This document shows, piece by piece, positions 1 to 62,197 of a stretch of 62,197 bases of DNA. The position numbers and the translations under genes were made by a program. Origin of the DNA: an uncultured Siphonobacter sp. (GTDB lineage: Bacteria > Bacteroidota > Bacteroidia > Cytophagales > Spirosomataceae); assembly GCA_913774715.1 (NCBI GenBank), contig CAJYHS010000164.1:1-62197 (forward strand), read 5' to 3'. Under the pieces are notes generated by a model that was given only the letters and a program-made list of their open reading frames with translations, made no database searches and had not been told where the DNA came from. Position 1 is the stretch's first letter, and every line of letters starts with the position of its first letter.

Positions 1-1261
1 ATCGCTGGGCTGGGTATTATCAGAAGAGCCTTTCTTCAAAAATGGCGTATCCTTCGTAGAATTTCTGAAAATTCGCGGATCGGTAGGGTTATCAGGGGGG
101 GATGCTACCAAACCTTATAACTGGCTAAATAGCTATTCGATTCAGGTAGGAAAAGGAGCCGTATTTGGTGGCAACAATGATCGTCCGCTAGGTGTTGTGC
201 CCAACAATATCATGGCTAACCGTGGTATTCGCTGGGATGACAACATGAAATACAACGCGGGTATTGATGCTCAGTTCTTCAGAAACCGTCTGTCCATGAC
301 GCTGGATGGGTTCTATGATCACCGTTATAATATGCTGACCGCTTTGACTTCGTCGGTACCGTTAACGGTAGGAGCTACCTTACCCTCCGAAAACTTCTCG
401 ATTGTTAACGGTTTTGGCTTTGAGTTTTCACTGGGTTATTCCGACAAAATCAATAAAGACTGGTCTTACAAAATCAATACCTTCCTGGCCTGGAGTGATA
501 ACAAACGCATTCGGGTGGACGTAGAACGCGGTAAACTGGGTACTTACGAAGATCCGACGGGCCGTTCGACCGACATGGGTCTACAGGGATATGTCTACGA
601 AGGCATGTTCCGGACTCAGGAAGAAGTAGATCAGTATCTGGAGAAAAATCCCGGTTACACCATTTTCGGTGTAGTACCTAAACCTGGAATGCTTTACTAC
701 AAAGACATTCGTGGTCCCAAAGATGCCTCGGGTCAGTTTACGGCACCCGATGGGAAAATCACGAAAGACGTGGATATGGATTACCTGACCCCCAAGGAAA
801 ATAATAACTATACTTTTGGCTTTAACGTCAGTACTACTTATAAGTCCTTTACTCTGGCAGCCGTAATGGGGGGATCCTTCGGCGGACAGGCGATGGTGGA
901 AGGTTCGGCTCGTTCGCGGGCCAGGCCAACGGTTAACCGGCCTTCCTTCTGGGTAGATCACTGGACGCCTGAGAATACGAATGCTGCGTACCCAGATCCT
1001 TTTTACGAAGATTCGTACAATGTGCCCTCGGCATTCTGGTTCAGAAGCTCGTTTAACTTCGCCATGCGAAACCTGAATATCAACTACTCGTTACCCGCCA
1101 GAGTAACCCAGAATATGGGCATCGGTAGCATGAGTGTGTACCTGGTAGCGATCAATCCATTTAATTTTTACAATCCCTACAGTTACAAAACGTATCAGGG
1201 AGCTTACGATTCATACCCTACGATCCGGTCGTTTTCTCTGGGCCTGAATGTTGGTTTTTAA
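1..1261 (+). CDS. SusC/RagA-type TonB-linked outer membrane receptor, C-terminal part
   Basis: The reading frame is open from base 2 with no start in the window, so this is the last 419 or so residues of a protein that normally has about 1000. The residues resemble the C-terminal beta-barrel of SusC-family receptors: alternating aromatic strands, the phrase FLKIRGSVG near the front, and a terminal strand ending SLGLNVGF with the final Phe expected of an outer-membrane barrel. SusC proteins import oligosaccharides or peptides across the outer membrane using TonB energy and are capped by a SusD lipoprotein. The SusD gene follows after 12 bases, so the pair is one operon. The substrate cannot be told from this fragment. 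An ATG at 197 is internal and is not the start. Confidence 0.93.
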   Translation, partial: SLGWVLSEEPFFKNGVSFVEFLKIRGSVGLSGGDATKPYNWLNSYSIQVGKGAVFGGNNDRPLGVVPNNIMANRGIRWDDNMKYNAGIDAQFFRNRLSMTLDGFYDHRYNMLTALTSSVPLTVGATLPSENFSIVNGFGFEFSLGYSDKINKDWSYKINTFLAWSDNKRIRVDVERGKLGTYEDPTGRSTDMGLQGYVYEGMFRTQEEVDQYLEKNPGYTIFGVVPKPGMLYYKDIRGPKDASGQFTAPDGKITKDVDMDYLTPKENNNYTFGFNVSTTYKSFTLAAVMGGSFGGQAMVEGSARSRARPTVNRPSFWVDHWTPENTNAAYPDPFYEDSYNVPSAFWFRSSFNFAMRNLNINYSLPARVTQNMGIGSMSVYLVAINPFNFYNPYSYKTYQGAYDSYPTIRSFSLGLNVGF

Positions 1262-1273
1262 TAGTCGAACGAA

Positions 1274-3034
1274 ATGAAAGGTATACATAAACTCCTATTG
1301 GCGGGCAGTGTAGTAGGTCTGATGACCAGCTGTCAGGACACGCTGGACAAAACAGACCTGGGTTCTACGCCACCAGAACTGATTTACAATGATTCTACGC
1401 TAACAAACCTGAGCCTCAATTACCTCTATGATCAGAATCTACCCAGCTGGGGAGGAACCTGGGGGAACCGCTCGGATTTATCGGATGAATCCTATGGCGA
1501 GAGCAAATATTTTGAAGGAACGATTCAGCCCAACGATGTAGCTGATTTTGGTACGGCTCTGAATAACACCAATAACTATGCTAAAATCCGCCAGCTGAAT
1601 ATGTTTTTGGAAGAAGTAACCCGGGGTAGCATACCGACTTCCAGCAAGAACCGACTCAAAGCTCAGGCTTTGTTTTTCCGGGCCTGGCGGTATTTCGATC
1701 TGGTAAGGCTGTACGGGGGAGTGCCTCTGGTTTTGATTCCTCAGAATGCCGTTGGAGTAGAAGCTAAAGAGGCTACATTCGTGCCTAGAAATTCGACGAC
1801 TGAAACCTATCGCCAGATTGCCGCTGACTTGGATTCGGCCATGCGGTATTTACCTCATACCTGGCCCGCCGCCGAATGGGGACGAATCACGAAGGGAGCG
1901 GCAGCGGCCTTCAAAGCCCGAGTACTGTTATACGCGGCTAGCCCGCAGTTTAACCCTGGCGATGTAGGTAGCAAGTGGCAGGCTGCATATGAGGCAAGTA
2001 CGCAGGCTCAAACCATCTTGACGGCCAGTGGTAGCAAACTTCATGATTCGTTCGACCAGATGTGGTTTCAGGAAGTAAATAACCCAGAAGCTGTTTTCAT
2101 CACGGGCTTTAATACCAATTCTGGTGGTCAGCTTAACAAAAACAACGGGTATGACAACTCGACTCGGCCTTCGTACACGGGCACAGGGGGCGGTTCTAAC
2201 CAGCCTTCCTGGGAAATGGTAAAAGCTTTCCCAATGCTGGACGGAAAGAAACCGGGAGAGTCAGCGAAGTATTCGTATTCAGATACGCTGTTTTATAAAA
2301 ACCGGGATCCACGTTTTGGTAAAACGATTGCTTATAATGGAGCAACCTGGCCCTTGAATGGAAATAACTCGTATCGCCTCTGGACCTATTTTGCCGCAGG
2401 AAAAACAGTTGAGCAAAGAGCCAGCCAGACGGGTTTTTATACTCGAAAAGCCATTAACCCAAGTCTTGGTATTGGTGAAGCTCAATATGCAGGGACGGAC
2501 TGGATGGAAATTCGGTATGCTGAAGTTCTGTTGAACCTGGCTGAAAGTGCCGCCGGAGTTAATCGGATTGATGAAGCTTACACACAGTTAAAAGCCATTC
2601 GGAAACGAGCAGGAATCGAAGCTGGTACGGACGGGAATTATGGATTACAAGCCAATATGACCCGTGCCGAAATGTTTGATGCAATTCTCTATGAACGTCA
2701 GCTTGAATTCGCCTTTGAGGGTAAGCGTTTCTGGGATCTTAGACGTTGGAAGCTTATTGAAAAAACCTTGAATGGAAAACGTAGAAAAGGAGTCATTATC
2801 AATCTGAAGACGACTGGCGTACCTGCTGATTTTGCAACCAATCGTGACAATATCAATCTGGATGAAGCGTATCAGAAATACTTTACGATCACGTTCAAGG
2901 ATATGGACACGCGTTACACGATTAACTGGAGACCTGAGTATTACTTCTTTGCTATTCCGCAACAGGCCATTGATAATAACCCCCAACTGATTCAGAACAA
3001 TACCTGGGGGGGCTCGTTCGACCCGTTGCAGTAA
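1274..3034 (+). CDS. SusD/RagB family nutrient-binding outer membrane lipoprotein
   Basis: 586 residues, a usual length for SusD. The N-terminus is a lipoprotein signal with lipobox GLMTSC around residues 15-20, so the mature protein starts at Cys20 and sits on the outer surface of the outer membrane. Typical SusD landmarks are the TPR-rich N-terminal half (LKAQALFFRAWRYFDLVRLYG near residues 129-149) and the C-terminal AILYERQLEFAFEGKRFWDLRR stretch followed by a poorly conserved tail. SusD binds the glycan and closes the mouth of the SusC barrel encoded immediately upstream. No linked lyase or glycosidase follows within the transcript, because an intrinsic terminator comes next, so this may be a minimal SusCD pair or the end of a locus lying to the left. 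Confidence 0.95.
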   Translation: MKGIHKLLLAGSVVGLMTSCQDTLDKTDLGSTPPELIYNDSTLTNLSLNYLYDQNLPSWGGTWGNRSDLSDESYGESKYFEGTIQPNDVADFGTALNNTNNYAKIRQLNMFLEEVTRGSIPTSSKNRLKAQALFFRAWRYFDLVRLYGGVPLVLIPQNAVGVEAKEATFVPRNSTTETYRQIAADLDSAMRYLPHTWPAAEWGRITKGAAAAFKARVLLYAASPQFNPGDVGSKWQAAYEASTQAQTILTASGSKLHDSFDQMWFQEVNNPEAVFITGFNTNSGGQLNKNNGYDNSTRPSYTGTGGGSNQPSWEMVKAFPMLDGKKPGESAKYSYSDTLFYKNRDPRFGKTIAYNGATWPLNGNNSYRLWTYFAAGKTVEQRASQTGFYTRKAINPSLGIGEAQYAGTDWMEIRYAEVLLNLAESAAGVNRIDEAYTQLKAIRKRAGIEAGTDGNYGLQANMTRAEMFDAILYERQLEFAFEGKRFWDLRRWKLIEKTLNGKRRKGVIINLKTTGVPADFATNRDNINLDEAYQKYFTITFKDMDTRYTINWRPEYYFFAIPQQAIDNNPQLIQNNTWGGSFDPLQ

Positions 3035-3094
3035 GCAAGTAAAGATAGAGGAGACGCTCGTATTAGGGAGTATAACTTCATAGTGATTAATGTC

Positions 3095-3124
3095 AAAAGC
3101 CTTGGATAATTATCCAGGGCTTTT
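3095..3124 (+). terminator. Intrinsic terminator of the SusCD operon
   Basis: The arms AAAAGCC and GGCTTTT enclose a second perfect pair TGGATAA/TTATCCA, separated by one T-G wobble. The hairpin lies 60 bases after the SusD stop and ends in a short T run. Confidence 0.8.
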
Positions 3125-3274
3125 GGTGTTTAATAACCTCATAACTATGGCTAAGGTCCTTAGCAGTAGTCTCTAGTAAGGAGGGGCGATGAACAAATGC
3201 GTTTTATTACAAACAATGTATTACCTTAACCCGGCCCACTGACTTGGGTAAACCGACACCTGAACACTAACGGC

Positions 3275-4210
3275 ATGAAAGCGATTAGCACCGTTCTGCT
3301 CTTACTCTCTAGTATTACCTTGAGTTTCGCTCAGCTCAGCGAATATCAACCTTTTTGGGGACAGTCTGATGACTATCTCGTTTTGCGGAAATGGAAAGAC
3401 GGAACTTCGGAAAAGTACTGGGCCGTACATCCGAAAACGTTGCAAACGATGATTCTGGAAAATGTTACCGTTAAACCGATGACCAGGGACGACGCTCGCA
3501 GTTGGGTAAGCCGAACGCCGTATGGACGGGCCATGTACACCGAACAAACGCGGGATGGAGCTTTGCAGGATGCGGGATTAACTCGTACTCAACCCAATGA
3601 AAAGGGATTTAGTCTGACGATGGATCTATGTCCTTCGCACAAGCCCCTGACCCGGGATGTTTTTGAAGACCTGATAGCAGCATTTGAGCCTGAAGAAAAG
3701 CCCGTACCCATCACCATTACCATCACGGGTTTATGGATGCAAAGCCATGCGGAAGATTTACAGTGGCTGAAAAACCTGGAGAAACGCGGAGATTTGCGGA
3801 TAACGTGGGTGAATCATTCGTTTCATCATCAATACGACCCTAAGTTACCCTTAACGCGGAATTTCCTGCTTTCCAAAGGCACGGATATGGCCAGTGAGAT
3901 ACTACTCAACGAACAGGCCATGATTCAGAATGAATTAACACCTTCGATCTTTTTCCGTTTCCCGGGACTAATTTCCGATAAGTCAATTTTTGATGAAGTT
4001 CTGAATGTGGGATTATTGCCTTTAGGGAGTGATGCCTGGCTGGCGAAAGGGCAGAAAGTGCAGCCCGGAAGTATTGTATTGATTCACCCCAATGGAAATG
4101 AACCCGTCGGTATTACGGACTTCATTAAGCTACTTAAAACCAACGCTAGCTCTATCAAAAAGAAAGACTGGCTGTTGTATGATTTACCAGCCAGTCTTTC
4201 TAAAAATTAA
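3275..4210 (+). CDS. Exported polysaccharide-deacetylase-like (NodB-fold) protein
   Basis: 311 residues with a cleavable signal peptide (MKAISTVLLLLSSITLSFAQ). A NodB-like catalytic half starts near residue 112. It shows SLTMDLCPS in the place of motif 1, NHSFHH (motif 2, metal-binding His pair) near residue 180, FFRFPGL (motif 3) near 228 and SIVLIHPNG (late His motif) near 272. Classical family members have T-F-D-D-G in motif 1. Here the second Asp is Leu, so metal binding and activity may differ. The first 100 residues have no recognised domain. The substrate is unknown; periplasmic carbohydrate deacetylation is the family expectation. The gene is convergent with the next one, and the two stop codons overlap. 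Confidence 0.75.
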   Translation: MKAISTVLLLLSSITLSFAQLSEYQPFWGQSDDYLVLRKWKDGTSEKYWAVHPKTLQTMILENVTVKPMTRDDARSWVSRTPYGRAMYTEQTRDGALQDAGLTRTQPNEKGFSLTMDLCPSHKPLTRDVFEDLIAAFEPEEKPVPITITITGLWMQSHAEDLQWLKNLEKRGDLRITWVNHSFHHQYDPKLPLTRNFLLSKGTDMASEILLNEQAMIQNELTPSIFFRFPGLISDKSIFDEVLNVGLLPLGSDAWLAKGQKVQPGSIVLIHPNGNEPVGITDFIKLLKTNASSIKKKDWLLYDLPASLSKN

Positions 4211-5298
4211 TCGACACTTAAAGCATATACCGCGAAGGAAGCCAGCCAGTGTTCGCCGCCATAGTTACCCCCGGCTACCTGTGGTAAGGTCTTGCTGAGG
4301 TGTTCCTTCGCACTCGCCAGTAGCTTCTTCCGGCGTTTGTCTTTCTCGGGTAAAGCCGAAGCAATGCCCTTCATGCACCAGGCCCGGCTCAAAGCCAGCC
4401 CGTCCAGGTGGACGATGGAGTAATCCGTTCGGTCACTTACGAAGGGTAACTTCATGACATTTTCAAGTCCTTCGGCGGACATGTATTTATCAAACCAGTT
4501 CAGAAATTCTTTGGGTGTAAGTACCCGACGCATTAAATCGCTCACTTCCAGCGACGGGGAAAGAAAGTCCGTGCCGTCAGGTTCCTGAAGGGCCGGAGCA
4601 TTTTTATTAGCGAAGTAATAATCTTTACTACGTTGCACGATTAAAGCTTCAAACGCAGTGTCTTTCACTGAACGGGCATAATCCAGAGCGAAGACTAAGC
4701 CGAATGCGGTATTAGGGTGAACACCCGTGCGGTTGGGATAAGTCTGTTTCGGAAGGAAGTTTTTCCAGAGTGTAAGAACCTTAGCCGTTAAAGGTTTCAG
4801 GTTTTCGTGCCATTGTCTGGCCTGAGGGTCATTCCAGGACTGTAACTCTTCATCCAGCTTTAGTAACCAGGCCCATCCATACGTTCGTTCAAAGCCTTTG
4901 GCAAGTTTATAGGTATCAAAGTACGCAGCTTCCGCCTTCAATTTCTCCGCCTGAAAACTGGAGTTTAATACTTCACGAATGGATTTTTGTTCGCTCAGAT
5001 TCGGATACATTTTCAGCAGACGAACCAGCATCCAATGACCGTGAACCGAAGAATGCCAGTCCAGGCAACCGTAAAACGAGGGGTGTAACTGTTGAGGTGT
5101 CAGGTTCAAATCCGTCTCAAATTCATAGGTATGATTTGGTTTGTTCGGTAATACCTGAGTAATACAATGCAGAGGAAGCTGAACCAGATGGGAAGCTCCC
5201 GCTTCGGTCAGCTTCATGGCTGTACTGTCAAAAAGAACCGTCTGGGCTGAAAGCTGATAACTAAGCAACCCCAGAGCAATGAGGGTAAATTTTTTCAT
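4207..5298 (-). CDS. DUF2891 family exported protein
   Basis: 363 residues with a signal peptide ending in LSYQLSAQ. The mature part matches the DUF2891 pattern: an N-terminal HPSFYGCLDWHSSVHGHW block around residues 72-89, then an all-helical sequence of the alpha/alpha-toroid kind, then a C-terminal GGNYGGEHWLASFAVYAL. The family is common in Proteobacteria and Bacteroidota. Its activity is not established; the fold suggests a carbohydrate-active or glycan-binding enzyme, but that is inference. The 3' end overlaps the convergent deacetylase-like gene by four bases (stop codons on opposite strands share TTAA), leaving no room for a terminator between them. Confidence 0.85.
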   Translation of the reverse strand: MKKFTLIALGLLSYQLSAQTVLFDSTAMKLTEAGASHLVQLPLHCITQVLPNKPNHTYEFETDLNLTPQQLHPSFYGCLDWHSSVHGHWMLVRLLKMYPNLSEQKSIREVLNSSFQAEKLKAEAAYFDTYKLAKGFERTYGWAWLLKLDEELQSWNDPQARQWHENLKPLTAKVLTLWKNFLPKQTYPNRTGVHPNTAFGLVFALDYARSVKDTAFEALIVQRSKDYYFANKNAPALQEPDGTDFLSPSLEVSDLMRRVLTPKEFLNWFDKYMSAEGLENVMKLPFVSDRTDYSIVHLDGLALSRAWCMKGIASALPEKDKRRKKLLASAKEHLSKTLPQVAGGNYGGEHWLASFAVYALSVD

Positions 5299-5385
5299 TA
5301 GGAAAGAATCAATGGGTATACGGTTAAGGATTAATTATCATACAGGCAGAGAAATAATAACTCAGGTTCTGTGCAGGAAAAAGAA

Positions 5386-5413
5386 AAAGCTCAACCCTGA
5401 AGAGTTGAGCTTT
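5386..5413 (-). terminator. Intrinsic terminator after hemF
   Basis: Ten-base perfect arms AAAGCTCAAC/GTTGAGCTTT with an eight-base loop, starting five bases beyond the hemF stop. On the minus strand the hairpin is followed by a T-rich run, as expected for termination of the PBP-hemF transcript. Confidence 0.85.
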
Positions 5414-5417
5414 GGGG

Positions 5418-6326
5418 TTACTCAGAAGCCCAGTCAACGCCCTTGCGTAACCATTGCAGCGTTTTTTCTTCGGCACTACCTGGCTCGGGATGGTGGTCGT
5501 ATTCCCAGCGGGCCAGAGGTGGTAAGCTCATCAGAATAGATTCCGTCCGTCCATTCGTTTCCAGACCAAATTTGGTTCCCCGGTCGTGTACAAGGTTAAA
5601 TTCTACGTAACGTCCCCGGCGTAATAACTGCCAGTCGCGTTGAGCTTCCGTATAGGCTTCGTCTTTGTATCGGGTCATTAAGTTCGTATAGATCGGAGCA
5701 AACGACTCCCCAATAGCTTTCGTAAATTCAAATAAATGCTCTTTGGTCTGGGTTTCAGAAGGTTTAAGATAATCATAAAAGATACCTCCGATGCCCCGCG
5801 TTTCGTCCCGGTGAGGGGAGAAGAAATAATCATCCGCCCAGTTTTTGAACTTGGGATAATACTCTGGCGAGAAACGATCGCAAGCTGATTTTAACTGTTG
5901 GTGAAACCAGTGAGCATCTTCTTCAACGACATAATGAGGTGTTAAATCAATACCGCCGCCAAACCAGCACGTTCCCGTAGAAAGTTCGAAATACCGAACG
6001 TTCATATGAATAATCGGAACATTCGGATTAACCGGATGCTGAACGATGGATACGCCCGTAGCAAAGAATTCAGTACCTTCTTCTACACCCAGTGACGCTC
6101 GCATTTTAGGGTGGATTTCTCCGGAAACCGCCGAAAATCCGACGCCTCCTTTTTCAAGGACGGTCCCATCCGCAATTACTCGCGAGCGACCACCACCGCC
6201 ACCGGGACGTTCCCAGAGGTCTTCCCGGAATTTGGCCAAGCCATCGGCCTGCTCGAGTTCCTTACAAATGTGGTCCTGTAATCCTTTGAAATACTCGGAA
6301 ATTTCCTGCTTATCTATATCGGCCAT
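5418..6326 (-). CDS. hemF: Oxygen-dependent coproporphyrinogen III oxidase
   Basis: 302 residues, the normal HemF length. HemF decarboxylates two propionates of coproporphyrinogen III to give protoporphyrinogen IX in haem synthesis, using O2 and no metal. Recognisable blocks are the Gly-rich RPGGGGGRSRV near residue 40, VEKGGV-type LEKGGVGFSAVSG, IHMNVRYFE, WFGGGIDLTPHY and RGRYVEFNLVHDRGTKFGL, all hallmarks of the family. The Glu, Arg and Asp residues of the active site lie in these. The gene starts 14 bases after the class A PBP stop and is probably co-transcribed with it. Presence of HemF rather than only HemN/HemZ fits an aerobic organism. Confidence 0.97.
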   Translation of the reverse strand: MADIDKQEISEYFKGLQDHICKELEQADGLAKFREDLWERPGGGGGRSRVIADGTVLEKGGVGFSAVSGEIHPKMRASLGVEEGTEFFATGVSIVQHPVNPNVPIIHMNVRYFELSTGTCWFGGGIDLTPHYVVEEDAHWFHQQLKSACDRFSPEYYPKFKNWADDYFFSPHRDETRGIGGIFYDYLKPSETQTKEHLFEFTKAIGESFAPIYTNLMTRYKDEAYTEAQRDWQLLRRGRYVEFNLVHDRGTKFGLETNGRTESILMSLPPLARWEYDHHPEPGSAEEKTLQWLRKGVDWASE

Positions 6327-6340
6327 GCCGGAATCAGTCT

Positions 6341-8950
6341 TTAAAAATTCAGCGAATCAGGTCGAACCTCAATGGAAGGAGGTGCGAACAGGTCATCTAG
6401 TGAATCGTTTTCAAAATAATTAGTAGTGTCACTCTGAATCGGAGCGTAGTATGATTGACAGGATTTGTATTCTTTCGAAATTGTCAGATTCATTTCTTCA
6501 GCCGAAAGGAAAGGCTTCAGCGTATAGGCTCCTGAGTTCAGAATTCGTAACATAAAGTCCTTATAAATCGGAAGAGCGGTCTGAGCCCCTTCGCCTCGTC
6601 GACCTTTGAAGTGAATACTTCGGTCGTCACCCCCGACCCAGACCCCGGTGACAAGATCTGAAGTAACCCCCATGAACCAGCCATCCGAGTAATTCGAAGT
6701 TGTACCTGTTTTACCACCAAAAGAGTCATATAACGTTTGACGGGATATGCCCTTGGGGTTAAATTGCCAGAGTAGGCGAGAAGAAGTTCCTCCGCCTGAA
6801 ACGCCACCCTGAAGCATATTACGCAGCAAAAACGCTGATTCAGGACGAATAACCTGCGTACGGTTCTTGACGGCCTGATCTTTGAAGTCAACAATCACTT
6901 CCCCATCCCGACCTTCAATGCGAAGAATCAACTGGGGTTCAATGCGAAAGCCCCCATTAATGAAAGCAGCATACGCTTCTACCATTTCATACAGCGAAAC
7001 ATCTTCCGATCCAAGTCCAACTGAGGGAACGGCCTGAATCCGACTCTTGATGCCCAGTTTGTGAGCATATTGTGATACGGTATCGGGTGTTACCAGATCG
7101 GTTACCTGAGCCGCTACGGAGTTGATCGAGCGAGCCATGGCTTCGCGTAAGGTCATGTCCCGGTAGGTAAAATAACCCTCAGCGTTTTGCGGTGACCAGC
7201 GTTTTAGTTCGCCCTTTTCTTCATACTCTTTAGTAAAGGGCTGATCTTTGATCGTATAACATGGGCTCAGATCACGAGGTCCGTCAATAGCCGCACAATA
7301 CATGATGGGTTTGAACGTAGACCCGGGCTGACGCTTAGCCTGACGCACGTGATCGTACTTGAAATAATTATAATCCAAGCCGCCGACCCAGGCTTTGATA
7401 TAACCCGTTTGAGGGTCCATGGCCATCATACCTGCCTGAAGCATGCGTTTGTAATACCCGAGGGAATCCAGCGAAGTGAATTCTTCCTGCCTGCGGGTAA
7501 TCTGCGGATCTCCTTCTTTTGCCTTATCATTCCAGGCAAAAACCCGAACGGGGCGTTTAACATTTTTCAGGTAATAACGGATGGAGTCGGGCTGACCAGG
7601 GAAACGTTTGGCCAAAGCTTTATAGGCTTCCGTACGTTTCATGGCCGAATCCAGAAAGTTTGGAATCTCCTGTCCGTTTTCATAAATCCAGGGATTACGC
7701 GAACCCCAGTGATTCTTGAATTCCCGTTGCGTCTGTCGCATATTACCCACTAAGGCTTTAATTGCATCCGACTGCATCCGAGAGTCGATAGTGGTATAAA
7801 TCTTCAGGCCGTCGGTATATAAATCAATACGTTCGTCATTACTTTCAGCCCATTTAGCGACGGCTTCAGCAATGTATTTCTTGAAGTAACCCTCATAGCC
7901 AATGGCTTCTTCTTCCTGAAGAGCTTTCTCCCGATCCGTTCTCACGCCTAAGTCCAGACGGGAAATGGAGTCGGCCTGTGGTTCGGTCAGATACCCGTAC
8001 TTTGCCATTTGGGCTAATACCACATTGCGACGTTCTTTTGAGCGTTCCGGATTCAGAAAAGGATTGTAAGTCGTTGTTGCTTTCTGTAAACCCACCAGTA
8101 CGGCTCCTTCCTGCACACTCAATTCCTGCGGCTGTTTTCCAAAATACACCCGCGAAGCCGTGCGTATGCCATACGTATTGGAGCCAAAATCTACGGTATT
8201 AAAATACATCAGTAGAATTTCGTCCTTCGAGTACTGACGCTCCAGTTTCATGGCCGTTAACCATTCTTTGGATTTGATTATAAAAAGTCCAACGACTGGA
8301 AGGGATCCTAATAAGCCTTTACGGGCAATACCCGTTTTCTTCCGGATTTTGAATAAGTTCTTGGCTACCTGCTGGGTAATGGTCGAGCCACCACCGCGTT
8401 GATTGCCCGTAATGACTCCAAAAGCCACCCGGCCCATGGCAGGCCAGTCAATACCGCCGTGCTCGTAAAAACGAGCATCCTCGGTCGCAATCAGGGCTTC
8501 AACCGTATGCTTAGGAAGTTCATCGAAATTGCGAACAGGGGTTCGGTTCTCCGTGAAAAAGCGACCCATGGGTTTGCCATCAGCCGTATAAATCTCAGAA
8601 GCAACGGCCAGGTTAGGGTTAGCTAATTCTTCTGTGCTGGGAGTTTCGCCAGTAAGATACAGGAAGTTCGTTTCCAGTATGAACCAGTAAGCAATGAGTA
8701 AGATAACTAAATTGAGTCCGAAACCGACGATTCGTCCGGGCCAGGGGTGTTTCCGGCGAAAAGCCCGGTAGGGGGCTCGAACGCGATGAAACCAGAAGTC
8801 AGAAACATTGGTCTCAAGGTTGGTATAGGATTTGCCGAAGATTCGTACCAAAAGCATACGAATCAGGCTCCAGAGCTTCGAAAAAGCCCAGACAAAAGGG
8901 AAAGTAATGACCTTCCAGAGCGTCCTGAAAAAGCCGCGAATTTTTTCCAT
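6341..8950 (-). CDS. Class A penicillin-binding protein (bifunctional transglycosylase/transpeptidase, PBP1A type)
   Basis: 869 residues. A basic cytoplasmic N-terminus of about 70 residues precedes one membrane helix (roughly 75-95). The GT51 glycosyltransferase domain follows with EDARFYEHGGIDW near residue 155 and GGGSTITQQVAKNLF near 187. The transpeptidase domain shows all three penicillin-binding motifs: STFK (nucleophile Ser near 544), SIN in AMARSINSVAAQ, and KTGTTSN near 746. It polymerises glycan strands and cross-links them in the periplasm. The C-terminus ends in an acidic tail. The gene heads a two-gene unit with hemF, a pairing with no obvious functional logic. Confidence 0.96.
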   Translation of the reverse strand: MEKIRGFFRTLWKVITFPFVWAFSKLWSLIRMLLVRIFGKSYTNLETNVSDFWFHRVRAPYRAFRRKHPWPGRIVGFGLNLVILLIAYWFILETNFLYLTGETPSTEELANPNLAVASEIYTADGKPMGRFFTENRTPVRNFDELPKHTVEALIATEDARFYEHGGIDWPAMGRVAFGVITGNQRGGGSTITQQVAKNLFKIRKKTGIARKGLLGSLPVVGLFIIKSKEWLTAMKLERQYSKDEILLMYFNTVDFGSNTYGIRTASRVYFGKQPQELSVQEGAVLVGLQKATTTYNPFLNPERSKERRNVVLAQMAKYGYLTEPQADSISRLDLGVRTDREKALQEEEAIGYEGYFKKYIAEAVAKWAESNDERIDLYTDGLKIYTTIDSRMQSDAIKALVGNMRQTQREFKNHWGSRNPWIYENGQEIPNFLDSAMKRTEAYKALAKRFPGQPDSIRYYLKNVKRPVRVFAWNDKAKEGDPQITRRQEEFTSLDSLGYYKRMLQAGMMAMDPQTGYIKAWVGGLDYNYFKYDHVRQAKRQPGSTFKPIMYCAAIDGPRDLSPCYTIKDQPFTKEYEEKGELKRWSPQNAEGYFTYRDMTLREAMARSINSVAAQVTDLVTPDTVSQYAHKLGIKSRIQAVPSVGLGSEDVSLYEMVEAYAAFINGGFRIEPQLILRIEGRDGEVIVDFKDQAVKNRTQVIRPESAFLLRNMLQGGVSGGGTSSRLLWQFNPKGISRQTLYDSFGGKTGTTSNYSDGWFMGVTSDLVTGVWVGGDDRSIHFKGRRGEGAQTALPIYKDFMLRILNSGAYTLKPFLSAEEMNLTISKEYKSCQSYYAPIQSDTTNYFENDSLDDLFAPPSIEVRPDSLNF

Positions 8951-9014
8951 GCGTGCGTAATATTCCTGCCGAGTGGGCGGATAAGGGCGAAGTTAACACT
9001 TCCCGGCAAAAAGT

Positions 9015-9045
9015 AAGCCCTTCCGATAGTAACTCGAAAGGGCTT
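9015..9045 (-). terminator. Intrinsic terminator between the bacilliredoxin and PBP genes
   Basis: Perfect eight-base arms AAGCCCTT/AAGGGCTT with a partly paired 15-base loop. T-rich sequence flanks both sides, so it could work in either direction. By position it ends the minus-strand transcript of the bacilliredoxin gene, about 35 bases past its stop. Confidence 0.75.
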
Positions 9046-9079
9046 CTTTTATTTTATACAGCCTTTACTGCTGATTTTC

Positions 9080-9520
9080 TTAGGCTTCTGCTGGATTACA
9101 AAATTCATCGAAAACCATTTCCAGGTGTTGAGCAATGATCTCAGCTGGACGACCTTCAATGTGGTGACGCTCTACGAAATGCACCAGTTCACCGTCTTTG
9201 AACAAAGCAATAGCAGGTGAACTTGGGGGATAAGGCAAAGTGAATTCACGAACCTTAGCCGTAGCTTCCATATCTACACCGGCAAAAACCGTATATAAAC
9301 GATCTGGCTTGGCTTGAGAGTTGTTTACGGCATATTTTACGCCAGGACGAGCCGTACGTGCGGAACAACCACAAACCGAGTTAATGAATACCAGCGTAGT
9401 TCCTTCTTCCGCCTCAACCATGGCTTTGTTTACATCTTCAGCCGATTGTAATTCCTGGAAACCACCTTCAGTGATGTCCATACGCATGGGAAGTACGAGT
9501 TCAGCAGGGTACATTGACAT
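9080..9520 (-). CDS. Bacilliredoxin BrxA/BrxB family protein (DUF1094, YphP/YqiW type)
   Basis: 146 residues, the full family length. The Cys-Gly-Cys motif in FINSVCGCSARTARP (Cys near residues 50 and 52) is the active site of bacilliredoxins, and YPPSSPAIALFKDGE supplies the thioredoxin-fold cis-Pro region. In Bacillus these proteins remove bacillithiol from oxidised protein thiols; many Bacteroidota make bacillithiol, so the same role is plausible. The gene is last in line behind sufS, sufE and the DUF59 gene on the same strand, linking thiol redox repair to Fe-S assembly. A second ATG two codons in is an equally possible start. Confidence 0.92.
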   Translation of the reverse strand: MSMYPAELVLPMRMDITEGGFQELQSAEDVNKAMVEAEEGTTLVFINSVCGCSARTARPGVKYAVNNSQAKPDRLYTVFAGVDMEATAKVREFTLPYPPSSPAIALFKDGELVHFVERHHIEGRPAEIIAQHLEMVFDEFCNPAEA

Positions 9521-9540
9521 TGCTTTATTATTTTTTAGTT

Positions 9541-9617
9541 TGAAATAGTATAGTTGTTGGTTGTTTGTTGATGGAATTTTACGAACAACGAGTACCCACC
9601 AACGAACAACTAAAAAA
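9541..9617. repeat. Palindromic word-repeat spacer
   Basis: The gap between the bacilliredoxin and DUF59 genes consists of reiterated GTTGTTGGTTGTTTGTTG on one side and complementary CCAACGAACAACTAA on the other, around an AT-rich centre. It can fold as an imperfect hairpin and is one of a family of such spacers in this window. Confidence 0.6.
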
Positions 9618-9929
9618 TTACATGAATCCCAGTTCGAGTTTCGCTACGTCGGACATCATATCCTGCGAATACGGGGGATCGAAAGTTAATTCTACGGAAA
9701 CATCCGAAACACCTTCAATTTCGCGAACTTTCTGTTCGGCTTCTCCCGGAATTTCGCCCGCAGATGGACAGGCTGGAGAAGTAAGCGTCATCAGGACATA
9801 CACATTATTAACGGGAAAAATCTTGATGTCGTAAATCAGACCCAGTTCGTAAATATCCACCGGAATTTCGGGATCATAAACGGTCTTCAGAGCCGCTACC
9901 ACCTTTTCCCGTAATTCTTCTTCAGTCAT
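9618..9929 (-). CDS. DUF59/MIP18-family Fe-S assembly factor of the SUF system
   Basis: 103 residues, one DUF59 domain: the conserved VYDPEIPVDIYELGLIYDI near residues 17-35, then LTSPACPSAGEIP with the conserved Cys that can hold a cluster or metal, then VELTFDPPYSQDMM. Proteins of this kind (TIGR02945 type) sit in SUF operons of Bacteroidota and are thought to help load or transfer Fe-S clusters. It lies between sufE and the bacilliredoxin gene on the same strand, each gap being a palindromic spacer of 75-95 bases. Confidence 0.92.
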   Translation of the reverse strand: MTEEELREKVVAALKTVYDPEIPVDIYELGLIYDIKIFPVNNVYVLMTLTSPACPSAGEIPGEAEQKVREIEGVSDVSVELTFDPPYSQDMMSDVAKLELGFM

Positions 9930-10022
9930 CTTTTTAGTTTGCAGTTTAGAGTTTTCTGTTTTCAGTTACTCATTTCCAGTAAGTTCTAACTGAAAACTGC
10001 AAACCGAAAACTGAAAACTAAT
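9930..10022. repeat. Palindromic word-repeat spacer
   Basis: Fills the whole gap between sufE and the DUF59 gene. The left arm reads as repeats of TTTGCAGTTTAGAGTTTTC, the right arm as AACTGAAAACTGCAAACC followed by GAAAACTGAAAACTAA. The right arm reverse-complements to the same vocabulary, giving a long imperfect hairpin of about 35-base arms. Confidence 0.7.
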
Positions 10023-10445
10023 TTAGTTCTTCAAGGCACTGAACGCTAGTGCGTAAGTTTTCATTTGTTTCAGCATCGAAGCCAGACCGTTGGAACGGGT
10101 TTGGGCTAAGTGTTGCTGAAGCCCCACCTTTTCCATAAAGTAAAGGTCGGCGTTAATGATTTCTTCAGGGGTATGTTCAGACAGAACCTTCACCAGCATC
10201 GAAATCAGGCCTTTTACAATGATAGCGTCGGAGTCTGCGGTAAAAACAACATTGTCGCCATTAAGTTCAGCGTGTAGCCAAACCCGACTCTGGCAACCTT
10301 TAATGATGTGATCTTCCGTTTTAAACTCTTCCTTAAAAGGAGCCAGCTTTTTACCCAGATCAATGATGTATTCGTATTTCCCTTCCCAATCATCAAACAA
10401 CTCAAACTCTTCGATAATCTCGTCCTGGGTTTCGTTAATAGTCAT
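10023..10445 (-). CDS. sufE: SufE family cysteine-desulfurase activator
   Basis: 140 residues. SufE takes the persulfide sulfur from SufS and hands it to the SufBCD scaffold. The acceptor Cys is in IIKGCQSRVW, close to residue 52, with the typical following VFTADSDAIIVKGLISML helix. The N-terminal IEEFELFDDWEGKYEYIIDLGK is the usual family opening. It is immediately downstream of sufS on the same strand, matching its partner role. Confidence 0.95.
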   Translation of the reverse strand: MTINETQDEIIEEFELFDDWEGKYEYIIDLGKKLAPFKEEFKTEDHIIKGCQSRVWLHAELNGDNVVFTADSDAIIVKGLISMLVKVLSEHTPEEIINADLYFMEKVGLQQHLAQTRSNGLASMLKQMKTYALAFSALKN

Positions 10446-10518
10446 GTTTTGTTGTTGGTTGTTCGTTGATGGTTATTAGATTTTACAAACAACTAATAAC
10501 TATCAACCAATAACTAAA
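10446..10518. repeat. Palindromic word-repeat spacer
   Basis: Fills the sufS-sufE gap. GTTGATGGTTATTAG and CTAATAACTATCAAC pair with a single mismatch around a TTTTACAAACAA centre, with further GTTGTTGGTTG/CCAATAAC flanks. Confidence 0.7.
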
Positions 10519-11799
10519 TTAAGCCATAAGCTTTTTCACACGGTGTAAGCCGGCTATTAATTTGTCAATTTCTTCGATAGTATTGTAAAAGGCAAACGAG
10601 GCCCGCGTGGTTCCCAGAATGCAGAAACGATCCATGACGGGTTGCGTACAGTGGTGACCCGTCCGAACGGCAATGCCCTGCTGATCCAGAATGATACCGA
10701 TGTCCTGGTGGTGAATACCGTCGAGAACGAAGGATAATACCGAGATTTTCTCTTTTGCCTGACCAATAATCCGAACACCTTCTATTTGACTTACCTGCTC
10801 GGTTGCATAGGTCAGTAAATGATTTTCATAAGCCGAAATAGCAGATTTACCGATGGCATTAATGTATTCCAGAGCAGTTTTCAGAGCCACTACATCGGCA
10901 ATGTTGGGAGTACCGGCTTCGAACTTATAGGGAAGGTCATTGAAAGTCGTTTTCTCGAACGTCACTTCCTTAATCATTTCACCACCACCCATGTACGGAG
11001 GCATGGCTTCAAGTAAAGCCCGCTTGCCGTATAAGGCACCGATGCCCGTAGGTCCGTAAAGTTTGTGAGCAGAAAAGGCGTAAAAATCAACATCCAGATC
11101 CTGTACGTCAATTTCGAGGTGGCTGCTGGCCTGGGCTCCGTCTACCAATACCACTGCCCCAACGGCGTGAGCCTTGGCAATGATTTCCTTAACGGGGTTC
11201 ACCGTGCCTAATGAATTAGAAGCGTGATTCACCGCAACAATCTTCGTACGGTCAGAAAGCATGGTATCGAACGTTTCCAGGTCCAGTTCTCCATTTTCGA
11301 GAACGGGAATCGCCCGAACAGTTAACCCTTTCTCACCCGCCAGCATTTGCCAGGGGACAATGTTGGAGTGGTGCTCCAGTCCGGAAATAATGATTTCGTC
11401 ACCGGCTTTCAGAAAGTGACGACCATACGTTTGAGCCACGAGATTAATACCCATGGTGGTGCCGGAGGTAAAGATGATCTCTTCTGCCGAAGGAGCGTTC
11501 AGAAAATCACGAACAGCCCGGCGGGACGCTTCAAAATCAGCCGTAGCTTTTTCGGCCAGCGTATGAATACCCCGGTGAATATTGGCATTATAACCCCGAT
11601 AATAATTCATCAGAGCCTCAATCACTGCGACGGGTTTTTGCGTCGTAGCGGCGTTATCAAAGTAAACCAGTTTGCGGCCGTTTACTTCCTGATCCAGAAT
11701 GGGAAAATCAGTCCGGATGCGTTCAATATCAAAACTAACTGCGGAGGTTGTAGTCATCATACTGGGAATTGGTTGCTGATGCGTTTGGGGTTGAGGCAT
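10519..11799 (-). CDS. sufS: Cysteine desulfurase SufS (group II, PLP-dependent)
   Basis: 426 residues as an open frame. The first 13 are Pro/Gln-rich and unlike the family, so one of the two ATGs at 11760 or 11757 is a better start. The PLP lysine is in SAHKLYGPTG near residue 246, and the catalytic Cys is in RTGHHCTQP near residue 384. VYFDNAATTQKP and ISGLEHHSNIVPWQ are further signature blocks. It releases sulfur from L-cysteine for Fe-S clusters via SufE, encoded next. It is separated from sufD by a terminator and about 340 bases, so it probably has its own promoter, although no exact -7 box was found. Confidence 0.95.
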   Translation of the reverse strand: MPQPQTHQQPIPSMMTTTSAVSFDIERIRTDFPILDQEVNGRKLVYFDNAATTQKPVAVIEALMNYYRGYNANIHRGIHTLAEKATADFEASRRAVRDFLNAPSAEEIIFTSGTTMGINLVAQTYGRHFLKAGDEIIISGLEHHSNIVPWQMLAGEKGLTVRAIPVLENGELDLETFDTMLSDRTKIVAVNHASNSLGTVNPVKEIIAKAHAVGAVVLVDGAQASSHLEIDVQDLDVDFYAFSAHKLYGPTGIGALYGKRALLEAMPPYMGGGEMIKEVTFEKTTFNDLPYKFEAGTPNIADVVALKTALEYINAIGKSAISAYENHLLTYATEQVSQIEGVRIIGQAKEKISVLSFVLDGIHHQDIGIILDQQGIAVRTGHHCTQPVMDRFCILGTTRASFAFYNTIEEIDKLIAGLHRVKKLMA

Positions 11800-12073
11800 T
11801 CGTGGGCTGAGTTAATTTCCTCAAGACCTCAAAACCACAGCGACGAATGCTTGTAACCCACTACACATAATCAAGATTCTGTACCGTTTGTTTGGAGTTA
11901 AGAACTCTTCGTAATGGCTTATAAAATTAATCCAAAACGCTAAACCTAAAACTCCGAACGAACCTAACTCTCTAATCAAGATTGATTGAAAAGAGTTTCG
12001 AAATACTTCTATCGATGAAGATATTTCCTAAAAGAGTCTATCTTTTTACTAGAGTAACAAATTTTCTAAAAAA
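11800..12073. other. Intergenic region upstream of sufS
   Basis: AT-rich spacer between sufS and the sufD terminator. It holds runs of the same vocabulary as the palindromic spacers (GGAGTTAAGAACTC, AACGCTAAACCTAAAACTCC) but no clean long hairpin, no ORF with coding character and no exact TAnnTTTG box toward sufS. Confidence 0.5.
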
Positions 12074-12119
12074 ATGACCGAAACGATTGGTTATTGGAAA
12101 AATCCATCGTTTCGGTCAT
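12074..12119 (-). terminator. Intrinsic terminator of the sufCD transcript
   Basis: Perfect 14-base arms ATGACCGAAACGAT/ATCGTTTCGGTCAT with an 18-base loop, 20 bases beyond the sufD stop. On the minus strand it is followed by six Ts. It separates sufC-sufD from sufS-sufE. Confidence 0.9.
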
Positions 12120-12139
12120 CAGACAAAGGAATCAGGTGA

Positions 12140-13456
12140 TTAGACTTCGCCTACTTTTTTAGCAATTGCGGATTCCAGATATTCCCGGATGGCTGGGATT
12201 TTGATTTTCTCCACTACATCTTCTGCAAAAGCCAGCATTAATAAAGCACGACCCTTGTCTTTAGGAATACCTCTGGACTGTAAATAGAATAAGGCTTCTT
12301 CGTCCATCTGACCCGTCGTCGTTCCATGCGAACATTTCACGTCGTCGGCGTAGATTTCCAGCTGAGGCTTGGTATTCATGGTGGCATCCGGAGAAGCCAG
12401 CACGTTTTTACAGCTCTGGTAGGCGTTGGTTTTCTGGGCATCCTCGCGAACGAAGATTTTTCCGTTGAAAACGCCCGTCGATTTATCGAACATAATGCCT
12501 TTGTACAACTCGTTGGAGTAGGAGTTAGGCATCGCGTGATCTACCAGCGTGTGGTTATCAATGTGTTGTTTACCGTTAGGCAAATACAGGCCCGTCAGGT
12601 GAGCTTCTACATATTCCCCTCCCATAACCAGATTCAGGTTATTACGAACCCAGCCACCATTAAGGGTTACGGTTGTATCGTAACTCAACGCTTTATCGCT
12701 GTGGTGAACCTGAGTAGTGCCAATGTGGAAGGCTTTCTCTGATTCGTCCTGAACCTTATAGTGGTCGTAATTAGCTTCTTTGCCTAAGAACGCTTCCGTA
12801 ACCGTATTCGTAAAGGAAGAGAAATCGCCGATGGTACGGAACGATTCTGCTACTTTAACCGAAGCATGTTCTTCCACGATAACCAGGTTACGCAGTTGAA
12901 CCGCTACATTTTCAGTACGGGCATCGGAGATAAAACGAAGAATGATCGGCGTTTCAACCACTTTGCCCTTCGTTACGTGAATAAAAGCACCATACTGAGC
13001 AAAAGCCGTGTTTAGAGCCGTAAAGGCATCATTTAAATCATCAGCGTATTTGGCAAAGTGCTCTTCCACTAACGCGGGATATTTTTTATATCCTTCGGTG
13101 AACGTCAGAATTTCAACTTCATCAGCGGGCGATACAATCGTCGAAAGCTGAGGTTGATACTGACCGTTAATAAAGTAAAGTATATTTCCTGCCAGATTGG
13201 GGATTTCGAGGGAAGTCAGGTCTTCGTGCGAGATCTCGGCCGAAGGAGTGATGTTAAACTCCTGGCTAACGAGATTCTTTACGTTCGAATACTTCCACTC
13301 TTCATGTCTGATCGTCGGAAAGCCTAACTGTTCGAAACGCGACAGGGCGAGCCGGCGTCGCTGATGAAGCGAGCTGCGGCTTTCACCGTTCAGTCGGGTT
13401 TCGTTGAGCTGAAATTCGGCGATCAACTGGGCTTTAAAATCAATCGGAGTAGTCAT
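12140..13456 (-). CDS. sufD: Fe-S assembly scaffold subunit SufD
   Basis: From the ATG at 13456 the protein has 438 residues. The frame extends 17 codons upstream to 13507, but those codons lie in a palindromic spacer and are unlike SufD. SufD forms the SufBC2D complex that builds Fe-S clusters. The C-terminal core has the expected beta-helix and the family motif DDVKCSHGTTTGQMDEEALFYLQSRG (written here only as landmark residues DVKCSHG and ALFYLQSRG near 360-385), with the conserved His used in cluster assembly. The gene is 71 bases after sufC and co-transcribed with it. The transcript ends at the strong terminator just downstream. Confidence 0.94.
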   Translation of the reverse strand: MTTPIDFKAQLIAEFQLNETRLNGESRSSLHQRRRLALSRFEQLGFPTIRHEEWKYSNVKNLVSQEFNITPSAEISHEDLTSLEIPNLAGNILYFINGQYQPQLSTIVSPADEVEILTFTEGYKKYPALVEEHFAKYADDLNDAFTALNTAFAQYGAFIHVTKGKVVETPIILRFISDARTENVAVQLRNLVIVEEHASVKVAESFRTIGDFSSFTNTVTEAFLGKEANYDHYKVQDESEKAFHIGTTQVHHSDKALSYDTTVTLNGGWVRNNLNLVMGGEYVEAHLTGLYLPNGKQHIDNHTLVDHAMPNSYSNELYKGIMFDKSTGVFNGKIFVREDAQKTNAYQSCKNVLASPDATMNTKPQLEIYADDVKCSHGTTTGQMDEEALFYLQSRGIPKDKGRALLMLAFAEDVVEKIKIPAIREYLESAIAKKVGEV

Positions 13457-13474
13457 TACTATCGTTGAATGTAA

Positions 13475-13529
13475 AATTGAGAATGTTGAATGGAGAGTTC
13501 TCTCCACGGTCCATTCTTCATAATCAATT
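13475..13529. repeat. Palindromic word-repeat spacer
   Basis: Arms at 13475-13494 and 13510-13529 (AATTGAGAATGTTGAATGGA against TCCATTCTTCATAATCAATT) pair at 16 of 20 positions. The distal arm runs into the sufC stop codon, so the element abuts the coding sequence exactly. Confidence 0.7.
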
Positions 13530-14286
13530 AAACCAGAGCGTCGACTTCCGCCTTGATCCAGTCGTAACCTTTTTCTTCCAGTTCGAGAGCCAGTTCTTTC
13601 GTGCCGGATTTCACGATACGGCCTTTGTAAAGAACGTGAACGAAGTCAGGAACGATGTAATCCAGCAGACGCTGGTAGTGAGTGACTACGATGAACGAGC
13701 GTTCGCCATCGCGGAGGGTATTTACGCCTTCTGCCACGATACGCAGGGCATCGATATCCAGTCCGGAATCTGTTTCATCCAGAATGCCCAGCTTAGGTTC
13801 AAGCATAGCCATCTGGAAAACTTCATTGCGTTTCTTCTCACCACCGGAAAAGCCTTCGTTCAGGGAACGGCTCAATAAAGACTGGTCGATATTCACCAGC
13901 TTCATCTTTTCCTTCATACGTTTCAGGAAGCTAACCGCATCGAGGGATTCTTGCCCCTGATATTTCCGGATCTCGTTGAGAGCCGTTTTCAAAAAGTTGG
14001 TGGTAGATACACCGGGAATCTCTACTGGGTATTGAAACGCCAGAAAAATACCTTCCGCGGCCCGTTCTTCAGGAGCCAGTTCGAGCAAATCCTTGCCTTC
14101 AAAAAGTACGCTACCGCCCGTTACGTCGTAGTCTTCACGACCCGCCAAAACCGAAGCCAGGGTACTTTTACCCGAGCCGTTTGGGCCCATAATCGCGTGA
14201 ACTTCACCGGGTTTCACTTCCAGGTTGATGCCTTTCAGAATCTGCTTTTCCCCAATGGATGCCTGAAGGTTCTCTATTTTAAGCAT
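13528..14286 (-). CDS. sufC: Fe-S assembly ATPase SufC (ABC type)
   Basis: 252 residues. Walker A is GPNGSGKST near residue 35. The ABC signature is SGGEKKR near 150, Walker B/D-loop is [14 protein letters not shown] near 168, and the switch His is in [11 protein letters not shown]. SufC is the soluble ATPase that drives conformational change of the SufBCD scaffold. It heads the sufC-sufD transcript, with an exact TAnnTTTG box 35-42 bases in front of the start. sufB, normally directly upstream in Bacteroidota suf operons, is absent here and lies near 44-45.5 kb on the other strand. Confidence 0.97.
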
Positions 14287-14320
14287 AGCTGCTTTGTGTC
14301 AAGTAAGTGGTTCTAAACTG

Positions 14321-14328
14321 CAAAGGTA
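14321..14328 (-). promoter_or_regulatory. -7 promoter box TACCTTTG for sufC-sufD
   Basis: An exact match to the Bacteroidota consensus TAnnTTTG, read on the minus strand, 35 bases before the sufC ATG. The same octamer precedes the RNase P RNA, the tRNA-like RNA and the Smr gene in this window. Confidence 0.7.
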
Positions 14329-14793
14329 CAGGTTCTCAGTCAAAAGAACGCTGTTTGTGAAAGGATAACTTGCTTTTGAAAAGATTGGTTCTCCTAAAAT
14401 CAGGAAGTTATTACTGGATAAAAAGAAAAATGAAGGCCAATTTAAATATGAATCCAGGGGCTTGTTGACGTACTTTTTTGACAGCAGTTAGGCAGAAGAT
14501 GATCGCAGCGTTAGGTTTTTAAAGACCAATTAAGATCGCCGGAGAATAGTGATCAAAATCCCTTTAAAACGCCATTAGGAAGTAATAAGCCCGAAAACTT
14601 TTTTCTGGGTTTAAAAGCAATAGGCCTATTTTTAGCCATTTGAGCCAGAAATGAAATTTTTCGCTTTCCAGAAAGCGTTTATCTTGCGGCTAACCAATGT
14701 AGGGAAAAAACGACGGCATCAACGAAAACCTAATAAACCGACAAGCAAATCTTGTCCTTAATACCGCCCGATTCCCGTTTAAAAATTTATTGT
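14329..14793. other. Divergent intergenic region between sufC and the arginine deiminase gene
   Basis: 465 bases without a convincing gene. It contains a short perfect palindrome CGCTTTC-CA-GAAAGCG at 14662-14677, directly before TATCTTGC (14680-14687), a near match to the -7 box pointing toward the deiminase gene. The palindrome could be a dimeric repressor site; this is inference from position only. Confidence 0.4.
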
Positions 14794-16224
14794 ATGCAAT
14801 CCATTTTAGTTTCGAGTGAAGTAGGAACTTTAAAACGCCTGCTCATTCACAGCCCGGACTCTGGATTAGGAAAAGTAGTTCCTTCCAAGGCTCAGGACTG
14901 GTTGTTCGAAGACATCGTACATCTGGATACAATGCGGAAGGACGAGTACGATTACTACGTTAAAATTCTGCTATACTTTCTTGATCCGGGGAAAATCAAA
15001 GGCAAACTGGCTGCTATTGATGCTGATCCGAAACGATCTTTCTACAAACCCGATCATCCCGAATATTTCAATTCCGATAACGTCATTGAATTTCAGAAGT
15101 TGCTGGCCGACATTCTGGATAATGAACAGGTAAAAACCAAACTTATTGCGGCAATTTGTGCGGTAGAACACGAATGGTATACCACGCAAAATGAATTAGG
15201 AGAGTTGTCTTCCGTGGAGCTGGCCAAGACACTGATTTCAGGCACGACACCTTCGGGAGAAATGCTTTTTGCTCCGGTGCCCAATTTTATTTTTACCAGG
15301 GACATTGGGATTACAATCAATGACCACTTTTTACTGAATAAACCCGCCAAACAGGCTCGAACGCGGGAAGCTTTATTAGCTCAGTACATTTTTTATACAC
15401 ATCCGGTTTTCGCGGATCTTCGCGGAAAGATTATTGAATTACCTGACAATGAGCTGTACTTTTTGTTACCAGATAACGAAAAGAACTATAACAAAACCAC
15501 GCTGGAAGGTGGTGACGTAATGATCGTAGCCCCCAACCACTTGGTTATTGGGGTTTCAGAACGGACGACGGTATTCGCAGCTCAGCAGGCAATTAAGATT
15601 TTATTTGAGAAAAAGGTAGTTGATAAAATCACAGTCGTAAAGATTCCTTTCAAGCGGGATTATATGCACCTTGATACGGTTTGTACGCAGGTCAGGAAAA
15701 ACGTTTGGGTGGTGCTGGGCTCTTTACTCAAGCAGGGTAGCCACGGGGAAGACCAGATTGATCCCACCATGAGCGGATTGATTCCTCCTAAACTGGATGA
15801 TGACGTGAAAATCGTTCAGTTTTTTAAAGACGAAACCGCTACCCGTGAGTTGGGCAGTCTGGAAGAACTACTGATTCAGATCAGCGTGGAAGATTTAGGT
15901 TGCCCGCCGGAAGAAGTAAAGTTTATTTATTCAGGTAATAACGAATTTCCTTACGGAGCCCGGGAACAATGGACGGATTCCTGCAATTTACTAGCCCTGA
16001 AAGAAGGCGTAGTGATTGGGTATGATCGCAACGATAAAACGTTGGAAGCCTTCCGTCAGCAAGGATTCCGCATCATTAGAGCGGCTGATCTGCTACAGGA
16101 ATTCGAGCAGGGGATTACCTCTCCCGAAACCCTGACGGATACCTTTATTATGTTACCCAGTGCCGAATTATCCCGGGCCCGGGGTGGTTCACATTGTATG
16201 TCCATGCCTATTTTGCGTAGCTGA
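14794..16224 (+). CDS. Arginine deiminase family protein (amidinotransferase fold)
   Basis: 476 residues from the ATG at 14794. An earlier ATG at 14752 adds 14 residues that do not look like the family. The catalytic set of arginine deiminases is present: LEGGD near residue 237, HLDTVCTQV near 292, GAREQWTDSCN, and the nucleophile Cys in GGSHCMSMPI about eight residues from the end. The reaction is L-arginine to citrulline plus ammonia. Canonical ArcA has about 400-410 residues. Here extra sequence rich in Asp and Lys lies in the first 130 residues, so substrate or oligomer may differ. It is 18 bases upstream of ctlX and co-transcribed with it. No carbamate kinase or ornithine transcarbamylase gene is nearby, so this is not a classical fermentative ADI operon. 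Confidence 0.88.
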   Translation: MQSILVSSEVGTLKRLLIHSPDSGLGKVVPSKAQDWLFEDIVHLDTMRKDEYDYYVKILLYFLDPGKIKGKLAAIDADPKRSFYKPDHPEYFNSDNVIEFQKLLADILDNEQVKTKLIAAICAVEHEWYTTQNELGELSSVELAKTLISGTTPSGEMLFAPVPNFIFTRDIGITINDHFLLNKPAKQARTREALLAQYIFYTHPVFADLRGKIIELPDNELYFLLPDNEKNYNKTTLEGGDVMIVAPNHLVIGVSERTTVFAAQQAIKILFEKKVVDKITVVKIPFKRDYMHLDTVCTQVRKNVWVVLGSLLKQGSHGEDQIDPTMSGLIPPKLDDDVKIVQFFKDETATRELGSLEELLIQISVEDLGCPPEEVKFIYSGNNEFPYGAREQWTDSCNLLALKEGVVIGYDRNDKTLEAFRQQGFRIIRAADLLQEFEQGITSPETLTDTFIMLPSAELSRARGGSHCMSMPILRS

Positions 16225-16242
16225 TAACACTTAATTTAAACC

Positions 16243-17175
16243 ATGAGAACGCAGTCCACAAGTAATTTATTAATGATCCGACCCGTGCGGTTTGGATTTA
16301 ATGAGCAAACCGCGTCTTCCAATGCTTTTCAGGATGTTCACGCGGCGGATCAAACCAAGGAAATTGCCCAGCAGGAGGCCCTCGAAGAATTCGACGAAAT
16401 GGTGCGTTTATTACAGGCCAAGGGGGTAAACGTACTGGTGGTGGAGGATACGGTTGATCCCTATACGCCTGATTCGATCTTTCCGAATAACTGGGTAAGT
16501 TTCCATTTCAACGGAACGGTAATCACGTATCCGATGCAAGCTGAAAATCGTCGACTGGAGCGTCGGGACGATATTCTTAAACTGATTGAAGAGAAGTTTT
16601 ACATCAATCGTCGGGTGGATTTAACGGCTTTTGAAAAGGAAGGCAAATTTCTGGAAGGTACGGGTTCGATGGTTTTGGATCGTAAATTCAAAATTGCGTA
16701 CGCCTGTATTTCTCCCCGGACCAACGAAGAAGTCCTGGACGCGTTTGCCTTACAGATGAATTATGAAGTGGTGAAGTTCCATGCCGTAGATGAATTAAAT
16801 CGGCCGATTTATCACACGAATGTATTAATGTGCATTGGTGATATGTTTGCTCTGATCTGCCTGGAGGCTATTTCTGATCTTGATGAGAAATTACTGGTTC
16901 GTAATTCGCTGGAAACGTCTGGCCGGCAGATTGTGGAGATTACGCTGGATCAGATGAAGCACTTTGCGGGTAATATGTTACAGATTCGCAATACCAAAGG
17001 CGAACAGATTTTGATGATGTCGACGCAGGCTTACGAAAGCCTGACGCCGCGACAAATTGATTCGCTTGACGATTACTGTCAGATTTTACATACCGACCTG
17101 AGCATCATTGAAAGTAATGGTGGCGGTTCAGCCCGTTGCATGATGGCTGAAATACACCTGCCGGTTAAGTATTAA
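16243..17175 (+). CDS. ctlX: CtlX-type citrulline utilisation hydrolase
   Basis: 310 residues of the DDAH/amidinotransferase-like fold. Motifs: MIRPVRFGFNEQT at the front, SIFPNNWVSFH near residue 82, FLEGTGSMVLDR, IYHTNVLMCIGD near 185, and the terminal nucleophile Cys in GGGSARCMMAEIHLP. The set matches the CtlX family described for citrulline breakdown (citrulline to ornithine). It follows the arginine deiminase gene by 18 bases, so the two could convert arginine to citrulline to ornithine without phosphorolysis. That pathway reading is inference from adjacency and family. Confidence 0.85.
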   Translation: MRTQSTSNLLMIRPVRFGFNEQTASSNAFQDVHAADQTKEIAQQEALEEFDEMVRLLQAKGVNVLVVEDTVDPYTPDSIFPNNWVSFHFNGTVITYPMQAENRRLERRDDILKLIEEKFYINRRVDLTAFEKEGKFLEGTGSMVLDRKFKIAYACISPRTNEEVLDAFALQMNYEVVKFHAVDELNRPIYHTNVLMCIGDMFALICLEAISDLDEKLLVRNSLETSGRQIVEITLDQMKHFAGNMLQIRNTKGEQILMMSTQAYESLTPRQIDSLDDYCQILHTDLSIIESNGGGSARCMMAEIHLPVKY

Positions 17176-17176
17176 G

Positions 17177-17274
17177 GTAGAGACGTGACTTTATCGCGTC
17201 TGGATAGAGGCGGGTTTGGGTACTTTTAAACTAATATTATTCCCAGACAAGACGCCATAAATGGACGTCTCTAC
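17177..17274. repeat. REP/MITE-like imperfect inverted repeat
   Basis: Ten-base perfect ends GTAGAGACGT/ACGTCTCTAC. The identity continues inward through TTTAT and GCGTCT blocks, so about 25 bases of each arm match. The element lies just after the ctlX stop and before its terminator, and has no ORF. The GTAGAGACG word resembles short dispersed palindromes known from other genomes. Confidence 0.65.
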
Positions 17275-17277
17275 AAA

Positions 17278-17308
17278 AACGGGAATCGAGGTATGATCGA
17301 TTCCCGTT
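17278..17308. terminator. Bidirectional intrinsic terminator between ctlX and the M28 peptidase gene
   Basis: Perfect 12-base arms AACGGGAATCGA/TCGATTCCCGTT around a seven-base loop. There is a T run on the plus side and an A run on the left that gives Ts on the minus strand. It serves both convergent genes. Confidence 0.9.
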
Positions 17309-17313
17309 TTTTA

Positions 17314-18252
17314 TTACTGAACTGTGGTGAAGGTCATTTTTGGCAATTTCAGGGCCTTTTCAATAACCTTAATCTCCAGATCCAGAATGCCCGCTTCTGA
17401 TTTCAGATCAATCTTTTCGGGATCGTCGGTGGGTTTGTGATAATCCTCGTGACCGCCCGTGTGAAAGAATAAAACTGGAATGCCTTTCGCATAAAAAGCC
17501 GCATTATCCGAGCCGCTATTTCCGGCCCGATCCGTGAAATATTTGATGGAAGCCTCCTGGCCTTCAAAGATTCCCGGCCAGGTGTCACTGGTGCCTACAC
17601 CACCCACGCCTACACCTCGCTCGGGATTGTAGCGACCAATCATGTCCATGCAGATCATGAAATTGAGTTGATCGAGGGGTACCGTAGGGTTATTCAGGAA
17701 GTAACGCGAACCCTGCAAGCCAAGCTCTTCAGCACCAAAAGCAATGAACAGAAAGTTATATTCTTCTTTTACCCCATTTTTCGAGAAATAACGAGCCAGT
17801 TCCAGCAAACCAGCCACACCCGAAGCATTGTCATCGGCTCCGTTGTGAATTTTCCCTTCCGGGTTAGGTTCCAGCGAGCTACCTTGCCGCCCCATACCGA
17901 GGTGATCATAATGAGCTCCAATGACAATGGTATGAGCCGCCCGGTTATTAATAAAGCCAATGATATTTTTGGCTTTACGCAAACTATCGGTTACTACTAC
18001 TTTCTTCACCTTTGCCGTAAAGGGTTGCCAATACCCTTCAGACCCCTTAGGTAATAAGCCCAATTTTCGGAATTCTTTCGTGATGTATTGGGCCGCTTTA
18101 TCATTTTCGCGGCTGCCCGTTCCGCGACCCTTCATCTGATCCGAGGCCAGCGTTTTAATATGAGTGGCAATACGGTCCGTCGAGGGAAGATAATCATGTC
18201 CAAAGATTGGACTGGAGGCCAGTAAGCCCAACAGTGCAATCAGTTTTTTCAC
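17314..18252 (-). CDS. Exported M28 family zinc metallopeptidase (aminopeptidase type)
   Basis: 312 residues with an N-terminal signal peptide (MKKLIALLGLLASSPIFG). The two-zinc site is complete: His and Asp in GAHYDHLGMG near residue 113, Asp in NGADDNASG near 140, Glu pair in FGAEELGLQGS near 173, Asp in ICMDMIGR and His in FHTGGHEDYHKPTDD near 265. The family cleaves N-terminal residues from peptides in the periplasm or outside the cell. A peptidase-associated domain is absent, so it is a compact member. It is transcribed alone from an exact -7 box just upstream. Confidence 0.92.
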   Translation of the reverse strand: MKKLIALLGLLASSPIFGHDYLPSTDRIATHIKTLASDQMKGRGTGSRENDKAAQYITKEFRKLGLLPKGSEGYWQPFTAKVKKVVVTDSLRKAKNIIGFINNRAAHTIVIGAHYDHLGMGRQGSSLEPNPEGKIHNGADDNASGVAGLLELARYFSKNGVKEEYNFLFIAFGAEELGLQGSRYFLNNPTVPLDQLNFMICMDMIGRYNPERGVGVGGVGTSDTWPGIFEGQEASIKYFTDRAGNSGSDNAAFYAKGIPVLFFHTGGHEDYHKPTDDPEKIDLKSEAGILDLEIKVIEKALKLPKMTFTTVQ

Positions 18253-18278
18253 AGAGCAGAAATGTTATAAATGGACTT

Positions 18279-18286
18279 CAAAAGTA
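18279..18286 (-). promoter_or_regulatory. -7 promoter box TACTTTTG for the M28 peptidase
   Basis: Exact TAnnTTTG on the minus strand, 27 bases before the ATG, giving a leader of about 20 bases. Confidence 0.6.
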
Positions 18287-18462
18287 AGAATGCCTTGGCG
18301 GAGACTCCTTGCTTTTTTCATTTTGAAAAAGAAAACCTTTCAAAATGGAAAGCCATTGGTTACTAAAGAAAATGTTAATGAATTGACTAGTAATGCTTTA
18401 AAGGATTTTATGCGGGCTGGCTATGCTTTGGTAAGAATAGATGCAAATCAATGTTACTTACG

Positions 18463-18813
18463 ATGGAAGCTTTGCAACTGGATTTATGGCATTTGCTGAA
18501 AACGCATCTTCCCGATTTTGAAAATGACCCGTGTAACCTGAACCCTTATCGGCTGACGACCCAGTTACTCAAACTCACCCGGCACTATGCCGCCACGCAC
18601 GATTTCATTGCCGTTCGGCATTGTTTTCTCGTCGCCAATGACTTATTAACGGACGGTTCCTGCTCTAGTCAGAACGCCATTTGTTCGGTTTACGTATACG
18701 GTTTGGAGAATCTTCTGGCCGCTCAACGCAACTCCCGCGAAGTATTACTTCGACTGATGCCTTACGCTTTACATGAAGAATACCGTCGTCAGATTACGCA
18801 TTCATTACCCTGA
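18463..18813 (+). CDS. Small uncharacterised protein, perhaps DUF7674-like
   Basis: 116 residues from the ATG at 18463. The frame also allows 18451. The sequence is mostly helical with no signal or membrane segment. It has a Cys/His-containing core (VRHCFLVANDLLTDG, then NAICSVYVYGLENLL, near residues 54-87). The layout, where a helical domain counts down to a conserved VANDLLxDG and AICSVYVY, resembles small DUF7674 proteins of Bacteroidota, but I cannot confirm that. The stop at 18813 lies four bases before the ATG of the GNAT gene, so the two are co-transcribed and perhaps translationally coupled. Confidence 0.65.
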   Translation: MEALQLDLWHLLKTHLPDFENDPCNLNPYRLTTQLLKLTRHYAATHDFIAVRHCFLVANDLLTDGSCSSQNAICSVYVYGLENLLAAQRNSREVLLRLMPYALHEEYRRQITHSLP

Positions 18814-18817
18814 AATT

Positions 18818-19372
18818 ATGGAAGACCAACCATTTATTATAGAAGAAGCTTCAACCAAACACCTCCTTTTAGCCGAACAAATTTGCCAGGCTATGCGTGA
18901 GAGTGCTGCCGTCCGAGGGACTGGCATTGGAGATCGTTCACCGGAAGATATTCGTCAGAAAATGCAGAAACATCAGGCCCTGATTGCCGTTGACTCTGAG
19001 GGGTGCTGGGCGGGATTCTGTTTCTGGGAACTGTACGAAGAAGGAAAATTCGTTTCTAATTCCGGTCTGATTGTGGCTCCTCAGTTTCGAGGTAAAAAAC
19101 TGGCAGAATTGTTAAAAACCCGGTTGTTTGGGTATTGCCGTTCATTGTTCCCTAATGCTCGAATCTTCGGTATTACCACCGGAACTGCCGTGATGAAAGT
19201 AAATACGAAACTGGGTTTTCAGCCCGTAGCGTTCGACGAGTTAACCCACGATCCGACCTTTTGGAAGGGTTGTCAGGTTTGTAAAAATTATGACATTCTA
19301 ACCCGTACGCAGGGACACTACTGTTTGTGCACAGGAATGATTTTCGATCCTGATAAACGAAAGATTAGTTAG
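18818..19372 (+). CDS. GNAT acetyltransferase of the Bacteroidota N-acetylglutamate-synthase-like type
   Basis: 184 residues from the ATG at 18818. A longer frame from 18773 overlaps the previous gene and is less likely. The acetyl-CoA site is in VAPQFRGKKLAELLK near residue 84. Distinctive blocks are VRGTGIGDRSPEDIRQKM near the front, IFGITTGTAVMKVNTKLGF and a C-terminal WKGCQVCKNYDIL...YCLCTGMIFDP with four Cys. From memory, these match the GNAT proteins that sit beside argG in Bacteroidota and are proposed to acetylate or succinylate for arginine synthesis. Here argG is not nearby, but the arginine deiminase-ctlX pair is 1.6 kb upstream. Its last eight bases overlap the convergent SDR gene. 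Confidence 0.8.
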   Translation: MEDQPFIIEEASTKHLLLAEQICQAMRESAAVRGTGIGDRSPEDIRQKMQKHQALIAVDSEGCWAGFCFWELYEEGKFVSNSGLIVAPQFRGKKLAELLKTRLFGYCRSLFPNARIFGITTGTAVMKVNTKLGFQPVAFDELTHDPTFWKGCQVCKNYDILTRTQGHYCLCTGMIFDPDKRKIS

Positions 19373-20012
19373 CATGGGCCAGCTTGACAATATCCTGAAC
19401 CTCTAATACTCGTGAGGGATACCCCTTCAAAACCGAATTAATCATAGCCTGACCTAGCTCGGCTAGTGTGCTTACATAGGCCGGCATTAGCTTCCGCATC
19501 AGGGGATAAAGCCAGTTAATGTATTTATAGAGGCTGATCGTATTTTTTAGTCCTGGTGTAGGTTTCATGAATCCCGGACGAAAAGCGTAGGTGTTTTTGA
19601 AAGGCAATTTCGCCAGATCGTCTTCGGTCTGGCGTTTTACTTTGGCCCACATGGATGAACCATCCGTTCCTGCTCCTGATACATAAGTAAAAACCAGGTG
19701 TGGGGACTGTTGGACGAGTATTTCTGCAAAATGCATCGTCAGATCATACGTAAGCCGGCGATATTTCGGTTCCTTCATGCCCACGGACGAAACGCCCAGA
19801 CAAAAGAAACAGGCATCGTAACCACTGAGATGCGGAGCAACCGGCGAGAGGTCGAAGAAATCAGCATGAACGATTTCCTGTAATTTTGGATGACTGATAC
19901 CCGAAGGTCTTCGGTTGATAATCAAAACTTTTTCAACCGCTGGATGTAACAGGCATTCGTGTAAAACGCCTTCGCCCACCATTCCGGTAGCTCCGGTAAT
20001 GATAACTTTCAT
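19365..20012 (-). CDS. NAD(P)-binding SDR/atypical epimerase family protein
   Basis: 215 residues. A Rossmann nucleotide site TGATGMVGEGVL starts at residue 7, followed by the basic INRRPSG that suggests NADP preference, then CFFCLGVSSVG near 70 and YVSGAGTDG near 113. The catalytic Tyr-Lys of classical SDRs is not in the usual spacing, so it belongs with the atypical (NAD-dependent epimerase/NmrA-like) group, as do oxidoreductases similar to HTATIP2. The substrate is unknown. It overlaps the convergent GNAT gene by eight bases. Confidence 0.85.
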   Translation of the reverse strand: MKVIITGATGMVGEGVLHECLLHPAVEKVLIINRRPSGISHPKLQEIVHADFFDLSPVAPHLSGYDACFFCLGVSSVGMKEPKYRRLTYDLTMHFAEILVQQSPHLVFTYVSGAGTDGSSMWAKVKRQTEDDLAKLPFKNTYAFRPGFMKPTPGLKNTISLYKYINWLYPLMRKLMPAYVSTLAELGQAMINSVLKGYPSRVLEVQDIVKLAHAN

Positions 20013-20059
20013 AAAAGGTATAGGTTAATTCGGAAGGTACACTCCGGGATTTCAAATGA

Positions 20060-21022
20060 TTAGTTGAGAAAACGTAAAACGGCTTTCGTGTATTCGGGTA
20101 AGGCCTGCACGTGTGGAATGTGACCTACACCGGGTAACTCCACCAGCTGGCTACCTTTAATTTGTTGCTGCGTACGTTTGCCTAAAGCCGGATATTGGCC
20201 GTATTGATTCACAAGTTCTTTAGGCACCCGATTCTTTCCCACAATGGTCCGGTCTTCCTGACCAATGATTAATAACGTCGGCACACTGATTTGGTTGAAT
20301 TCGTAACAAACAGGTTGCTCGTAAATCATCTGATACGTTAGAGCATTAACCCAGGCAATTTCCTTGAATCGAGGATCCTTCAATGCCGAAGCCTGTACTT
20401 TTACCCATTCCTCGTACTCAGGTTTCCACTGCGGGTAATAACTCTGCTGATACTTTTTATAGGATTCGTACGTGGCTGATAACTCATTTTTGTATAACTC
20501 ATCCAGCGACGTATAGGGAACGATAGTGCGGTAATCTTCCAGTCCAATCGGATTTTCAAGAATGAGCTGATTTACTTTTTCGGGAAACATCAGTGTAAAA
20601 CGAGTGGCCAGCATACCGCCCATGGAGTGAGCAAGCACCGTTACTTTATCAATTTTCAGTGAGTCCAGCAAACGTTTATTGTTACTCGCCAGAGCGTGAA
20701 AACTGTAGTGTACATCAGGGTAACTGGATTTTCCCCAACCCACCTGGTCGGGAACAATCACGCGGTAACCAGCCTTGCTCAAAAAGGTAATTACGTCCCG
20801 CCAGTAAAGGCCATTGAAGTTTTTTCCATGAAAGAGTAAGGCTGTTTTTCCATTCGCTTTTCCTGAGGCGGGAACGTCCATATAAGCCATCTCAAACGTT
20901 TTCTGCTCCTGATGGAGGGGGAAGGTTTGAACGGGGTAGGGATACTGTATTTCCTGAGCATAACCCGCACGTGTGGCCAGCAGGAATAAAAAAGCAAATA
21001 GAACAAAATGCTTGATTTTCAT
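20060..21022 (-). CDS. Exported alpha/beta hydrolase
   Basis: 320 residues from the ATG at 21022 (the frame allows 21040). The signal peptide ends at RAGYAQ. The triad is visible: nucleophile Ser in LAHSMGGM near residue 143, Asp in IIGQEDRTIV near 262, His in GVGHIPHVQ near 303. The oxyanion-side motif is LFHGKNFNG near 65. The family covers esterases, epoxide hydrolases and lactonases. The closest impression is of periplasmic hydrolases annotated only as alpha/beta hydrolase, and the substrate is not evident. The gene is divergent from the fucosidase gene across 337 bases. Confidence 0.88.
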   Translation of the reverse strand: MKIKHFVLFAFLFLLATRAGYAQEIQYPYPVQTFPLHQEQKTFEMAYMDVPASGKANGKTALLFHGKNFNGLYWRDVITFLSKAGYRVIVPDQVGWGKSSYPDVHYSFHALASNNKRLLDSLKIDKVTVLAHSMGGMLATRFTLMFPEKVNQLILENPIGLEDYRTIVPYTSLDELYKNELSATYESYKKYQQSYYPQWKPEYEEWVKVQASALKDPRFKEIAWVNALTYQMIYEQPVCYEFNQISVPTLLIIGQEDRTIVGKNRVPKELVNQYGQYPALGKRTQQQIKGSQLVELPGVGHIPHVQALPEYTKAVLRFLN

Positions 21023-21359
21023 ACCATAAAGAGAATGCAAAGGGAATAGAACGAAAAGAAATGTTCCAAGAGATTAAAATAAATCGGTAATTCACGAATT
21101 AATTAAACAAAGCATAATTCATTTGATTACCTACATTACGAACCACTCTGCGTGTAGAAATGGTTTGAATCGTTCGATTGATTCAAGAAGGTTTGAAATG
21201 TAACAGGATTAGAAAAGATTGACGAATAGTTATTCTAAAACGTTAAGCTTAAATCTGATTCTATTTGTGTTATAGTTTAAGAGCAACAATATCCAAACCT
21301 CATCAAACAAAAATTAAGCCTTCAGATCAGCTTAAAACCCCATTAAACCTTCTGTCTTT
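21023..21359. other. Divergent promoter region, hydrolase/fucosidase
   Basis: No gene is seen. A short inverted repeat TTGAATC-8-GATTCAA lies at 21165-21186, followed shortly by another GTTTGAA half-site, in the middle of the divergent gap. This is a plausible regulator site for the fucosidase or hydrolase gene. No exact TAnnTTTG box was found toward either gene. Confidence 0.35.
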
Positions 21360-23486
21360 ATGAAGCGAATAGTACTGATTGTTCTCACTCTTTGTTATAG
21401 TCTAAGTTCCCTGGGGCAACAGGCTTCCAAAGCCTTGCAGACCTGGAAAAACGATAAGTACTCCATGTTTATTCACTGGGGTGTATATTCAGTTCTGGGG
21501 GGTGTTTGGGAAGGTAAGCCGGTCTCCAGAGGCTATAGCGAGCAGATCCGGGCCCATGCTCCGGGCTTGTATAGTGATACGTATGAAGCCGTAGCAAGGA
21601 CTTTTGACCCTAAACTCTGGAATCCTGATTCGGTCGTGGCTCTGGCTAAAGCGGCAGGGATGCGTTCCATCGTGTTAACATCCAAGCACCACGACGGTTT
21701 TTGCCTGTTCAAATCTGCTTTCACTACGTTCAACATCGTGGACGCTACTCCATTTAAGCGTGACGTTGTGAAAGAATTGTCGGAAGCTTGTCAGCGGGAG
21801 GGCATGAAGTTCGGACTCTATTATTCCATCATCGACTGGCATTTTCCGGCGGCTTATCCCATTTCCAGCAGTAACTCCGATCCCATTCCGGCGGCTCATC
21901 ACGAGTATAATAAAAATCAGGTTCGTGAGCTGTTAACTAATTATGGCCCTATCTCCGAGTTGTGGTTTGATATGGGTTCACAAATGCCCGCACAAAGTCA
22001 GGAACTGGCGGATCTGGTCCATGAATTGCAACCCGATTGTATGGTTAGTGGACGCATCGGTAATGAAGCGGGAGATTTCTGCGTGATGGGCGATAATGAG
22101 TACCCTAACTACAAAATCGCAACTCCCTGGCAAACGCCTGCTTCGATGTACGACGAAACCTGGGGGTATCGTTCCTGGCAGGAATATGGCTCGGCTGAAG
22201 ATAAAGCTCGTGAGAAACTGGTAAGCTTATTAAAAGTGGTGAGTCGGGGTGGAAATTACTTGCTGAATATCGGTCCTCGTGGGGACGGCAGCGTAGTGGA
22301 TTTTGAGCGAGATGTATTAGTAAAAATGGGTGAATGGCTCAGACAAAATGGTGAGGCGGTTTACGGTACTCAAGCGGATCCCTTCCCCAATCCATTTAAG
22401 TGGGGAGAGGTAACGACGAAAGGTCGCAAGTTGTACCTGTCACTACTGGAAATGCCCGCCGGAAGAACGCTCACCCTGCCCGGAATTTCGGGTAACCTCC
22501 AGATTATTCACGTCTTAGGCAAACCTCAGCAAACGGCTTCCTATAAGCGAGTAGGTAATGATATTCAGATTATCCTCCCCGCTGAAATCAAGACAGTTAC
22601 CGGCATTCCGGTATTAGTTGTTGAATTTAGTGATGAATATAAAGTAGCTCCAGCGAATATTATTCGAGTGAATATGAACCAGAAAAATCTGGTGTTATCG
22701 CATGGCAATGCTCAACACGAATACAGTATTGGTGGGGTAGATTATAACAGTTATTACCGAACGACTGTTAAAGATTCCTGGCGATTTGAATTACCCAGAG
22801 CCATGGGGGTTCACCCGCTGATTGTTTTTTCAGACGAAGAAAAAGGAAAAAGCATCGATTTGGATATCAATGGTACTCGCCGATCCATCATCCTGGATGA
22901 TGGCGAGCCCTATCAGATGGCGAAGACTGGAAAAGTTACCTGGGGTCCCACGTATATTAATCAGGCCAAAGGAACGGGCATCGGCTGGAATAGTGTGTTC
23001 ACGATTGATCCTTCCAAAGGCTGGCCCTTACGGGAAAGTCCGATCTGGAAGGAAATTAACAGAACGGAAGTCCGTCAACTACCCGCCGAGCCTTCTCAAA
23101 GCTGGTTTGTCTTGCAGGAGTTAACTACCGACCGGGCTCAGAATCTGATGGTTGAAATCATGAGTGGAGATGGCATTGGCGTTTGGCTCAATGGCGAACA
23201 GTTAACCCTTCATAGTAATCGGGAAAAGACGGAATCTAACCGGGACTTGATATTGCTGAAGTTGAAAACCGGGTCAAATCAGTTACTGGTTAAACTCTAC
23301 AATCGCTACCATAATCAGGTACCCCTTTCATTAACCGACCAGGTACCGCAGGTAATGTATCGCAAGCGGCTGGACCGGATTCCTTTAGAGCTTAGTAACG
23401 ACATGAGCTGGCAATTACACGATCCCTCTTCACCGCATCAGGATTTGGAGTTACCCAACTTATTTCTGGAGTGGAAATTGAAGTAA
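21360..23486 (+). CDS. Exported GH29 alpha-L-fucosidase with long C-terminal extension
   Basis: 708 residues with a signal peptide ending SSLGQ. The GH29 barrel covers about residues 28-340: MFIHWGVYSVLGGVWEG, LTSKHHDGFCLF near 103, and the nucleophile Asp204 in ELWFDMGSQ. GNYLLNIGPRGDG near 300 is the usual end of the barrel, followed by a beta-sandwich. Most family members stop near 450-600 residues. Here about 280 residues follow with two beta-rich modules, the first at about 440-540 with a HEYSIGGVDYNSYYRTTV phrase, the second near 590-700 resembling a carbohydrate-binding sandwich. It removes fucose from glycans in the periplasm or outside. It is transcribed alone. Confidence 0.93.
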   Translation: MKRIVLIVLTLCYSLSSLGQQASKALQTWKNDKYSMFIHWGVYSVLGGVWEGKPVSRGYSEQIRAHAPGLYSDTYEAVARTFDPKLWNPDSVVALAKAAGMRSIVLTSKHHDGFCLFKSAFTTFNIVDATPFKRDVVKELSEACQREGMKFGLYYSIIDWHFPAAYPISSSNSDPIPAAHHEYNKNQVRELLTNYGPISELWFDMGSQMPAQSQELADLVHELQPDCMVSGRIGNEAGDFCVMGDNEYPNYKIATPWQTPASMYDETWGYRSWQEYGSAEDKAREKLVSLLKVVSRGGNYLLNIGPRGDGSVVDFERDVLVKMGEWLRQNGEAVYGTQADPFPNPFKWGEVTTKGRKLYLSLLEMPAGRTLTLPGISGNLQIIHVLGKPQQTASYKRVGNDIQIILPAEIKTVTGIPVLVVEFSDEYKVAPANIIRVNMNQKNLVLSHGNAQHEYSIGGVDYNSYYRTTVKDSWRFELPRAMGVHPLIVFSDEEKGKSIDLDINGTRRSIILDDGEPYQMAKTGKVTWGPTYINQAKGTGIGWNSVFTIDPSKGWPLRESPIWKEINRTEVRQLPAEPSQSWFVLQELTTDRAQNLMVEIMSGDGIGVWLNGEQLTLHSNREKTESNRDLILLKLKTGSNQLLVKLYNRYHNQVPLSLTDQVPQVMYRKRLDRIPLELSNDMSWQLHDPSSPHQDLELPNLFLEWKLK

Positions 23487-23497
23487 TGGTCTGTTTT

Positions 23498-23559
23498 TTA
23501 GTTACATTCACACAAAAAGGACGGGTCTTTACCTGTCCTTTTTGTGTGAATGTAACTAA
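23498..23559. terminator. Very long bidirectional terminator hairpin
   Basis: Two 29-base arms with a single G-T wobble and a four-base loop (CTTT), lying 11 bases after the fucosidase stop and five before the end of the convergent DoxX gene. The arms contain AAAAAGGAC/GTCCTTTTT, which gives T runs on both strands. It is far longer than the usual 8-14 base-pair terminator stem. Confidence 0.88.
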
Positions 23560-23563
23560 CCGG

Positions 23564-24010
23564 TTACCAGCTGAAAAACCAAACCCAGGCGATAAAAATT
23601 AGTTGCAAGGGCATGCGAAGCCAGAGGTAGGAAAGGCCGGGGCCGTCATTGGTACCTTTCTGATAATCAATGGTATGAAAAGCCGCGTAAATGTTGGCGG
23701 GTAAAATGAGGATAAAGAATAGAATAAGCCATAAAGCCGTCAGATGACGAAAACTGGGAATCATCAAACCAATGGCGGCTGCCACTTCGATGACCCCCGT
23801 TATCCAAACTAATGGAACCCGGTAGGGAACGAAGGGAGGTAACATTTGAGCCATGCCTTTCGAAAACATAAAGTGTCCCAGAGCGGTGAAAAGCAGCATC
23901 ACGCTCATGCCCACATTACCCGCAAAGCGAACGTGCCATTCGCCCGAAGCTACCCAAAGAATCAATAACGTAAGCAGCGTAGTAGTCAACAACAGATAGA
24001 AAGGTTTCAT
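23564..24010 (-). CDS. DoxX family membrane protein
   Basis: 148 residues with four predicted membrane helices (about 5-22, 33-50, 67-87 and 90-108, with a further hydrophobic C-terminus). Typical DoxX phrases are ALGHFMFSKGMAQMLPPFVPYR near residue 43 and WITGVIEVAAAIGLMIP near 70. DoxX proteins are small inner-membrane proteins linked to redox or quinone functions, with no settled activity. It begins 11 bases after the AI-2E family gene stops, so the two form one transcript. Confidence 0.9.
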   Translation of the reverse strand: MKPFYLLLTTTLLTLLILWVASGEWHVRFAGNVGMSVMLLFTALGHFMFSKGMAQMLPPFVPYRVPLVWITGVIEVAAAIGLMIPSFRHLTALWLILFFILILPANIYAAFHTIDYQKGTNDGPGLSYLWLRMPLQLIFIAWVWFFSW

Positions 24011-24021
24011 CGCAATAGCCT

Positions 24022-25083
24022 TTAAAATTCTTCCCGCCCCTTAAAAAGCGTTGTTTCCTTTTTTTCTTCAGTAATTAACTGCCGATTTGTCCGCTCAAAA
24101 ACTTTGAATAACACAATCAGGTACGCAATCAAGAGAGGACCGACTACTAATCCTAGAATACCGAAAAGAGGCACGCCGAGTACAACGCCCGTCAGGGTAA
24201 TGAGCGGGTGCACATCGCCCATGCGTTTGGCTAGAATGATGCGTAATACGTTATCGACGTTGGTAAGTACGATAAGGCCAACCAGGAGGATACCGATTCC
24301 ACGGCCCGTATCGCCCTGAGAGATAGCGATTAATCCGGCGGGTCCCCAGACAATGGGTGTTCCTAAAACCGGAATGAAACTTAGAAAGAAAGTAACTGTT
24401 CCCCAGAAAGCCGCATCGGGCGTGCCGAAAATCCAGAGGGTAACGCCCGTTAAGATTCCCTGAATCAGTGAAATCAGACCTTGTCCAAGAATGTTGGCAT
24501 TCACCATGTTCTTTAGACTTTCGCCTAATTCATCGTCAGTATGAGCATCAAAAGGCAGGTAACGTTTTAGGCCATTCAGGAAGCTCTCCTCCTGCGTGAA
24601 CATGTAGTAAAGCGTGAAGAAAAGTAATCCAAGGATGATTAATACATCCAGTGTACCTCCAATAATGCTTGGAAATTGCTGACTGGCCCAGCCAGCTCCT
24701 TGCTGAATCAGGGTTTTGATACTGTTTTGATCGGTAATGGAAATGCCCGTCAATTGTTCAATTTTTTCTACCAGTTTCAGAATGTCTTCATAATTCTGGC
24801 TGTAATACCGAACCCGGTCAGCTAGTAACAAACTCAGCACCAGAAAGGGGATGATGATAACAATGATTGAAAAAAGCAGTAACCCCACCGAAACCCATGT
24901 GCGATTGAAATGCCTTTTCTCAACCAGATTATGAAGCCAGGGCCGGAAAATAACATACAGGATTCCTGCTCCGAAGAAGGCGGTAATGTACTGACGTAAA
25001 CCCGCAATAATAAAACCTGAGATGACGATCAGGCTGAAAACAAGCAGGTAACGTTGCTGCTTGGGAGTGTATATGGAGGACAT
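24022..25083 (-). CDS. AI-2E family transporter (PerM/YdiK type permease)
   Basis: 353 residues with seven to eight hydrophobic helices in the family order: two pairs near the start, a soluble Leu/Gln-rich stretch (about 80-145), then four helices toward the C-terminus. The signature lies in ILGQGLISLIQGILTG and FFLSFIPVLGTPIVWGPAGL near 225-260, followed by the VLGVPLFGILGLVVGPLLIAYL helix. The family exports small molecules or ions; despite the name only some members handle autoinducer 2. It leads a two-gene unit with the DoxX gene. Confidence 0.93.
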   Translation of the reverse strand: MSSIYTPKQQRYLLVFSLIVISGFIIAGLRQYITAFFGAGILYVIFRPWLHNLVEKRHFNRTWVSVGLLLFSIIVIIIPFLVLSLLLADRVRYYSQNYEDILKLVEKIEQLTGISITDQNSIKTLIQQGAGWASQQFPSIIGGTLDVLIILGLLFFTLYYMFTQEESFLNGLKRYLPFDAHTDDELGESLKNMVNANILGQGLISLIQGILTGVTLWIFGTPDAAFWGTVTFFLSFIPVLGTPIVWGPAGLIAISQGDTGRGIGILLVGLIVLTNVDNVLRIILAKRMGDVHPLITLTGVVLGVPLFGILGLVVGPLLIAYLIVLFKVFERTNRQLITEEKKETTLFKGREEF

Positions 25084-25321
25084 AAGGTATGGAATTGAAG
25101 GTATAACGTTTGAGAAGGCTGGCGGGCAAAGCTCCTCGTTTCTGACGATAATAACAGCAGTATTTCTTAAAAAACAATACCTGGGTTTAACTTAATACGA
25201 TCCGAAAAGGGCAGGTTCATTTGAATAGTTGTTACTTTGTTCCTGCAAACGAATCTTTACCTGATTCATTCGCAGAGATACTACAGACACGCCGCAGGCA
25301 ATAGCTAAATCACCGTATCGT

Positions 25322-26125
25322 ATGAGTTTTGAAAAAATTACCCTGGAAGTCACCAAGTTGGCAAAAGCTGCCGGGGAATTCATGTTAGCCGAATTAAAGC
25401 ATTTCGATCCAACCCGGATTGAGCATAAATATGGCGAGAATTTCAACCTGGTTTCTTATGTCGATAAAGAAACGGAAACTCGTCTGGTAGAAGGATTATC
25501 AGGACTGATTCCGGGTTCAGGATTTATTACGGAAGAAGGCACCGTTGAACAGGCGAAAGATCAGGATCTGGTGTGGGTAATCGACCCGCTGGATGGTACG
25601 ACTAACTTCCTGCACGCCTATCCGCAATTTTGCACGAGCATCGGTTTACTACAGGGAGGCAAACCCGTAGCAGGCGTGATTTACGAGCCGTTCCGGGATG
25701 AAATGTATTATACCTGGAAAGATGGTGGAGCCTGGCTGAATAAGCAACAACTGGTCGTTTCGAAAGTAAACGAAATTCGTCATAGCCTGCTGGCCTGTGG
25801 TTTCCCCAGCCGCCAAAACCAAAAGACGGATGCTTACATGGATATGATTTTGAAAATCACCCGCGAGTCACACGGCTTCCGTCGCATCGGCTCGGCTGCT
25901 CTGGATCTGGCTTATACCGCACGGGGCTGGTTTGAAGGTTATTTTGAGTATAACATTAATAGCTGGGACATTGCCGCTGGGGTATTACTCGTGGAAGAAG
26001 CTGGTGGCAAAGTTACTGACATGAAAGGCGGTGACAATTACCTTACCAACGGTGAAATCATCAGCTCTAATGGTCTGGTTCACGATGAACTCGTTCGGAT
26101 GATCCGGGAAAGTTTAGGGGAGTAA
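25322..26125 (+). CDS. Inositol monophosphatase family phosphatase
   Basis: 267 residues, a single IMPase domain. The metal-binding motifs are GFITEEG near residue 66, WVIDPLDGTTNF near 87 and SWDIAAGVLLVEEAGG near 217. It hydrolyses inositol phosphates or similar sugar phosphates with Mg2+. SuhB, CysQ and FBPase-like relatives share these motifs, so the exact substrate stays open. The length and lack of a signal fit SuhB-type cytoplasmic enzymes. The next gene encodes a tiny membrane protein on the same strand. Confidence 0.93.
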   Translation: MSFEKITLEVTKLAKAAGEFMLAELKHFDPTRIEHKYGENFNLVSYVDKETETRLVEGLSGLIPGSGFITEEGTVEQAKDQDLVWVIDPLDGTTNFLHAYPQFCTSIGLLQGGKPVAGVIYEPFRDEMYYTWKDGGAWLNKQQLVVSKVNEIRHSLLACGFPSRQNQKTDAYMDMILKITRESHGFRRIGSAALDLAYTARGWFEGYFEYNINSWDIAAGVLLVEEAGGKVTDMKGGDNYLTNGEIISSNGLVHDELVRMIRESLGE

Positions 26126-26252
26126 CTGGGTTTGAGGTAGTTTGAAGTTTGATGCTGTTTGAGAAGGTTTGATTTTTGAGGTGTTCGAATATTCTCGCCT
26201 TTCTTTGAACAAAAAGAACCGTTCTGGACGTTGTCTGAAAAAGTAGAAAACT

Positions 26253-26423
26253 ATGGAAACCCTTATCATCGCTGTTTTATTTCTGGGAGCTTTAGCCTAC
26301 ATGGGCAATCAGTTCAGAAAGCAGTTTAGTCTGCGAAAGTCGGGCGGCTGTGCAAAAGGATGTGGTTCCTGTGGAGTTGCTAAATTTGAAGATCTAAAGG
26401 TGGAAGCCTTACCGAAAAAGTAA
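26253..26423 (+). CDS. FeoB-associated Cys-rich membrane protein
   Basis: A 56-residue gene. One N-terminal membrane helix (METLIIAVLFLGALAYMG) is followed by a basic RKQFSLRK stretch and a cluster of four Cys in CAKGCGSCG, then a short charged tail. This is the layout of the small Cys-rich proteins usually encoded after FeoB ferrous-iron transporters (FeoC-like or p12-type in databases). No feoA or feoB gene is present in the window. It is followed by a clean terminator, and its reading frame has normal codon use, so it is likely real. Confidence 0.82.
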   Translation: METLIIAVLFLGALAYMGNQFRKQFSLRKSGGCAKGCGSCGVAKFEDLKVEALPKK

Positions 26424-26443
26424 TAGATTCCGATAGTCATACG

Positions 26444-26469
26444 AAACCCCGGCCAGCTGGCCGGGGTTT
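26444..26469. terminator. Intrinsic terminator after the Cys-rich protein gene
   Basis: Perfect 11-base arms AAACCCCGGCC/GGCCGGGGTTT with an AGCT loop and T run, 20 bases after the stop. It also lies just past the end of the convergent FMN reductase gene. Confidence 0.9.
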
Positions 26470-26481
26470 TTCCTTGATGCA

Positions 26482-27003
26482 TCATATCGTTTGAATAGGT
26501 TGAATCAGTGTAGTCAGAACAGCTTTTAAGTGTTCTGCGGTCTCTGGTTCGTTCCATCGCTTACGAGCGTTAGGAATTAGCAGATTAGTTTGTTCGGATA
26601 ATTGTGACCCTAATACGTTCAGGATCAATTGAAGGGATTCATGAGCTTTTTTCCCTGAAGTAGAGGCGGTTATTAACGCCGTGGGTTTATTCGTCCATTC
26701 GCCCGATGAAAACCCAACCGTCCAGTCAAGCAGGTTTTTGAGTGATCCGGGAATACCGAAAACGTATTCTGGCGTACAGATTATAATGGCGTCGGCCTGT
26801 AATAACTGATTTCTGAAACGCTCAACCGACTCAGGTAACTCTTGTAAATCAGGATTGAAAGCCGGGATTTGTTCTAATTCCTGATAGGTATTCCAGGCAA
26901 CGTTTGAAGGTACCTGGGTAGAGAGTTGCTCTAAAATCTGATGATTAACGGAATCAGCACGTAAACTTCCGGAAATGGCAAGAATTTGGTAGGTATTTTG
27001 CAT
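26482..27003 (-). CDS. NADPH-dependent FMN reductase family protein
   Basis: 173 residues with a flavodoxin-like fold: ILAISGSLRADSVNHQIL holds the FMN phosphate loop, ADAIIICTPEYVFGIPGSLKNLLDW (residues about 74-98) is the family signature with the EY/PG flavin contacts, and ALITASTSGKKAHESL follows. Members reduce FMN, quinones, azo dyes or chromate with NAD(P)H. The physiological substrate is not evident. Confidence 0.92.
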   Translation of the reverse strand: MQNTYQILAISGSLRADSVNHQILEQLSTQVPSNVAWNTYQELEQIPAFNPDLQELPESVERFRNQLLQADAIIICTPEYVFGIPGSLKNLLDWTVGFSSGEWTNKPTALITASTSGKKAHESLQLILNVLGSQLSEQTNLLIPNARKRWNEPETAEHLKAVLTTLIQPIQTI

Positions 27004-27139
27004 TTGAGTAAATGATAGGTGAGTGCAGAACCACTTTGATTACTAAAAAGATCAGTAGAAGGCTCGAAATCATTCCCACGTATATAACAGAAAGCGGCTT
27101 TCGATGCCGTAACTTGCAACCCAGAAACGCAGCGATTGC

Positions 27140-29968
27140 ATGAAAAAACTATTTCTTCTGGACGCGATGGCCCTGATTTATCGGGCACACTTCGCTTTCG
27201 CCAAAACTCCCCGTATTACTACTACCGGCATGAATACCAGTGCCGTTTTTGGCTTTACAAATACGTTATTAGAAGTCATTCGTAAAGAAAATCCAACGCA
27301 TTTGGGCGTTGCTTTTGATACTCCCAAACCTACCTTCCGGCATACTCGCTTTGAAGCTTACAAAGCTCAGCGTCAGCAACAGCCGGAGGATATTACCATT
27401 GCCATTCCTTACGTCAAGCGTTTGTGTGAAGCCCTTTGCATTCCGGTTCTGATTCTGGATGGATACGAAGCCGATGACATCATCGGAACGCTGGCCAAAA
27501 AAGCTTCAGCCGCAGGTGGGTTCGAAGTGTTCATGATGACTCCTGATAAAGATTATGGTCAGTTAGTAGAGGAACATGTCAAGCTCTACAAGCCCGCCTT
27601 CATGGGTAAGGATGTTGAGATCATGGGCCCTAAGGAAGTCTGTGATCGTTGGGGCATTAGTAATGTTGATCAGGTAGTTGACCTGCTGGGCTTAATGGGC
27701 GATGCCGTTGATAATATTCCGGGTATTCCGGGAATCGGTGAAAAGACAGCCGTGAAACTCATTGCCGAGTATGGTTCCGTTGAAAACCTCATTGCGAACG
27801 TTGACCAGCTAAAAGGGAAAATGGCGGAGAACGTCCGCACCTTTGCCGAACAGGGACTTTTATCGAAAGAACTGGCTTTAATCGAGCAAAATGTTCCGAT
27901 TGAGTTTGATGAAAAAGCTCTGGAAATCTGCGAGCCTAATCGGGAAACCTTATCGGCCCTACTGGATGAACTGGAATTCAGAACCCTTCGCAAACGGATG
28001 CTGGGAGATGAAACTCCAGCTGCCGAACCTGCTGCTAGGGCACCCAAAGCTAAAGCTCCTACGGCCCAGATGGATTTGTTTGGCTCGGCAGCTCCAGTGA
28101 CGGAACTAACGACTTCTGAGGTTGCTGCCTCATGGGAAACCTCCACCATTCGTCGTACGGTTCATGATACCGTTCATGATTATCAGTTGATTGATACGCC
28201 CGAATTGCGTCAATCACTGGCTCATTATCTGAATTTGCAGGATGCCATTTGCTTTGATACAGAAACGACAGATTTGTCCGCTATTGAAGCGAATCTAATT
28301 GGTATATCCTTTTCCTATCGCGTGGGCGAGGCTTTCTACATTCCCGTTCCTGTAGATCGGGAAGAGGCTCAGGCTGTCGTTGAAGATTTTCGGTCGGTTT
28401 TTAAAAATGAAGCCGTCGAGAAAATTGCTCAGAACATCAAGTATGACCTGACCGTTCTGTCCAATTATGGCATTGAAGTGAAAGGAAAGCTGTATGATAC
28501 GATGCTGGCTCATTACCTGATTGAGCCGGAAAAACGGCACGGAATGGATATTCTGGCTGAAACATATCTGAATTATACGCCGGTTGCCATCGAAGAACTG
28601 ATTGGTAAAAAAGGCAAGAATCAGGGCAATATGCGGGACGTTGATTTGGAAAAAATCAAGGAATACGCCGCTGAAGACGCAGATATTACCCTGCAATTGA
28701 AAGACGTATTGAACCCAATACTCAAGCAGAATCAGAAATTGGTTTCGTTGTTTGAGGAAGTGGAAATGCCATTGGCTCGGGTACTGTCAGAAGTGGAATC
28801 GGAAGGAGTTCGTCTGGATTTGAACTTCCTTAAAGATCTTTCCAGCCAATTGGATACTGATCTGCGGGATACTCAGCAGAAAACCTGGGAGCTGGCCGGA
28901 CAGGAATTTAATATTTCCTCACCGAAGCAATTAGGCGAAATTCTCTTCGAAAAGCTGCATCTGGACCCGAAGGCGAAGAAGACTAAAACCGGTCAGTACA
29001 TGACCGGGGAGGACGTACTGCTAAATCTGGAGTCTAAGCACGAGATTGTACGTAAAATTCTGGATTTCCGTGAATTACAAAAATTGAAGTCCACATATGT
29101 TGATGCCTTGCCTGCTCTGATTTCTCCTAAAACGGGACGCTTACATACCAGTTTCAATCAGGCCGTAACGGCTACGGGACGACTTTCTTCTACGAATCCG
29201 AACCTCCAGAACATTCCCATTCGGACGGAGAGAGGTCGGGAAATTCGAAAAGCTTTTATTCCCCGCGATGCCGATCACGTTATTCTATCGGCCGATTACT
29301 CGCAGATCGAGTTACGCATCATGGCGGCTTTTTCGGGCGATGCCAGTATGACCGAAGCGTTTAATAAAGGGTTGGATGTTCACCGGGCCACCGCCAGTAA
29401 GGTATTTCACGTTCCGCTGGAGGAGGTAACTTCTGATATGCGACGTAAAGCCAAAACGGTAAACTTCGGTATTATTTACGGGGTGTCCGCCTTTGGTCTT
29501 TCCCAGCAGGTAGAAGTATCACGGACGGAAGCTAAAGAATTGATTGATAACTACTTCCGTGAATTTCCGGCGGTCAAGGAATACATGGATGAAAGCATCA
29601 GTAAAGTTCGCGAAACGGGCTTTGCCGAAACCATTTTAGGTCGCCGTCGTTATTTACCTAACATCAACTCCGGTAACCAGACCGATCGGGGTTATGCTGA
29701 ACGTAACGCCATTAATGCTCCCATTCAGGGCTCAGCGGCGGATATTATGAAAGTAGCCATGGTGAAAGTGCAGGACTTTATCAGAAAGGAAAAGTTAAAA
29801 TCCCGCATGATCCTGACTGTACATGACGAATTGGTTTTTGACGCTCACGTGAGTGAACTGGACTATCTCAGGGAAAACGTCAATGATCTGATGGTGCACG
29901 CCTTACCCTTATCCGTGAAAATGGAAACAGGCATGGGTGTGGGGCAAAACTGGCTGGAAGCTCACTAA
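27140..29968 (+). CDS. polA: DNA polymerase I
   Basis: 942 residues, complete. Residues 1-290 form the 5'-3' exonuclease (flap) domain with DGYEADDIIGTLA and DLLGLMGDAVDNIPGIPGIG. A Pro/Ala-rich linker lies near 300-320. The 3'-5' proofreading domain (about 345-525) is intact: DTET near 373, NIKYDLTVL, and YAAEDADIT. The polymerase domain has RLSSTNPNLQNIPIR, DYSQIELR near 721, the O-helix RRKAKTVNFGIIYG and VHDEL near 894. It fills gaps and removes RNA primers. Many Firmicutes lack proofreading residues; this one keeps them. Confidence 0.98.
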   Translation: MKKLFLLDAMALIYRAHFAFAKTPRITTTGMNTSAVFGFTNTLLEVIRKENPTHLGVAFDTPKPTFRHTRFEAYKAQRQQQPEDITIAIPYVKRLCEALCIPVLILDGYEADDIIGTLAKKASAAGGFEVFMMTPDKDYGQLVEEHVKLYKPAFMGKDVEIMGPKEVCDRWGISNVDQVVDLLGLMGDAVDNIPGIPGIGEKTAVKLIAEYGSVENLIANVDQLKGKMAENVRTFAEQGLLSKELALIEQNVPIEFDEKALEICEPNRETLSALLDELEFRTLRKRMLGDETPAAEPAARAPKAKAPTAQMDLFGSAAPVTELTTSEVAASWETSTIRRTVHDTVHDYQLIDTPELRQSLAHYLNLQDAICFDTETTDLSAIEANLIGISFSYRVGEAFYIPVPVDREEAQAVVEDFRSVFKNEAVEKIAQNIKYDLTVLSNYGIEVKGKLYDTMLAHYLIEPEKRHGMDILAETYLNYTPVAIEELIGKKGKNQGNMRDVDLEKIKEYAAEDADITLQLKDVLNPILKQNQKLVSLFEEVEMPLARVLSEVESEGVRLDLNFLKDLSSQLDTDLRDTQQKTWELAGQEFNISSPKQLGEILFEKLHLDPKAKKTKTGQYMTGEDVLLNLESKHEIVRKILDFRELQKLKSTYVDALPALISPKTGRLHTSFNQAVTATGRLSSTNPNLQNIPIRTERGREIRKAFIPRDADHVILSADYSQIELRIMAAFSGDASMTEAFNKGLDVHRATASKVFHVPLEEVTSDMRRKAKTVNFGIIYGVSAFGLSQQVEVSRTEAKELIDNYFREFPAVKEYMDESISKVRETGFAETILGRRRYLPNINSGNQTDRGYAERNAINAPIQGSAADIMKVAMVKVQDFIRKEKLKSRMILTVHDELVFDAHVSELDYLRENVNDLMVHALPLSVKMETGMGVGQNWLEAH

Positions 29969-30161
29969 TCCTGTTGTTTAACAAATAGTTATGTTATACA
30001 ATGCTGATAATCAAAAGATTGTATATTCGCAATTAATTAAATGAGTTTGCCCAAAAGCTGTTAATTAGCTTTTTACGTACATAATACTCTCAAAACCGGA
30101 AAGGAAATTCATTTAGTCCGCTAACGATTTGACTTCCAATTCCCCACAAACAAAACATTAC

Positions 30162-30677
30162 ATGAAAAAGGGCTTAATGTTCCTGGCTTTATCAGCCGCA
30201 TTTATTTTTGGTTGCAAGAAAGATAACGAAACGGATTCGTCGGCAGCAGTAAAGGCAAACCTTACTAAAACTTGGCAGGCTCAAAGTGTAGAAGGTAAAA
30301 CGCCAACAGGAATCACGCTTAATGTATATACTAAAGGAAGTACTACTAACCTTATTGATGCTTTAGGCACGTTCTACGTAACATTCAAAAGTGATGGTAC
30401 ATTTGAAAGGAGCTCGTTAGAAGCAGGTTCGACGCAACCCGAAACGGGAAAGTGGACTTTAGGTTCAGATAACAAGACCATTACGATGGTTACTTCTACT
30501 GGAGCAACCTTGACTTATGTGGCTGATCCTGTTACAGCTAACAGTGCTACTTTTAAATACAATATCAATGTGACCAATCCTACTGGCATTGATGCATTAA
30601 TTGTTGCCAGAGCACAAGCTTTTGGACAAGCGTTACCTGCAGGTTCTTACCTGAATTTTAATGTTGTTCCTAAATAA
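30162..30677 (+). CDS. Lipocalin-like lipoprotein
   Basis: 171 residues from the ATG at 30162; the upstream 11 codons are leader sequence. The signal peptide ends in the lipobox FIFGC, so Cys17 is lipidated. The mature part begins with KKDNETDSS, a flexible charged linker, then a single small beta-barrel whose phrase GTFYVTFKSDGTFERSS and TGKWTLGSDNKTITMVT fit the lipocalin-like (DUF4923/DUF5004-like) domains common in Bacteroidota lipoproteins. The function is unknown. It is transcribed alone and ends at a terminator. Confidence 0.82.
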   Translation: MKKGLMFLALSAAFIFGCKKDNETDSSAAVKANLTKTWQAQSVEGKTPTGITLNVYTKGSTTNLIDALGTFYVTFKSDGTFERSSLEAGSTQPETGKWTLGSDNKTITMVTSTGATLTYVADPVTANSATFKYNINVTNPTGIDALIVARAQAFGQALPAGSYLNFNVVPK

Positions 30678-30695
30678 GTAGGATTTATACTAGAG

Positions 30696-30725
30696 AAAGG
30701 CTGCAAACGTAGGTTTGTGGCCTTT
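30696..30725. terminator. Intrinsic terminator between the lipoprotein and radical SAM genes
   Basis: AAAGGC/GCCTTT outer arms and GCAAAC/GTTTGT inner arms with one wobble each, a GTAG loop and a T run. It lies between convergent genes. Confidence 0.82.
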
Positions 30726-30730
30726 TTTGT

Positions 30731-31771
30731 TTAGAACAACTTCATTTGCATACCATCTTTTCTGAATTGGGTGAGATCATAAGGAGGCATGGCTCTGTTT
30801 GCCAGAAATCGATTGCAGGAAATACGATGTAACTGCCGAATGTGTTCTGCTATCTTACCTTCGCCCATCATCCGAACGTTCCAGCGGCTATCATTTAATT
30901 GTCCTCCGTGACAGTCCCGAATCTGGTTTAATACTTTTTCAGCCCGGTCGGGGAAAGTCTTATGAATCCAGTCTTCGAATAATTCAGCAATGGCTCCGTT
31001 CAGCCGAACGACGGTGTAACCCGCTGTTAAGGCTCCTGCCTGAGCCGCCGCTTCCAGAATCTTGGGTATTTCCTGATCGTTCAATCCCGGGATAATCGGA
31101 GCTGACATTACGCCTACGGGTACCCCCGCCGCGGTTAACTGCTCAATCACCTGTAAGCGTTTTTTCGAAGTTACTGTTCGCGGTTCCATCGCCTGCCGTA
31201 AGTCTTCATTGAGGCTGGTAATAGAAATGTAGACGTGAATCAGCCGATGAGCTGCCAGTTCGCCTAGAAGATCAATATCCCGAAGAATAAGAGCATTTTT
31301 GGTAATCATGCCAACCGGATTCCGGTATTTCAGAAAAACCTTTAGTAAACTTCGGGTTAATTCGAATTTCTTCTCGGCAGGCTGGTAACAATCGGTGTTG
31401 CCTGATAACTCAATGGGAGCAGGCTCCCAGCTTTTCTTCAGGAACTGTTCTTCCAGTAGCTGAGCAGCATTTTTCTTCACCATGATCTTAGTTTCAAAAT
31501 CCAGTCCGGCAGAAAAGCCCCAGTATTCGTGTGAATTGCGGGCGTAGCAGTAGATGCAGCCGTGTTCACAGCCCTGATACGGGTTAATCGATTTCCCAAT
31601 GGGTAAGTCAGGGCTTGAAAAGGTACTGATGATTTTCTTCGGCGTTTCGGTGAAGAACTTCGTTTGGGGCGATGATTGTATATCCTCATCCGATTCTGCT
31701 TCAAAACGCTGTTTCAGAAACCGATTAGAGGTGTTAAGCTGTGCTCCGCGACCTTTCAAATACTCATTCAT
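30731..31771 (-). CDS. PA0069-family radical SAM protein
   Basis: 346 residues. The cluster-binding motif CEHGCIYCYAR near residue 68 binds a 4Fe-4S cluster through three Cys. Before it, PDLPIGKSINPYQGC is diagnostic of the PA0069/Rv2578c branch related to spore photoproduct lyase. Further blocks are SGNTDCYQPAEKKFELTRS near 125 and SAPIIPGLND near 225. The reaction catalysed by this branch is not known, although DNA or nucleotide repair is often suggested. Confidence 0.92.
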   Translation of the reverse strand: MNEYLKGRGAQLNTSNRFLKQRFEAESDEDIQSSPQTKFFTETPKKIISTFSSPDLPIGKSINPYQGCEHGCIYCYARNSHEYWGFSAGLDFETKIMVKKNAAQLLEEQFLKKSWEPAPIELSGNTDCYQPAEKKFELTRSLLKVFLKYRNPVGMITKNALILRDIDLLGELAAHRLIHVYISITSLNEDLRQAMEPRTVTSKKRLQVIEQLTAAGVPVGVMSAPIIPGLNDQEIPKILEAAAQAGALTAGYTVVRLNGAIAELFEDWIHKTFPDRAEKVLNQIRDCHGGQLNDSRWNVRMMGEGKIAEHIRQLHRISCNRFLANRAMPPYDLTQFRKDGMQMKLF

Positions 31772-31793
31772 GAAGATGGCTGTAAATTTTAAT

Positions 31794-31801
31794 CAAATGT
31801 A
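31794..31801 (-). promoter_or_regulatory. -7 promoter box TACATTTG for the radical SAM gene
   Basis: Exact TAnnTTTG on the minus strand, 23 bases before the ATG. A TTTG lies upstream but at a shorter spacing than usual (13 bases). Confidence 0.5.
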
Positions 31802-31871
31802 TATATAAATGAATCAAATGCTATTCTATTTTAGTAAAAAGACTATTTTTTATAGATAATGGATAAAAAAA

Positions 31872-31893
31872 ATAGCGACTATTGAGTCGCTAT
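31872..31893 (-). terminator. Intrinsic terminator after the VOC gene
   Basis: Nine-base perfect arms ATAGCGACT/AGTCGCTAT with a four-base loop. On the minus strand a T run follows. It lies 28 bases past the VOC stop. Confidence 0.85.
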
Positions 31894-31921
31894 CAAGAAT
31901 TTAGTATAAAGTGGCAAAGGG

Positions 31922-32320
31922 TTAGTCACAATTTAACATCCATTTGATGCCGTATTTATCCGTAAGGGTTCCAAATTTCGATCCCCAGAAGGTATCCTGT
32001 AAAGGCATCGTAATGCGTCCCCCCTTAGCAAGGCCTTTAAAAATTCGTTTGATTTCTTCCTGTGAACTACAGGTGACGTTTAACGTAACCATGTTACCCG
32101 AATGTACGGACTTGTGTTGAACATCATCCGCAGCCATTAGCTCCAGCGAATGGTTTTTCAATCGCGAATGCATGATTTTCGTTTTTACCTCTTCCGGAAT
32201 GGGCATCGGGGAGTTTTCGTAAGTCATGCAATCAAATTCACCACCGAAGCATTGTTTGTAGAAAGTCATCGCTTCTAGGCAATTACCGCCAAACATCAGA
32301 TAAGCTTTGATTTGTGCCAT
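31922..32320 (-). CDS. VOC family protein, PhnB-like
   Basis: 132 residues. This is the PhnB/3-demethylubiquinone-9 methyltransferase-like branch of the vicinal oxygen chelate fold: AYLMFGGNCLEAMTFYKQCFGGEF at the front, MHSRLKNHSLELMAADD in the middle and PLQDTFWGSKFGTLTDKYGIKWMLN at the end. These are small metal- or ligand-binding proteins of unclear activity. Transcribed alone, just after the ebo operon terminator. Confidence 0.9.
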   Translation of the reverse strand: MAQIKAYLMFGGNCLEAMTFYKQCFGGEFDCMTYENSPMPIPEEVKTKIMHSRLKNHSLELMAADDVQHKSVHSGNMVTLNVTCSSQEEIKRIFKGLAKGGRITMPLQDTFWGSKFGTLTDKYGIKWMLNCD

Positions 32321-32422
32321 AGCTCAATAAGTAAGGGTAGAGGAACGGGTAACTGATGACAATGATAGGTAATATTTATAATTATTGAAATTATTATTTG
32401 TAATTTATTTATAGTAAAACAA

Positions 32423-32452
32423 AAAAAGAAGCTCATTTATGAGCTTCTTTTT
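32423..32452 (-). terminator. Intrinsic terminator of the ebo operon
   Basis: Thirteen-base perfect arms AAAAAGAAGCTCA/TGAGCTTCTTTTT with a four-base loop, 19 bases past the eboF stop. A-rich and T-rich flanks make it usable on both strands. Confidence 0.88.
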
Positions 32453-32470
32453 ACTTCGTACAGCAATGTT

Positions 32471-33838
32471 TTAATTATTCATATGCTGCCAAATCAGATC
32501 ATAGACATCCGTAGCAAGGATTTCTGATTTACCCGTAGGCTGATCTGAAATGAAAACCGGATGGAATTCTCTAGGTGCATGCACTGCTCCGTGGGAGCCT
32601 TTGATCAGCGTTGCGTCGAGCGGAATTACGTCCATTAAATATCGGAATCCCATTAACTTACGAGCCAGTTTGTAACCGGCCCGAAGCTTAATCAGTGGAT
32701 TCTTAGGATCCATGAACATCTCAACTGGATCGTACCCTGGTTTGCGGTGAATGTCCACCAGATGAGCATAATCGGGGGCTTTCTTATCGTCAAGCCAGTA
32801 GTAATAAGTAAACCAGCTATCAGTTTCGGCCATTAATACCAAGTCACCCGAGCGTTCGTGATCTATGTGATGTTCCCGTTTTCCCGCCTCATCCAGCACC
32901 AATTTTACACCGGGCACTTTCTCGAGTAACTGTTTCACAAAAGGGATCCGCGATTTATCCTTGACGTACACGTGAGCAATCTGGTGATCGGAGACGGCAA
33001 ACGCTTCGGATATACCCGCGTCGAGTAACTCGTACCAGCGTTCAGTACGCACGGAAATTAACCCGGCTTCCCGCAAAATGCGGTTCAGGTGAACAGGACG
33101 ATTGACATTATTAATACCGTATTCTGAAAGCAGAATAATCTTTGCATTTTTCTGCTGGTAATACTCAATGAGTTGCTTTAATACCTGATCAATTTCACCG
33201 AGTTCCTGCTTGATATGATCGAAATCCACTCCAAATTTTTGCAGGCAATAGTCCAGGTGAGGGAGGTAAATCAGCGTTAAGGTAGGATCATGCTGTTGGT
33301 CTACCCACATGGAAGCATCGGCAATCCATTGAGTGGATTTGATATTAGCATTCGGTCCCCAAAAACTGAAAAGCGGAAATTGTCCGAATTTTTCCTGTAA
33401 CTGATCGCGTAATTCTGGTGGATACGCGTAACAATCAGGAGCCTTTACACCATCGGCATGGTACTGAGGTCGGGGAGTAACCGACCAGTCTGCCGAAGAG
33501 TACATATTGTACCACCAAAACATCTTGGAAACGGTAAATTTGGGATCAACCTTGCGGGCGGCCTCCCAGATTTTCTCACCTTTTACTAGGTGGTTTGACT
33601 GCTTCCAGAACTTGATTTCAGCATCCTGATGGTCGTACCAGCCGTTGGCAACGATACCATTTTCACTCGGCCATTTTCCGGTTACGTACACGCTTTGTGA
33701 GGTCGTAGTAACGGCTGGAAAAACGGGAGTTATGGTTTGTATGTTTCTGGTTTTAAGGTAGTTGCTCAGAAAGGGCGTATGTTCGCCGATCACACTCTGA
33801 CTCAGGGCAACTACATCAATGACAACCGTCTTTTGCAT
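32471..33838 (-). CDS. eboF: EboF: nucleotide pyrophosphatase/alkaline-phosphatase-superfamily protein
   Basis: 455 residues from the ATG at 33838; an upstream frame to 33916 overlaps eboE and is unlikely. The alkaline phosphatase fold is shown by PVFPAVTTTSQSVYVTGKWPS (landmark residues TTTSQSVYVTG, with the nucleophile Thr near residue 40), LIYLPHLDYCLQ, ILLSEYGINNVN near 240 and the closing metal motif KGSHGAVH near 405. Members of this branch hydrolyse nucleotide or phosphodiester bonds. It is the last gene of the ebo operon, starting 29 bases after eboE. Its role in the pathway is unknown. Confidence 0.9.
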   Translation of the reverse strand: MQKTVVIDVVALSQSVIGEHTPFLSNYLKTRNIQTITPVFPAVTTTSQSVYVTGKWPSENGIVANGWYDHQDAEIKFWKQSNHLVKGEKIWEAARKVDPKFTVSKMFWWYNMYSSADWSVTPRPQYHADGVKAPDCYAYPPELRDQLQEKFGQFPLFSFWGPNANIKSTQWIADASMWVDQQHDPTLTLIYLPHLDYCLQKFGVDFDHIKQELGEIDQVLKQLIEYYQQKNAKIILLSEYGINNVNRPVHLNRILREAGLISVRTERWYELLDAGISEAFAVSDHQIAHVYVKDKSRIPFVKQLLEKVPGVKLVLDEAGKREHHIDHERSGDLVLMAETDSWFTYYYWLDDKKAPDYAHLVDIHRKPGYDPVEMFMDPKNPLIKLRAGYKLARKLMGFRYLMDVIPLDATLIKGSHGAVHAPREFHPVFISDQPTGKSEILATDVYDLIWQHMNN

Positions 33839-33867
33839 GATTTTCAAAATAGGAATAAAGCAGGAAA

Positions 33868-35082
33868 TTAGTTGAGATCCATTCGCGTGCCCAGTTCGAT
33901 GTGATCGAGCACCCACTTCATTTCACGGGTAATGGATTCCGTAATGGGTAACTGTGATTCGGGAGGTAATACGCCCCAGGTGTAAGTTTCTACTTCCAGA
34001 TGTTCAGTAAAAGGCTTACGTTTTTGCCGATTCAGTACTTGTACTATTTCCTGCTGAGTGGAATGTAGCAATCCGTATTGTTCCAAAAACAAGGGAACGT
34101 GGTAATGAATCCGCCATTGTCCGGTTGGGTCGGCCTCCCAAAGGGCGGCATTCAGATCGGGATACTTTAGTAAGGTATCCTGATGTTTAGCCACGACCTG
34201 ATGCAGATACGTAGGTTCGTCAAAACGTTGAAGTAACTCCAGTTTTTCTTCGATCTGAGTATCAAAGTCAACTTTCAGAGCGGAGCTAATCTGAATTTTA
34301 CCGATACCAATGCCTTCCTGCTCAAATAAATCAATGGCCTGAGTCTGATTTTCAAACTCTACCGCAAAATGACACACATCGTAACAAACCTGTACGTGTG
34401 TGCGAAGAGCAGCCTCGGCTTCTGTCTCATTTAATCCTGCTTTTTGAACGAGGTAGGGAACGCCATTGAATAACAACTGATCATTAAACCAGGTGATAAA
34501 CTCGGTGGAATTTTCGAGTAATCCGTCGGGTTCAGGTTCCAGATTGAGGTGTAATACCTGACCTGTTTTCTGATTAATTTGAAGTAATGTCAGCACCACT
34601 TCCAGAATATGATGCGTTGCCTGCTGAAAAGCTTCCGCCTGGCTAACTTCCTGCGGCCACCAGTGACGGTAGGTCAGGGGAGACGTCGAAATGCTACCCC
34701 GCATGCCTTCGGGTAATAGCTGCGAAAGAATCTGAAACAGACGAATGGTATAATCACGACGTTCGGGCTGAATCCAGTCGGGAGCGTGGACGTTTTCTTT
34801 AACTATGGTATCATGAAAACCACCGTAGGGAAAGCCATTCATGGTAAACACATAAGCATTCTGGCCTTTAAGCCATTCCTGAAAAGGCCTCAGATTGGTT
34901 TCGAGTAACAGGTCTTTACTGGCCTGACCCGCCACGCGTAGACCGACGCCAAAGGGTTTTCCGGGAGCCAGCGACTGTCGAATACTGGGAAGACTGGCCT
35001 GAAGAGCGTTGAAGTGGTCGTCCCAGCGTTCGCCTGGGTGGATATTGCTGCAATACGATAAATGACCCAAAGATGTTTTCAT
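33868..35082 (-). CDS. eboE: EboE: TIM-barrel metabolite traffic protein
   Basis: 404 residues. The beginning LGHLSYCSNIHPGERWDDHF is the family signature. The remaining sequence fits a xylose-isomerase/sugar-phosphate-isomerase TIM barrel, with LHLNLEPEPDGLLEN near residue 175 and VQVCYDVCHFAVEFE near 235 holding likely metal-binding Glu, Asp and His. The family occurs only in ebo clusters of cyanobacteria, Bacteroidota, Pseudomonas and algae-associated lineages. It is named for a proposed part in moving a secondary metabolite to the periplasm. Confidence 0.92.
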   Translation of the reverse strand: MKTSLGHLSYCSNIHPGERWDDHFNALQASLPSIRQSLAPGKPFGVGLRVAGQASKDLLLETNLRPFQEWLKGQNAYVFTMNGFPYGGFHDTIVKENVHAPDWIQPERRDYTIRLFQILSQLLPEGMRGSISTSPLTYRHWWPQEVSQAEAFQQATHHILEVVLTLLQINQKTGQVLHLNLEPEPDGLLENSTEFITWFNDQLLFNGVPYLVQKAGLNETEAEAALRTHVQVCYDVCHFAVEFENQTQAIDLFEQEGIGIGKIQISSALKVDFDTQIEEKLELLQRFDEPTYLHQVVAKHQDTLLKYPDLNAALWEADPTGQWRIHYHVPLFLEQYGLLHSTQQEIVQVLNRQKRKPFTEHLEVETYTWGVLPPESQLPITESITREMKWVLDHIELGTRMDLN

Positions 35083-35152
35083 AGGCTGATCTTGTTTTGG
35101 GTTAGAGGATTATTGATAAAGCCCAGAGTTAATACCCTGGGCTAAAGTAAAT

Positions 35153-36322
35153 TTAGAGAACGTTACTCACGTTTTCAAACGTGTTTCCCTGCAGAGCTGC
35201 TACGGACCTCTGAATCAACTCATTATCCATTTCGTGCACTTCTACACCTTTGCCTAAGGCATCAAGTAGGGTAATTGTTAAACGGCCTCCTAAATGTTCC
35301 TGGAATTCGCGTAATCCATTAATCAGGTGGAACGAATCGTTTTCTGCCAGTGCGGGGTGATATAATTCAAAACCCAGTTGGGTCAACACCAGTAATACCC
35401 GTTGCGTATCTGTTTCGTTCAGGCGACCCGCCAGTAAAGAATAATAGGTATCTAAAGCTATGCCAATGGCTACGGCCTCTCCATGACGAATTTCAAAATT
35501 TGTCAGATATTCTAGTTTATGAGCCGACCAGTGTCCAAAATCGAGTGGCCGAGCCGAGCCACTTTCGAAAGGATCGCCACTGCTGATGTGTTGCACGTGT
35601 AACTCCGCACAACGATGGATGAGGTATTGCATCGGCTCGGCTTCCCGCTGAGACAGAGCAAAGGCATTCGTTTCAATCCACTCGAAAAAGGCTTTATCCT
35701 TAATAAGAGCTACTTTGATCGCTTCCGAAATGCCTGAACGCCAGTCACGATCATCGAGTGTACGCAGGAAATCACTGTCGTTAAAAACGGCAATGGGTGG
35801 GGCGAAGGTGCCTAGGAAGTTTTTCTTGCCTTTGAAGTTAATGCCGTTTTTTACGCCAACTCCCGAATCGTTCTGTGAAAGAACGGTTGTTGGAATCCGG
35901 ATGTGTTTCACGCCCCGGTGCGAAACGGCGGCGGCATAACCCACTAAATCGAGAACGGCACCGCCACCAATAGCCGCTACGAACGAGTGCCGGTCAATCC
36001 CGAAACGATCCACGGCATCCACAATCTGTTCGAATAATTCGGGGTCATTTTTAGAAGCTTCTCCACCGGGAATTACAAGCCATTCAGGCACGCAGGTAAG
36101 GCCTTCTATCGAACGGAAATAGTAAGAAATCTGATCGGGTAGATTGGGATGAGCTGCCAATACACCGGAATCGATGCAAAAGAAGATTTTCTTGCGAAAA
36201 TCACGTTCACCGTATTGACTAAGAAAATCCCGAAGCTGAGGATTCTGGGGATCAAAAAGTTGTTGCGTAAAGAAAACCGGATACGAAAATGTGACCGCGA
36301 ATCTCTGCTGAATGGTTTCCAT
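35153..36322 (-). CDS. eboD: EboD: 3-dehydroquinate-synthase-like enzyme
   Basis: 389 residues. NAD site GGGAVLDLVGYAA near residue 122, then IRIPTTVLSQNDSGVGVKNGIN. The zinc ligands of sugar-phosphate cyclases are conserved: Glu in SGISEAIK near 199, His in FGHWSAHKLE near 263 and His in IRHGEAVAIG near 278. Members of the superfamily cyclise DAHP or sedoheptulose 7-phosphate. A separate aroB elsewhere would be expected for the shikimate path, so this copy likely makes a dedicated cyclitol or quinate-type intermediate. The gap to eboE is 70 bases. Confidence 0.93.
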   Translation of the reverse strand: METIQQRFAVTFSYPVFFTQQLFDPQNPQLRDFLSQYGERDFRKKIFFCIDSGVLAAHPNLPDQISYYFRSIEGLTCVPEWLVIPGGEASKNDPELFEQIVDAVDRFGIDRHSFVAAIGGGAVLDLVGYAAAVSHRGVKHIRIPTTVLSQNDSGVGVKNGINFKGKKNFLGTFAPPIAVFNDSDFLRTLDDRDWRSGISEAIKVALIKDKAFFEWIETNAFALSQREAEPMQYLIHRCAELHVQHISSGDPFESGSARPLDFGHWSAHKLEYLTNFEIRHGEAVAIGIALDTYYSLLAGRLNETDTQRVLLVLTQLGFELYHPALAENDSFHLINGLREFQEHLGGRLTITLLDALGKGVEVHEMDNELIQRSVAALQGNTFENVSNVL

Positions 36323-36340
36323 GGACTTTAGTGAGTGTTT

Positions 36341-36421
36341 AGAGTTGTGAGTTTTGTGTGTAGGGTTTGGAGTTTAGAGTTGACAATAACCCAAAACGCT
36401 TAACTCCAAACTCACAACTCT
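36341..36421. repeat. Palindromic word-repeat spacer between eboD and eboC
   Basis: The perfect 12-base arms AGAGTTGTGAGT (36341-36352) and ACTCACAACTCT (36410-36421) close a spacer made of GTTTGGAGTTTAGAG and its complement-like ACGCTTAACTCC. The distal arm runs into the eboC stop codon. Confidence 0.75.
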
Positions 36422-37296
36422 TACGTTACCGCGAACCATTTGGCTAACTGTAACGAAAAAGGTAACAAGAGGAGAGTTGCCAGTCCCAGTGGCCAGGCTC
36501 CGAAAGCCATACACCAGGCGGCGTTCATGATAATTAAAGACAAAACGCCGGCTTTTACGGCTTTCCCGATATTGGGACCAATGGGATTCTGAAAGGCCGT
36601 TAGTAAGGGTTTGAAAACCATAAACGCATGAATCAGAACCAAGGGCAAAGCTTCCAGCAAATGACCCTGTATGTATCCAAAGGCCAACAGAGCCATCTCA
36701 ACAATGGCATAAAGTACTCCCGCAAAAAGCATGGTGCGGGAATGACCGCCGTGCACTTCACCGCGACTGATCATGGTAATGGCCGCAATGAAAATAATGG
36801 GTATAAAACCGACAGCGTAATAATCGCTGAGTAACTCAGGAATCAAACTAACACCGAGTAATAAATTCAACCCCCGGCAAAGGCCCATATTCAAAGGTCC
36901 AAGGATGGAATCATGCTTGGCAAAACGATCATAACTCAGGGTAAGAATGGCAATAGCAGCAGCAATAATACCACTTTCAACGCTACATAAACTGGCCGCT
37001 CCGATGCCTAATACATGCAATACCGTTCCCTGGAAAATAGCGGCCTGGATAGAAACCTGTCCACTGGGAATGGGGCGTTCGGGACGTTCTACTGCATCGA
37101 GCTGAGCGTCGAAAACGTCATTAAAAACTACACCGCCTCCGTATAAACCCACCGTAGCGGCACTGAGGGTGAGAAAAGAATGCCAGTCAAATGCAGGAGG
37201 GATAGCTCCGGCGATGGCTGCTCCGGCCCAGACATCAGCGACTGCCGTGACGAGGTTAGCGGGTCGCATCAACTGAATAAATGCCTTGATATTCAA
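36421..37296 (-). CDS. eboC: EboC: UbiA-like prenyltransferase
   Basis: 291 residues with eight or nine membrane helices. The UbiA aspartate motif NDVFDAQLDAVERPERP is near residue 60 and the second acidic motif YDRFAKHD near 125. UbiA enzymes attach prenyl chains to aromatic or cyclitol acceptors in the inner membrane. EboC is the ebo-specific branch, beginning with FIQLMRPANLVTAVADV. In the ebo model it would prenylate, or anchor, the compound made by EboD. The acceptor is not known. Confidence 0.93.
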   Translation of the reverse strand: MNIKAFIQLMRPANLVTAVADVWAGAAIAGAIPPAFDWHSFLTLSAATVGLYGGGVVFNDVFDAQLDAVERPERPIPSGQVSIQAAIFQGTVLHVLGIGAASLCSVESGIIAAAIAILTLSYDRFAKHDSILGPLNMGLCRGLNLLLGVSLIPELLSDYYAVGFIPIIFIAAITMISRGEVHGGHSRTMLFAGVLYAIVEMALLAFGYIQGHLLEALPLVLIHAFMVFKPLLTAFQNPIGPNIGKAVKAGVLSLIIMNAAWCMAFGAWPLGLATLLLLPFSLQLAKWFAVT

Positions 37297-37497
37297 AATA
37301 GTATTCTTCTATTGCTTATGAAAAGCAGTTGAAATGCGGGTTTCGAAAAAAAACTTTTTGGAAACAGACAGGCAATTTAATCAACATGGTTGACAAAAAC
37401 AGTACCTGTATTGATCTCTATCGACGAAATAAGGTTTGAGTAAGACTTAATAGTTTCCTAAATCTCAATAAAAATACTAATGTCTTTTCCAAAGCCA

Positions 37498-37554
37498 TCG
37501 TGGTCTGTGTCACGCAGAATGGCAGAAAGCATTCAGACGCACTACAGACCACGA
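37498..37554 (-). promoter_or_regulatory. Large hairpin inside the ebo operon, eboB-eboC gap
   Basis: The perfect 11-base arms TCGTGGTCTGT/ACAGACCACGA enclose an interrupted inner stem including GAATG/CATTC. No T run follows on the minus strand, so it is not an ordinary terminator. The 281-base gap that holds it is the largest in the operon. An RNA processing or stability element is possible. Confidence 0.55.
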
Positions 37555-37577
37555 GGACAATAGTAAGAAAATGAGTA

Positions 37578-38579
37578 TTATTTGATGAAAATGGAATCTT
37601 TGTCGATGCGGGGTTGCTGGCCACCGCGAAGAATGGTATTGCCATTGAATTTCTGACTCTGATCGATTTCCTGACCAAAATCAGATTCGTCAATTTGTCC
37701 GCTTTGGGCGAAGGCATCAAGAGCATTCCGATAGGTAACCAGTCGAACGGCTTCGTCAGAAATGCCTTTCATTTTCATCAACGCTGCCGTCTTGGGAACC
37801 GCCAGTGGATCAGAGATGCCCCAGTCGGCCGCCGAATTTACCATGATCCGCTCGGGACCGTACTGACGCACGACTTCCACCATACGTTCGTTACCCATTT
37901 TGGTAAATGGATAAATCGTGAAGGCCGCCCAGAAACCCTGATCCAGTACGCTTTTTACCGTTTCTTCATTGTTATGATCAATGATGACCATGCCGGGATC
38001 AAGTCCGTGTTCGAGGGCGATAGCCATGCTACGTTCGGTACCCTGTTTTTTGTCGCGGTGGGGCGTGTGAATCTGAACGGGAAGATTGGCTTCTTTGGCC
38101 AGCTCCAATTGCAGACGGTAGAAGCGTTCTTCGGCGGGCGTCTGGTCATCAAAACCAATTTCGCCGATGCCTACCACACCTTCTTTATATACGAACAAGG
38201 GTAATACTTCCATTACCTGTTCTGCCAGAGCTTCATTATTAGCTTCACGGGAATTAAGGCCGATGGTACAGTAATGCTTAATACCAAACTGGGACGAACG
38301 AAAACGCTCCCAACCCACCAGACTGCTGAAGTAATCCTTGAAGGAAGCTACTCCCGTACGGGGTTGCCCGAGCCAGAACGCGGGTTCGATTAAGGCCACT
38401 ACACCAGCATCGGCCATGGCCTGATAATCATCGGTAGTACGGGAAGTCATGTGTACGTGAGGATCAAAGAACTTCATGTCTTTGATCAGGTCACGGTATT
38501 GCGTAAATTCCAGGTTACTGTGGGTAACTTCTTCTTTATTTTCTTCGAAATGCGAAGGATTAAGTTCGTGCTGGCACAT
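37578..38579 (-). CDS. eboB: EboB: TatD-like metal-dependent hydrolase
   Basis: 333 residues from 38579. An ATG at 38477 (MKFFDPHVHM) gives a 299-residue protein that begins as most homologues do, so the first 34 residues are doubtful. Metal ligands typical of the TatD/amidohydrolase fold are visible: HVH near residue 40, GEIGFDD near 145, QIHTPH near 175, IIDHNNE near 205 and NSAADWG near 255. It probably hydrolyses a pathway intermediate, but no substrate is known. eboA lies 37 bases upstream. Confidence 0.92.
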   Translation of the reverse strand: MCQHELNPSHFEENKEEVTHSNLEFTQYRDLIKDMKFFDPHVHMTSRTTDDYQAMADAGVVALIEPAFWLGQPRTGVASFKDYFSSLVGWERFRSSQFGIKHYCTIGLNSREANNEALAEQVMEVLPLFVYKEGVVGIGEIGFDDQTPAEERFYRLQLELAKEANLPVQIHTPHRDKKQGTERSMAIALEHGLDPGMVIIDHNNEETVKSVLDQGFWAAFTIYPFTKMGNERMVEVVRQYGPERIMVNSAADWGISDPLAVPKTAALMKMKGISDEAVRLVTYRNALDAFAQSGQIDESDFGQEIDQSQKFNGNTILRGGQQPRIDKDSIFIK

Positions 38580-38616
38580 AGGAATAGCGGTTTCAAGACC
38601 GGATAAAAAGTATCAA

Positions 38617-39483
38617 TTAAGCTAGCTGCGTATCAAGCTGATTCCAGTTTAGCGTTTCAGGAACTGTAATGGAATATTCCTGTAGCAACTTTCGGGCCGG
38701 AGCAAAATCTGCTTCCGTAGAGATAAGATAGGCCGCTTCCCGGTCAATGGACCGATTGGAATGAAATAAATGCCGGATGTCATCTACCATCGAGTCGTTC
38801 ACAAAAGGAACGATTACCTGCCAGGCTCTGGCGGGTACGTAACGACCAGCAGCCCAGCGTTCATGAGCAAAATCGACAAGAATGCGGGCCAACGCTGGGT
38901 TGCTACGTTCCTGCAAGCCTATAATGCCACCCACGGACTTATCATTGAAAATGGTTTTCATAACCAGCTGGTTCCAGGCCAGCTCGGAAAATTGCTCGGC
39001 CGGGTAAGGGTTACCTAAAGCCAGCGAATCGAAAACCAGACCCATGTTCGAACGAACGGCCTCTGTTGCCCTAAAAACCCAGGCTTCAGGGTACGGTAAT
39101 ACCGGAAGCGAAGCATATAAGGCTACCAATTCATTCATTTCCGCTGTTTCAAACAGCGTTTCGATGGATTGAATGAATAACTCTTTTTGCTCCATAGGCA
39201 GGTGCAAAAGCAGATAGAGACGAGTCACCCGATCCATTGGCCAGGCAAGTAGGCTGAAATGGGAACGTAGTTCAGCCAACTGCTGGCGACGTTCGGGGCT
39301 CAGGGAAACCGGTTTTTTACCCGTAAAACGTGGAGCCGCTACAAACGCCGTTTGAATGCTGACCGGATTGGTAAGGTTGACCTTCGTGTCAAGCCATTGG
39401 CGACCAGCTTGGGGTAATTGTTCAGCTAAAATCTCACCCAATACGAGTCGTAGAGTAAGAATAGAATCGAGAGGCAGTGTCAT
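38617..39483 (-). CDS. eboA: EboA domain protein
   Basis: 288 residues, soluble and mostly helical. It is recognised by its place as first gene of the ebo operon and by family phrases such as FSLLAWPMDRVTRLYLLL near residue 80, NELVALYASLPVLPYPE near 118 and ARILVDFAHERWAAGR near 205. EboA has no assigned chemistry. The operon begins here, with an exact -7 box 41 bases upstream, and runs eboA-B-C-D-E-F without interruption to a terminator. Confidence 0.9.
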   Translation of the reverse strand: MTLPLDSILTLRLVLGEILAEQLPQAGRQWLDTKVNLTNPVSIQTAFVAAPRFTGKKPVSLSPERRQQLAELRSHFSLLAWPMDRVTRLYLLLHLPMEQKELFIQSIETLFETAEMNELVALYASLPVLPYPEAWVFRATEAVRSNMGLVFDSLALGNPYPAEQFSELAWNQLVMKTIFNDKSVGGIIGLQERSNPALARILVDFAHERWAAGRYVPARAWQVIVPFVNDSMVDDIRHLFHSNRSIDREAAYLISTEADFAPARKLLQEYSITVPETLNWNQLDTQLA

Positions 39484-39524
39484 ACGCAGAAATAGAACCG
39501 GCAGGGCCGTAACAATTAGTGCTG

Positions 39525-39532
39525 CAAAAATA
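39525..39532 (-). promoter_or_regulatory. -7 promoter box TATTTTTG for the ebo operon
   Basis: Exact TAnnTTTG on the minus strand, 42 bases before the eboA start. No clear -33 TTTG was found at the usual spacing. Confidence 0.5.
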
Positions 39533-39613
39533 CCAAAGCCTTTTGAGTTTAGCTGTGATTTATGTCATTTGAAAAAATAACCTGAGAACCTGAATCTATG
39601 TTTAAGCATAAAA

Positions 39614-39638
39614 AAAGACGCGATATACTCGCGTCTTT
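39614..39638 (-). terminator. Intrinsic terminator after the GH105-DUF4350 gene
   Basis: Ten-base perfect arms AAAGACGCGA/TCGCGTCTTT with a five-base loop, followed on the minus strand by a T run. It isolates the hydrolase gene from the ebo operon downstream. Confidence 0.88.
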
Positions 39639-39658
39639 AGAGTGAAATAGGGCACTTA

Positions 39659-41551
39659 TTATTTCTTCAAGAGCCATTTGCTTAAATTCTTGGCTGCTTT
39701 AAAGTTTTCGTATTCCATTGGTAAACGCTTACCGTTCAGGTATTCATTATAAATCCAGGGATCGCCCAGGACAAATACCCGTCCTTTACCGAACTGAGCT
39801 ACGGCCATAATTTCGTCGCCGTTGGCTGTCAATACGGGTTTGGCGGGAGCTTTGGTCTTGAGCGTAACTACTTCTTTAATGTATACCTTTTTCACATCAC
39901 CGAAAATAGGGTGATTACCATCAAAGAGAAACTTGCCCTGATCATACACGTCATTTTTGACCATGTTCACGTTTTTATCCGTGAACTGTACCCCAAACTT
40001 ACCCGCCAGAATATTGAAATTTTTAATCTCCGCGTTAGACGTATCATTGGCCAGTAATACCAGTGTTCCACCCGCTTTTACCCAGTCAGCAATGACCTTG
40101 GCGTGAGCTTCATTCATGTAATTCGGTTTCGCCGTTTCTTTTTTCGTATCAGGATCAACGATGATGTATACATCCAGTTTTTTCAGCGAAGCCGCCGTAG
40201 GTGCCTCTGGAACGGAAACCGTCTTTGCTCCATAATTACGGAAAATGCTGCCCCATAGCGAATAACCCGAATCGCGGTAATCGTCCCAGGTGTAGTGGTA
40301 ACGTTGCCCTTTGCTGGTGTATTCGTTATTGAAGAAATAATCCAGGCCTACCGTTTTGCCTTTTGCATATGACAATTCAGGCAGAGTTTCCATCTCGATA
40401 CTACTCAGGATGAACGGCCCTACGCCCTTCAAATCGTCCAGACGAATTTTTTCGCTGAGGTAATATTCGTAGCTGCCATCGCGGTAGGGGTTACCACCTA
40501 AACCGCCAACACTCACCGTCTTATCCAGGTGAACCAATCCCTTTTCATCCGTAGAAATGAATTCTTTCAAAATTCCCTGATATCCTTTTTGAGCGGCTTT
40601 CAGAAAAGATGCATCCAGTAAACCCTTACGAACGCCTTTGGCTAACCCATACACAAACATATTGGAGGCCGAAGCTTCGAGGTAGTTTCCTTTCTCAGTG
40701 CCTTTGTCTGTAATCTGCCACCAGCAACCGCTTTTAGGATCCTGATACTTAACAATGACGGGCATCAGACGTTTGTAAATGGCTTCCAGTTGTCCACGTT
40801 TGGAATGGTCTTTAGGAAGGTAATCCAGTACATCCACGAGTCCCATGACGTACCAGCCAATGGCCCGGCTCCAGAAGTGTGGCGAATGTCCTGTTTGAGG
40901 GTTTGCCCATTTCTGTTCGCGACTTTCGTCATAGGCATGGTATAATAAACCCGTTTTTTCATCGCGGGAATTTTTCTCCATCCAGATAAACTGATTGGCG
41001 ACTTCATCGAAATACTTGGGTTCCTTCGCTATAATGGCGTATTCAGCTGAGAAAGGTTCGGCCATGTACAGACCGTCGAGCCACATCTGATTTGGGTAAC
41101 GCTTTTTGTGCCAGTAACCGCCTTCTTTTGTGCGAGGTTGAGATTCCAGCTGACTGTGTACGTACTGAGCGGCTTTCCAGTATTTTTCCTTACCCGTGTC
41201 CTGGTATAATTTCAGTAATAAACGTCCCGAAGGGATATTGTCCAGATTATAGTCATCAAAACGGTACCCCCGAATTTCGCCCTGATCGTTAAGGTAAGAA
41301 TCAATATTCCGTTGCATGTAATGGAAGTATTTCCCATCGCCTGAATGCTCGGCGGTGCGGCTTAGTGCATACAGAATAAGTCCTTCTTCATAACCCCACT
41401 GAGTAAGCTTTCCGGCTTTGATTTCAGCCGAATCCAGACGGGTAGTCATAATGGAATTAGCCATGCGTTCAGACCAGGGAAGCTGTTGAGCCTGCGTGGC
41501 CCATGACAGCAGAATTCCCAGAAGGCCAAGTAGAAGTCTAGAGGATTGCAT
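39659..41551 (-). CDS. GH88/GH105 unsaturated glycuronyl hydrolase fused to a DUF4350-like domain
   Basis: 630 residues with a signal peptide ending ATQAQ. Residues about 25-390 form the alpha/alpha-barrel of GH105 enzymes: YRFDDYNLDNIPSGR near 97 and NQMWLDGLYMAEPFSAEYA near 155 carry the two catalytic Asp residues, followed by HFWSRAIGWYVMGLVD near 225. The C-terminal 210 residues contain LKKLDVYIIVDPD and AGGTLVLLANDTSN, then FGKGRVFVLGDPW, the pattern of DUF4350/GATase-like domains. The enzyme removes delta-4,5-unsaturated galacturonyl residues from rhamnogalacturonan or pectin products. The extra domain may bind or position the substrate; that is inference. Confidence 0.92.
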   Translation of the reverse strand: MQSSRLLLGLLGILLSWATQAQQLPWSERMANSIMTTRLDSAEIKAGKLTQWGYEEGLILYALSRTAEHSGDGKYFHYMQRNIDSYLNDQGEIRGYRFDDYNLDNIPSGRLLLKLYQDTGKEKYWKAAQYVHSQLESQPRTKEGGYWHKKRYPNQMWLDGLYMAEPFSAEYAIIAKEPKYFDEVANQFIWMEKNSRDEKTGLLYHAYDESREQKWANPQTGHSPHFWSRAIGWYVMGLVDVLDYLPKDHSKRGQLEAIYKRLMPVIVKYQDPKSGCWWQITDKGTEKGNYLEASASNMFVYGLAKGVRKGLLDASFLKAAQKGYQGILKEFISTDEKGLVHLDKTVSVGGLGGNPYRDGSYEYYLSEKIRLDDLKGVGPFILSSIEMETLPELSYAKGKTVGLDYFFNNEYTSKGQRYHYTWDDYRDSGYSLWGSIFRNYGAKTVSVPEAPTAASLKKLDVYIIVDPDTKKETAKPNYMNEAHAKVIADWVKAGGTLVLLANDTSNAEIKNFNILAGKFGVQFTDKNVNMVKNDVYDQGKFLFDGNHPIFGDVKKVYIKEVVTLKTKAPAKPVLTANGDEIMAVAQFGKGRVFVLGDPWIYNEYLNGKRLPMEYENFKAAKNLSKWLLKK

Positions 41552-41628
41552 ATGTAGTTAAAAGGTAAAGATCACTTTTGTAATAAAGATGCTCCTTTCT
41601 GGGCTTTTCCCTTATTCTACGAAAGAGC

Positions 41629-42864
41629 TTAATACGCGGCCCATTGCATAAGTAGTCCAGTTACATAACCGGCATAGGTACCAATAGCGTATCCTAGTAT
41701 GGCTAATAAAACTCCCACGGGAGCCAGTGAAGGGTGAAAAGCAGCGGCCACTACCGGAGCGGAGGCGGGTCCGCCAATCGCGGCCTGCGACCCTACGGCC
41801 ATAAAGAAAAAGGGAGCTTTGAAGAGTCGGCCCGCTGCAACAATAAAGAGGCCATGAATGAGAATCCAGATGACGCCAACGGCGAAAAGCCCGGGATTAT
41901 CAGCAATGGCCCACAAGTCCATTTTTAGCCCGATGGTAGCAATTAATAGATACAGAAAAACGCTGCCAATTTTAGAAGCTCCCACGTGCTCAAGTTGACG
42001 AACAGGGGTGAAAGAAAGGGTAATGCCTACAATCGTAGCAACGGAAATAATCCAGAAAACCTTAGAGGTTAAACTAAAACGCTCTAGGCCGGGATATTCT
42101 TTCAGAATGGGTACGATGGTATCAGCAAAGGCATGAGCCAGTCCGGTAACTCCCAGGCCAATGGCGATAATCATTACTAAATCCCGAAATTGGGGAATTC
42201 GCTGATGCTGGGCCTGATGGGCTTCCAACTGCACCTGAACTTCGCTAATAGCGGAAGCATCAGCTTTGAAGAGGCGATCAATGGCCAGAGCTTTTCCGGC
42301 TCCGTAAATCATTACGGCCATCCAGAGTTCGGCGACGATGATATCTACCGAAACGCTTTGAGAAAAGATTTTTTCGGAAGGTTTGAAGATCTCTTTCAGG
42401 GCTACCTGATTCGCTCCTCCGCCCGTCCAGCTACCGGCAATGGTAGCCAGTCCTCGCCAGACGGCATCGGCACCTTCACCGCCGACGGTTGCCGGAGAAA
42501 ACTGTTTGACGATCCAGACAGCCATGGGACCGCCAATCATCACGCCCACGATTCCTGCCAGAAAAACCATGACGGTTTTAAACCCGAGTCGCTTCAATGT
42601 TTTCAAATCCATGGACAGGGTAAATAGAACCAGGGTAGCAGGAAGCAGGTATTGCGAAACAACTTTGTAGATCGCAGAGTCATCACCGACCACTTCGGGA
42701 GCAAAGACGCCAGCCGTCGTTAATAAGCCAGGTATGAAGTAACTAAGCAGAACCGGGGGGATAATGTCGTAAAATTTTCGGAGGGAAGGAATCTTAGAGG
42801 TATAAAAGATCAATCCAAGAACTGAACATAAGATGCCTAAAACAACCGCGTAGTTTGATACCAT
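41629..42864 (-). CDS. DUF819 family membrane protein (YjcL type)
   Basis: 411 residues with about ten membrane helices. The DUF819 landmarks are GLLTTAGVFAPE near residue 47, AGIVGVMIGGPMAVWIV near 100, IAGSWTGGGANQVALKEIF near 150, GAGKALAIDR, and the closing GSQAAIGGPASAPVVAAAFHP near 360. The family has the fold of ion-coupled anion or organic-acid transporters (distantly related to gluconate or bile-acid symporters), and no substrate is proven. Its upstream region carries a terminator-like hairpin and a short ORF, so expression may be attenuated. The gene reads toward the GH105 gene with a 77-base gap. Confidence 0.9.
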   Translation of the reverse strand: MVSNYAVVLGILCSVLGLIFYTSKIPSLRKFYDIIPPVLLSYFIPGLLTTAGVFAPEVVGDDSAIYKVVSQYLLPATLVLFTLSMDLKTLKRLGFKTVMVFLAGIVGVMIGGPMAVWIVKQFSPATVGGEGADAVWRGLATIAGSWTGGGANQVALKEIFKPSEKIFSQSVSVDIIVAELWMAVMIYGAGKALAIDRLFKADASAISEVQVQLEAHQAQHQRIPQFRDLVMIIAIGLGVTGLAHAFADTIVPILKEYPGLERFSLTSKVFWIISVATIVGITLSFTPVRQLEHVGASKIGSVFLYLLIATIGLKMDLWAIADNPGLFAVGVIWILIHGLFIVAAGRLFKAPFFFMAVGSQAAIGGPASAPVVAAAFHPSLAPVGVLLAILGYAIGTYAGYVTGLLMQWAAY

Positions 42865-42960
42865 TCGATGAAGTCGTCAATGGGAAATAAAAAACGCGAA
42901 ATAACAGGAAAGGATTGGTAAATGTTTGGCAAAAGAAGGAAAAGATGAAGGAATCGCTCT

Positions 42961-42995
42961 AAAAAAAACACGCAAGCCTCAGAAAGGTTGCGTGT
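42961..42995 (-). terminator. Strong terminator or attenuator in front of the DUF819 gene
   Basis: On the minus strand, ACACGCAACCT pairs with AGG-C-TTGCGTGT through 11 base pairs with one bulged base and a short loop, directly followed by eight Ts. It lies about 100 bases upstream of the DUF819 start. Either it ends the transcript of the RNA locus upstream or it attenuates DUF819. Confidence 0.85.
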
Positions 42996-43018
42996 CAGAA
43001 TTACACTTCATCAACAAA

Positions 43019-43045
43019 CTAAAAACCAAATAAAACTACTGCCAT
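43019..43045 (-). other. Eight-codon ORF upstream of the hairpin (possible leader peptide)
   Basis: On the minus strand an ATG starts MAVVLFGF followed by TAG, 23 bases before the terminator hairpin. The spacing of short ORF, then hairpin with T run, then gene is that of a translational attenuator. There is no proof of translation. Confidence 0.3.
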
Positions 43046-43072
43046 TTTTTCGAAATTCCGCTTTCACCAGAT

Positions 43073-43112
43073 AAAAAAATACTAGGCGGATCAATGACCC
43101 GTAGAAGCCTAG
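43073..43112 (-). terminator. Intrinsic terminator of the tRNA-like RNA
   Basis: CTAGGC/GCCTAG outer arms (43082-43087 and 43107-43112) with an inner GGGTC/GATCC stem, then TATTTTTTT on the minus strand. It lies 35 bases after the 3' end of the tRNA-like fold. Confidence 0.75.
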
Positions 43113-43146
43113 CCTGGAAAGAATTGGAATAAATGGTACTTAGATG

Positions 43147-43303
43147 CTGTAGGAGAAGGATTCGAACCTCCACGAAGCAGTTAGATACAGCACAAAATTT
43201 GGTGGTCAACCCCAGTCGGACTTGCCCGGCTTTATACTGATTTTTTCCTGGACTCTTCACCCCCGAGACAGGAGGGCATGGCTGCCAATTTCATCACCCT
43301 ACA
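43147..43303 (-). ncRNA. tRNA-like RNA with a giant variable arm
   Basis: Read on the minus strand, the 157 bases form a full cloverleaf. The acceptor TGTAGGG pairs with TCCTACA (7 bp, one G-T). Positions 8-9 are TG. The D arm is ATG/CAT with an AAATTGGCAGC loop containing the invariant GG. The anticodon stem is CCCTC/GGGGG around the loop CTGTCTC (U33 present, apparent anticodon GTC, but T instead of a purine at 37). The T arm is GGAGG-TTCGAAT-CCTTC. The discriminator is G and CCA is not encoded. The variable region is about 86 bases instead of 4-20, closed by GAAGAGT/ACT-G-CTTC, with an inner CAGT..CGG..CCG..ACTG hairpin. The D arm resembles class II (Leu) tRNAs, the anticodon loop tRNA-Asp. 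An exact -7 box is upstream and a terminator downstream, so it is likely expressed. Confidence 0.7.
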
Positions 43304-43334
43304 GTGTGGAACAGCGTTATCGCGTTTGATGATA

Positions 43335-43342
43335 CAAAGGTA
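43335..43342 (-). promoter_or_regulatory. -7 promoter box TACCTTTG for the tRNA-like RNA
   Basis: Exact TAnnTTTG on the minus strand, identical to the octamer in front of rnpB. It starts 31 bases upstream of the mature 5' end, with a TTG about 21 bases further upstream. Confidence 0.7.
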
Positions 43343-43427
43343 ATGTAGGGAAGAGGCGTTTTGCAAGAGTTGTATAAAAATTTTAAAAAATTTACGATAT
43401 TATTAATAATTGGTCTGTATTATTGCT

Positions 43428-43435
43428 TAATTTTG
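43428..43435 (+). promoter_or_regulatory. -7 promoter box TAATTTTG for the Lrp/AsnC gene
   Basis: Exact TAnnTTTG, 19 bases before the ATG at 43454, implying a very short leader. The surrounding sequence is strongly AT-rich. Confidence 0.5.
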
Positions 43436-43453
43436 AATAGAAACGCCAAAGCA

Positions 43454-43933
43454 ATGGATAAAAATTATGAGATTGATAACGTAGACCTGAAGATATTGGG
43501 TTTACTGATGCAGGACGCCACCATGCCTTATACTGAAATTGGTAAAAGAATCTTCGTTTCAGGGGGTACTGTGCACGTTCGGATGCGTAAAATGGAGCAA
43601 ATGGGCATTGTCAAGGGCTCTACTCTAATGATTGATCATACGAAACTAGGCTGGGACATTGCCGCCTTTCTAGGCATATATCTTGATAAAAGTTCTTTGT
43701 ACGCGGAGGTAGCAGAAAAACTAGCCGCTATTCCTGAAGTAGTAAACATTCATTATACCACCGGGATTTATTCCATTTTCGCAAAAATCGTTTGTCGCGA
43801 TACAACCCATTTACGGGAAGTACTGCACGATAAAATTCAGAAAGTCGGCGGAATTCAGCGAACGGAGACCTTTATATCGCTGGAAGAGAGTGTTTCCAGG
43901 CCCGTTCCGTTTGCAGAATCAACAAACGGGTAA
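43454..43933 (+). CDS. Lrp/AsnC family transcriptional regulator
   Basis: 159 residues from the ATG at 43454. The frame opens 31 codons earlier, but those codons span the promoter and are unlike the family. The N-terminal winged helix (NVDLKILGLLMQDATMPYTEIGKRIFVSGGTVHVRMRKM, landmarks LKILGLL and TVHVRMRKME) covers about residues 8-50. The ligand-binding RAM domain follows (VVNIHYTTGIYSIFAKIVCRD near 95-115). Lrp-type regulators respond to amino acids and often act on neighbouring transport or metabolism genes. The divergent DUF819 gene and the tRNA-like RNA are the nearest targets. Confidence 0.93.
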   Translation: MDKNYEIDNVDLKILGLLMQDATMPYTEIGKRIFVSGGTVHVRMRKMEQMGIVKGSTLMIDHTKLGWDIAAFLGIYLDKSSLYAEVAEKLAAIPEVVNIHYTTGIYSIFAKIVCRDTTHLREVLHDKIQKVGGIQRTETFISLEESVSRPVPFAESTNG

Positions 43934-43974
43934 ATTTATCCACCGCATTGAACGTTCCACCGCAGGTTTTGTTA

Positions 43975-43982
43975 TATTTTTG
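43975..43982 (+). promoter_or_regulatory. -7 promoter box TATTTTTG for sufB
   Basis: Exact TAnnTTTG, 22 bases before the sufB ATG. It implies that sufB is transcribed on its own. Confidence 0.5.
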
Positions 43983-44004
43983 CATAAATCTCTGACAAGC
44001 AAAT

Positions 44005-45468
44005 ATGGCGAAGGAAGCAGATATCCTAGACGAAATCACCAGTTCCGAATACAAATATGGGTTTGAGACCCTGATCGAAGCTGACGAAGCTCCGGCGGGG
44101 CTTAGTGAAGATATAGTGCGTTTTATTTCCGCAAAAAAGAATGAACCCGAGTGGATGCTGGAGTGGCGATTAAAAGCCTATCGCATGTGGCTGGAAATGA
44201 CGGAACCCGCTTGGGCGAACGTTCATTACGAAAAAGTAGATTACCAGGCCGTAAAATATTATTCAGCTCCCAAACAGAAAAAAACGGTTGAATCGCTGGA
44301 CGATATTGATCCGGAATTACGCCGTACGTTTGAGCGTCTGGGTATTTCCCTGAAAGAGCAGGAGCGTATTGCGGGTGTGGAGCGTCTGTCAGGCGTGGCA
44401 GTGGATGCCGTGATTGACTCCGTTTCGATTGCTACTACTTTTAAGAAAGACTTGGCTGAACGGGGTATTATCTTCTGTTCGATGACTGAAGCAATTCAGG
44501 AACACCCTGAGTTGATCAAGAAATACTTAGGATCGGTAGTACCTCCTAAAGATAACTTCTTTGCAGCGTTGAATGCAGCGGTTTTCTCGGATGGTTCATT
44601 CTGTTATATTCCTAAAGGCGTTCGTTGCCCGATGGAATTGTCTACGTATTTCCGTATCAACGCAGCCGGAACGGGTCAGTTTGAACGTACGCTGATCGTA
44701 GCGGACGAAGGAAGTTACGTAAGTTACCTCGAAGGTTGCACGGCTCCCATGCGGGATGAAAATCAGCTGCACGCGGCTGTTGTGGAATTGATTGCAGCAG
44801 AAAATGCCGAGATCAAGTACTCAACCGTACAGAACTGGTATCCTGGTGATAAAGAAGGTAAAGGAGGGATTTATAACTTCGTAACCAAACGCGGGATCTG
44901 CGATGGGGCGAATTCTAAAATCTCCTGGACTCAGGTAGAGACGGGTTCTGCCGTTACCTGGAAATATCCCTCTGTTATCCTGAAAGGTGATAACTCCATT
45001 GGTGAGTTTTATTCAGTCGCGGTAACTAACAATTATCAGCAGGCGGATACGGGAACCAAAATGATTCACATTGGTAAGAATACCAAGTCTCGCATTGTAT
45101 CGAAAGGTATTTCAGCGGGTCGTTCGCAGAACTCGTACCGTGGGTTAGTAGAAGTAATGAAACGGGCCGAAAATGCACGGAACTTCTCGCAGTGTGATTC
45201 TCTGTTATTAGGTGATAAATGTGGAGCACATACATTCCCTTATATTGAAGTTAAAAACAATACCGCAACCGTAGAGCACGAAGCAACAACTTCGAAAATT
45301 GGCGAAGACCAGTTATTCTACTGTAATCAGCGGGGTATTCCTTCCGAAGCAGCCGTTGCTCTGATTGTAAACGGTTATGCGAAGGAAGTATTGAATCAGC
45401 TTCCGATGGAGTTTGCTGTTGAGGCACAAAAACTGCTTGAAATCAGTCTGGAAGGAAGTGTAGGTTAA
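44005..45468 (+). CDS. sufB: Fe-S assembly scaffold subunit SufB
   Basis: 487 residues. Signature regions are the N-terminal [15 protein letters not shown] near residue 49, [12 protein letters not shown] near 211, [22 protein letters not shown] near 235, [21 protein letters not shown] near 279 and the C-terminal [33 protein letters not shown] near 425. SufB is the cluster-building subunit of SufBC2D. It sits alone on the plus strand behind an Lrp gene, while sufC and sufD are on the minus strand about 30 kb to the left. This is an unusual split of an operon that is normally contiguous. Confidence 0.97.
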
Positions 45469-45593
45469 TTGGATTACTAGTTAGTTGTACTGCCCGATGT
45501 ATAGATTATACCGCCAGTTCATGAACGTGTAATGCAATCAATCGGACCTTCAATGAATTTTGAAAAAGAGTAGAACAGCTAGAAAATTTAACT

Positions 45594-46004
45594 GTGGACC
45601 ACGTTAAACAGATAGATACCATCGCTCAGGGCTTAGGTCAGTTAACTACCGAAATGGGCCGACGATTCGATCGGGTAGAAAACCGATTGGATCGTTTGGA
45701 AGCGGGTCAATATCAACTGGTCATTGCTCAGGCTGAATTTAACGTAAAGCTTGGTTTTTTAACGGATTGGGTAGATACATTATCTGGTCGTGTGGATGCG
45801 GTGTCAGACCAAGTAGCTACGTTATCCAATCGTGTAGATTCGTTATCCATTCGGATGGATACGTTATCTAACCGGATGGATTCCTTATCAGATCGGATGG
45901 ATACATTAACTGACCGCGTAGATAATCTGTCTGGTAAATTTGATGGTTTATCCGGTAAAATGGACATCGTTATTGATCTTTTACAGTCACGTAATGGGCA
46001 TTAA
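45594..46004 (+). CDS. Heptad-repeat coiled-coil protein
   Basis: 136 residues from a GTG at 45594; no in-frame ATG lies upstream before a stop. No signal or membrane segment is present. After a short N-terminal helix (MGRRFDRVENRLDRLEAG) and a linker, residues about 57-127 are a nearly perfect 7-residue repeat of the form D-x-L-S-x-R-M/V, in about nine copies, predicted to form a continuous coiled coil. The protein recalls small Bacteroidota and phage coiled-coil proteins of unknown role. It lies between sufB and the RluD-like gene and ends at its own terminator, so it is probably a separate unit. Confidence 0.72.
   Translation: MDHVKQIDTIAQGLGQLTTEMGRRFDRVENRLDRLEAGQYQLVIAQAEFNVKLGFLTDWVDTLSGRVDAVSDQVATLSNRVDSLSIRMDTLSNRMDSLSDRMDTLTDRVDNLSGKFDGLSGKMDIVIDLLQSRNGH
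45769..45963 (+). repeat. Degenerate 21-bp tandem repeats in the coiled-coil gene
   Basis: The DNA repeats with a 21-base period, recurrent words being GTAGAT/CGGATGGAT and TTATC, in about nine copies. It encodes the D-x-L-S-x-R-V/M heptads. Copies differ mainly at third positions, so the heptad is selected at protein level. Confidence 0.75.
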
Positions 46005-46034
46005 TTGATGCTCTTTCCTGATATCAGTAAACAT

Positions 46035-46057
46035 CCCCACCTTTTCAGAAGGTGGGG
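46035..46057 (+). terminator. Intrinsic terminator after the coiled-coil gene
   Basis: Nine-base perfect arms CCCCACCTT/AAGGTGGGG with a five-base loop and T run. Confidence 0.88.
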
Positions 46058-46083
46058 TTTTGTTTTAACAATACCTGTAACGT

Positions 46084-47106
46084 ATGAATACAGAAGCAGA
46101 AGAGTTAGAAGACGAGTTATTTGAACATCACCGAATTCTGGTGGATGCGGGTCAGAAACTAGCCCGGATTGACCAGTTTTTAACAGAAAAAATTCCGAAT
46201 GCTACCCGATCCAAAATTCAGGCGGGTATTGAAACGGAAGGCGTAAAGGTCAATGGAAAAGCAATCAAGGCGAGTTATAAAGTAAAACCGCTGGACGAAA
46301 TCGTTATTTCCCTGCCTCAACCACCTCGAGCCGAAACGGAGCTAATTCCTCAGAACATTCCGCTGGATATTCGTTACGAAGACGACGATTTGCTGGTATT
46401 ATATAAGCCTGCTGGCATGGTGGTGCATCCAGCTTATGGTAACTGGGACGGTACACTGGTGAATGCCCTGATTTACCATTTCCAGAATCTGCCGACAGGA
46501 AGAAACGGGGAAATCCGGCCGGGGCTGGTGCATCGTATTGACAAGGATACTTCGGGATTAATGGTTGTAGCCAAAAACGATTATGCCATGAGTCATTTGG
46601 CTCGTCAGTTTTTCGAACATACGATTGAACGAACGTATTATGCCCTGGTTTGGGGAGAACCTAAAGAAGAAAGCGGTACCATTGAAGGACATATTGGTCG
46701 CAGTTCCCGCGACCGAAAGGTAATGGATGTATTTCCAGATGGGGAATACGGAAAGCATGCCATTACTCATTATAAAGTCCTGAAAAATATGAAATACGTC
46801 AGTCTGGTGCAGTGTAACCTGGAAACCGGGCGTACGCACCAGATCCGGGCACATATGCGATACCTGGGGCATCCCCTGTTTAATGATGCTATGTACGGAG
46901 GAGATCGCATTGTGAAAGGAACGGTTTTTACCCGGTATCGTCAATTTGTTGAAAATTGCTTTGCCCTTTGCCCCAGACAAGCTCTTCATGCCAAATCCAT
47001 CGGTTTCGAACATCCAAAGACCAGGGAATGGCTTCAGTTTGATTCCGAACTTGCTCCGGACATCAAGGCAGTTATGGACAAATGGGAAGCCTATAGCCAA
47101 GTTTAA
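46084..47106 (+). CDS. RluA/RluD family pseudouridine synthase
   Basis: 340 residues. An S4 RNA-binding domain (about 20-85, with ARIDQFLTEKIPNATRSKIQ) precedes the RluA catalytic domain. The catalytic Asp is in LVHRIDKDTSGLMVVAKN near residue 152. Other family blocks are YKPAGMVVHP near 113 and LETGRTHQIRAHM near 243. RluD-type enzymes convert uridines 1911, 1915 and 1917 of 23S rRNA helix 69; which site this one modifies cannot be told. The preceding gap holds a terminator, so the gene starts its own transcript. Confidence 0.94.
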   Translation: MNTEAEELEDELFEHHRILVDAGQKLARIDQFLTEKIPNATRSKIQAGIETEGVKVNGKAIKASYKVKPLDEIVISLPQPPRAETELIPQNIPLDIRYEDDDLLVLYKPAGMVVHPAYGNWDGTLVNALIYHFQNLPTGRNGEIRPGLVHRIDKDTSGLMVVAKNDYAMSHLARQFFEHTIERTYYALVWGEPKEESGTIEGHIGRSSRDRKVMDVFPDGEYGKHAITHYKVLKNMKYVSLVQCNLETGRTHQIRAHMRYLGHPLFNDAMYGGDRIVKGTVFTRYRQFVENCFALCPRQALHAKSIGFEHPKTREWLQFDSELAPDIKAVMDKWEAYSQV

Positions 47107-47221
47107 AGTTGGCAGTTAGAAAGTAAAACATCAAAGGTGGGTAGTTCTGTTCGGATGAATGTAATGAGATTTTTGTTGAAGAAGGAACTCCTAATCCCAC
47201 ACTCCAAACGTATTTTCCCTT

Positions 47222-47671
47222 ATGAGTACGATTATTAGAAAGGCAACGCCTGAAGATGTACCTTCGATTTATCAGCTAATTGTGGAGCTGGCGGAATATG
47301 AAAAAGCTTTACATGAAGTAAGTAATACGCCGGATCAACTACTTAAAGATGGGTTTGGTGAGAATCCTTTATTTGGAACAATCATAGCCGAAGTAAAGGG
47401 TGAAGTGGTGGGAATGTCTTTATATTATTACCGATACTCTACCTGGAAAGGGAAACGATTATACCTCGAAGATTTAATCATTAAAGAAGCCTTCCGGGGG
47501 TATGGGTTAGGAAAACGCCTTTTAGAAGCCACGGTAGAAGAGGCCAGACAAACCGAATGTTCCGGGTTGATGTGGCAGGTGCTTGACTGGAATGAACCTT
47601 CGATTGAATTTTACAAGAAGTTTGGAGCCAAGCTGGATGGTGAATGGATTAACTGCCATTTTGATTTATAA
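47222..47671 (+). CDS. GNAT family N-acetyltransferase (SSAT-like)
   Basis: 149 residues, one GNAT domain. It begins IIRKATPEDVPSIYQLI. The acetyl-CoA motif is EDLIIKEAFRGYGLGKRLLE near residue 79, and the end is WNEPSIEFYKKFGAKLDGEW. This layout fits the diamine/spermidine acetyltransferase and thialysine acetyltransferase branch. The substrate is not proven. It is transcribed alone with a terminator three bases after the stop. Confidence 0.92.
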   Translation: MSTIIRKATPEDVPSIYQLIVELAEYEKALHEVSNTPDQLLKDGFGENPLFGTIIAEVKGEVVGMSLYYYRYSTWKGKRLYLEDLIIKEAFRGYGLGKRLLEATVEEARQTECSGLMWQVLDWNEPSIEFYKKFGAKLDGEWINCHFDL

Positions 47672-47673
47672 GG

Positions 47674-47703
47674 AAGAGCCTCAATCGCAGGATTGAGGCT
47701 CTT
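47674..47703 (+). terminator. Intrinsic terminator after the GNAT gene
   Basis: Thirteen-base perfect arms AAGAGCCTCAATC/GATTGAGGCTCTT with a GCAG loop and T run. Confidence 0.92.
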
Positions 47704-47812
47704 TTGTTGGGTATAAGGCCGACCTAAATAAGGTTACCGCCCGGAGCCCCGATAGTACGGGTTGCTGAAAAGCCCCCTTTTGTCCTACCATTGTGTCTTT
47801 TACCGAAAACCT

Positions 47813-49114
47813 ATGTTACGTTCCATACTCGCTGGAGTTCTTTTTCTTGGCCTAGGAACGGCTTCTGCTCAGTCATATCGCTTTGATTTTGGGGCAGGTC
47901 CAGTGGCTCGTGGTTACACCAAAGTAACTCCAGATATGCTATATACGACTGAGCTAGGTTATGGTTTTTTACCAGGATTTCCTGTGCAGGGGTTCTATGC
48001 CGTTCGTTACTTGCGAGATTATGTTACCAGCTCTCAGCCTTTCTTTTTTTCGGTTAAACTGCCGGAAGGTAACTATGATGTGAAGGTGTTGCTGGGCGAT
48101 GAAAAAGACGCATCTTATACTACCATTAAAGTCGAAAATCGGCGATTGATGTTGGAAAAAGTAGAAACGAAACCTCGCAAGTTAGTTTGGAAAGAATTCA
48201 CAGTGAATGTAAAATCTGCACGAATTTCGGATCAGGATTCGGTTCGTTTAAAGCCAAGAGAAAAGGAATACTTGCACTGGGACAATCAGTTAACCTTCGA
48301 ATTTACGGATGCCTTACCTAAAGTAGCTGCTCTGGAAATTCGTCGGAATGCCAAAGCCCAAACGGTTTTTCTGGCGGGAAACTCAACGGTAGTAGATCAG
48401 GCTCAGGAGCCTTACGCGGCGTGGGGGCAGATGATTCCCCGTTTTTTCAAACCTGAGAAAATTGCCATCGCCAACCATGCCGAATCGGGGGAGTCACTGC
48501 GAAGCTTTTGGGCCGAAAAAAGGCTCGAAAAAATATTGAGTGTACTCAAGCCAAATGATTATGTCTTTATTGAATTTGCTCACAATGATCAGAAACAGAA
48601 GGATTTACAGCCTTTTGTTGGCTACAAGGAATTACTAAAACGATACATTCAATCGGTACGGGAAAAAGGAGGGAAGCCTGTCCTGGTAACTTCTATGCAT
48701 AGAAGAAACTTTGATAACGCGGGTAAGATCATAAATACTCTTGGAGATTTTCCTGAAGCTATGAGGCAGGTAGCCAAAGAAGAAAATACCCCTTTAATTG
48801 ATCTTAATGCCCTCAGTAAAACCCTTTGGGAGGCATTGGGACCAAAAGAATCCGAGAAGGCTTTTGTTCACGTAACAGCGGGTAGCTTACCGGGAGTAAC
48901 GAAAGACATTCATGATAATACCCATTTCAGCAATTACGGAGCTTACTTATTGGCCCAATGTATCGTGAACGGAATCAAATCAGCCCAACTGGATCTGGCG
49001 AAAGAATTGGTGGAAGACCTGCCTGCTTTTGATCCGGCTCATCCGCCGCTGGCTGAGAAATGGCAGTTCCCGGCAAGTCCATTGATGGAACATGTTAAAC
49101 CCGACGGTAACTAA
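47813..49114 (+). CDS. Rhamnogalacturonan acetylesterase-like SGNH hydrolase with N-terminal beta-sandwich
   Basis: 433 residues from the ATG at 47813 (the frame allows 47762). The signal peptide ends GTASAQ. Residues about 20-175 form a beta-sandwich (galactose-binding-like) domain. The SGNH esterase domain follows with VFLAGNSTVVD (Ser block I), NHAESGESLRSFW (Gly block II), FIEFAHNDQKQ (Asn block III) and DNTHFSNYGAYLL (Asp/His block V). Such enzymes remove acetyl groups from rhamnogalacturonan I (CE12). It is followed on the same strand by a second acetylesterase and a GH105 hydrolase, forming a small RG-I degradation cluster. Confidence 0.9.
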   Translation: MLRSILAGVLFLGLGTASAQSYRFDFGAGPVARGYTKVTPDMLYTTELGYGFLPGFPVQGFYAVRYLRDYVTSSQPFFFSVKLPEGNYDVKVLLGDEKDASYTTIKVENRRLMLEKVETKPRKLVWKEFTVNVKSARISDQDSVRLKPREKEYLHWDNQLTFEFTDALPKVAALEIRRNAKAQTVFLAGNSTVVDQAQEPYAAWGQMIPRFFKPEKIAIANHAESGESLRSFWAEKRLEKILSVLKPNDYVFIEFAHNDQKQKDLQPFVGYKELLKRYIQSVREKGGKPVLVTSMHRRNFDNAGKIINTLGDFPEAMRQVAKEENTPLIDLNALSKTLWEALGPKESEKAFVHVTAGSLPGVTKDIHDNTHFSNYGAYLLAQCIVNGIKSAQLDLAKELVEDLPAFDPAHPPLAEKWQFPASPLMEHVKPDGN

Positions 49115-49187
49115 TTATCAGTTAATGAGTTGAACCTATTTTTAAATCTGGACGAGGGGTCGAATCCCTCCGTATTAACCTAATACA

Positions 49188-49976
49188 ATGCATCTACTGA
49201 AACGTATTTTTCTATTCGCTTTGGTTCTAACCCTTGCTCTGGCGGCTCGCCCCAAAGTAAAACCTACCTTATACCTGATTGGTGATTCTACCGTAAAAAA
49301 CAGTTCGGATAAAGGTGAAAAAGGGCTTTGGGGCTGGGGTCATTTTCTTCCGGAATTCTTTGATACCACTCGACTGCATATCGAAAATCACGCGATTGGA
49401 GGTCGCTCCAGCCGAACTTTTCATACCGAAGGACGATGGGAAAAAATCATCACTCGTCTCCAGCCTGGTGATTATGTACTCATGCAATTTGGCCACAATG
49501 ATGCAGGTGCTCTGGACGATACCGCCCGGGCACGTGGCAGTATACGGGGTATTGGAGATGAAACGAAAGATATCTATAATCCCATTCAAAAACGACCCGA
49601 AACGGTACATACTTACGGTTGGTACATGAAAAAATACATTACTGAGGCTCAGGCCAAAGGAGCCATTCCGGTGGTATTATCACTGGTTCCCCGTAATAAT
49701 TGGAAGGAAGGAAAAGTAGCCCGCGGTTCTTCGGATTATGGTCTTTGGGCTAAACAAATCGCTGAACAAACTGGAGCGAAATTTATTGATCTGAATGAAA
49801 TAGTAGCGAAACGTTACGAAGAAATGGGTCAGGAGAAAGTAGCCAAGGAATACTTTACTGAAATCGACCATACCCATACTTCGCTGGAGGGAGCTCGGCT
49901 GAATGCGTCCTCAGTGGTGGAAGGAATAAAGGCAACCAAAGGGCTGAAACTCGCTAAATTCTTAAGTAAAAAATAA
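49188..49976 (+). CDS. Rhamnogalacturonan acetylesterase-like SGNH hydrolase (CE12)
   Basis: 262 residues with a hydrophobic leader (IFLFALVLTLALAARP). The SGNH blocks are complete: LYLIGDSTVKNSS (Ser), NHAIGGRSSRTF (Gly), VLMQFGHNDAG (Asn) and EIDHTHTSLEGA (Asp and His). This is the single-domain form of the enzyme also encoded just upstream. The two paralogues probably act on different acetyl positions or fragment sizes; that is inference. Confidence 0.92.
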   Translation: MHLLKRIFLFALVLTLALAARPKVKPTLYLIGDSTVKNSSDKGEKGLWGWGHFLPEFFDTTRLHIENHAIGGRSSRTFHTEGRWEKIITRLQPGDYVLMQFGHNDAGALDDTARARGSIRGIGDETKDIYNPIQKRPETVHTYGWYMKKYITEAQAKGAIPVVLSLVPRNNWKEGKVARGSSDYGLWAKQIAEQTGAKFIDLNEIVAKRYEEMGQEKVAKEYFTEIDHTHTSLEGARLNASSVVEGIKATKGLKLAKFLSKK

Positions 49977-50031
49977 CGTTTTATACGGGTTAATGGATTG
50001 CGATTACTGTCTTATTGTAAACGTATCAATT

Positions 50032-51159
50032 ATGAAAAAAAGATTCCTGACCATCATTGGTTTGCTTGTGTTGAGTACTGGCGTTCAGGCTCAGAAGCTT
50101 TCCAAAACCAAGGATATTTTGGAACCGATGCAACGAGCCAATGCTTATTTCATGCAAAAATGGCCAGATACTGGTAAAGAAATAGTTACGAATATTGCCC
50201 GGCCCAGTAACATCTGGACGCGGGCGGTCTATTACGAAGGACTGTTGGCTTTACACGACATAGATAAGAAAAAAGAATATCTGGACTACGCCTATGCCTG
50301 GGGTGAATCGCATAAATGGGGTTTGCGTGGCGGTATCAAGACCCGTAATGCCGATAATCAGTGTTGCGGGCAGACGTACCTGGCTTTATACGAAATGAAT
50401 CCTTCGAAGAAGGAGTGCATGCACGACATAAAAGCCAGTATCGACAGTATGATGGCAACATCGAAAGTAAGCGACTGGACCTGGATTGACGCCATTCAGA
50501 TGGCCATGCCCGTGTTTGCGAAACTGGGTCAGATGACGGATAACCCAGCTTACTACGAACGCATGTACGAAATGTACAAACATTCCAAAGAAATAGAAGG
50601 AGGAAAGGGGCTTTACAATCCGGAGGATAAACTTTGGTGGCGGGATAAGGATTTCGTTCCGCCCTATAAAGAACCTAACGGTGAAGATTGTTACTGGTCG
50701 CGTGGGAATGGCTGGGTTGTAGCAGCGATGGTTCGAGTATTACAAATCATTCCTAAAAATGCTCCCCACCGTGATGAATATCAGAAAATGCTGGTGGATA
50801 TGCTGAGTGCCTTGCCTAAGATTCAGCGGACGGACGGTTTCTGGAATGCCAGTCTTCACGATCCCACCAATTACGGAGGAAAAGAAGCAACTGGAACTTC
50901 GCTCTTTATATATGGCATGGCCTGGGGTATCAATCAGGGAATTATTCCAGCGAAAACGTATCGTCCTGTCGTACTGAAAGCCTGGAATGCTCTGGTGAAA
51001 GAATCCGTTCAGCCTAACGGGTTTTTAGGGTATGTGCAGGGAACGGGTAAAGAACCAAAGGACGGCCAGCCGGTAACCGTAAGCAGTAAACCCGACTTTG
51101 AAGATTACGGTTTAGGCTGTTTTCTGCTGGCCGGAAGCGAAGTGTATAAAATGAAATGA
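50032..51159 (+). CDS. Unsaturated rhamnogalacturonyl hydrolase, GH105 (YesR/YteR-like)
   Basis: 375 residues from the ATG at 50032 (the longer frame begins at 49993). The signal peptide ends TGVQAQ. Catalytic landmarks are RNADNQCCGQTY near residue 105 (first Asp) and WTWIDAIQMAMPVFAKLG near 145 (second Asp), followed by YWSRGNGWVVAAMVRVL near 223. It trims delta-4,5-unsaturated galacturonic acid from rhamnogalacturonan lyase products in the periplasm. With the two acetylesterases it makes a three-gene RG-I unit. No lyase is seen in the window. Confidence 0.93.
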   Translation: MKKRFLTIIGLLVLSTGVQAQKLSKTKDILEPMQRANAYFMQKWPDTGKEIVTNIARPSNIWTRAVYYEGLLALHDIDKKKEYLDYAYAWGESHKWGLRGGIKTRNADNQCCGQTYLALYEMNPSKKECMHDIKASIDSMMATSKVSDWTWIDAIQMAMPVFAKLGQMTDNPAYYERMYEMYKHSKEIEGGKGLYNPEDKLWWRDKDFVPPYKEPNGEDCYWSRGNGWVVAAMVRVLQIIPKNAPHRDEYQKMLVDMLSALPKIQRTDGFWNASLHDPTNYGGKEATGTSLFIYGMAWGINQGIIPAKTYRPVVLKAWNALVKESVQPNGFLGYVQGTGKEPKDGQPVTVSSKPDFEDYGLGCFLLAGSEVYKMK

Positions 51160-51165
51160 GTTGTT

Positions 51166-51219
51166 AGTTGATGGTTGTTGTTAGACGTAGTTACTGTTAA
51201 CAACTAATAACCATCAACT
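51166..51219. repeat. Palindromic word-repeat spacer
   Basis: The perfect 11-base arms AGTTGATGGTT (51166-51176) and AACCATCAACT (51209-51219) enclose GTTGTTAGAC and TTAACAACTAAT, the same vocabulary as the spacers in the suf region. It leads straight into the long terminator. Confidence 0.75.
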
Positions 51220-51275
51220 GTCATAAAAAGCAACACCCCGATCCTGTAAGATCGGGGTGTTGCTTTTTATGACAG
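51218..51275. terminator. Long perfect terminator hairpin reaching into trmD
   Basis: Two perfect 26-base arms with a six-base loop. The stem contains CAACACCCCGATC/GATCGGGGTGTTG followed by T runs on both sides. The right arm covers the last three codons of the convergent trmD gene. Confidence 0.92.
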
Positions 51276-51953
51276 TAAATCAGGTCGTCTTTGCTGGGTT
51301 CGTTCAACGGCCTGTTCATGTCTCCAGTCCTGAATTTTAGCGTCGTGACCGGACAGTAATACATCCGGGACTTTATGTCCTTCCCATTCTGAAGGTCGGG
51401 TATATACTGGAGGAGCTAAGAGATTATCCTGAAAAGAGTCCGTTAAAGCGGAAGTTTCATCCCCTAATACACCAGGTAATAAGCGGATGATTGCATCCGA
51501 TATAACCGAGGCCGCTAATTCTCCACCGGACAATACGTAATCACCAATACTGATTTCCTTCGTTACAAAAATCTCCCGCAGTCGTTCGTCAATTCCTTTA
51601 TAATGACCGCAGATAATGATCAGGTTTTCGGTCATGGAAAGCGTATTGGCTGTTCGCTGATTGAAACGTTCACCGTCGGGAGCCGTATAAATGACCTCGT
51701 CGTACGTACGTTCGGATTGCAATTTGCGGATTAGCTGGGCAATGGGGTCAATCATTAAGACCATGCCCGCACCGCCGCCGAAGGGATAATCGTCAATCTG
51801 TTTGTATTTACCAATGCCGTAGTCGTGCAGGTTGTGAATATGAACCTCGACATGGCCTTTTTCCTGAGCCCGTTTGACAATCGAGTTTTGAAAAAAGCTA
51901 TCCAGTAATTCAGGAACGGCACTAATAATATCCAAACGCATGGTAATAATCAT
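51267..51953 (-). CDS. trmD: tRNA (guanine-N1)-methyltransferase TrmD
   Basis: 228 residues. TrmD methylates G37 of tRNAs with G36 using S-adenosylmethionine. The trefoil-knot residues are in [13 protein letters not shown] near 117, [14 protein letters not shown] near 137 and [21 protein letters not shown] near 180. A second start, MRLDII at 51941, is equally plausible and gives 224 residues. It ends inside the long terminator. It follows rimM and rpsP on the same strand, the usual ribosome-maturation set. Confidence 0.97.
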
Positions 51954-52025
51954 TGAAACCGAACATAGGGAAATCTCCCCAGTCAGCAGAACCTAACAAA
52001 AAGTAATAATCAATTAACAACGCGA

Positions 52026-52601
52026 CTAAACGTCGTCTTCCTCGCCGTCGTCATCCCGTTCTTCAGAATCCTTCGCTTCGCTCATGTAAATATCGAGCAA
52101 ACCCTCAGGGAGGGTAACGGTCAGGGTCTGAGCTTCGTGGTCAGCTCCTCCTATCATTTCGTCGATAACAGGAATCAAAACTTCTTTGCCTTCGTAATCC
52201 ATCACCATCAGATCATGGTGGGAGAGGGCAGCGAATTCACGAACTTTACCTAAAGGTCCTAAATTCGTATCAATCACCTGATAACCTACTACTTCATGAA
52301 AGTAAAATTGATCGTCATCCAGATCGGGGAGGTTATCCAGCGTTAACCAAAGTTTGGCACCCACTAGCGGCATGGCCTTTTCAATGGTATTAATGTCCTC
52401 AAATTTGGTAATAATACGATTGGACTGGATGTTAATATTTTCAATGAAAAAGGGAATTAGTTGCCCTTTTACCTCAACTAATACACTATCCAGTTCTTCG
52501 TATTCAAATGGATCGTCCACCTCAAAAAGCATCTGCACTTCGCCTTTCAGGCCGTGAGCTTTGGTGATCCGTCCTAATTCGTAACAATCTTCTTTTGTCA
52601 T
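52026..52601 (-). CDS. rimM: 16S rRNA maturation factor RimM
   Basis: 191 residues. The N-terminal beta-barrel begins CYELGRITKAHGLKGEVQ, the usual RimM opening. The PRC-barrel is recognisable by DDDQFYFHEVVGYQVIDTN near residue 95 and LIPVIDEMIGGADHEAQTL near 140. RimM binds S19 and assists 30S head assembly. The C-terminus is an acidic tail rich in Asp and Glu, longer than usual. It starts 109 bases after rpsP, with a terminator hairpin in between. Confidence 0.95.
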   Translation of the reverse strand: MTKEDCYELGRITKAHGLKGEVQMLFEVDDPFEYEELDSVLVEVKGQLIPFFIENINIQSNRIITKFEDINTIEKAMPLVGAKLWLTLDNLPDLDDDQFYFHEVVGYQVIDTNLGPLGKVREFAALSHHDLMVMDYEGKEVLIPVIDEMIGGADHEAQTLTVTLPEGLLDIYMSEAKDSEERDDDGEEDDV

Positions 52602-52655
52602 GCTCTTTTAAAGCGATCTATAACCAGTGAGCGATTTTCTATAGCTCAAAAATAA

Positions 52656-52688
52656 AGCAAGTCCGCCGGGAAACCCGCCAGACTTGCT
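52656..52688 (-). terminator. Hairpin between rpsP and rimM, possible partial terminator
   Basis: The eight-base outer arms AGCAAGTC/GACTTGCT with an inner CGGG/CCCG stem are followed on the minus strand by TTTATTTTTG. It lies within the rpsP-rimM-trmD operon and would lower rimM and trmD relative to rpsP. Confidence 0.7.
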
Positions 52689-52710
52689 AAAATCGTTTAC
52701 AGGAAGAAGC

Positions 52711-53256
52711 TTATTCAGCTGCTTCTGGAGTAGCGTCACCTTCAGTAGCCGGAGCTTCTTCGGTAGCAGCTTCCTCTTCAGCAGGAGCTTCTTCTACTAC
52801 TGGAGCATTCTTCTTAGCTAAAGCCTCAGCACGAGCAGCGTTAACTTTAGATTCAGCTTCCAGACGAGATTTTTTATCTTCTGCTTTTTTACCAGCGATA
52901 CCTTCAGTAGCCGAAGTCACTTGAGCATCTTTGGATTGCTTCCAGGAAGCAAATTTTTCATCAGCTTGTTCCTGAGAAATAGCTCCTTTGTTTACACCAA
53001 CCTGAAGGTGTTTTTTCAGCATCAATCCTTTATACGAAAGAATGGCACGAGCCGTATCCGTAGGTTGAGCACCGTTCAATAACCATTTAACAGCACTAGC
53101 TTCGTTAAGGTTAATAGTTGCAGGTTGAGTGTTAGGATCGTAAGTACCTAATTTCTCGATGAAACGACCATCACGGGGTGCACGAGCGTCTGCAACAACG
53201 ACATCATACATTGCATGTTTTTTGCGACCGCGACGAGCTAAGCGAATTTTTACCAT
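52711..53256 (-). CDS. rpsP: 30S ribosomal protein S16 with long C-terminal tail
   Basis: 181 residues. The S16 core is residues 1-85: VKIRLARRGRKKHAMYDVVVADAR, RFIEKLGTYDPN, and WLLNGAQPTDTARAIL. The following 95 residues are Lys/Ala-rich and then Glu/Ala-rich (EEAPAEEEAATEEAP). Such tails are common in Bacteroidota S16, though not in E. coli (82 residues). S16 is an essential early-assembly protein. The gene leads rimM and trmD, and an exact -7 box lies upstream. Confidence 0.97.
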   Translation of the reverse strand: MVKIRLARRGRKKHAMYDVVVADARAPRDGRFIEKLGTYDPNTQPATINLNEASAVKWLLNGAQPTDTARAILSYKGLMLKKHLQVGVNKGAISQEQADEKFASWKQSKDAQVTSATEGIAGKKAEDKKSRLEAESKVNAARAEALAKKNAPVVEEAPAEEEAATEEAPATEGDATPEAAE

Positions 53257-53306
53257 TATAGTTGGGTTTGTGGGGGAACCCGTCCCCCGGTTTCCGAATC
53301 GGATCG

Positions 53307-53314
53307 CAAAGATA
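53307..53314 (-). promoter_or_regulatory. -7 promoter box TATCTTTG for rpsP-rimM-trmD
   Basis: Exact TAnnTTTG on the minus strand, 51 bases before the rpsP start. Confidence 0.55.
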
Positions 53315-53375
53315 AGAATTTGTTTTGGGTTTTTATCTTTTGAGTTTAGAGTTAATTTCTATAGAGCAAAGAAAA

Positions 53376-53410
53376 AGGGTTTTGAGTTGAAAGAGACAAC
53401 TCAAAACCCT
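53376..53410 (-). terminator. Intrinsic terminator after the OmpA-family gene
   Basis: The perfect 14-base arms AGGGTTTTGAGTTG/CAACTCAAAACCCT with a seven-base loop are followed by TTTTTC on the minus strand. The arms use the same words as the palindromic spacers. Confidence 0.85.
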
Positions 53411-53431
53411 AAGCTCATAATTATAACGCGT

Positions 53432-55078
53432 CTAGTTTCCTGGATAATTCTTCCAGTTGTTTAAAGGCAAAATTCTTAACTCTACCCGACGGTTGCGTTG
53501 CATACCGGCGTTCGGACGATCATTGGGAGCTACGGGGCGGAATTCGCCGTACCACTCAATGGTTACCCGGCTTGGATCTTTTAGCCCATAGCTTGTTAGG
53601 TATTTCCTCACCGCCTGCGTGCGACGACGGGATAACTTCATATTATAGGCATCAGAAGCCCGGCGATCGGTATGGCCTACTACCACAATGCGACATTCCG
53701 TAGCATTGTTCAGGTAAGAGATAACGTCATTTAGCAGATGTTTGGCTTCTGGTAATAACGTAGCCTGATCGGTTCTGAATTCTACATTACCGAAAATCTG
53801 GGTACAAACGTCTTTAGGAACTTTGGCATCTACGAAAGGCTGTAATAACTCCTGAAGATTCATCGCTACACCCGATCCAGAAACGATGCTGTTCGGTGGC
53901 GTATCGGGTTCTTTATCAAACATATCGGCTACACCGTCACCGTCAGAGTCGGTATACAGTCGAGGATCCACTTCGCCGGGCATAATAGCTTTTACCCGAG
54001 CCAGAGCCGTATCAAGCGTAGGGTTATAAGGAGCTTCAATCAGATCTTTGGGATCGGTCCAGCGTAAGTGGTATGTCTTATCTTTTTCGTACGTACCGTC
54101 TGATTTCACCCGACCGGCTTTCCGGCCAAATTTATAGGTAACCTCAATGCCCAGGGTTCCATAAGTATCGTTGGCCGATTCTCCCTTACGAAATGAGGTG
54201 TTATTAACTGAGGAGAAAACCTGACTGGCTGATGAGTTATCATAGCCTCCTAAGGTCATATCCAGCTTTTCGGAGAACGTATGGTTGAATGAATAGCGAA
54301 TCCCTAAATCGAGGTTAGGAGACCATTCATACACCAGATGAACACCCGTCGGAATTACCAGATCTCGGGTATATTTAGAACCTGATCCACCCCAGACTCC
54401 AGCCGTTTTTGAGCTGTTAGGGCCATTTGAAAACCGGATCTGATCATTGGGTTCATAAGTTATATTTTCGCCCAACGAATTAGTAAATGACTGGGCATAA
54501 ATAGAATAAACCCGAGTGTTATAATAGAGAAAACCTACACCCGCAAAAACGTCAAATTTCAGCCGGCGAAGTTTACGCGTACCAAAAAGAAGAGATTTAA
54601 GGTTTACGCTTCCTGTCAAGGCTCCCTGCATGACATCGGAGTTGAAGTAACTAGGCACGTAGGAAATACTGGGAGAGACACTATTATGATCCGTATAAGT
54701 AGTACGATCCTTGCTACCGCTCAGTTGTCCTATTCCAAATTCGGCACTTGCTCCGAAAATATGTGACAGTTGTTTGTTCACGGAAATTCCACCGAAAAAA
54801 GGTACCTTTTCGCCCGGACCCTTAGCAAAGAAATTACCCGTTTGTAAGTCTCCGTAGAATTTACTGATACCTCCATGCACACTTACCGACCAGGTATTCA
54901 TCTTGTTGAAACCTTCGTAAGAACGGTGTAGACGCTTGCTTTCGGCTTCAGCCAATACTCTCTGCTGGTTTTGCTCTTCCAGCGTTTGAGGCGTCTGGTA
55001 TCTTTTGTCTGGGGTCTGAGCCATTGCGGGCCCTACCAATAAACTGAGAAGCGTAATCGACAGAAGGGTTCTTTTCAT
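53432..55078 (-). CDS. OmpA family outer membrane protein with TSP3-type linker
   Basis: 548 residues from the ATG at 55078 (a GTG six bases upstream opens the same frame). The signal peptide ends GPAMAQ. The N-terminal part (about 45-330) is a beta-barrel with repeated aromatic strands. A calcium-binding type linker DSDGDGVADMFDKEPDTP follows near 378-395. The C-terminal OmpA/MotB peptidoglycan-binding domain has VVVGHTDRRASDAYNMKLSRRR near 465-486. It tethers the outer membrane to peptidoglycan. It is transcribed alone. Confidence 0.93.
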   Translation of the reverse strand: MKRTLLSITLLSLLVGPAMAQTPDKRYQTPQTLEEQNQQRVLAEAESKRLHRSYEGFNKMNTWSVSVHGGISKFYGDLQTGNFFAKGPGEKVPFFGGISVNKQLSHIFGASAEFGIGQLSGSKDRTTYTDHNSVSPSISYVPSYFNSDVMQGALTGSVNLKSLLFGTRKLRRLKFDVFAGVGFLYYNTRVYSIYAQSFTNSLGENITYEPNDQIRFSNGPNSSKTAGVWGGSGSKYTRDLVIPTGVHLVYEWSPNLDLGIRYSFNHTFSEKLDMTLGGYDNSSASQVFSSVNNTSFRKGESANDTYGTLGIEVTYKFGRKAGRVKSDGTYEKDKTYHLRWTDPKDLIEAPYNPTLDTALARVKAIMPGEVDPRLYTDSDGDGVADMFDKEPDTPPNSIVSGSGVAMNLQELLQPFVDAKVPKDVCTQIFGNVEFRTDQATLLPEAKHLLNDVISYLNNATECRIVVVGHTDRRASDAYNMKLSRRRTQAVRKYLTSYGLKDPSRVTIEWYGEFRPVAPNDRPNAGMQRNRRVELRILPLNNWKNYPGN

Positions 55079-55179
55079 GTGCACGTTAATATAGAAAGCG
55101 ATTCCGGTTGAGGAGAATGCTTGACCAGGAGCTACGAATAGCTTTTGAACAGGTTGAACTCACTTCTTTGAAAAAAAAC

Positions 55180-55565
55180 AAGCCGATAAGCCGGGTTCTG
55201 TCATCTTTGCTGTTACACAAAAACGTCTTATCATTTATCTAGGACGTCAGTCACCCGACGCCTCTAACGACCTACCCACCAGCACCGGACGAGCAGCCCT
55301 TCGACCCTTTCGGATACCACTGGTTTATTTGGTCTTTCAGCCCGTGAGGTTTGCCCTGCCTCCTTTGTCACCAAAGGAGCGGTAGGCTCTTACCCTACCT
55401 TTTCACCCTTACTCTTCCGAGGAAAAGCGGTATATTCTCTGTGGTACTAGCTGTCAGCTAACCGTCACCAGTTAACTGCCTACCCGTTAGGTAGCACGGT
55501 GCTCTACGCTGCCCGGACTTTCCTCTTTCTTCAGTTAAAAAAGAAAGCGATAAGATGGCTTGCTG
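55180..55565 (-). ncRNA. rnpB: RNase P RNA (class A)
   Basis: Read on the minus strand. The universally conserved P4 block GAGGAAAGTCCGGGC lies near 55510-55530, and the complementary 3' element ACAGAACCCGGCTTAT lies near 55188-55205. In between are the expected CTAACGGGTAGGC, GGTGACGG and AAGGGTGAAAAGGT loops. The 3' end runs into eight Ts, and an exact -7 box precedes the 5' end. The ends are given to within about ten bases. The RNA is the catalytic subunit of tRNA 5' processing. Confidence 0.95.
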
Positions 55566-55569
55566 CCTA

Positions 55570-55577
55570 CAAAGGTA
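55570..55577 (-). promoter_or_regulatory. -7 promoter box TACCTTTG for rnpB
   Basis: Exact TAnnTTTG on the minus strand just before the RNase P RNA. The same octamer precedes the tRNA-like RNA, sufC and the Smr gene. Confidence 0.75.
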
Positions 55578-55579
55578 AG

Positions 55580-55733
55580 CAGTGAGTGGTTAGTTTTCAG
55601 TTTTCGATTTTCAGTTTTCCGTTAATTTCAGTAGTATACTGCCATTTTAATCACAGATTTACTCTGCTTAACAAGGAGTAGCAATGACGGCTAACATGCT
55701 GGTTATTATAAAAACTGACAACCGAAAACTAAA
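55580..55733. repeat. Palindromic word-repeat spacer
   Basis: GGTTAGTTTTCAGTTTTCG followed by ATTTTCAGTTTTCCG on one side and AAAACTGACAACCGAAAAC with TAAACTAAAG on the other, across a 60-base non-repeated centre. It fills the gap between rnpB and the DUF4403 gene and ends at its stop codon. Confidence 0.65.
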
Positions 55734-57179
55734 CTAAAGTCCGTCGACATGCAATTGAACTTTTCCTTTTGCAAAAACGACGGCGTATATCGATCCCGGA
55801 GTCAGGTACACCTGATCGGGAGTAATAGATTCAATTTTACCCGTTAAGGTTACCCCTTTGGCTACCTGATTTTTCGTCAATAAAGCCTGAATCTGCTTCT
55901 GAGCTTCAACAATAGGTTCTCCGACGGGAAAAGTCAGGGCCGATTGTAGCGTTTTTCGCAAGCGACTTTGTAATAACCAGTTGGCCGTTTTAAATAGAAA
56001 ACTACGGGTTTCCAGGTCATAATCCATATTACGCAAGGTAACCGATTTAGTTACAGGATCGTAATAGGGGACACCCTTGAAATAAATAAATCCATCGATG
56101 CTGCCTTTTAATCCGGCCCGAATAGCCAGTGTATTGGCATCACCGTACAGCTTAATCGAAGTTACTTCAACGGAATAGTTTCCATACGTAAACTTCTGAC
56201 CTACCACCGTATCCGAAACCATACGCTCGGCTTCGGCGTGGGAGAGTTCACTTACCAAACCTATTTTAAATTCGTCATTGCTTTGCGTTCCTATTTTTAA
56301 ATCAGGTACCTGAGTTACTGATTGAACAACGGGTTTAGGACCAAAAGCAGTTTCCGTATAGGTCTGAATACTGATCGTTGCCTGAATGTTCTTACCAACA
56401 GTCCGGAAAGGTGACATCTGAATGGAAACGGGCGTCACTTTTAACCAAGTTCGGTATTGTTCTGATACCTGATAAGGTTGTGAGGCTGCGTTCCAGGCTT
56501 GTACAACGTACTTTTTCAGCTCTACATTTTTCGCTACGGCATCATCAATACCTTTTTCAAGCGAAGATTTTTTAGAGTCCAGAGCCTTTGCTACCAATCC
56601 GGACACGGGAACAGAAATTGGTCCCAATTTCAAAACAGGTTTAGTTACCCAGTCGTAACCTTCCAGTTTCGTAGTCGTATGGGCTTGCCAGTTAGGATCG
56701 ACGCTAAATCGAGTGGATAAACGGACGTCAATCTCAAAATTAAGTTCTTTTTCCGTAGATAATCCGAGAACGCTGTACCGGGTTTTAATCCAGATTTTTA
56801 ACGGAACCTTCAGATTTAAAGAACTTTCATTGTTAACACTGGCTCCGGGCGTAACCAGGATACGCCCCCGTTTCCAGACCCGGGCCATCAGGTCATCCTG
56901 ATCTTCATAACTCAGGTCTTCATAAATCAAATCTGATAAATTGGCATTGACCTGACGCTCGACTTCCAGTAAAGAGATGTCAACGGGAAGGTTTATGGTT
57001 GATAGGTATCGACGACTTTCCACTTGTTTCTTCGTGTAGAGATACGATTCCTTGGGGGCTGGCGGATTGCTGGACACCGAACGTTTTGGCTGACAGCCCC
57101 CGAGTGAAATCAAAAAAAGGAATCCAATTGCCGCCCAAAAACCACTGGAAAAAGGAAAACGGCACTGATAATGATGCAT
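55734..57179 (-). CDS. DUF4403 family lipoprotein
   Basis: 481 residues. The N-terminal hydrophobic stretch ends in the lipobox SLGGC near residue 28, so it is probably anchored in the outer membrane. The body matches DUF4403: STINLPVDISLLEVERQVN near 59, then LEGYDWVTKPVLKLGPISVPVSGLV near 170-195, and a C-terminal VTLTGKIESITPDQVYLTPGSI. The duplicated BPI-like, lipid-binding fold proposed for the family would suit a periplasmic or outer-membrane lipid-related role, but no function is established. Confidence 0.88.
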   Translation of the reverse strand: MHHYQCRFPFSSGFWAAIGFLFLISLGGCQPKRSVSSNPPAPKESYLYTKKQVESRRYLSTINLPVDISLLEVERQVNANLSDLIYEDLSYEDQDDLMARVWKRGRILVTPGASVNNESSLNLKVPLKIWIKTRYSVLGLSTEKELNFEIDVRLSTRFSVDPNWQAHTTTKLEGYDWVTKPVLKLGPISVPVSGLVAKALDSKKSSLEKGIDDAVAKNVELKKYVVQAWNAASQPYQVSEQYRTWLKVTPVSIQMSPFRTVGKNIQATISIQTYTETAFGPKPVVQSVTQVPDLKIGTQSNDEFKIGLVSELSHAEAERMVSDTVVGQKFTYGNYSVEVTSIKLYGDANTLAIRAGLKGSIDGFIYFKGVPYYDPVTKSVTLRNMDYDLETRSFLFKTANWLLQSRLRKTLQSALTFPVGEPIVEAQKQIQALLTKNQVAKGVTLTGKIESITPDQVYLTPGSIYAVVFAKGKVQLHVDGL

Positions 57180-57277
57180 TACTTAGGGAATTCTAAATGA
57201 TAGAGTAACGGGTGTGATATGATTACGAATGAACCAAGGCTTTTATTCCCTAAAAGATTTGACCAGCAGTGAATTTT

Positions 57278-57415
57278 TTGAGTTTTCAGTTGTCGGTTTA
57301 CCGTTTTCAGTTGGAGAGAGACGTGATGGATCTCGTGTAAAACGCCGCTGCACGCTCGCACGCTATTTGGAATTGCAAATCCAAAACAGCGTAGGGAAGC
57401 AATTCCAACTGAAAA
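57278..57415. repeat. Palindromic word-repeat spacer
   Basis: The perfect 12-base arms TTTTCAGTTGGA (57304-57315) and TCCAACTGAAAA (57404-57415), with GAGTTTTCAGTTGTCGG before them. The distal arm ends directly against the Smr gene stop. The core between the arms holds a GC-rich stretch with CGCTGCACGCTCGCACGC. Confidence 0.75.
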
Positions 57416-58360
57416 CTATTTGATTTTGACCCTGGTAGCTCCATAGCCAAACTTCTCTTTCTGGGCATCGGAGAAGAAAGCTACGTGGGGGTGACGGCCC
57501 AGTTTACGGTGAATCTCCGTGCGGAGGGTGCCATTTCCAACGCCGTGAATGAAAATGATTTCATCCAAACCATGAGCAACGGCATTTTCCAGGGCTGTAT
57601 TAAACGTTTTCATCTGAAGCTCCAGCATTTCGGTGTTATCCATCGCCAGGAAATGACGGGTTAACTTTTCAATGTGCAGATCAACTGTAGTTTCGGGTTT
57701 CTCAAGAACGGGTTTTACTTCCTCCGCTTTTTTCTCGGTCAAACTTTCTTTCAGTTTTTCGGGCTGAATGTTTTCTTCGTCCAGCTGAAATAAATGCCCA
57801 ACCTGATCCAGAACAGGAATGCGTTGCTTCGTTTTAAAGAAAGTCCCTGCCCGGAAACGAATTTTTTTCTCCAGCGGTGGACGTACCTGCATGAAGGCTA
57901 GTCGGGAAAACAAAGCCTGAACGGTAAAGACGCCCCAGCTTTCAAAATCCTTTACCTGCCAGTCGCCCGTTTTCTGGCTGCTGCGAGCTTTCAGAATGCC
58001 TGATCCCAGACTTTTGAAGTGCGGTTCAGAACCACTGATCACTGAAAAAGGAACATCCCAATCTGTATTATTAACGATATACATCGTCATTTCGCGGTCA
58101 TTGACGGGAATGAAAGCCAGGTATAAGCCCTTATTAGCAATAACTTCTGAGTGGCGAGGTTTAATGGCATCCGTATTCTGAGCAGGAATGGCCCGAAACC
58201 GGTTTTTTTCTTCCGGTGAAATCAGTGAAACCTCTCGCTTCTGCACCGGAATCCGGAAACCGGCTTCAATTTCAACTTCTACTAAATCACCCGCCATGAA
58301 TTTAGTAATAATGCCTTCTTCGCGGCCATGCACTAACCGAACTCGATCTCCAATATTCAT
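57416..58360 (-). CDS. DUF2027-Smr domain protein (MutS2-like nuclease module)
   Basis: 314 residues. The first 65 residues (IGDRVRLVHGREEGIITKF, VEIEAGFRIPVQKREV) are a small KOW-like barrel. DUF2027 follows (about 70-200, with YLAFIPVNDREMTMYIVNNT). After a charged Glu/Lys linker (200-230) comes a C-terminal Smr domain: VDLHIEKL near 232 with the DLH motif and IIFIHGVGNGTLR near 278 with the HGxGxGxLR motif. Smr domains nick or cleave nucleic acid, in MutS2 for ribosome rescue or recombination control. This stand-alone protein is Bacteroidota-specific and uncharacterised. Confidence 0.9.
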   Translation of the reverse strand: MNIGDRVRLVHGREEGIITKFMAGDLVEVEIEAGFRIPVQKREVSLISPEEKNRFRAIPAQNTDAIKPRHSEVIANKGLYLAFIPVNDREMTMYIVNNTDWDVPFSVISGSEPHFKSLGSGILKARSSQKTGDWQVKDFESWGVFTVQALFSRLAFMQVRPPLEKKIRFRAGTFFKTKQRIPVLDQVGHLFQLDEENIQPEKLKESLTEKKAEEVKPVLEKPETTVDLHIEKLTRHFLAMDNTEMLELQMKTFNTALENAVAHGLDEIIFIHGVGNGTLRTEIHRKLGRHPHVAFFSDAQKEKFGYGATRVKIK

Positions 58361-58388
58361 AATAATTCGTAGTATTCACTTGAAACAA

Positions 58389-58396
58389 CAAAGGTA
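58389..58396 (-). promoter_or_regulatory. -7 promoter box TACCTTTG for the DUF2027-Smr gene
   Basis: Exact TAnnTTTG on the minus strand, 29 bases before the ATG. Confidence 0.6.
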
Positions 58397-58406
58397 AGGG
58401 GTTTTG

Positions 58407-58531
58407 AGTTTGCAGTCTTCTGTTTACAGGTAAGTATCCTGCTTAGGCTTTGTTATTTTAGCCATGATCCTGCCCGATGATCACAGATAGAGTGGGGTGA
58501 GCGGTCAACTGAAGACAGAAAACTGCAAACT
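58407..58531. repeat. Palindromic word-repeat spacer
   Basis: AGTTTGCAGTCTTCTGTT (58407-58424) and GACAGAAAACTGCAAACT (58514-58531) pair at 16 of 18 positions, with AACTGAAAACTGAATTC after. It fills the divergent gap between the Smr and fabG genes, so unlike most copies it lies between two promoters. Confidence 0.75.
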
Positions 58532-58558
58532 GAAAACTGAATTCTAATTTTCTGCGGT

Positions 58559-58566
58559 TAATTTTG
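58559..58566 (+). promoter_or_regulatory. -7 promoter box TAATTTTG for fabG
   Basis: Exact TAnnTTTG, 31 bases before the fabG ATG at 58597. It starts just after the palindromic spacer ends. Confidence 0.6.
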
Positions 58567-58596
58567 TTACTTGTACTTCAAACACTTTTATTAGTT

Positions 58597-59343
58597 ATGC
58601 CTTTATTAGAAGGAAAAGTTGCCCTGATTACGGGAGCTTCCCGGGGAATTGGCCGGGCCATTGCCACACGTTTCGCTCAGGAAGGAGCTTCCGTAGCTTT
58701 TACTTATCTGTCGAGTGTAGAAAAAGGGCAGGCTCTTGAAGCAGAATTAGCCGCGTTAGGCGTTAAAGCTAAAGGATATCGTTCAGATGCTTCCGATTTT
58801 AAGGCTGCAGAAGAACTCATTACGCAGGTTGTGGCTGATTTTGGAACCCTGGATGTTCTGGTAAACAACGCCGGTATTACGAAAGACGGTCTGTTGATGC
58901 GGATGACGGAAGAGGCCTGGGACGAAGTAATCCGGGTGAACCTGAAATCAGTATTCAACCTGACGAAAGCGGCTACTCGCACGATGATGAAAGCTAGAAG
59001 TGGTTCCATCATTAACCTGACGTCTATTGTGGGCGTTCGTGGTAATGCGGGTCAGGCTAACTACGCGGCTTCTAAAGCGGGTATTATTGGTTTCACGAAA
59101 TCCGTTGCTCTGGAATTAGCCAGCCGTAACGTTCGTTCCAATGCTATCGCTCCCGGTTTCATCGTAACCGAAATGACGGGTGAAGTTAACGAAAAGGCCG
59201 TAGAAGAGTGGATGAATTCAATCCCCATGAAACGCGGCGGCGAGCCTGAAGAAGTGGCTGACGCTTGTGTATTCCTGGGTTCTGATATGTCAAAATATAT
59301 TACAGGTCAAACCATCCATGTAAACGGTGGTTTATTAACCTAG
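58597..59343 (+). CDS. fabG: 3-oxoacyl-ACP reductase FabG
   Basis: 248 residues from the ATG at 58597; the frame from 58564 adds a leader of 11 residues that overlaps the promoter. Classical SDR features are GASRGIGRAIA near residue 13, NNAGITKDGLLMRM near 89, the Ser/Tyr-Lys triad in NLTSIVGVRGNAGQANYAASKAG (Ser near 138, Tyr near 151, Lys near 155) and the end QTIHVNGGLLT. The enzyme reduces 3-oxoacyl-ACP with NADPH in fatty-acid elongation. It is alone here, away from the usual fab cluster. Confidence 0.95.
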   Translation: MPLLEGKVALITGASRGIGRAIATRFAQEGASVAFTYLSSVEKGQALEAELAALGVKAKGYRSDASDFKAAEELITQVVADFGTLDVLVNNAGITKDGLLMRMTEEAWDEVIRVNLKSVFNLTKAATRTMMKARSGSIINLTSIVGVRGNAGQANYAASKAGIIGFTKSVALELASRNVRSNAIAPGFIVTEMTGEVNEKAVEEWMNSIPMKRGGEPEEVADACVFLGSDMSKYITGQTIHVNGGLLT

Positions 59344-59353
59344 GAAGCGTTTG

Positions 59354-59457
59354 GAGTTTTGGGTTTAGCGTTTTGAGTTAGTATCTGAGGTGGCAGTGCC
59401 AATCTTCAGGGTTCTTGAACTTAAAACCTTGGACTCAAAACTCTAAACCCGAAACTC
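59354..59457. repeat. Palindromic word-repeat spacer
   Basis: The best example of the family: 25-base arms at 59354-59378 and 59433-59457 pair at 23 positions (key words GAGTTTTGGGTTTAG and CTAAACCCGAAACTC). It fills the fabG-VWA gap, and the reading frame of the VWA gene passes through its right arm. Confidence 0.85.
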
Positions 59458-59465
59458 TAACCCGT

Positions 59466-61523
59466 TTGAACTTCGTTTTTCAGTCGTCGCCGTGGTGGAT
59501 TTTGCTATGCCTTCTGGTAGGGGGAATCTACGCCTTTCTTCTCTATCAGCCCAAGTCGTCCTGGAGTAAAGCAGCGAATCTGGCCCTGGCCGGACTTCGG
59601 TTCATCGTGGTATCTACACTTTGTCTGTTATTGCTCAATTTATTATTGCGACAAACGGAAGTTAATGTAGAAAAGAAAACGGTGGTTTTGGCTCTGGATA
59701 ATTCTGCTTCGGTAGGAAAAATGGGTGCAGACCTTATTGCAGGACTGAAAAAATTAAGTGAATCTTTAGAAAATAAGGGATATACCGTCGCTCTGCAGAC
59801 CTTACGTGAAACGCCCGTTGCAACGCTGGATTCTGTACAGTTCACCCAAAAATCAACGGATCTTTCGGGCTTATTAGGTCATGTAAAAACGAACCTCGAA
59901 GGTCGTAACGTAACGGACGTAGTTTTACTTTCTGACGGCATTATTAATCGAGGGGCTTCACCAACGTTCAATACTTACCCCTTTCCGATTCATGCTCTGG
60001 CCGTAGGAGATACGACGCCGAAACGCGATGTTAATCTCAAATCCCTGTTAGCTAATCAGATTGCTTATCTGGGCAATCAGTTTCCATTACAGGCGGATGT
60101 AGTGGCTGATGGGTTCGCCGGAAAAACGGCGACCGTTCTGCTGCGGAAAGGAGGACAAACCTTAAGTCAGCAAACCATTCGTTTTGATAAAGATAATGCC
60201 TTAGCAACGGTTCAGTTCACGACGCAGGCTTCGGCTAAAGGAGTTCAGCATTTGACGGTTGAAGTGTTACCCTTACCCGGTGAATTCAGCACTCAGAATA
60301 ACCGAAAAGACATTTACATTGAAGTCATTGATGGTCGACAAAAGATATTAGTAGTGGCTTCGGCTCCGCATCCGGATATTAAGGCCATTCGTAGTATTAT
60401 TGAAAAAAATGACAACTTCGAATTTGATTTTCAGATCGTTAATCCTAGTTCTCCCGCTCAGCCTTCTGATAAGAAATACGATTTATTAATCCTCCATCAG
60501 CAACCGGATGCCTTTAATTCAGCCGGAGCATATATAAAAAGATTACTGGATACGGGTGTTCCCGCTTTCTGGATTGTGGCCAGTCAAACGGGTACAACGC
60601 AATTAAATAACGCTCAGCAAATTGCTCAGATCCAGTCACAACCCGGCCAGTTAGATAAGGTAACCGGATTCTATAATCGCAACTTTACCCGACTGAATCT
60701 GAATCCCGAAACGATGGAGTTACTTCGTCGTCTACCACCCATGACGGTGCCTTTCGGGGAGGTGAAACCACTGGCCAATTCGGAAGTAGTACTGTATCAG
60801 AAAAAGAATAATATTGAAACTACAAAGCCTTTGCTGGTCCTGAATACGGGAGCTAAGCGAGGGGCCGTATTACTTGGGGAAGGCTTGTGGGAATGGCGGT
60901 TGGAAGAGTATCGGTTAACGGAAAAACAGGAAGCTGTAGACGATCTCTTTACTAAAATTATTCAGTTCCTATCAGCCAAGGATGATAAGCGAAAGTTACG
61001 AGTATATCCTACGCAGAATCAATTCCAGATTGAAGATCGGGTTGCCTTTGAAACGGAAATTTACAACGATCTCTATGAGCGAATTTATGGCCCGGAAGTA
61101 GCATTAAACGTCACGGATGAAAAGGGACAAACCCGTAAGTATAGTTATGTCTCTTCTGCCAGTCGCTTCGAAATTAGCAATTTACCCGTTGGCGTGTATA
61201 AGTATACGGCCATGGCCAAAGTATTAGGTAAAGACGAAACTGCTTCGGGTGAATTCATCATTCGTGATGAGCAATTAGAATTAGCTAATACTACTGCTGA
61301 TTATAATGGATTACGCCAGTTAAGCCAACAGACAGGCGGACAGTTTTTTACAGCCAGTCAATTGGATAATCTTGAGAAGACATTAATCAGCCGCGATTTA
61401 CCTGATAAACTTACCAGCACAGAAGACCTCCGCGAACCCATCAACTTACGCTGGATTTTCTTTATTCTTATTGCACTGCTCGCTCTGGAGTGGGGCGTTC
61501 GAAAGTACCTGGGTAGTTATTAA
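59466..61523 (+). CDS. VWA domain membrane protein
   Basis: 685 residues from the TTG at 59466. The frame is open to an earlier TTG at 59415, but those 17 residues translate a palindromic repeat, and no ATG lies in a sensible place. Two N-terminal membrane helices (near 13-31 and 42-64) are followed by a von Willebrand factor A-like domain with LALDNSASVG near 81 and VVLLSDGIINRG near 158 (MIDAS Asp and Ser residues visible). A Rossmann/GATase-like module follows (KILVVASAPHPDIKAIRS near 295), then beta-rich sequence, and a C-terminal membrane helix. VWA membrane proteins of this type often work with AAA ATPases of the MoxR class in envelope stress or aerotolerance; no MoxR gene is nearby. 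Confidence 0.85.
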   Translation: MNFVFQSSPWWILLCLLVGGIYAFLLYQPKSSWSKAANLALAGLRFIVVSTLCLLLLNLLLRQTEVNVEKKTVVLALDNSASVGKMGADLIAGLKKLSESLENKGYTVALQTLRETPVATLDSVQFTQKSTDLSGLLGHVKTNLEGRNVTDVVLLSDGIINRGASPTFNTYPFPIHALAVGDTTPKRDVNLKSLLANQIAYLGNQFPLQADVVADGFAGKTATVLLRKGGQTLSQQTIRFDKDNALATVQFTTQASAKGVQHLTVEVLPLPGEFSTQNNRKDIYIEVIDGRQKILVVASAPHPDIKAIRSIIEKNDNFEFDFQIVNPSSPAQPSDKKYDLLILHQQPDAFNSAGAYIKRLLDTGVPAFWIVASQTGTTQLNNAQQIAQIQSQPGQLDKVTGFYNRNFTRLNLNPETMELLRRLPPMTVPFGEVKPLANSEVVLYQKKNNIETTKPLLVLNTGAKRGAVLLGEGLWEWRLEEYRLTEKQEAVDDLFTKIIQFLSAKDDKRKLRVYPTQNQFQIEDRVAFETEIYNDLYERIYGPEVALNVTDEKGQTRKYSYVSSASRFEISNLPVGVYKYTAMAKVLGKDETASGEFIIRDEQLELANTTADYNGLRQLSQQTGGQFFTASQLDNLEKTLISRDLPDKLTSTEDLREPINLRWIFFILIALLALEWGVRKYLGSY

Positions 61524-61654
61524 AATTATAGGTGATCCGCCGTTGCGGGTTAGGGTTTTTAGTCTATACATCTGGTTGTTTCATTTCTTCATTTTAGAAT
61601 TATACACAGGCACTTGGCTGGGATGTATTTTATTTGCAACTCAGAATGCTTCCT

Positions 61655-62197
61655 ATGCGTATACTTTTCCTGATCCTTTCATTGACTATACAATCAGTTT
61701 TCGGCCAGATTCGACAGGATCGGCTCAATGGTTTATGGATTGGACAGGGAGTAGGTTTCGCTGGGACCATTTACGGATTGAGTAAAGCATGGTATAAGAA
61801 GCCGCTGAAGAACTTCCATACCTTTAACGATAATCACGAATGGTTGCAGATTGATAAGGCGGGGCATGCCTATACAGCTTATCAGATTGCCCGAATGGGT
61901 ATGGCGGCTTATCAGTGGGCGGGTATGAATAACCAGCAGGCGGCCATTTCGGGAGCTACCAGCGGTATTACCTTCATGTTACCCATTGAAATTCTGGATG
62001 GGTTTTCCCCTGAATATGGCTTTTCTCTGGGAGACATTGCGGCAAATTTAACCGGTCCGGCCCTATTGGTCGCTCAGCAATTGAGTTGGGGAGAAGTACG
62101 GGTTACACCCAAATGGAGTGTGCATTCTACGAAACTCGCTCGCGAACGCCCGGAGTTATTAGGCCGAAGCTGGAATGAAAGCTGGCTGAAAGATTAC
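61655..62197 (+). CDS. DUF2279 (YfiM-like) lipoprotein/exported protein, cut by the window end
   Basis: 181 residues up to the window edge. Starts at 61646 or 61655 are both possible. The N-terminus is a short hydrophobic leader (ILFLILSLTIQSVFG). The conserved body includes the histidine-containing WLQIDKAGHAYTAYQIARMG near 65, IEILDGFSPEYGFSLGDIAANLTG near 115-138, and WSVHSTKLARERPELLG near 155. DUF2279 proteins are small periplasmic proteins of unknown function. The 3' end is missing. Confidence 0.85.
   Translation, partial: MRILFLILSLTIQSVFGQIRQDRLNGLWIGQGVGFAGTIYGLSKAWYKKPLKNFHTFNDNHEWLQIDKAGHAYTAYQIARMGMAAYQWAGMNNQQAAISGATSGITFMLPIEILDGFSPEYGFSLGDIAANLTGPALLVAQQLSWGEVRVTPKWSVHSTKLARERPELLGRSWNESWLKDY

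Follow-up and report, generated by a model that had tools for sequence, protein, structure and literature searches.

The window analysed here is a stretch of 62,197 nucleotides from the genome of an uncultured Siphonobacter sp. (contig CAJYHS010000164.1), and its minus strand encodes an RNA that combines the cloverleaf of a tRNA with a very long variable region. Which task could such an RNA fulfil? The initial annotation had considered a true tRNA with an odd extension, a tRNA-derived regulatory RNA and a domesticated tRNA with a new job, and it is the last of these alternatives that our evidence favours. The minus-strand cloverleaf was confirmed with exact ends, 43303 being U1 and 43147 being G73. 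All four arms pair as initially described, with seven base pairs in the acceptor stem (U1-A72 through G7-U66), three in the D stem and five each in the anticodon arm and in the T arm, the latter with a TTCGAAT loop. The elements of the RNA and of its immediate surroundings are as follows.

43147–43303, minus strand: tRNA-like RNA from U1 to the discriminator G73, based on sequence, BLAST, covariation and a covariance model
43297–43303, minus strand: 5' strand of the acceptor stem, UGUAGGG; U1, G2 and U3 are invariant in 101 cellular members
43148–43154, minus strand: 3' strand of the acceptor stem, UCCUACA, paired with 43297–43303
43278–43294, minus strand: D arm of the Leu type, AUG...CAU, with GGCAG in the loop; position 20a is A, not U
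43260–43276, minus strand: anticodon arm CCCUC-CUGUCUC-GGGGG with a 5-bp stem; G34, U35 and C36 at 43269–43267, U37 at 43266, C38 at 43265
43172–43259, minus strand: variable region of 88 nt; it includes a covarying inner stem and a hairpin at the centre
43258–43255 with 43177–43174, minus strand: variable-region stem GAAG/CTTC, conserved and covarying
43250–43248 with 43180–43178, minus strand: variable-region stem CAG/CTG
43155–43171, minus strand: T arm GGAGG-TTCGAAT-CCTTC, 5-bp stem, intact in the window; one or two extra nucleotides in many relatives
43335–43366, minus strand: promoter-like pair found by eye, −33 TTGC (43366–43363) and −7 TACCTTTG (43342–43335)
43073–43112, minus strand: intrinsic terminator-like hairpin CTAGGC...GCCTAG (43112–43082) followed by a T run, found by eye

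The variable region had been estimated at about 86 nt and described as closed by the stem GAAGAGT/ACTGCTTC. A long region is present, of 88 nt, and the GAAG/CTTC part of the stem is conserved and covaries; relatives such as L004 and L012 do not maintain the AGT/ACT pairing, and CAG pairs with CTG in another register. In the family as a whole the region runs from the covarying stem (GAAG/CTTC in the window) through an asymmetric loop, a second covarying stem (CAG/CTG) and an internal loop, which by eye has GATAAA opposite CTAA in most members, to a third stem and lineage-specific hairpins. The length of 101 unique members ranges from 76 to 195 nt. The class II, Leu-like D arm, the G discriminator without an encoded CCA, and an anticodon loop that differs from that of tRNA-Asp at position 37 only had all been recognised correctly. 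The missing CCA means little because several ordinary tRNA genes of the same genome also appear without it; the encoded base 3' of G73 is C in every member in which this base was read. The promoter and terminator that had been proposed for the RNA have candidates at 43335–43366 and 43073–43112, and we take the TTGC/TACCTTTG pair to fit the −33/−7 promoter consensus of Bacteroidota. Promoter-like pairs of a similar kind, again by eye, precede the RNA in many relatives.

Neither ARAGORN nor Rfam recognises the locus. ARAGORN, one of the proposed checks, found neither a tRNA nor a tmRNA gene in the window, and Rfam at gathering thresholds gave no match at the RNA locus; at E≤10 only two weak and implausible matches (E 3.4 and 8.4), far below the gathering scores, appeared in its vicinity. 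The canonical tRNA family RF00005 had no match in the window and none at E≤10 around the locus. We rejected a tmRNA, for which neither an Rfam match at the locus nor an ARAGORN gene was obtained and with which the full anticodon arm does not agree, and also a tRNA interrupted by a group I intron: as the initial annotation had stated, a group I core is absent, with no Rfam intron match at E≤10, and 88 nt are too short for one. Elsewhere in the window, Rfam identifies a bacterial class A RNase P RNA (RF00010, 287 bits) at 55171–55566 on the minus strand. The folding energy of the single sequence does not stand out (z −0.41); the best fold, in which the D and anticodon arms are wrongly paired, was dropped for the covariation analysis, and the structure was specified by hand because RNAalifold also misfolded these two arms.

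Evidence that the structure is real comes from its relatives. In its own genome and 58 related genomes, BLAST detects the RNA in 45/59 and a covariance model in 46/59, and the latter count is used throughout; it corresponds to 47/59 genomes at E≤1e-14 minus G038, whose match is a tRNA-Leu, and it includes G049, where the RNA is present as half genes at contig ends. In an alignment of 38 sequences, 94.1% of the cells are paired and 21 of the 35 pairs show two-sided changes; none of 500 shuffles matches these values, and sliding the pairs abolishes the signal. The corresponding values for 80 distinct rows aligned by the covariance model are 95.3% and 30 of 35 pairs, to be read with the fact that this alignment was fitted to the structure and includes one tRNA-Leu, one truncated copy and two fragments. 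Lack of conservation or membership in a known ncRNA family would have been arguments against a novel RNA; the strong covariation, the occurrence in 46 genomes and the absence of an Rfam match at the locus at gathering thresholds point the other way. We found no description of the family in open-licence PubMed Central papers, and we regard it as practically certain that the tRNA-like RNA represents a real and hitherto undescribed RNA family.

The family extends well beyond these relatives. An even sample of the phylum yielded the RNA in 41/395 genomes, a tally of covariance-model matches at E<1e-17 only, because matches of about 60 bits or lower were taken as ordinary class II tRNAs; the only two of the latter that were fetched (L119 and L168) are both tRNA-Leu according to ARAGORN. 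Among the core-pattern matches listed, 116 of 120 named genome contigs carry the RNA, the exceptions being three actinobacteria and one Polyangiaceae bin (L182, L191, L238, L258). Named carriers belong to the orders Cytophagales, Chitinophagales and Sphingobacteriales and range from Spirosoma, Dyadobacter, Hymenobacter, Pontibacter, Algoriphagus, Cyclobacterium and Fulvivirga through Chitinophaga, Niabella and Saprospiraceae to Pedobacter, Mucilaginibacter and Sphingobacterium, among others. A contig labelled as an Ignavibacteriales MAG (L186) has the RNA next to an AsnC gene; mislabelling or contamination of the bin may account for this. The RNA is present once in many genomes and two to five times in others, where tandem arrangements are frequent. 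Loci with three to five copies and diverged variable regions are found in L284 (312–1052), L259 (42–466) and G056, the last with three copies in L044 (2909–3481), a fourth in L046 (2909–3038) and G at position 33. In L084, two variable-region segments without a full tRNA body (975–1042 and 1293–1360, minus strand) lie 3' of a full copy within longer direct repeats. A 76-nt member of G047 (L118, 2001–2076, minus strand) is devoid of the long variable arm and keeps U1-A72, G73 and the loop CUAUCUC; ARAGORN reads it as tRNA-Asp(atc).

The positions that do not vary are the most informative ones. They were determined in 101 unique members from the BLAST- and covariance-model-selected sets, after removal of duplicates, one truncated copy, one tRNA-Leu and two fragments. 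Named and viral loci fetched by pattern were excluded for positions 35, 36 and 38 because the search pattern fixed them, and position statistics based on regular expressions were set aside altogether, several positions being fixed by construction. U1-A72, G2-C71, U3-A70, G73, U35, C36 and C38 are kept in 101/101 members. Positions 20/20a/20b read CAG in 100 members and UAG in one, and G34 is present in 95/101, otherwise being A, C or U. Features on which decoding depends are less constant: position 33 is U in 86/101 members, including the window RNA, position 37 is a pyrimidine in 97 (U37 in the window) and a purine in only 4, and the T stem, which EF-Tu contacts, has an insertion of 1–2 nt in 21/38 aligned members, read as a bulge because perfect pairing in L027 and L045 requires a bulge of two bases. 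These values speak against a true tRNA with an odd extension, and judged by its sequence the RNA very probably does not decode.

The same positions suggest which enzymes might recognise it. In E. coli AspRS, G1-C72 contributes to the positioning of the acceptor end; in the family this pair is replaced by U1-A72 in 101/101 members. The genome's own tRNA-Asp has the form GGU...ACC-G73 with the loop CUGUCAC, and therefore the first three pairs of the RNA are those of tRNA-Asp with pair 1 exchanged. As reported in PMC9976931, the strong Asp determinants are G73, G34, U35, C36 and C38, with a minor contribution of the second pair, and the window RNA has all of these as well as G2-C71. The same source gives U1-A72 as the feature that confers amidation of Asp-tRNA-Asn, prevented in tRNA-Asp by G1-C72 and U20a, and U1-A72 is named as an amidation determinant in PMC4206432 too. 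By these published features the window RNA would be a GatCAB substrate: U1-A72 is present, G1-C72 and U20a are absent. The missing U20a carries little weight because the tRNA-Asn of this genome also seems to have U20a (GGTTA). In 28 tRNA rows of the genome (25 differing apart from the 3' end), obtained from 30 loci fetched out of 50 matches and not including tRNA-Gln, only tRNA-Asn starts with U. The RNA can thus be inferred to be a hybrid that would combine the AspRS determinants of tRNA-Asp with the GatCAB determinant of tRNA-Asn.

A link to asparagine is also provided by the neighbouring gene, which is divergent from the RNA at a distance of 144 bp.

43448–43933, plus strand: AsnC-type transcriptional regulator, divergent from the RNA; the open reading frame is listed from TTG 43361, the ATG start is at 43448
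43373–43394, minus strand: candidate operator TAAATTTTNNNAAATTTTTATR, AT-rich, in the intergenic region between the regulator and the RNA

AsnC is the best NCBIfam family for the regulator of the window (162 bits against a cut-off of 227; Lrp 47) and for all 11 regulators scanned, the ten others, from distant lineages, reaching 154–196 bits, all below the 227-bit cut-off; E. coli-type Lrp scores at most 59 bits. The best solved structure for the window regulator is E. coli AsnC (2cg4). An AsnC ortholog (E<1e-50) is present in 45/46 genomes with the RNA and in 1/13 without it (Fisher 1.5e-10, with no phylogenetic correction), G038 with an AsnC-like protein at 1.8e-44 being counted as lacking one; the discordant genomes are G041, with the RNA and no AsnC, and G051, with AsnC and no RNA. 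The gene adjoins and diverges from the RNA in 42/46 genomes, the exceptions being G041, G047, G053 and G056. At the 116 named loci listed, an adjoining divergent AsnC gene is found in 77; 11 are too short to tell, and 28 have enough room, yet no adjoining AsnC. The operator pattern TAAATTTTNNNAAATTTTTATR has 13 matches in 39 genomes, of which 9 are at the RNA/AsnC locus; since control patterns gave 8 matches the number alone is weak, and the evidence lies in the position.

GatB, AsnA and AsnB were surveyed in the 59 genomes. GatB occurs in 46/46 genomes with the RNA and in 10/13 without, which is weak evidence because GatB is nearly universal in the genomes surveyed. Neither AsnA nor AsnB over the cut-off was found in the genome of the window, and AsnB over the cut-off is also absent from five genus mates, the best matches in these six being below 50 bits; AsnA over the cut-off occurs in only 1/59 genomes (G047), with G045 just below. 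Altogether 22/46 genomes with the RNA have neither synthetase over the cut-off. In 15 of these 22 the best AsnB-like match is below 60 bits, and the other seven have sub-threshold relatives of 110–262 bits, that of G015 in pieces in a fragmented assembly. Both enzymes are likewise missing over the cut-off in 6/13 genomes without the RNA, namely two with the gene fusion described below, one that is 66% complete, two of 1.1–1.6 Mb, and G014, which has GatB. We had expected AsnB to be anticorrelated with the RNA; this was not found (24/46 with and 7/13 without the RNA, p = 1.0), which would make the route redundant for half of these genomes.

Taken together, the task of the RNA probably lies in aspartate/asparagine metabolism. 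More specifically, and at about an even chance, we propose that it is a dedicated carrier RNA that would be charged by AspRS, amidated by GatCAB and used to supply asparagine under the control of AsnC. The divergent promoter would be controlled by the AsnC-type regulator, which presumably senses asparagine, and the transcript would be trimmed like a tRNA and receive its CCA. AspRS would then recognise the Asp-type loop (U35, C36, C38 and usually G34) together with G73 and load aspartate, and GatCAB would recognise U1-A72 and the lack of G1-C72 and amidate the aspartate to asparagine. Release, probably by deacylation, would make asparagine available to AsnRS and for other uses; we assume release because the RNA should be unable to serve the ribosome, given its variable positions 33 and 34, the pyrimidine at 37, the altered T stem of many members and the bulky variable arm. 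Several observations count against such a carrier. Of the 101 members, 6 have lost G34, which is a strong Asp determinant in bacteria, and none has G1-C72; the mechanism has no need of the most conspicuous feature of the RNA, its large variable arm, and the compact member of G047 does without it; and many viral copies are near tRNA genes, which normally serve translation. The discordant genomes G041 and G051, the 28 named loci with room for an adjoining AsnC gene but none present, and G014 count on the same side.

The region 3' of the RNA bears on the proposed carrier function as well.

43001–43027, minus strand: C-free ultraconserved element of 27 nt, GGTTTTTAGTTTGTTGATGAAGTGTAA, 3' of the RNA; a lineage-specific add-on
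41629–42864, minus strand: DUF819 membrane protein (Pfam), 3' of the RNA

The element is followed by a second terminator-like hairpin at about 42996–42961; it occurs in 37/59 genomes, in 34 of them identically, and it follows the RNA in 34 genomes. It is possibly a small RNA; a search of its own genome for antisense partners with up to three mismatches detected nothing but the element. The RNA is located elsewhere in G056 and G053, and in these two a different C-free stretch adjoins AsnC. DUF819, which could be a transporter, is a frequent neighbour of the RNA in this bacterial family, i.e. in one lineage; an assignment of this neighbour as GltS was rejected, as Pfam gives DUF819. Three genomes (G019, G024, G025) lack both the RNA and the AsnC ortholog and have, 5' of the shared C-free element, gatA followed by a gene of about 1105 codons for a GatB-AspRS fusion (GatB at residues 16–477, AspRS at 515–1105; loci L296 2534–7270, L297 2754–7492 and L298 1922–5957). 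The fusion, whose gene is split across two contigs in G019, is the only GatB match in these genomes, and the element behind it has its own promoter-like sequence. The next gene in G024 is DUF819, which in G019 is located on the contig bearing the element. The best PDB match of the fused AspRS is the non-discriminating enzyme of P. aeruginosa (4wj3). All three have His at position 31 of the AspRS part, which we take to be a discrimination residue; a check of a second such residue was dropped because it did not align at the expected place. Related genomes thus have, 5' of one shared element, the RNA with its AsnC neighbour or else enzymes expected to convert aspartate into asparagine on a tRNA.

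The RNA is also encoded by viruses. At least 120 loci on uncultured viral contigs match its core pattern, and of 80 examined, 74 have a match of at least 74 bits, two have a match cut by a contig or locus end (L360, L331) and four have none. The viral copies are more diverged: U1, A72 and G73 are present in 65/65 unique sequences and pair 2 in 64, and pair 3 drifts, with U-A (the TGT...ACA form) in 59/65. Many are near tRNA genes, some in arrays, and compact relatives of 90–95 nt (L325, L345, L340, L372, L333) have a tRNA-Asp(gtc) gene no more than 3 kb away. Ten proteins from six viral contigs include matches to terminase, portal, PhoH, DNA polymerase, ligase and chaperonin; because terminase, portal, PhoH and polymerase genes are close to the RNA in several of these contigs, we regard the copies as phage copies and not as host junctions. 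No AsnC gene was detected in the 80 viral loci examined. Records of cultured phages had no match for the window RNA or for one viral copy, and plasmid records had none for the window RNA. That several Bacteroidota orders and some of their phages make asparagine on a dedicated, non-decoding, AsnC-controlled hybrid RNA, which phages would carry as an auxiliary metabolic RNA, is a tentative proposal that we hold at somewhat below even chance.

Other functions have to be weighed against a carrier role. An unusual tRNA-Asp that decodes GAC/GAU despite its very long variable arm would account for the anticodon GUC of most members, for the many viral copies near tRNA genes and for the ARAGORN call of the compact L118. 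We nevertheless consider it very improbable: U33 is not conserved, position 34 can be any base, position 37 is nearly always a pyrimidine, T-stem insertions are common, the genome already has two ordinary tRNA-Asp genes, and U1-A72 combined with an Asp anticodon would risk misincorporation of Asn at Asp codons. That the RNA is the relic of a tRNA, retained because mobile elements integrate there, is hardly credible at all, since compensatory changes throughout the structure contradict it and the divergent AsnC gene is conserved; tRNA genes are common integration sites, and the RNA does occur on viral contigs, but no AsnC was detected in the viral loci examined and phage genes surround the RNA in several of the six contigs sampled.

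Two rivals retain a role in aspartate/asparagine metabolism. As a regulatory decoy, the RNA would mimic tRNA-Asp or tRNA-Asn and tune this metabolism through binding to AspRS, to GatCAB or to the AsnC protein, without acting as a productive carrier. Such a function would agree with the linked regulator gene, with the size of the variable arm and with the fact that some members have lost G34 or U33. Full retention of the first three acceptor pairs, of G73 and of the Asp and amidation determinants seems to exceed what binding calls for, and the GatB-AspRS fusion at the place where the RNA would be points to catalysis, so that a decoy appears unlikely. Its precedent is a pseudo-tRNA of B. cereus, whose deletion altered the expression of many genes (PMC3399842). 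Alternatively, the same AspRS/GatCAB chemistry, with the same identity evidence behind it, could produce an asparaginyl donor from which a putative transferase would pass Asn or Asp to a peptide, a lipid or an envelope component. Viruses that carry the RNA could need such a product, and the dedicated non-decoding tRNAs that staphylococci employ in cell-wall synthesis offer a precedent. We rate a donor as quite improbable, as no transferase stood out: at the 28 named loci without an adjoining AsnC the two nearest reading frames on each side are mixed, as judged by eye and by blastp clustering, and DUF819 is a neighbour in one lineage.

If the carrier reading is true, a widespread class of RNA absent from Rfam and missed by ARAGORN would, to our knowledge, be the first RNA dedicated to the production of a free amino acid and not to translation. 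It would suggest a route to asparagine for bacteria that have GatCAB and neither asparagine synthetase, even if their AspRS is discriminating, and GatCAB would gain a substrate outside translation. Control of amino acid synthesis by a transcription factor would extend to a carrier RNA, which would occupy the place that an asparagine synthetase gene has in other bacteria, and the phage copies would represent a new kind of auxiliary gene.

We know of no RNA class with the make-up of the tRNA-like RNA, nor of any in Rfam. Bacterial Y RNAs (YrlA) contain a tRNA-like module and need Ro60/Rsr; this assignment was rejected since Ro60/Rsr (TROVE) was not found in the genome of the window (G000) and was found in only 11/59 genomes, and since no Rfam match was obtained. 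Synthesis of Asn on tRNA in a transamidosome takes place in Bdellovibrio, Deinococcus and Thermus. The proposed chemistry is a variant of this known tRNA-dependent amidation; what is new is the make-up of the RNA. With tRNA-Asn, the substrate of AspRS and GatCAB, it shares U1-A72, G73 and the lack of G1-C72, but it has an Asp-type loop with U35, C36 and C38 in place of GUU, a class II body and a long variable domain, is apparently non-decoding and is linked to AsnC. The genomic setting, GatB without AsnA or AsnB over the cut-off, is much like that of 18 genera including Bacteroidetes (PMC4206432). tRNAOther, the pseudo-tRNA of Bacillus cereus, is also tRNA-like, without a function in translation and linked to regulation, but it belongs to a longer iron-responsive RNA that adjoins a genomic island; a wide family, a link to AsnC and a long variable arm are not described for it in the abstract of PMC3399842. 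The tRNA-Asp of the same genome has the same loop except for position 37 and has G2-C71, U3-A70 and G73 in common with the RNA, which differs by U1-A72 instead of G1-C72, A20a instead of U20a, the pyrimidine at 37, the long variable arm and the Leu-type D arm. In E. coli, asnC and asnA form a divergent pair, and as there, an AsnC-type regulator here diverges from its presumed target; the target in E. coli is asparagine synthetase A, whereas in the Siphonobacter genome it would be an RNA, occupying the place of asnA beside asnC.
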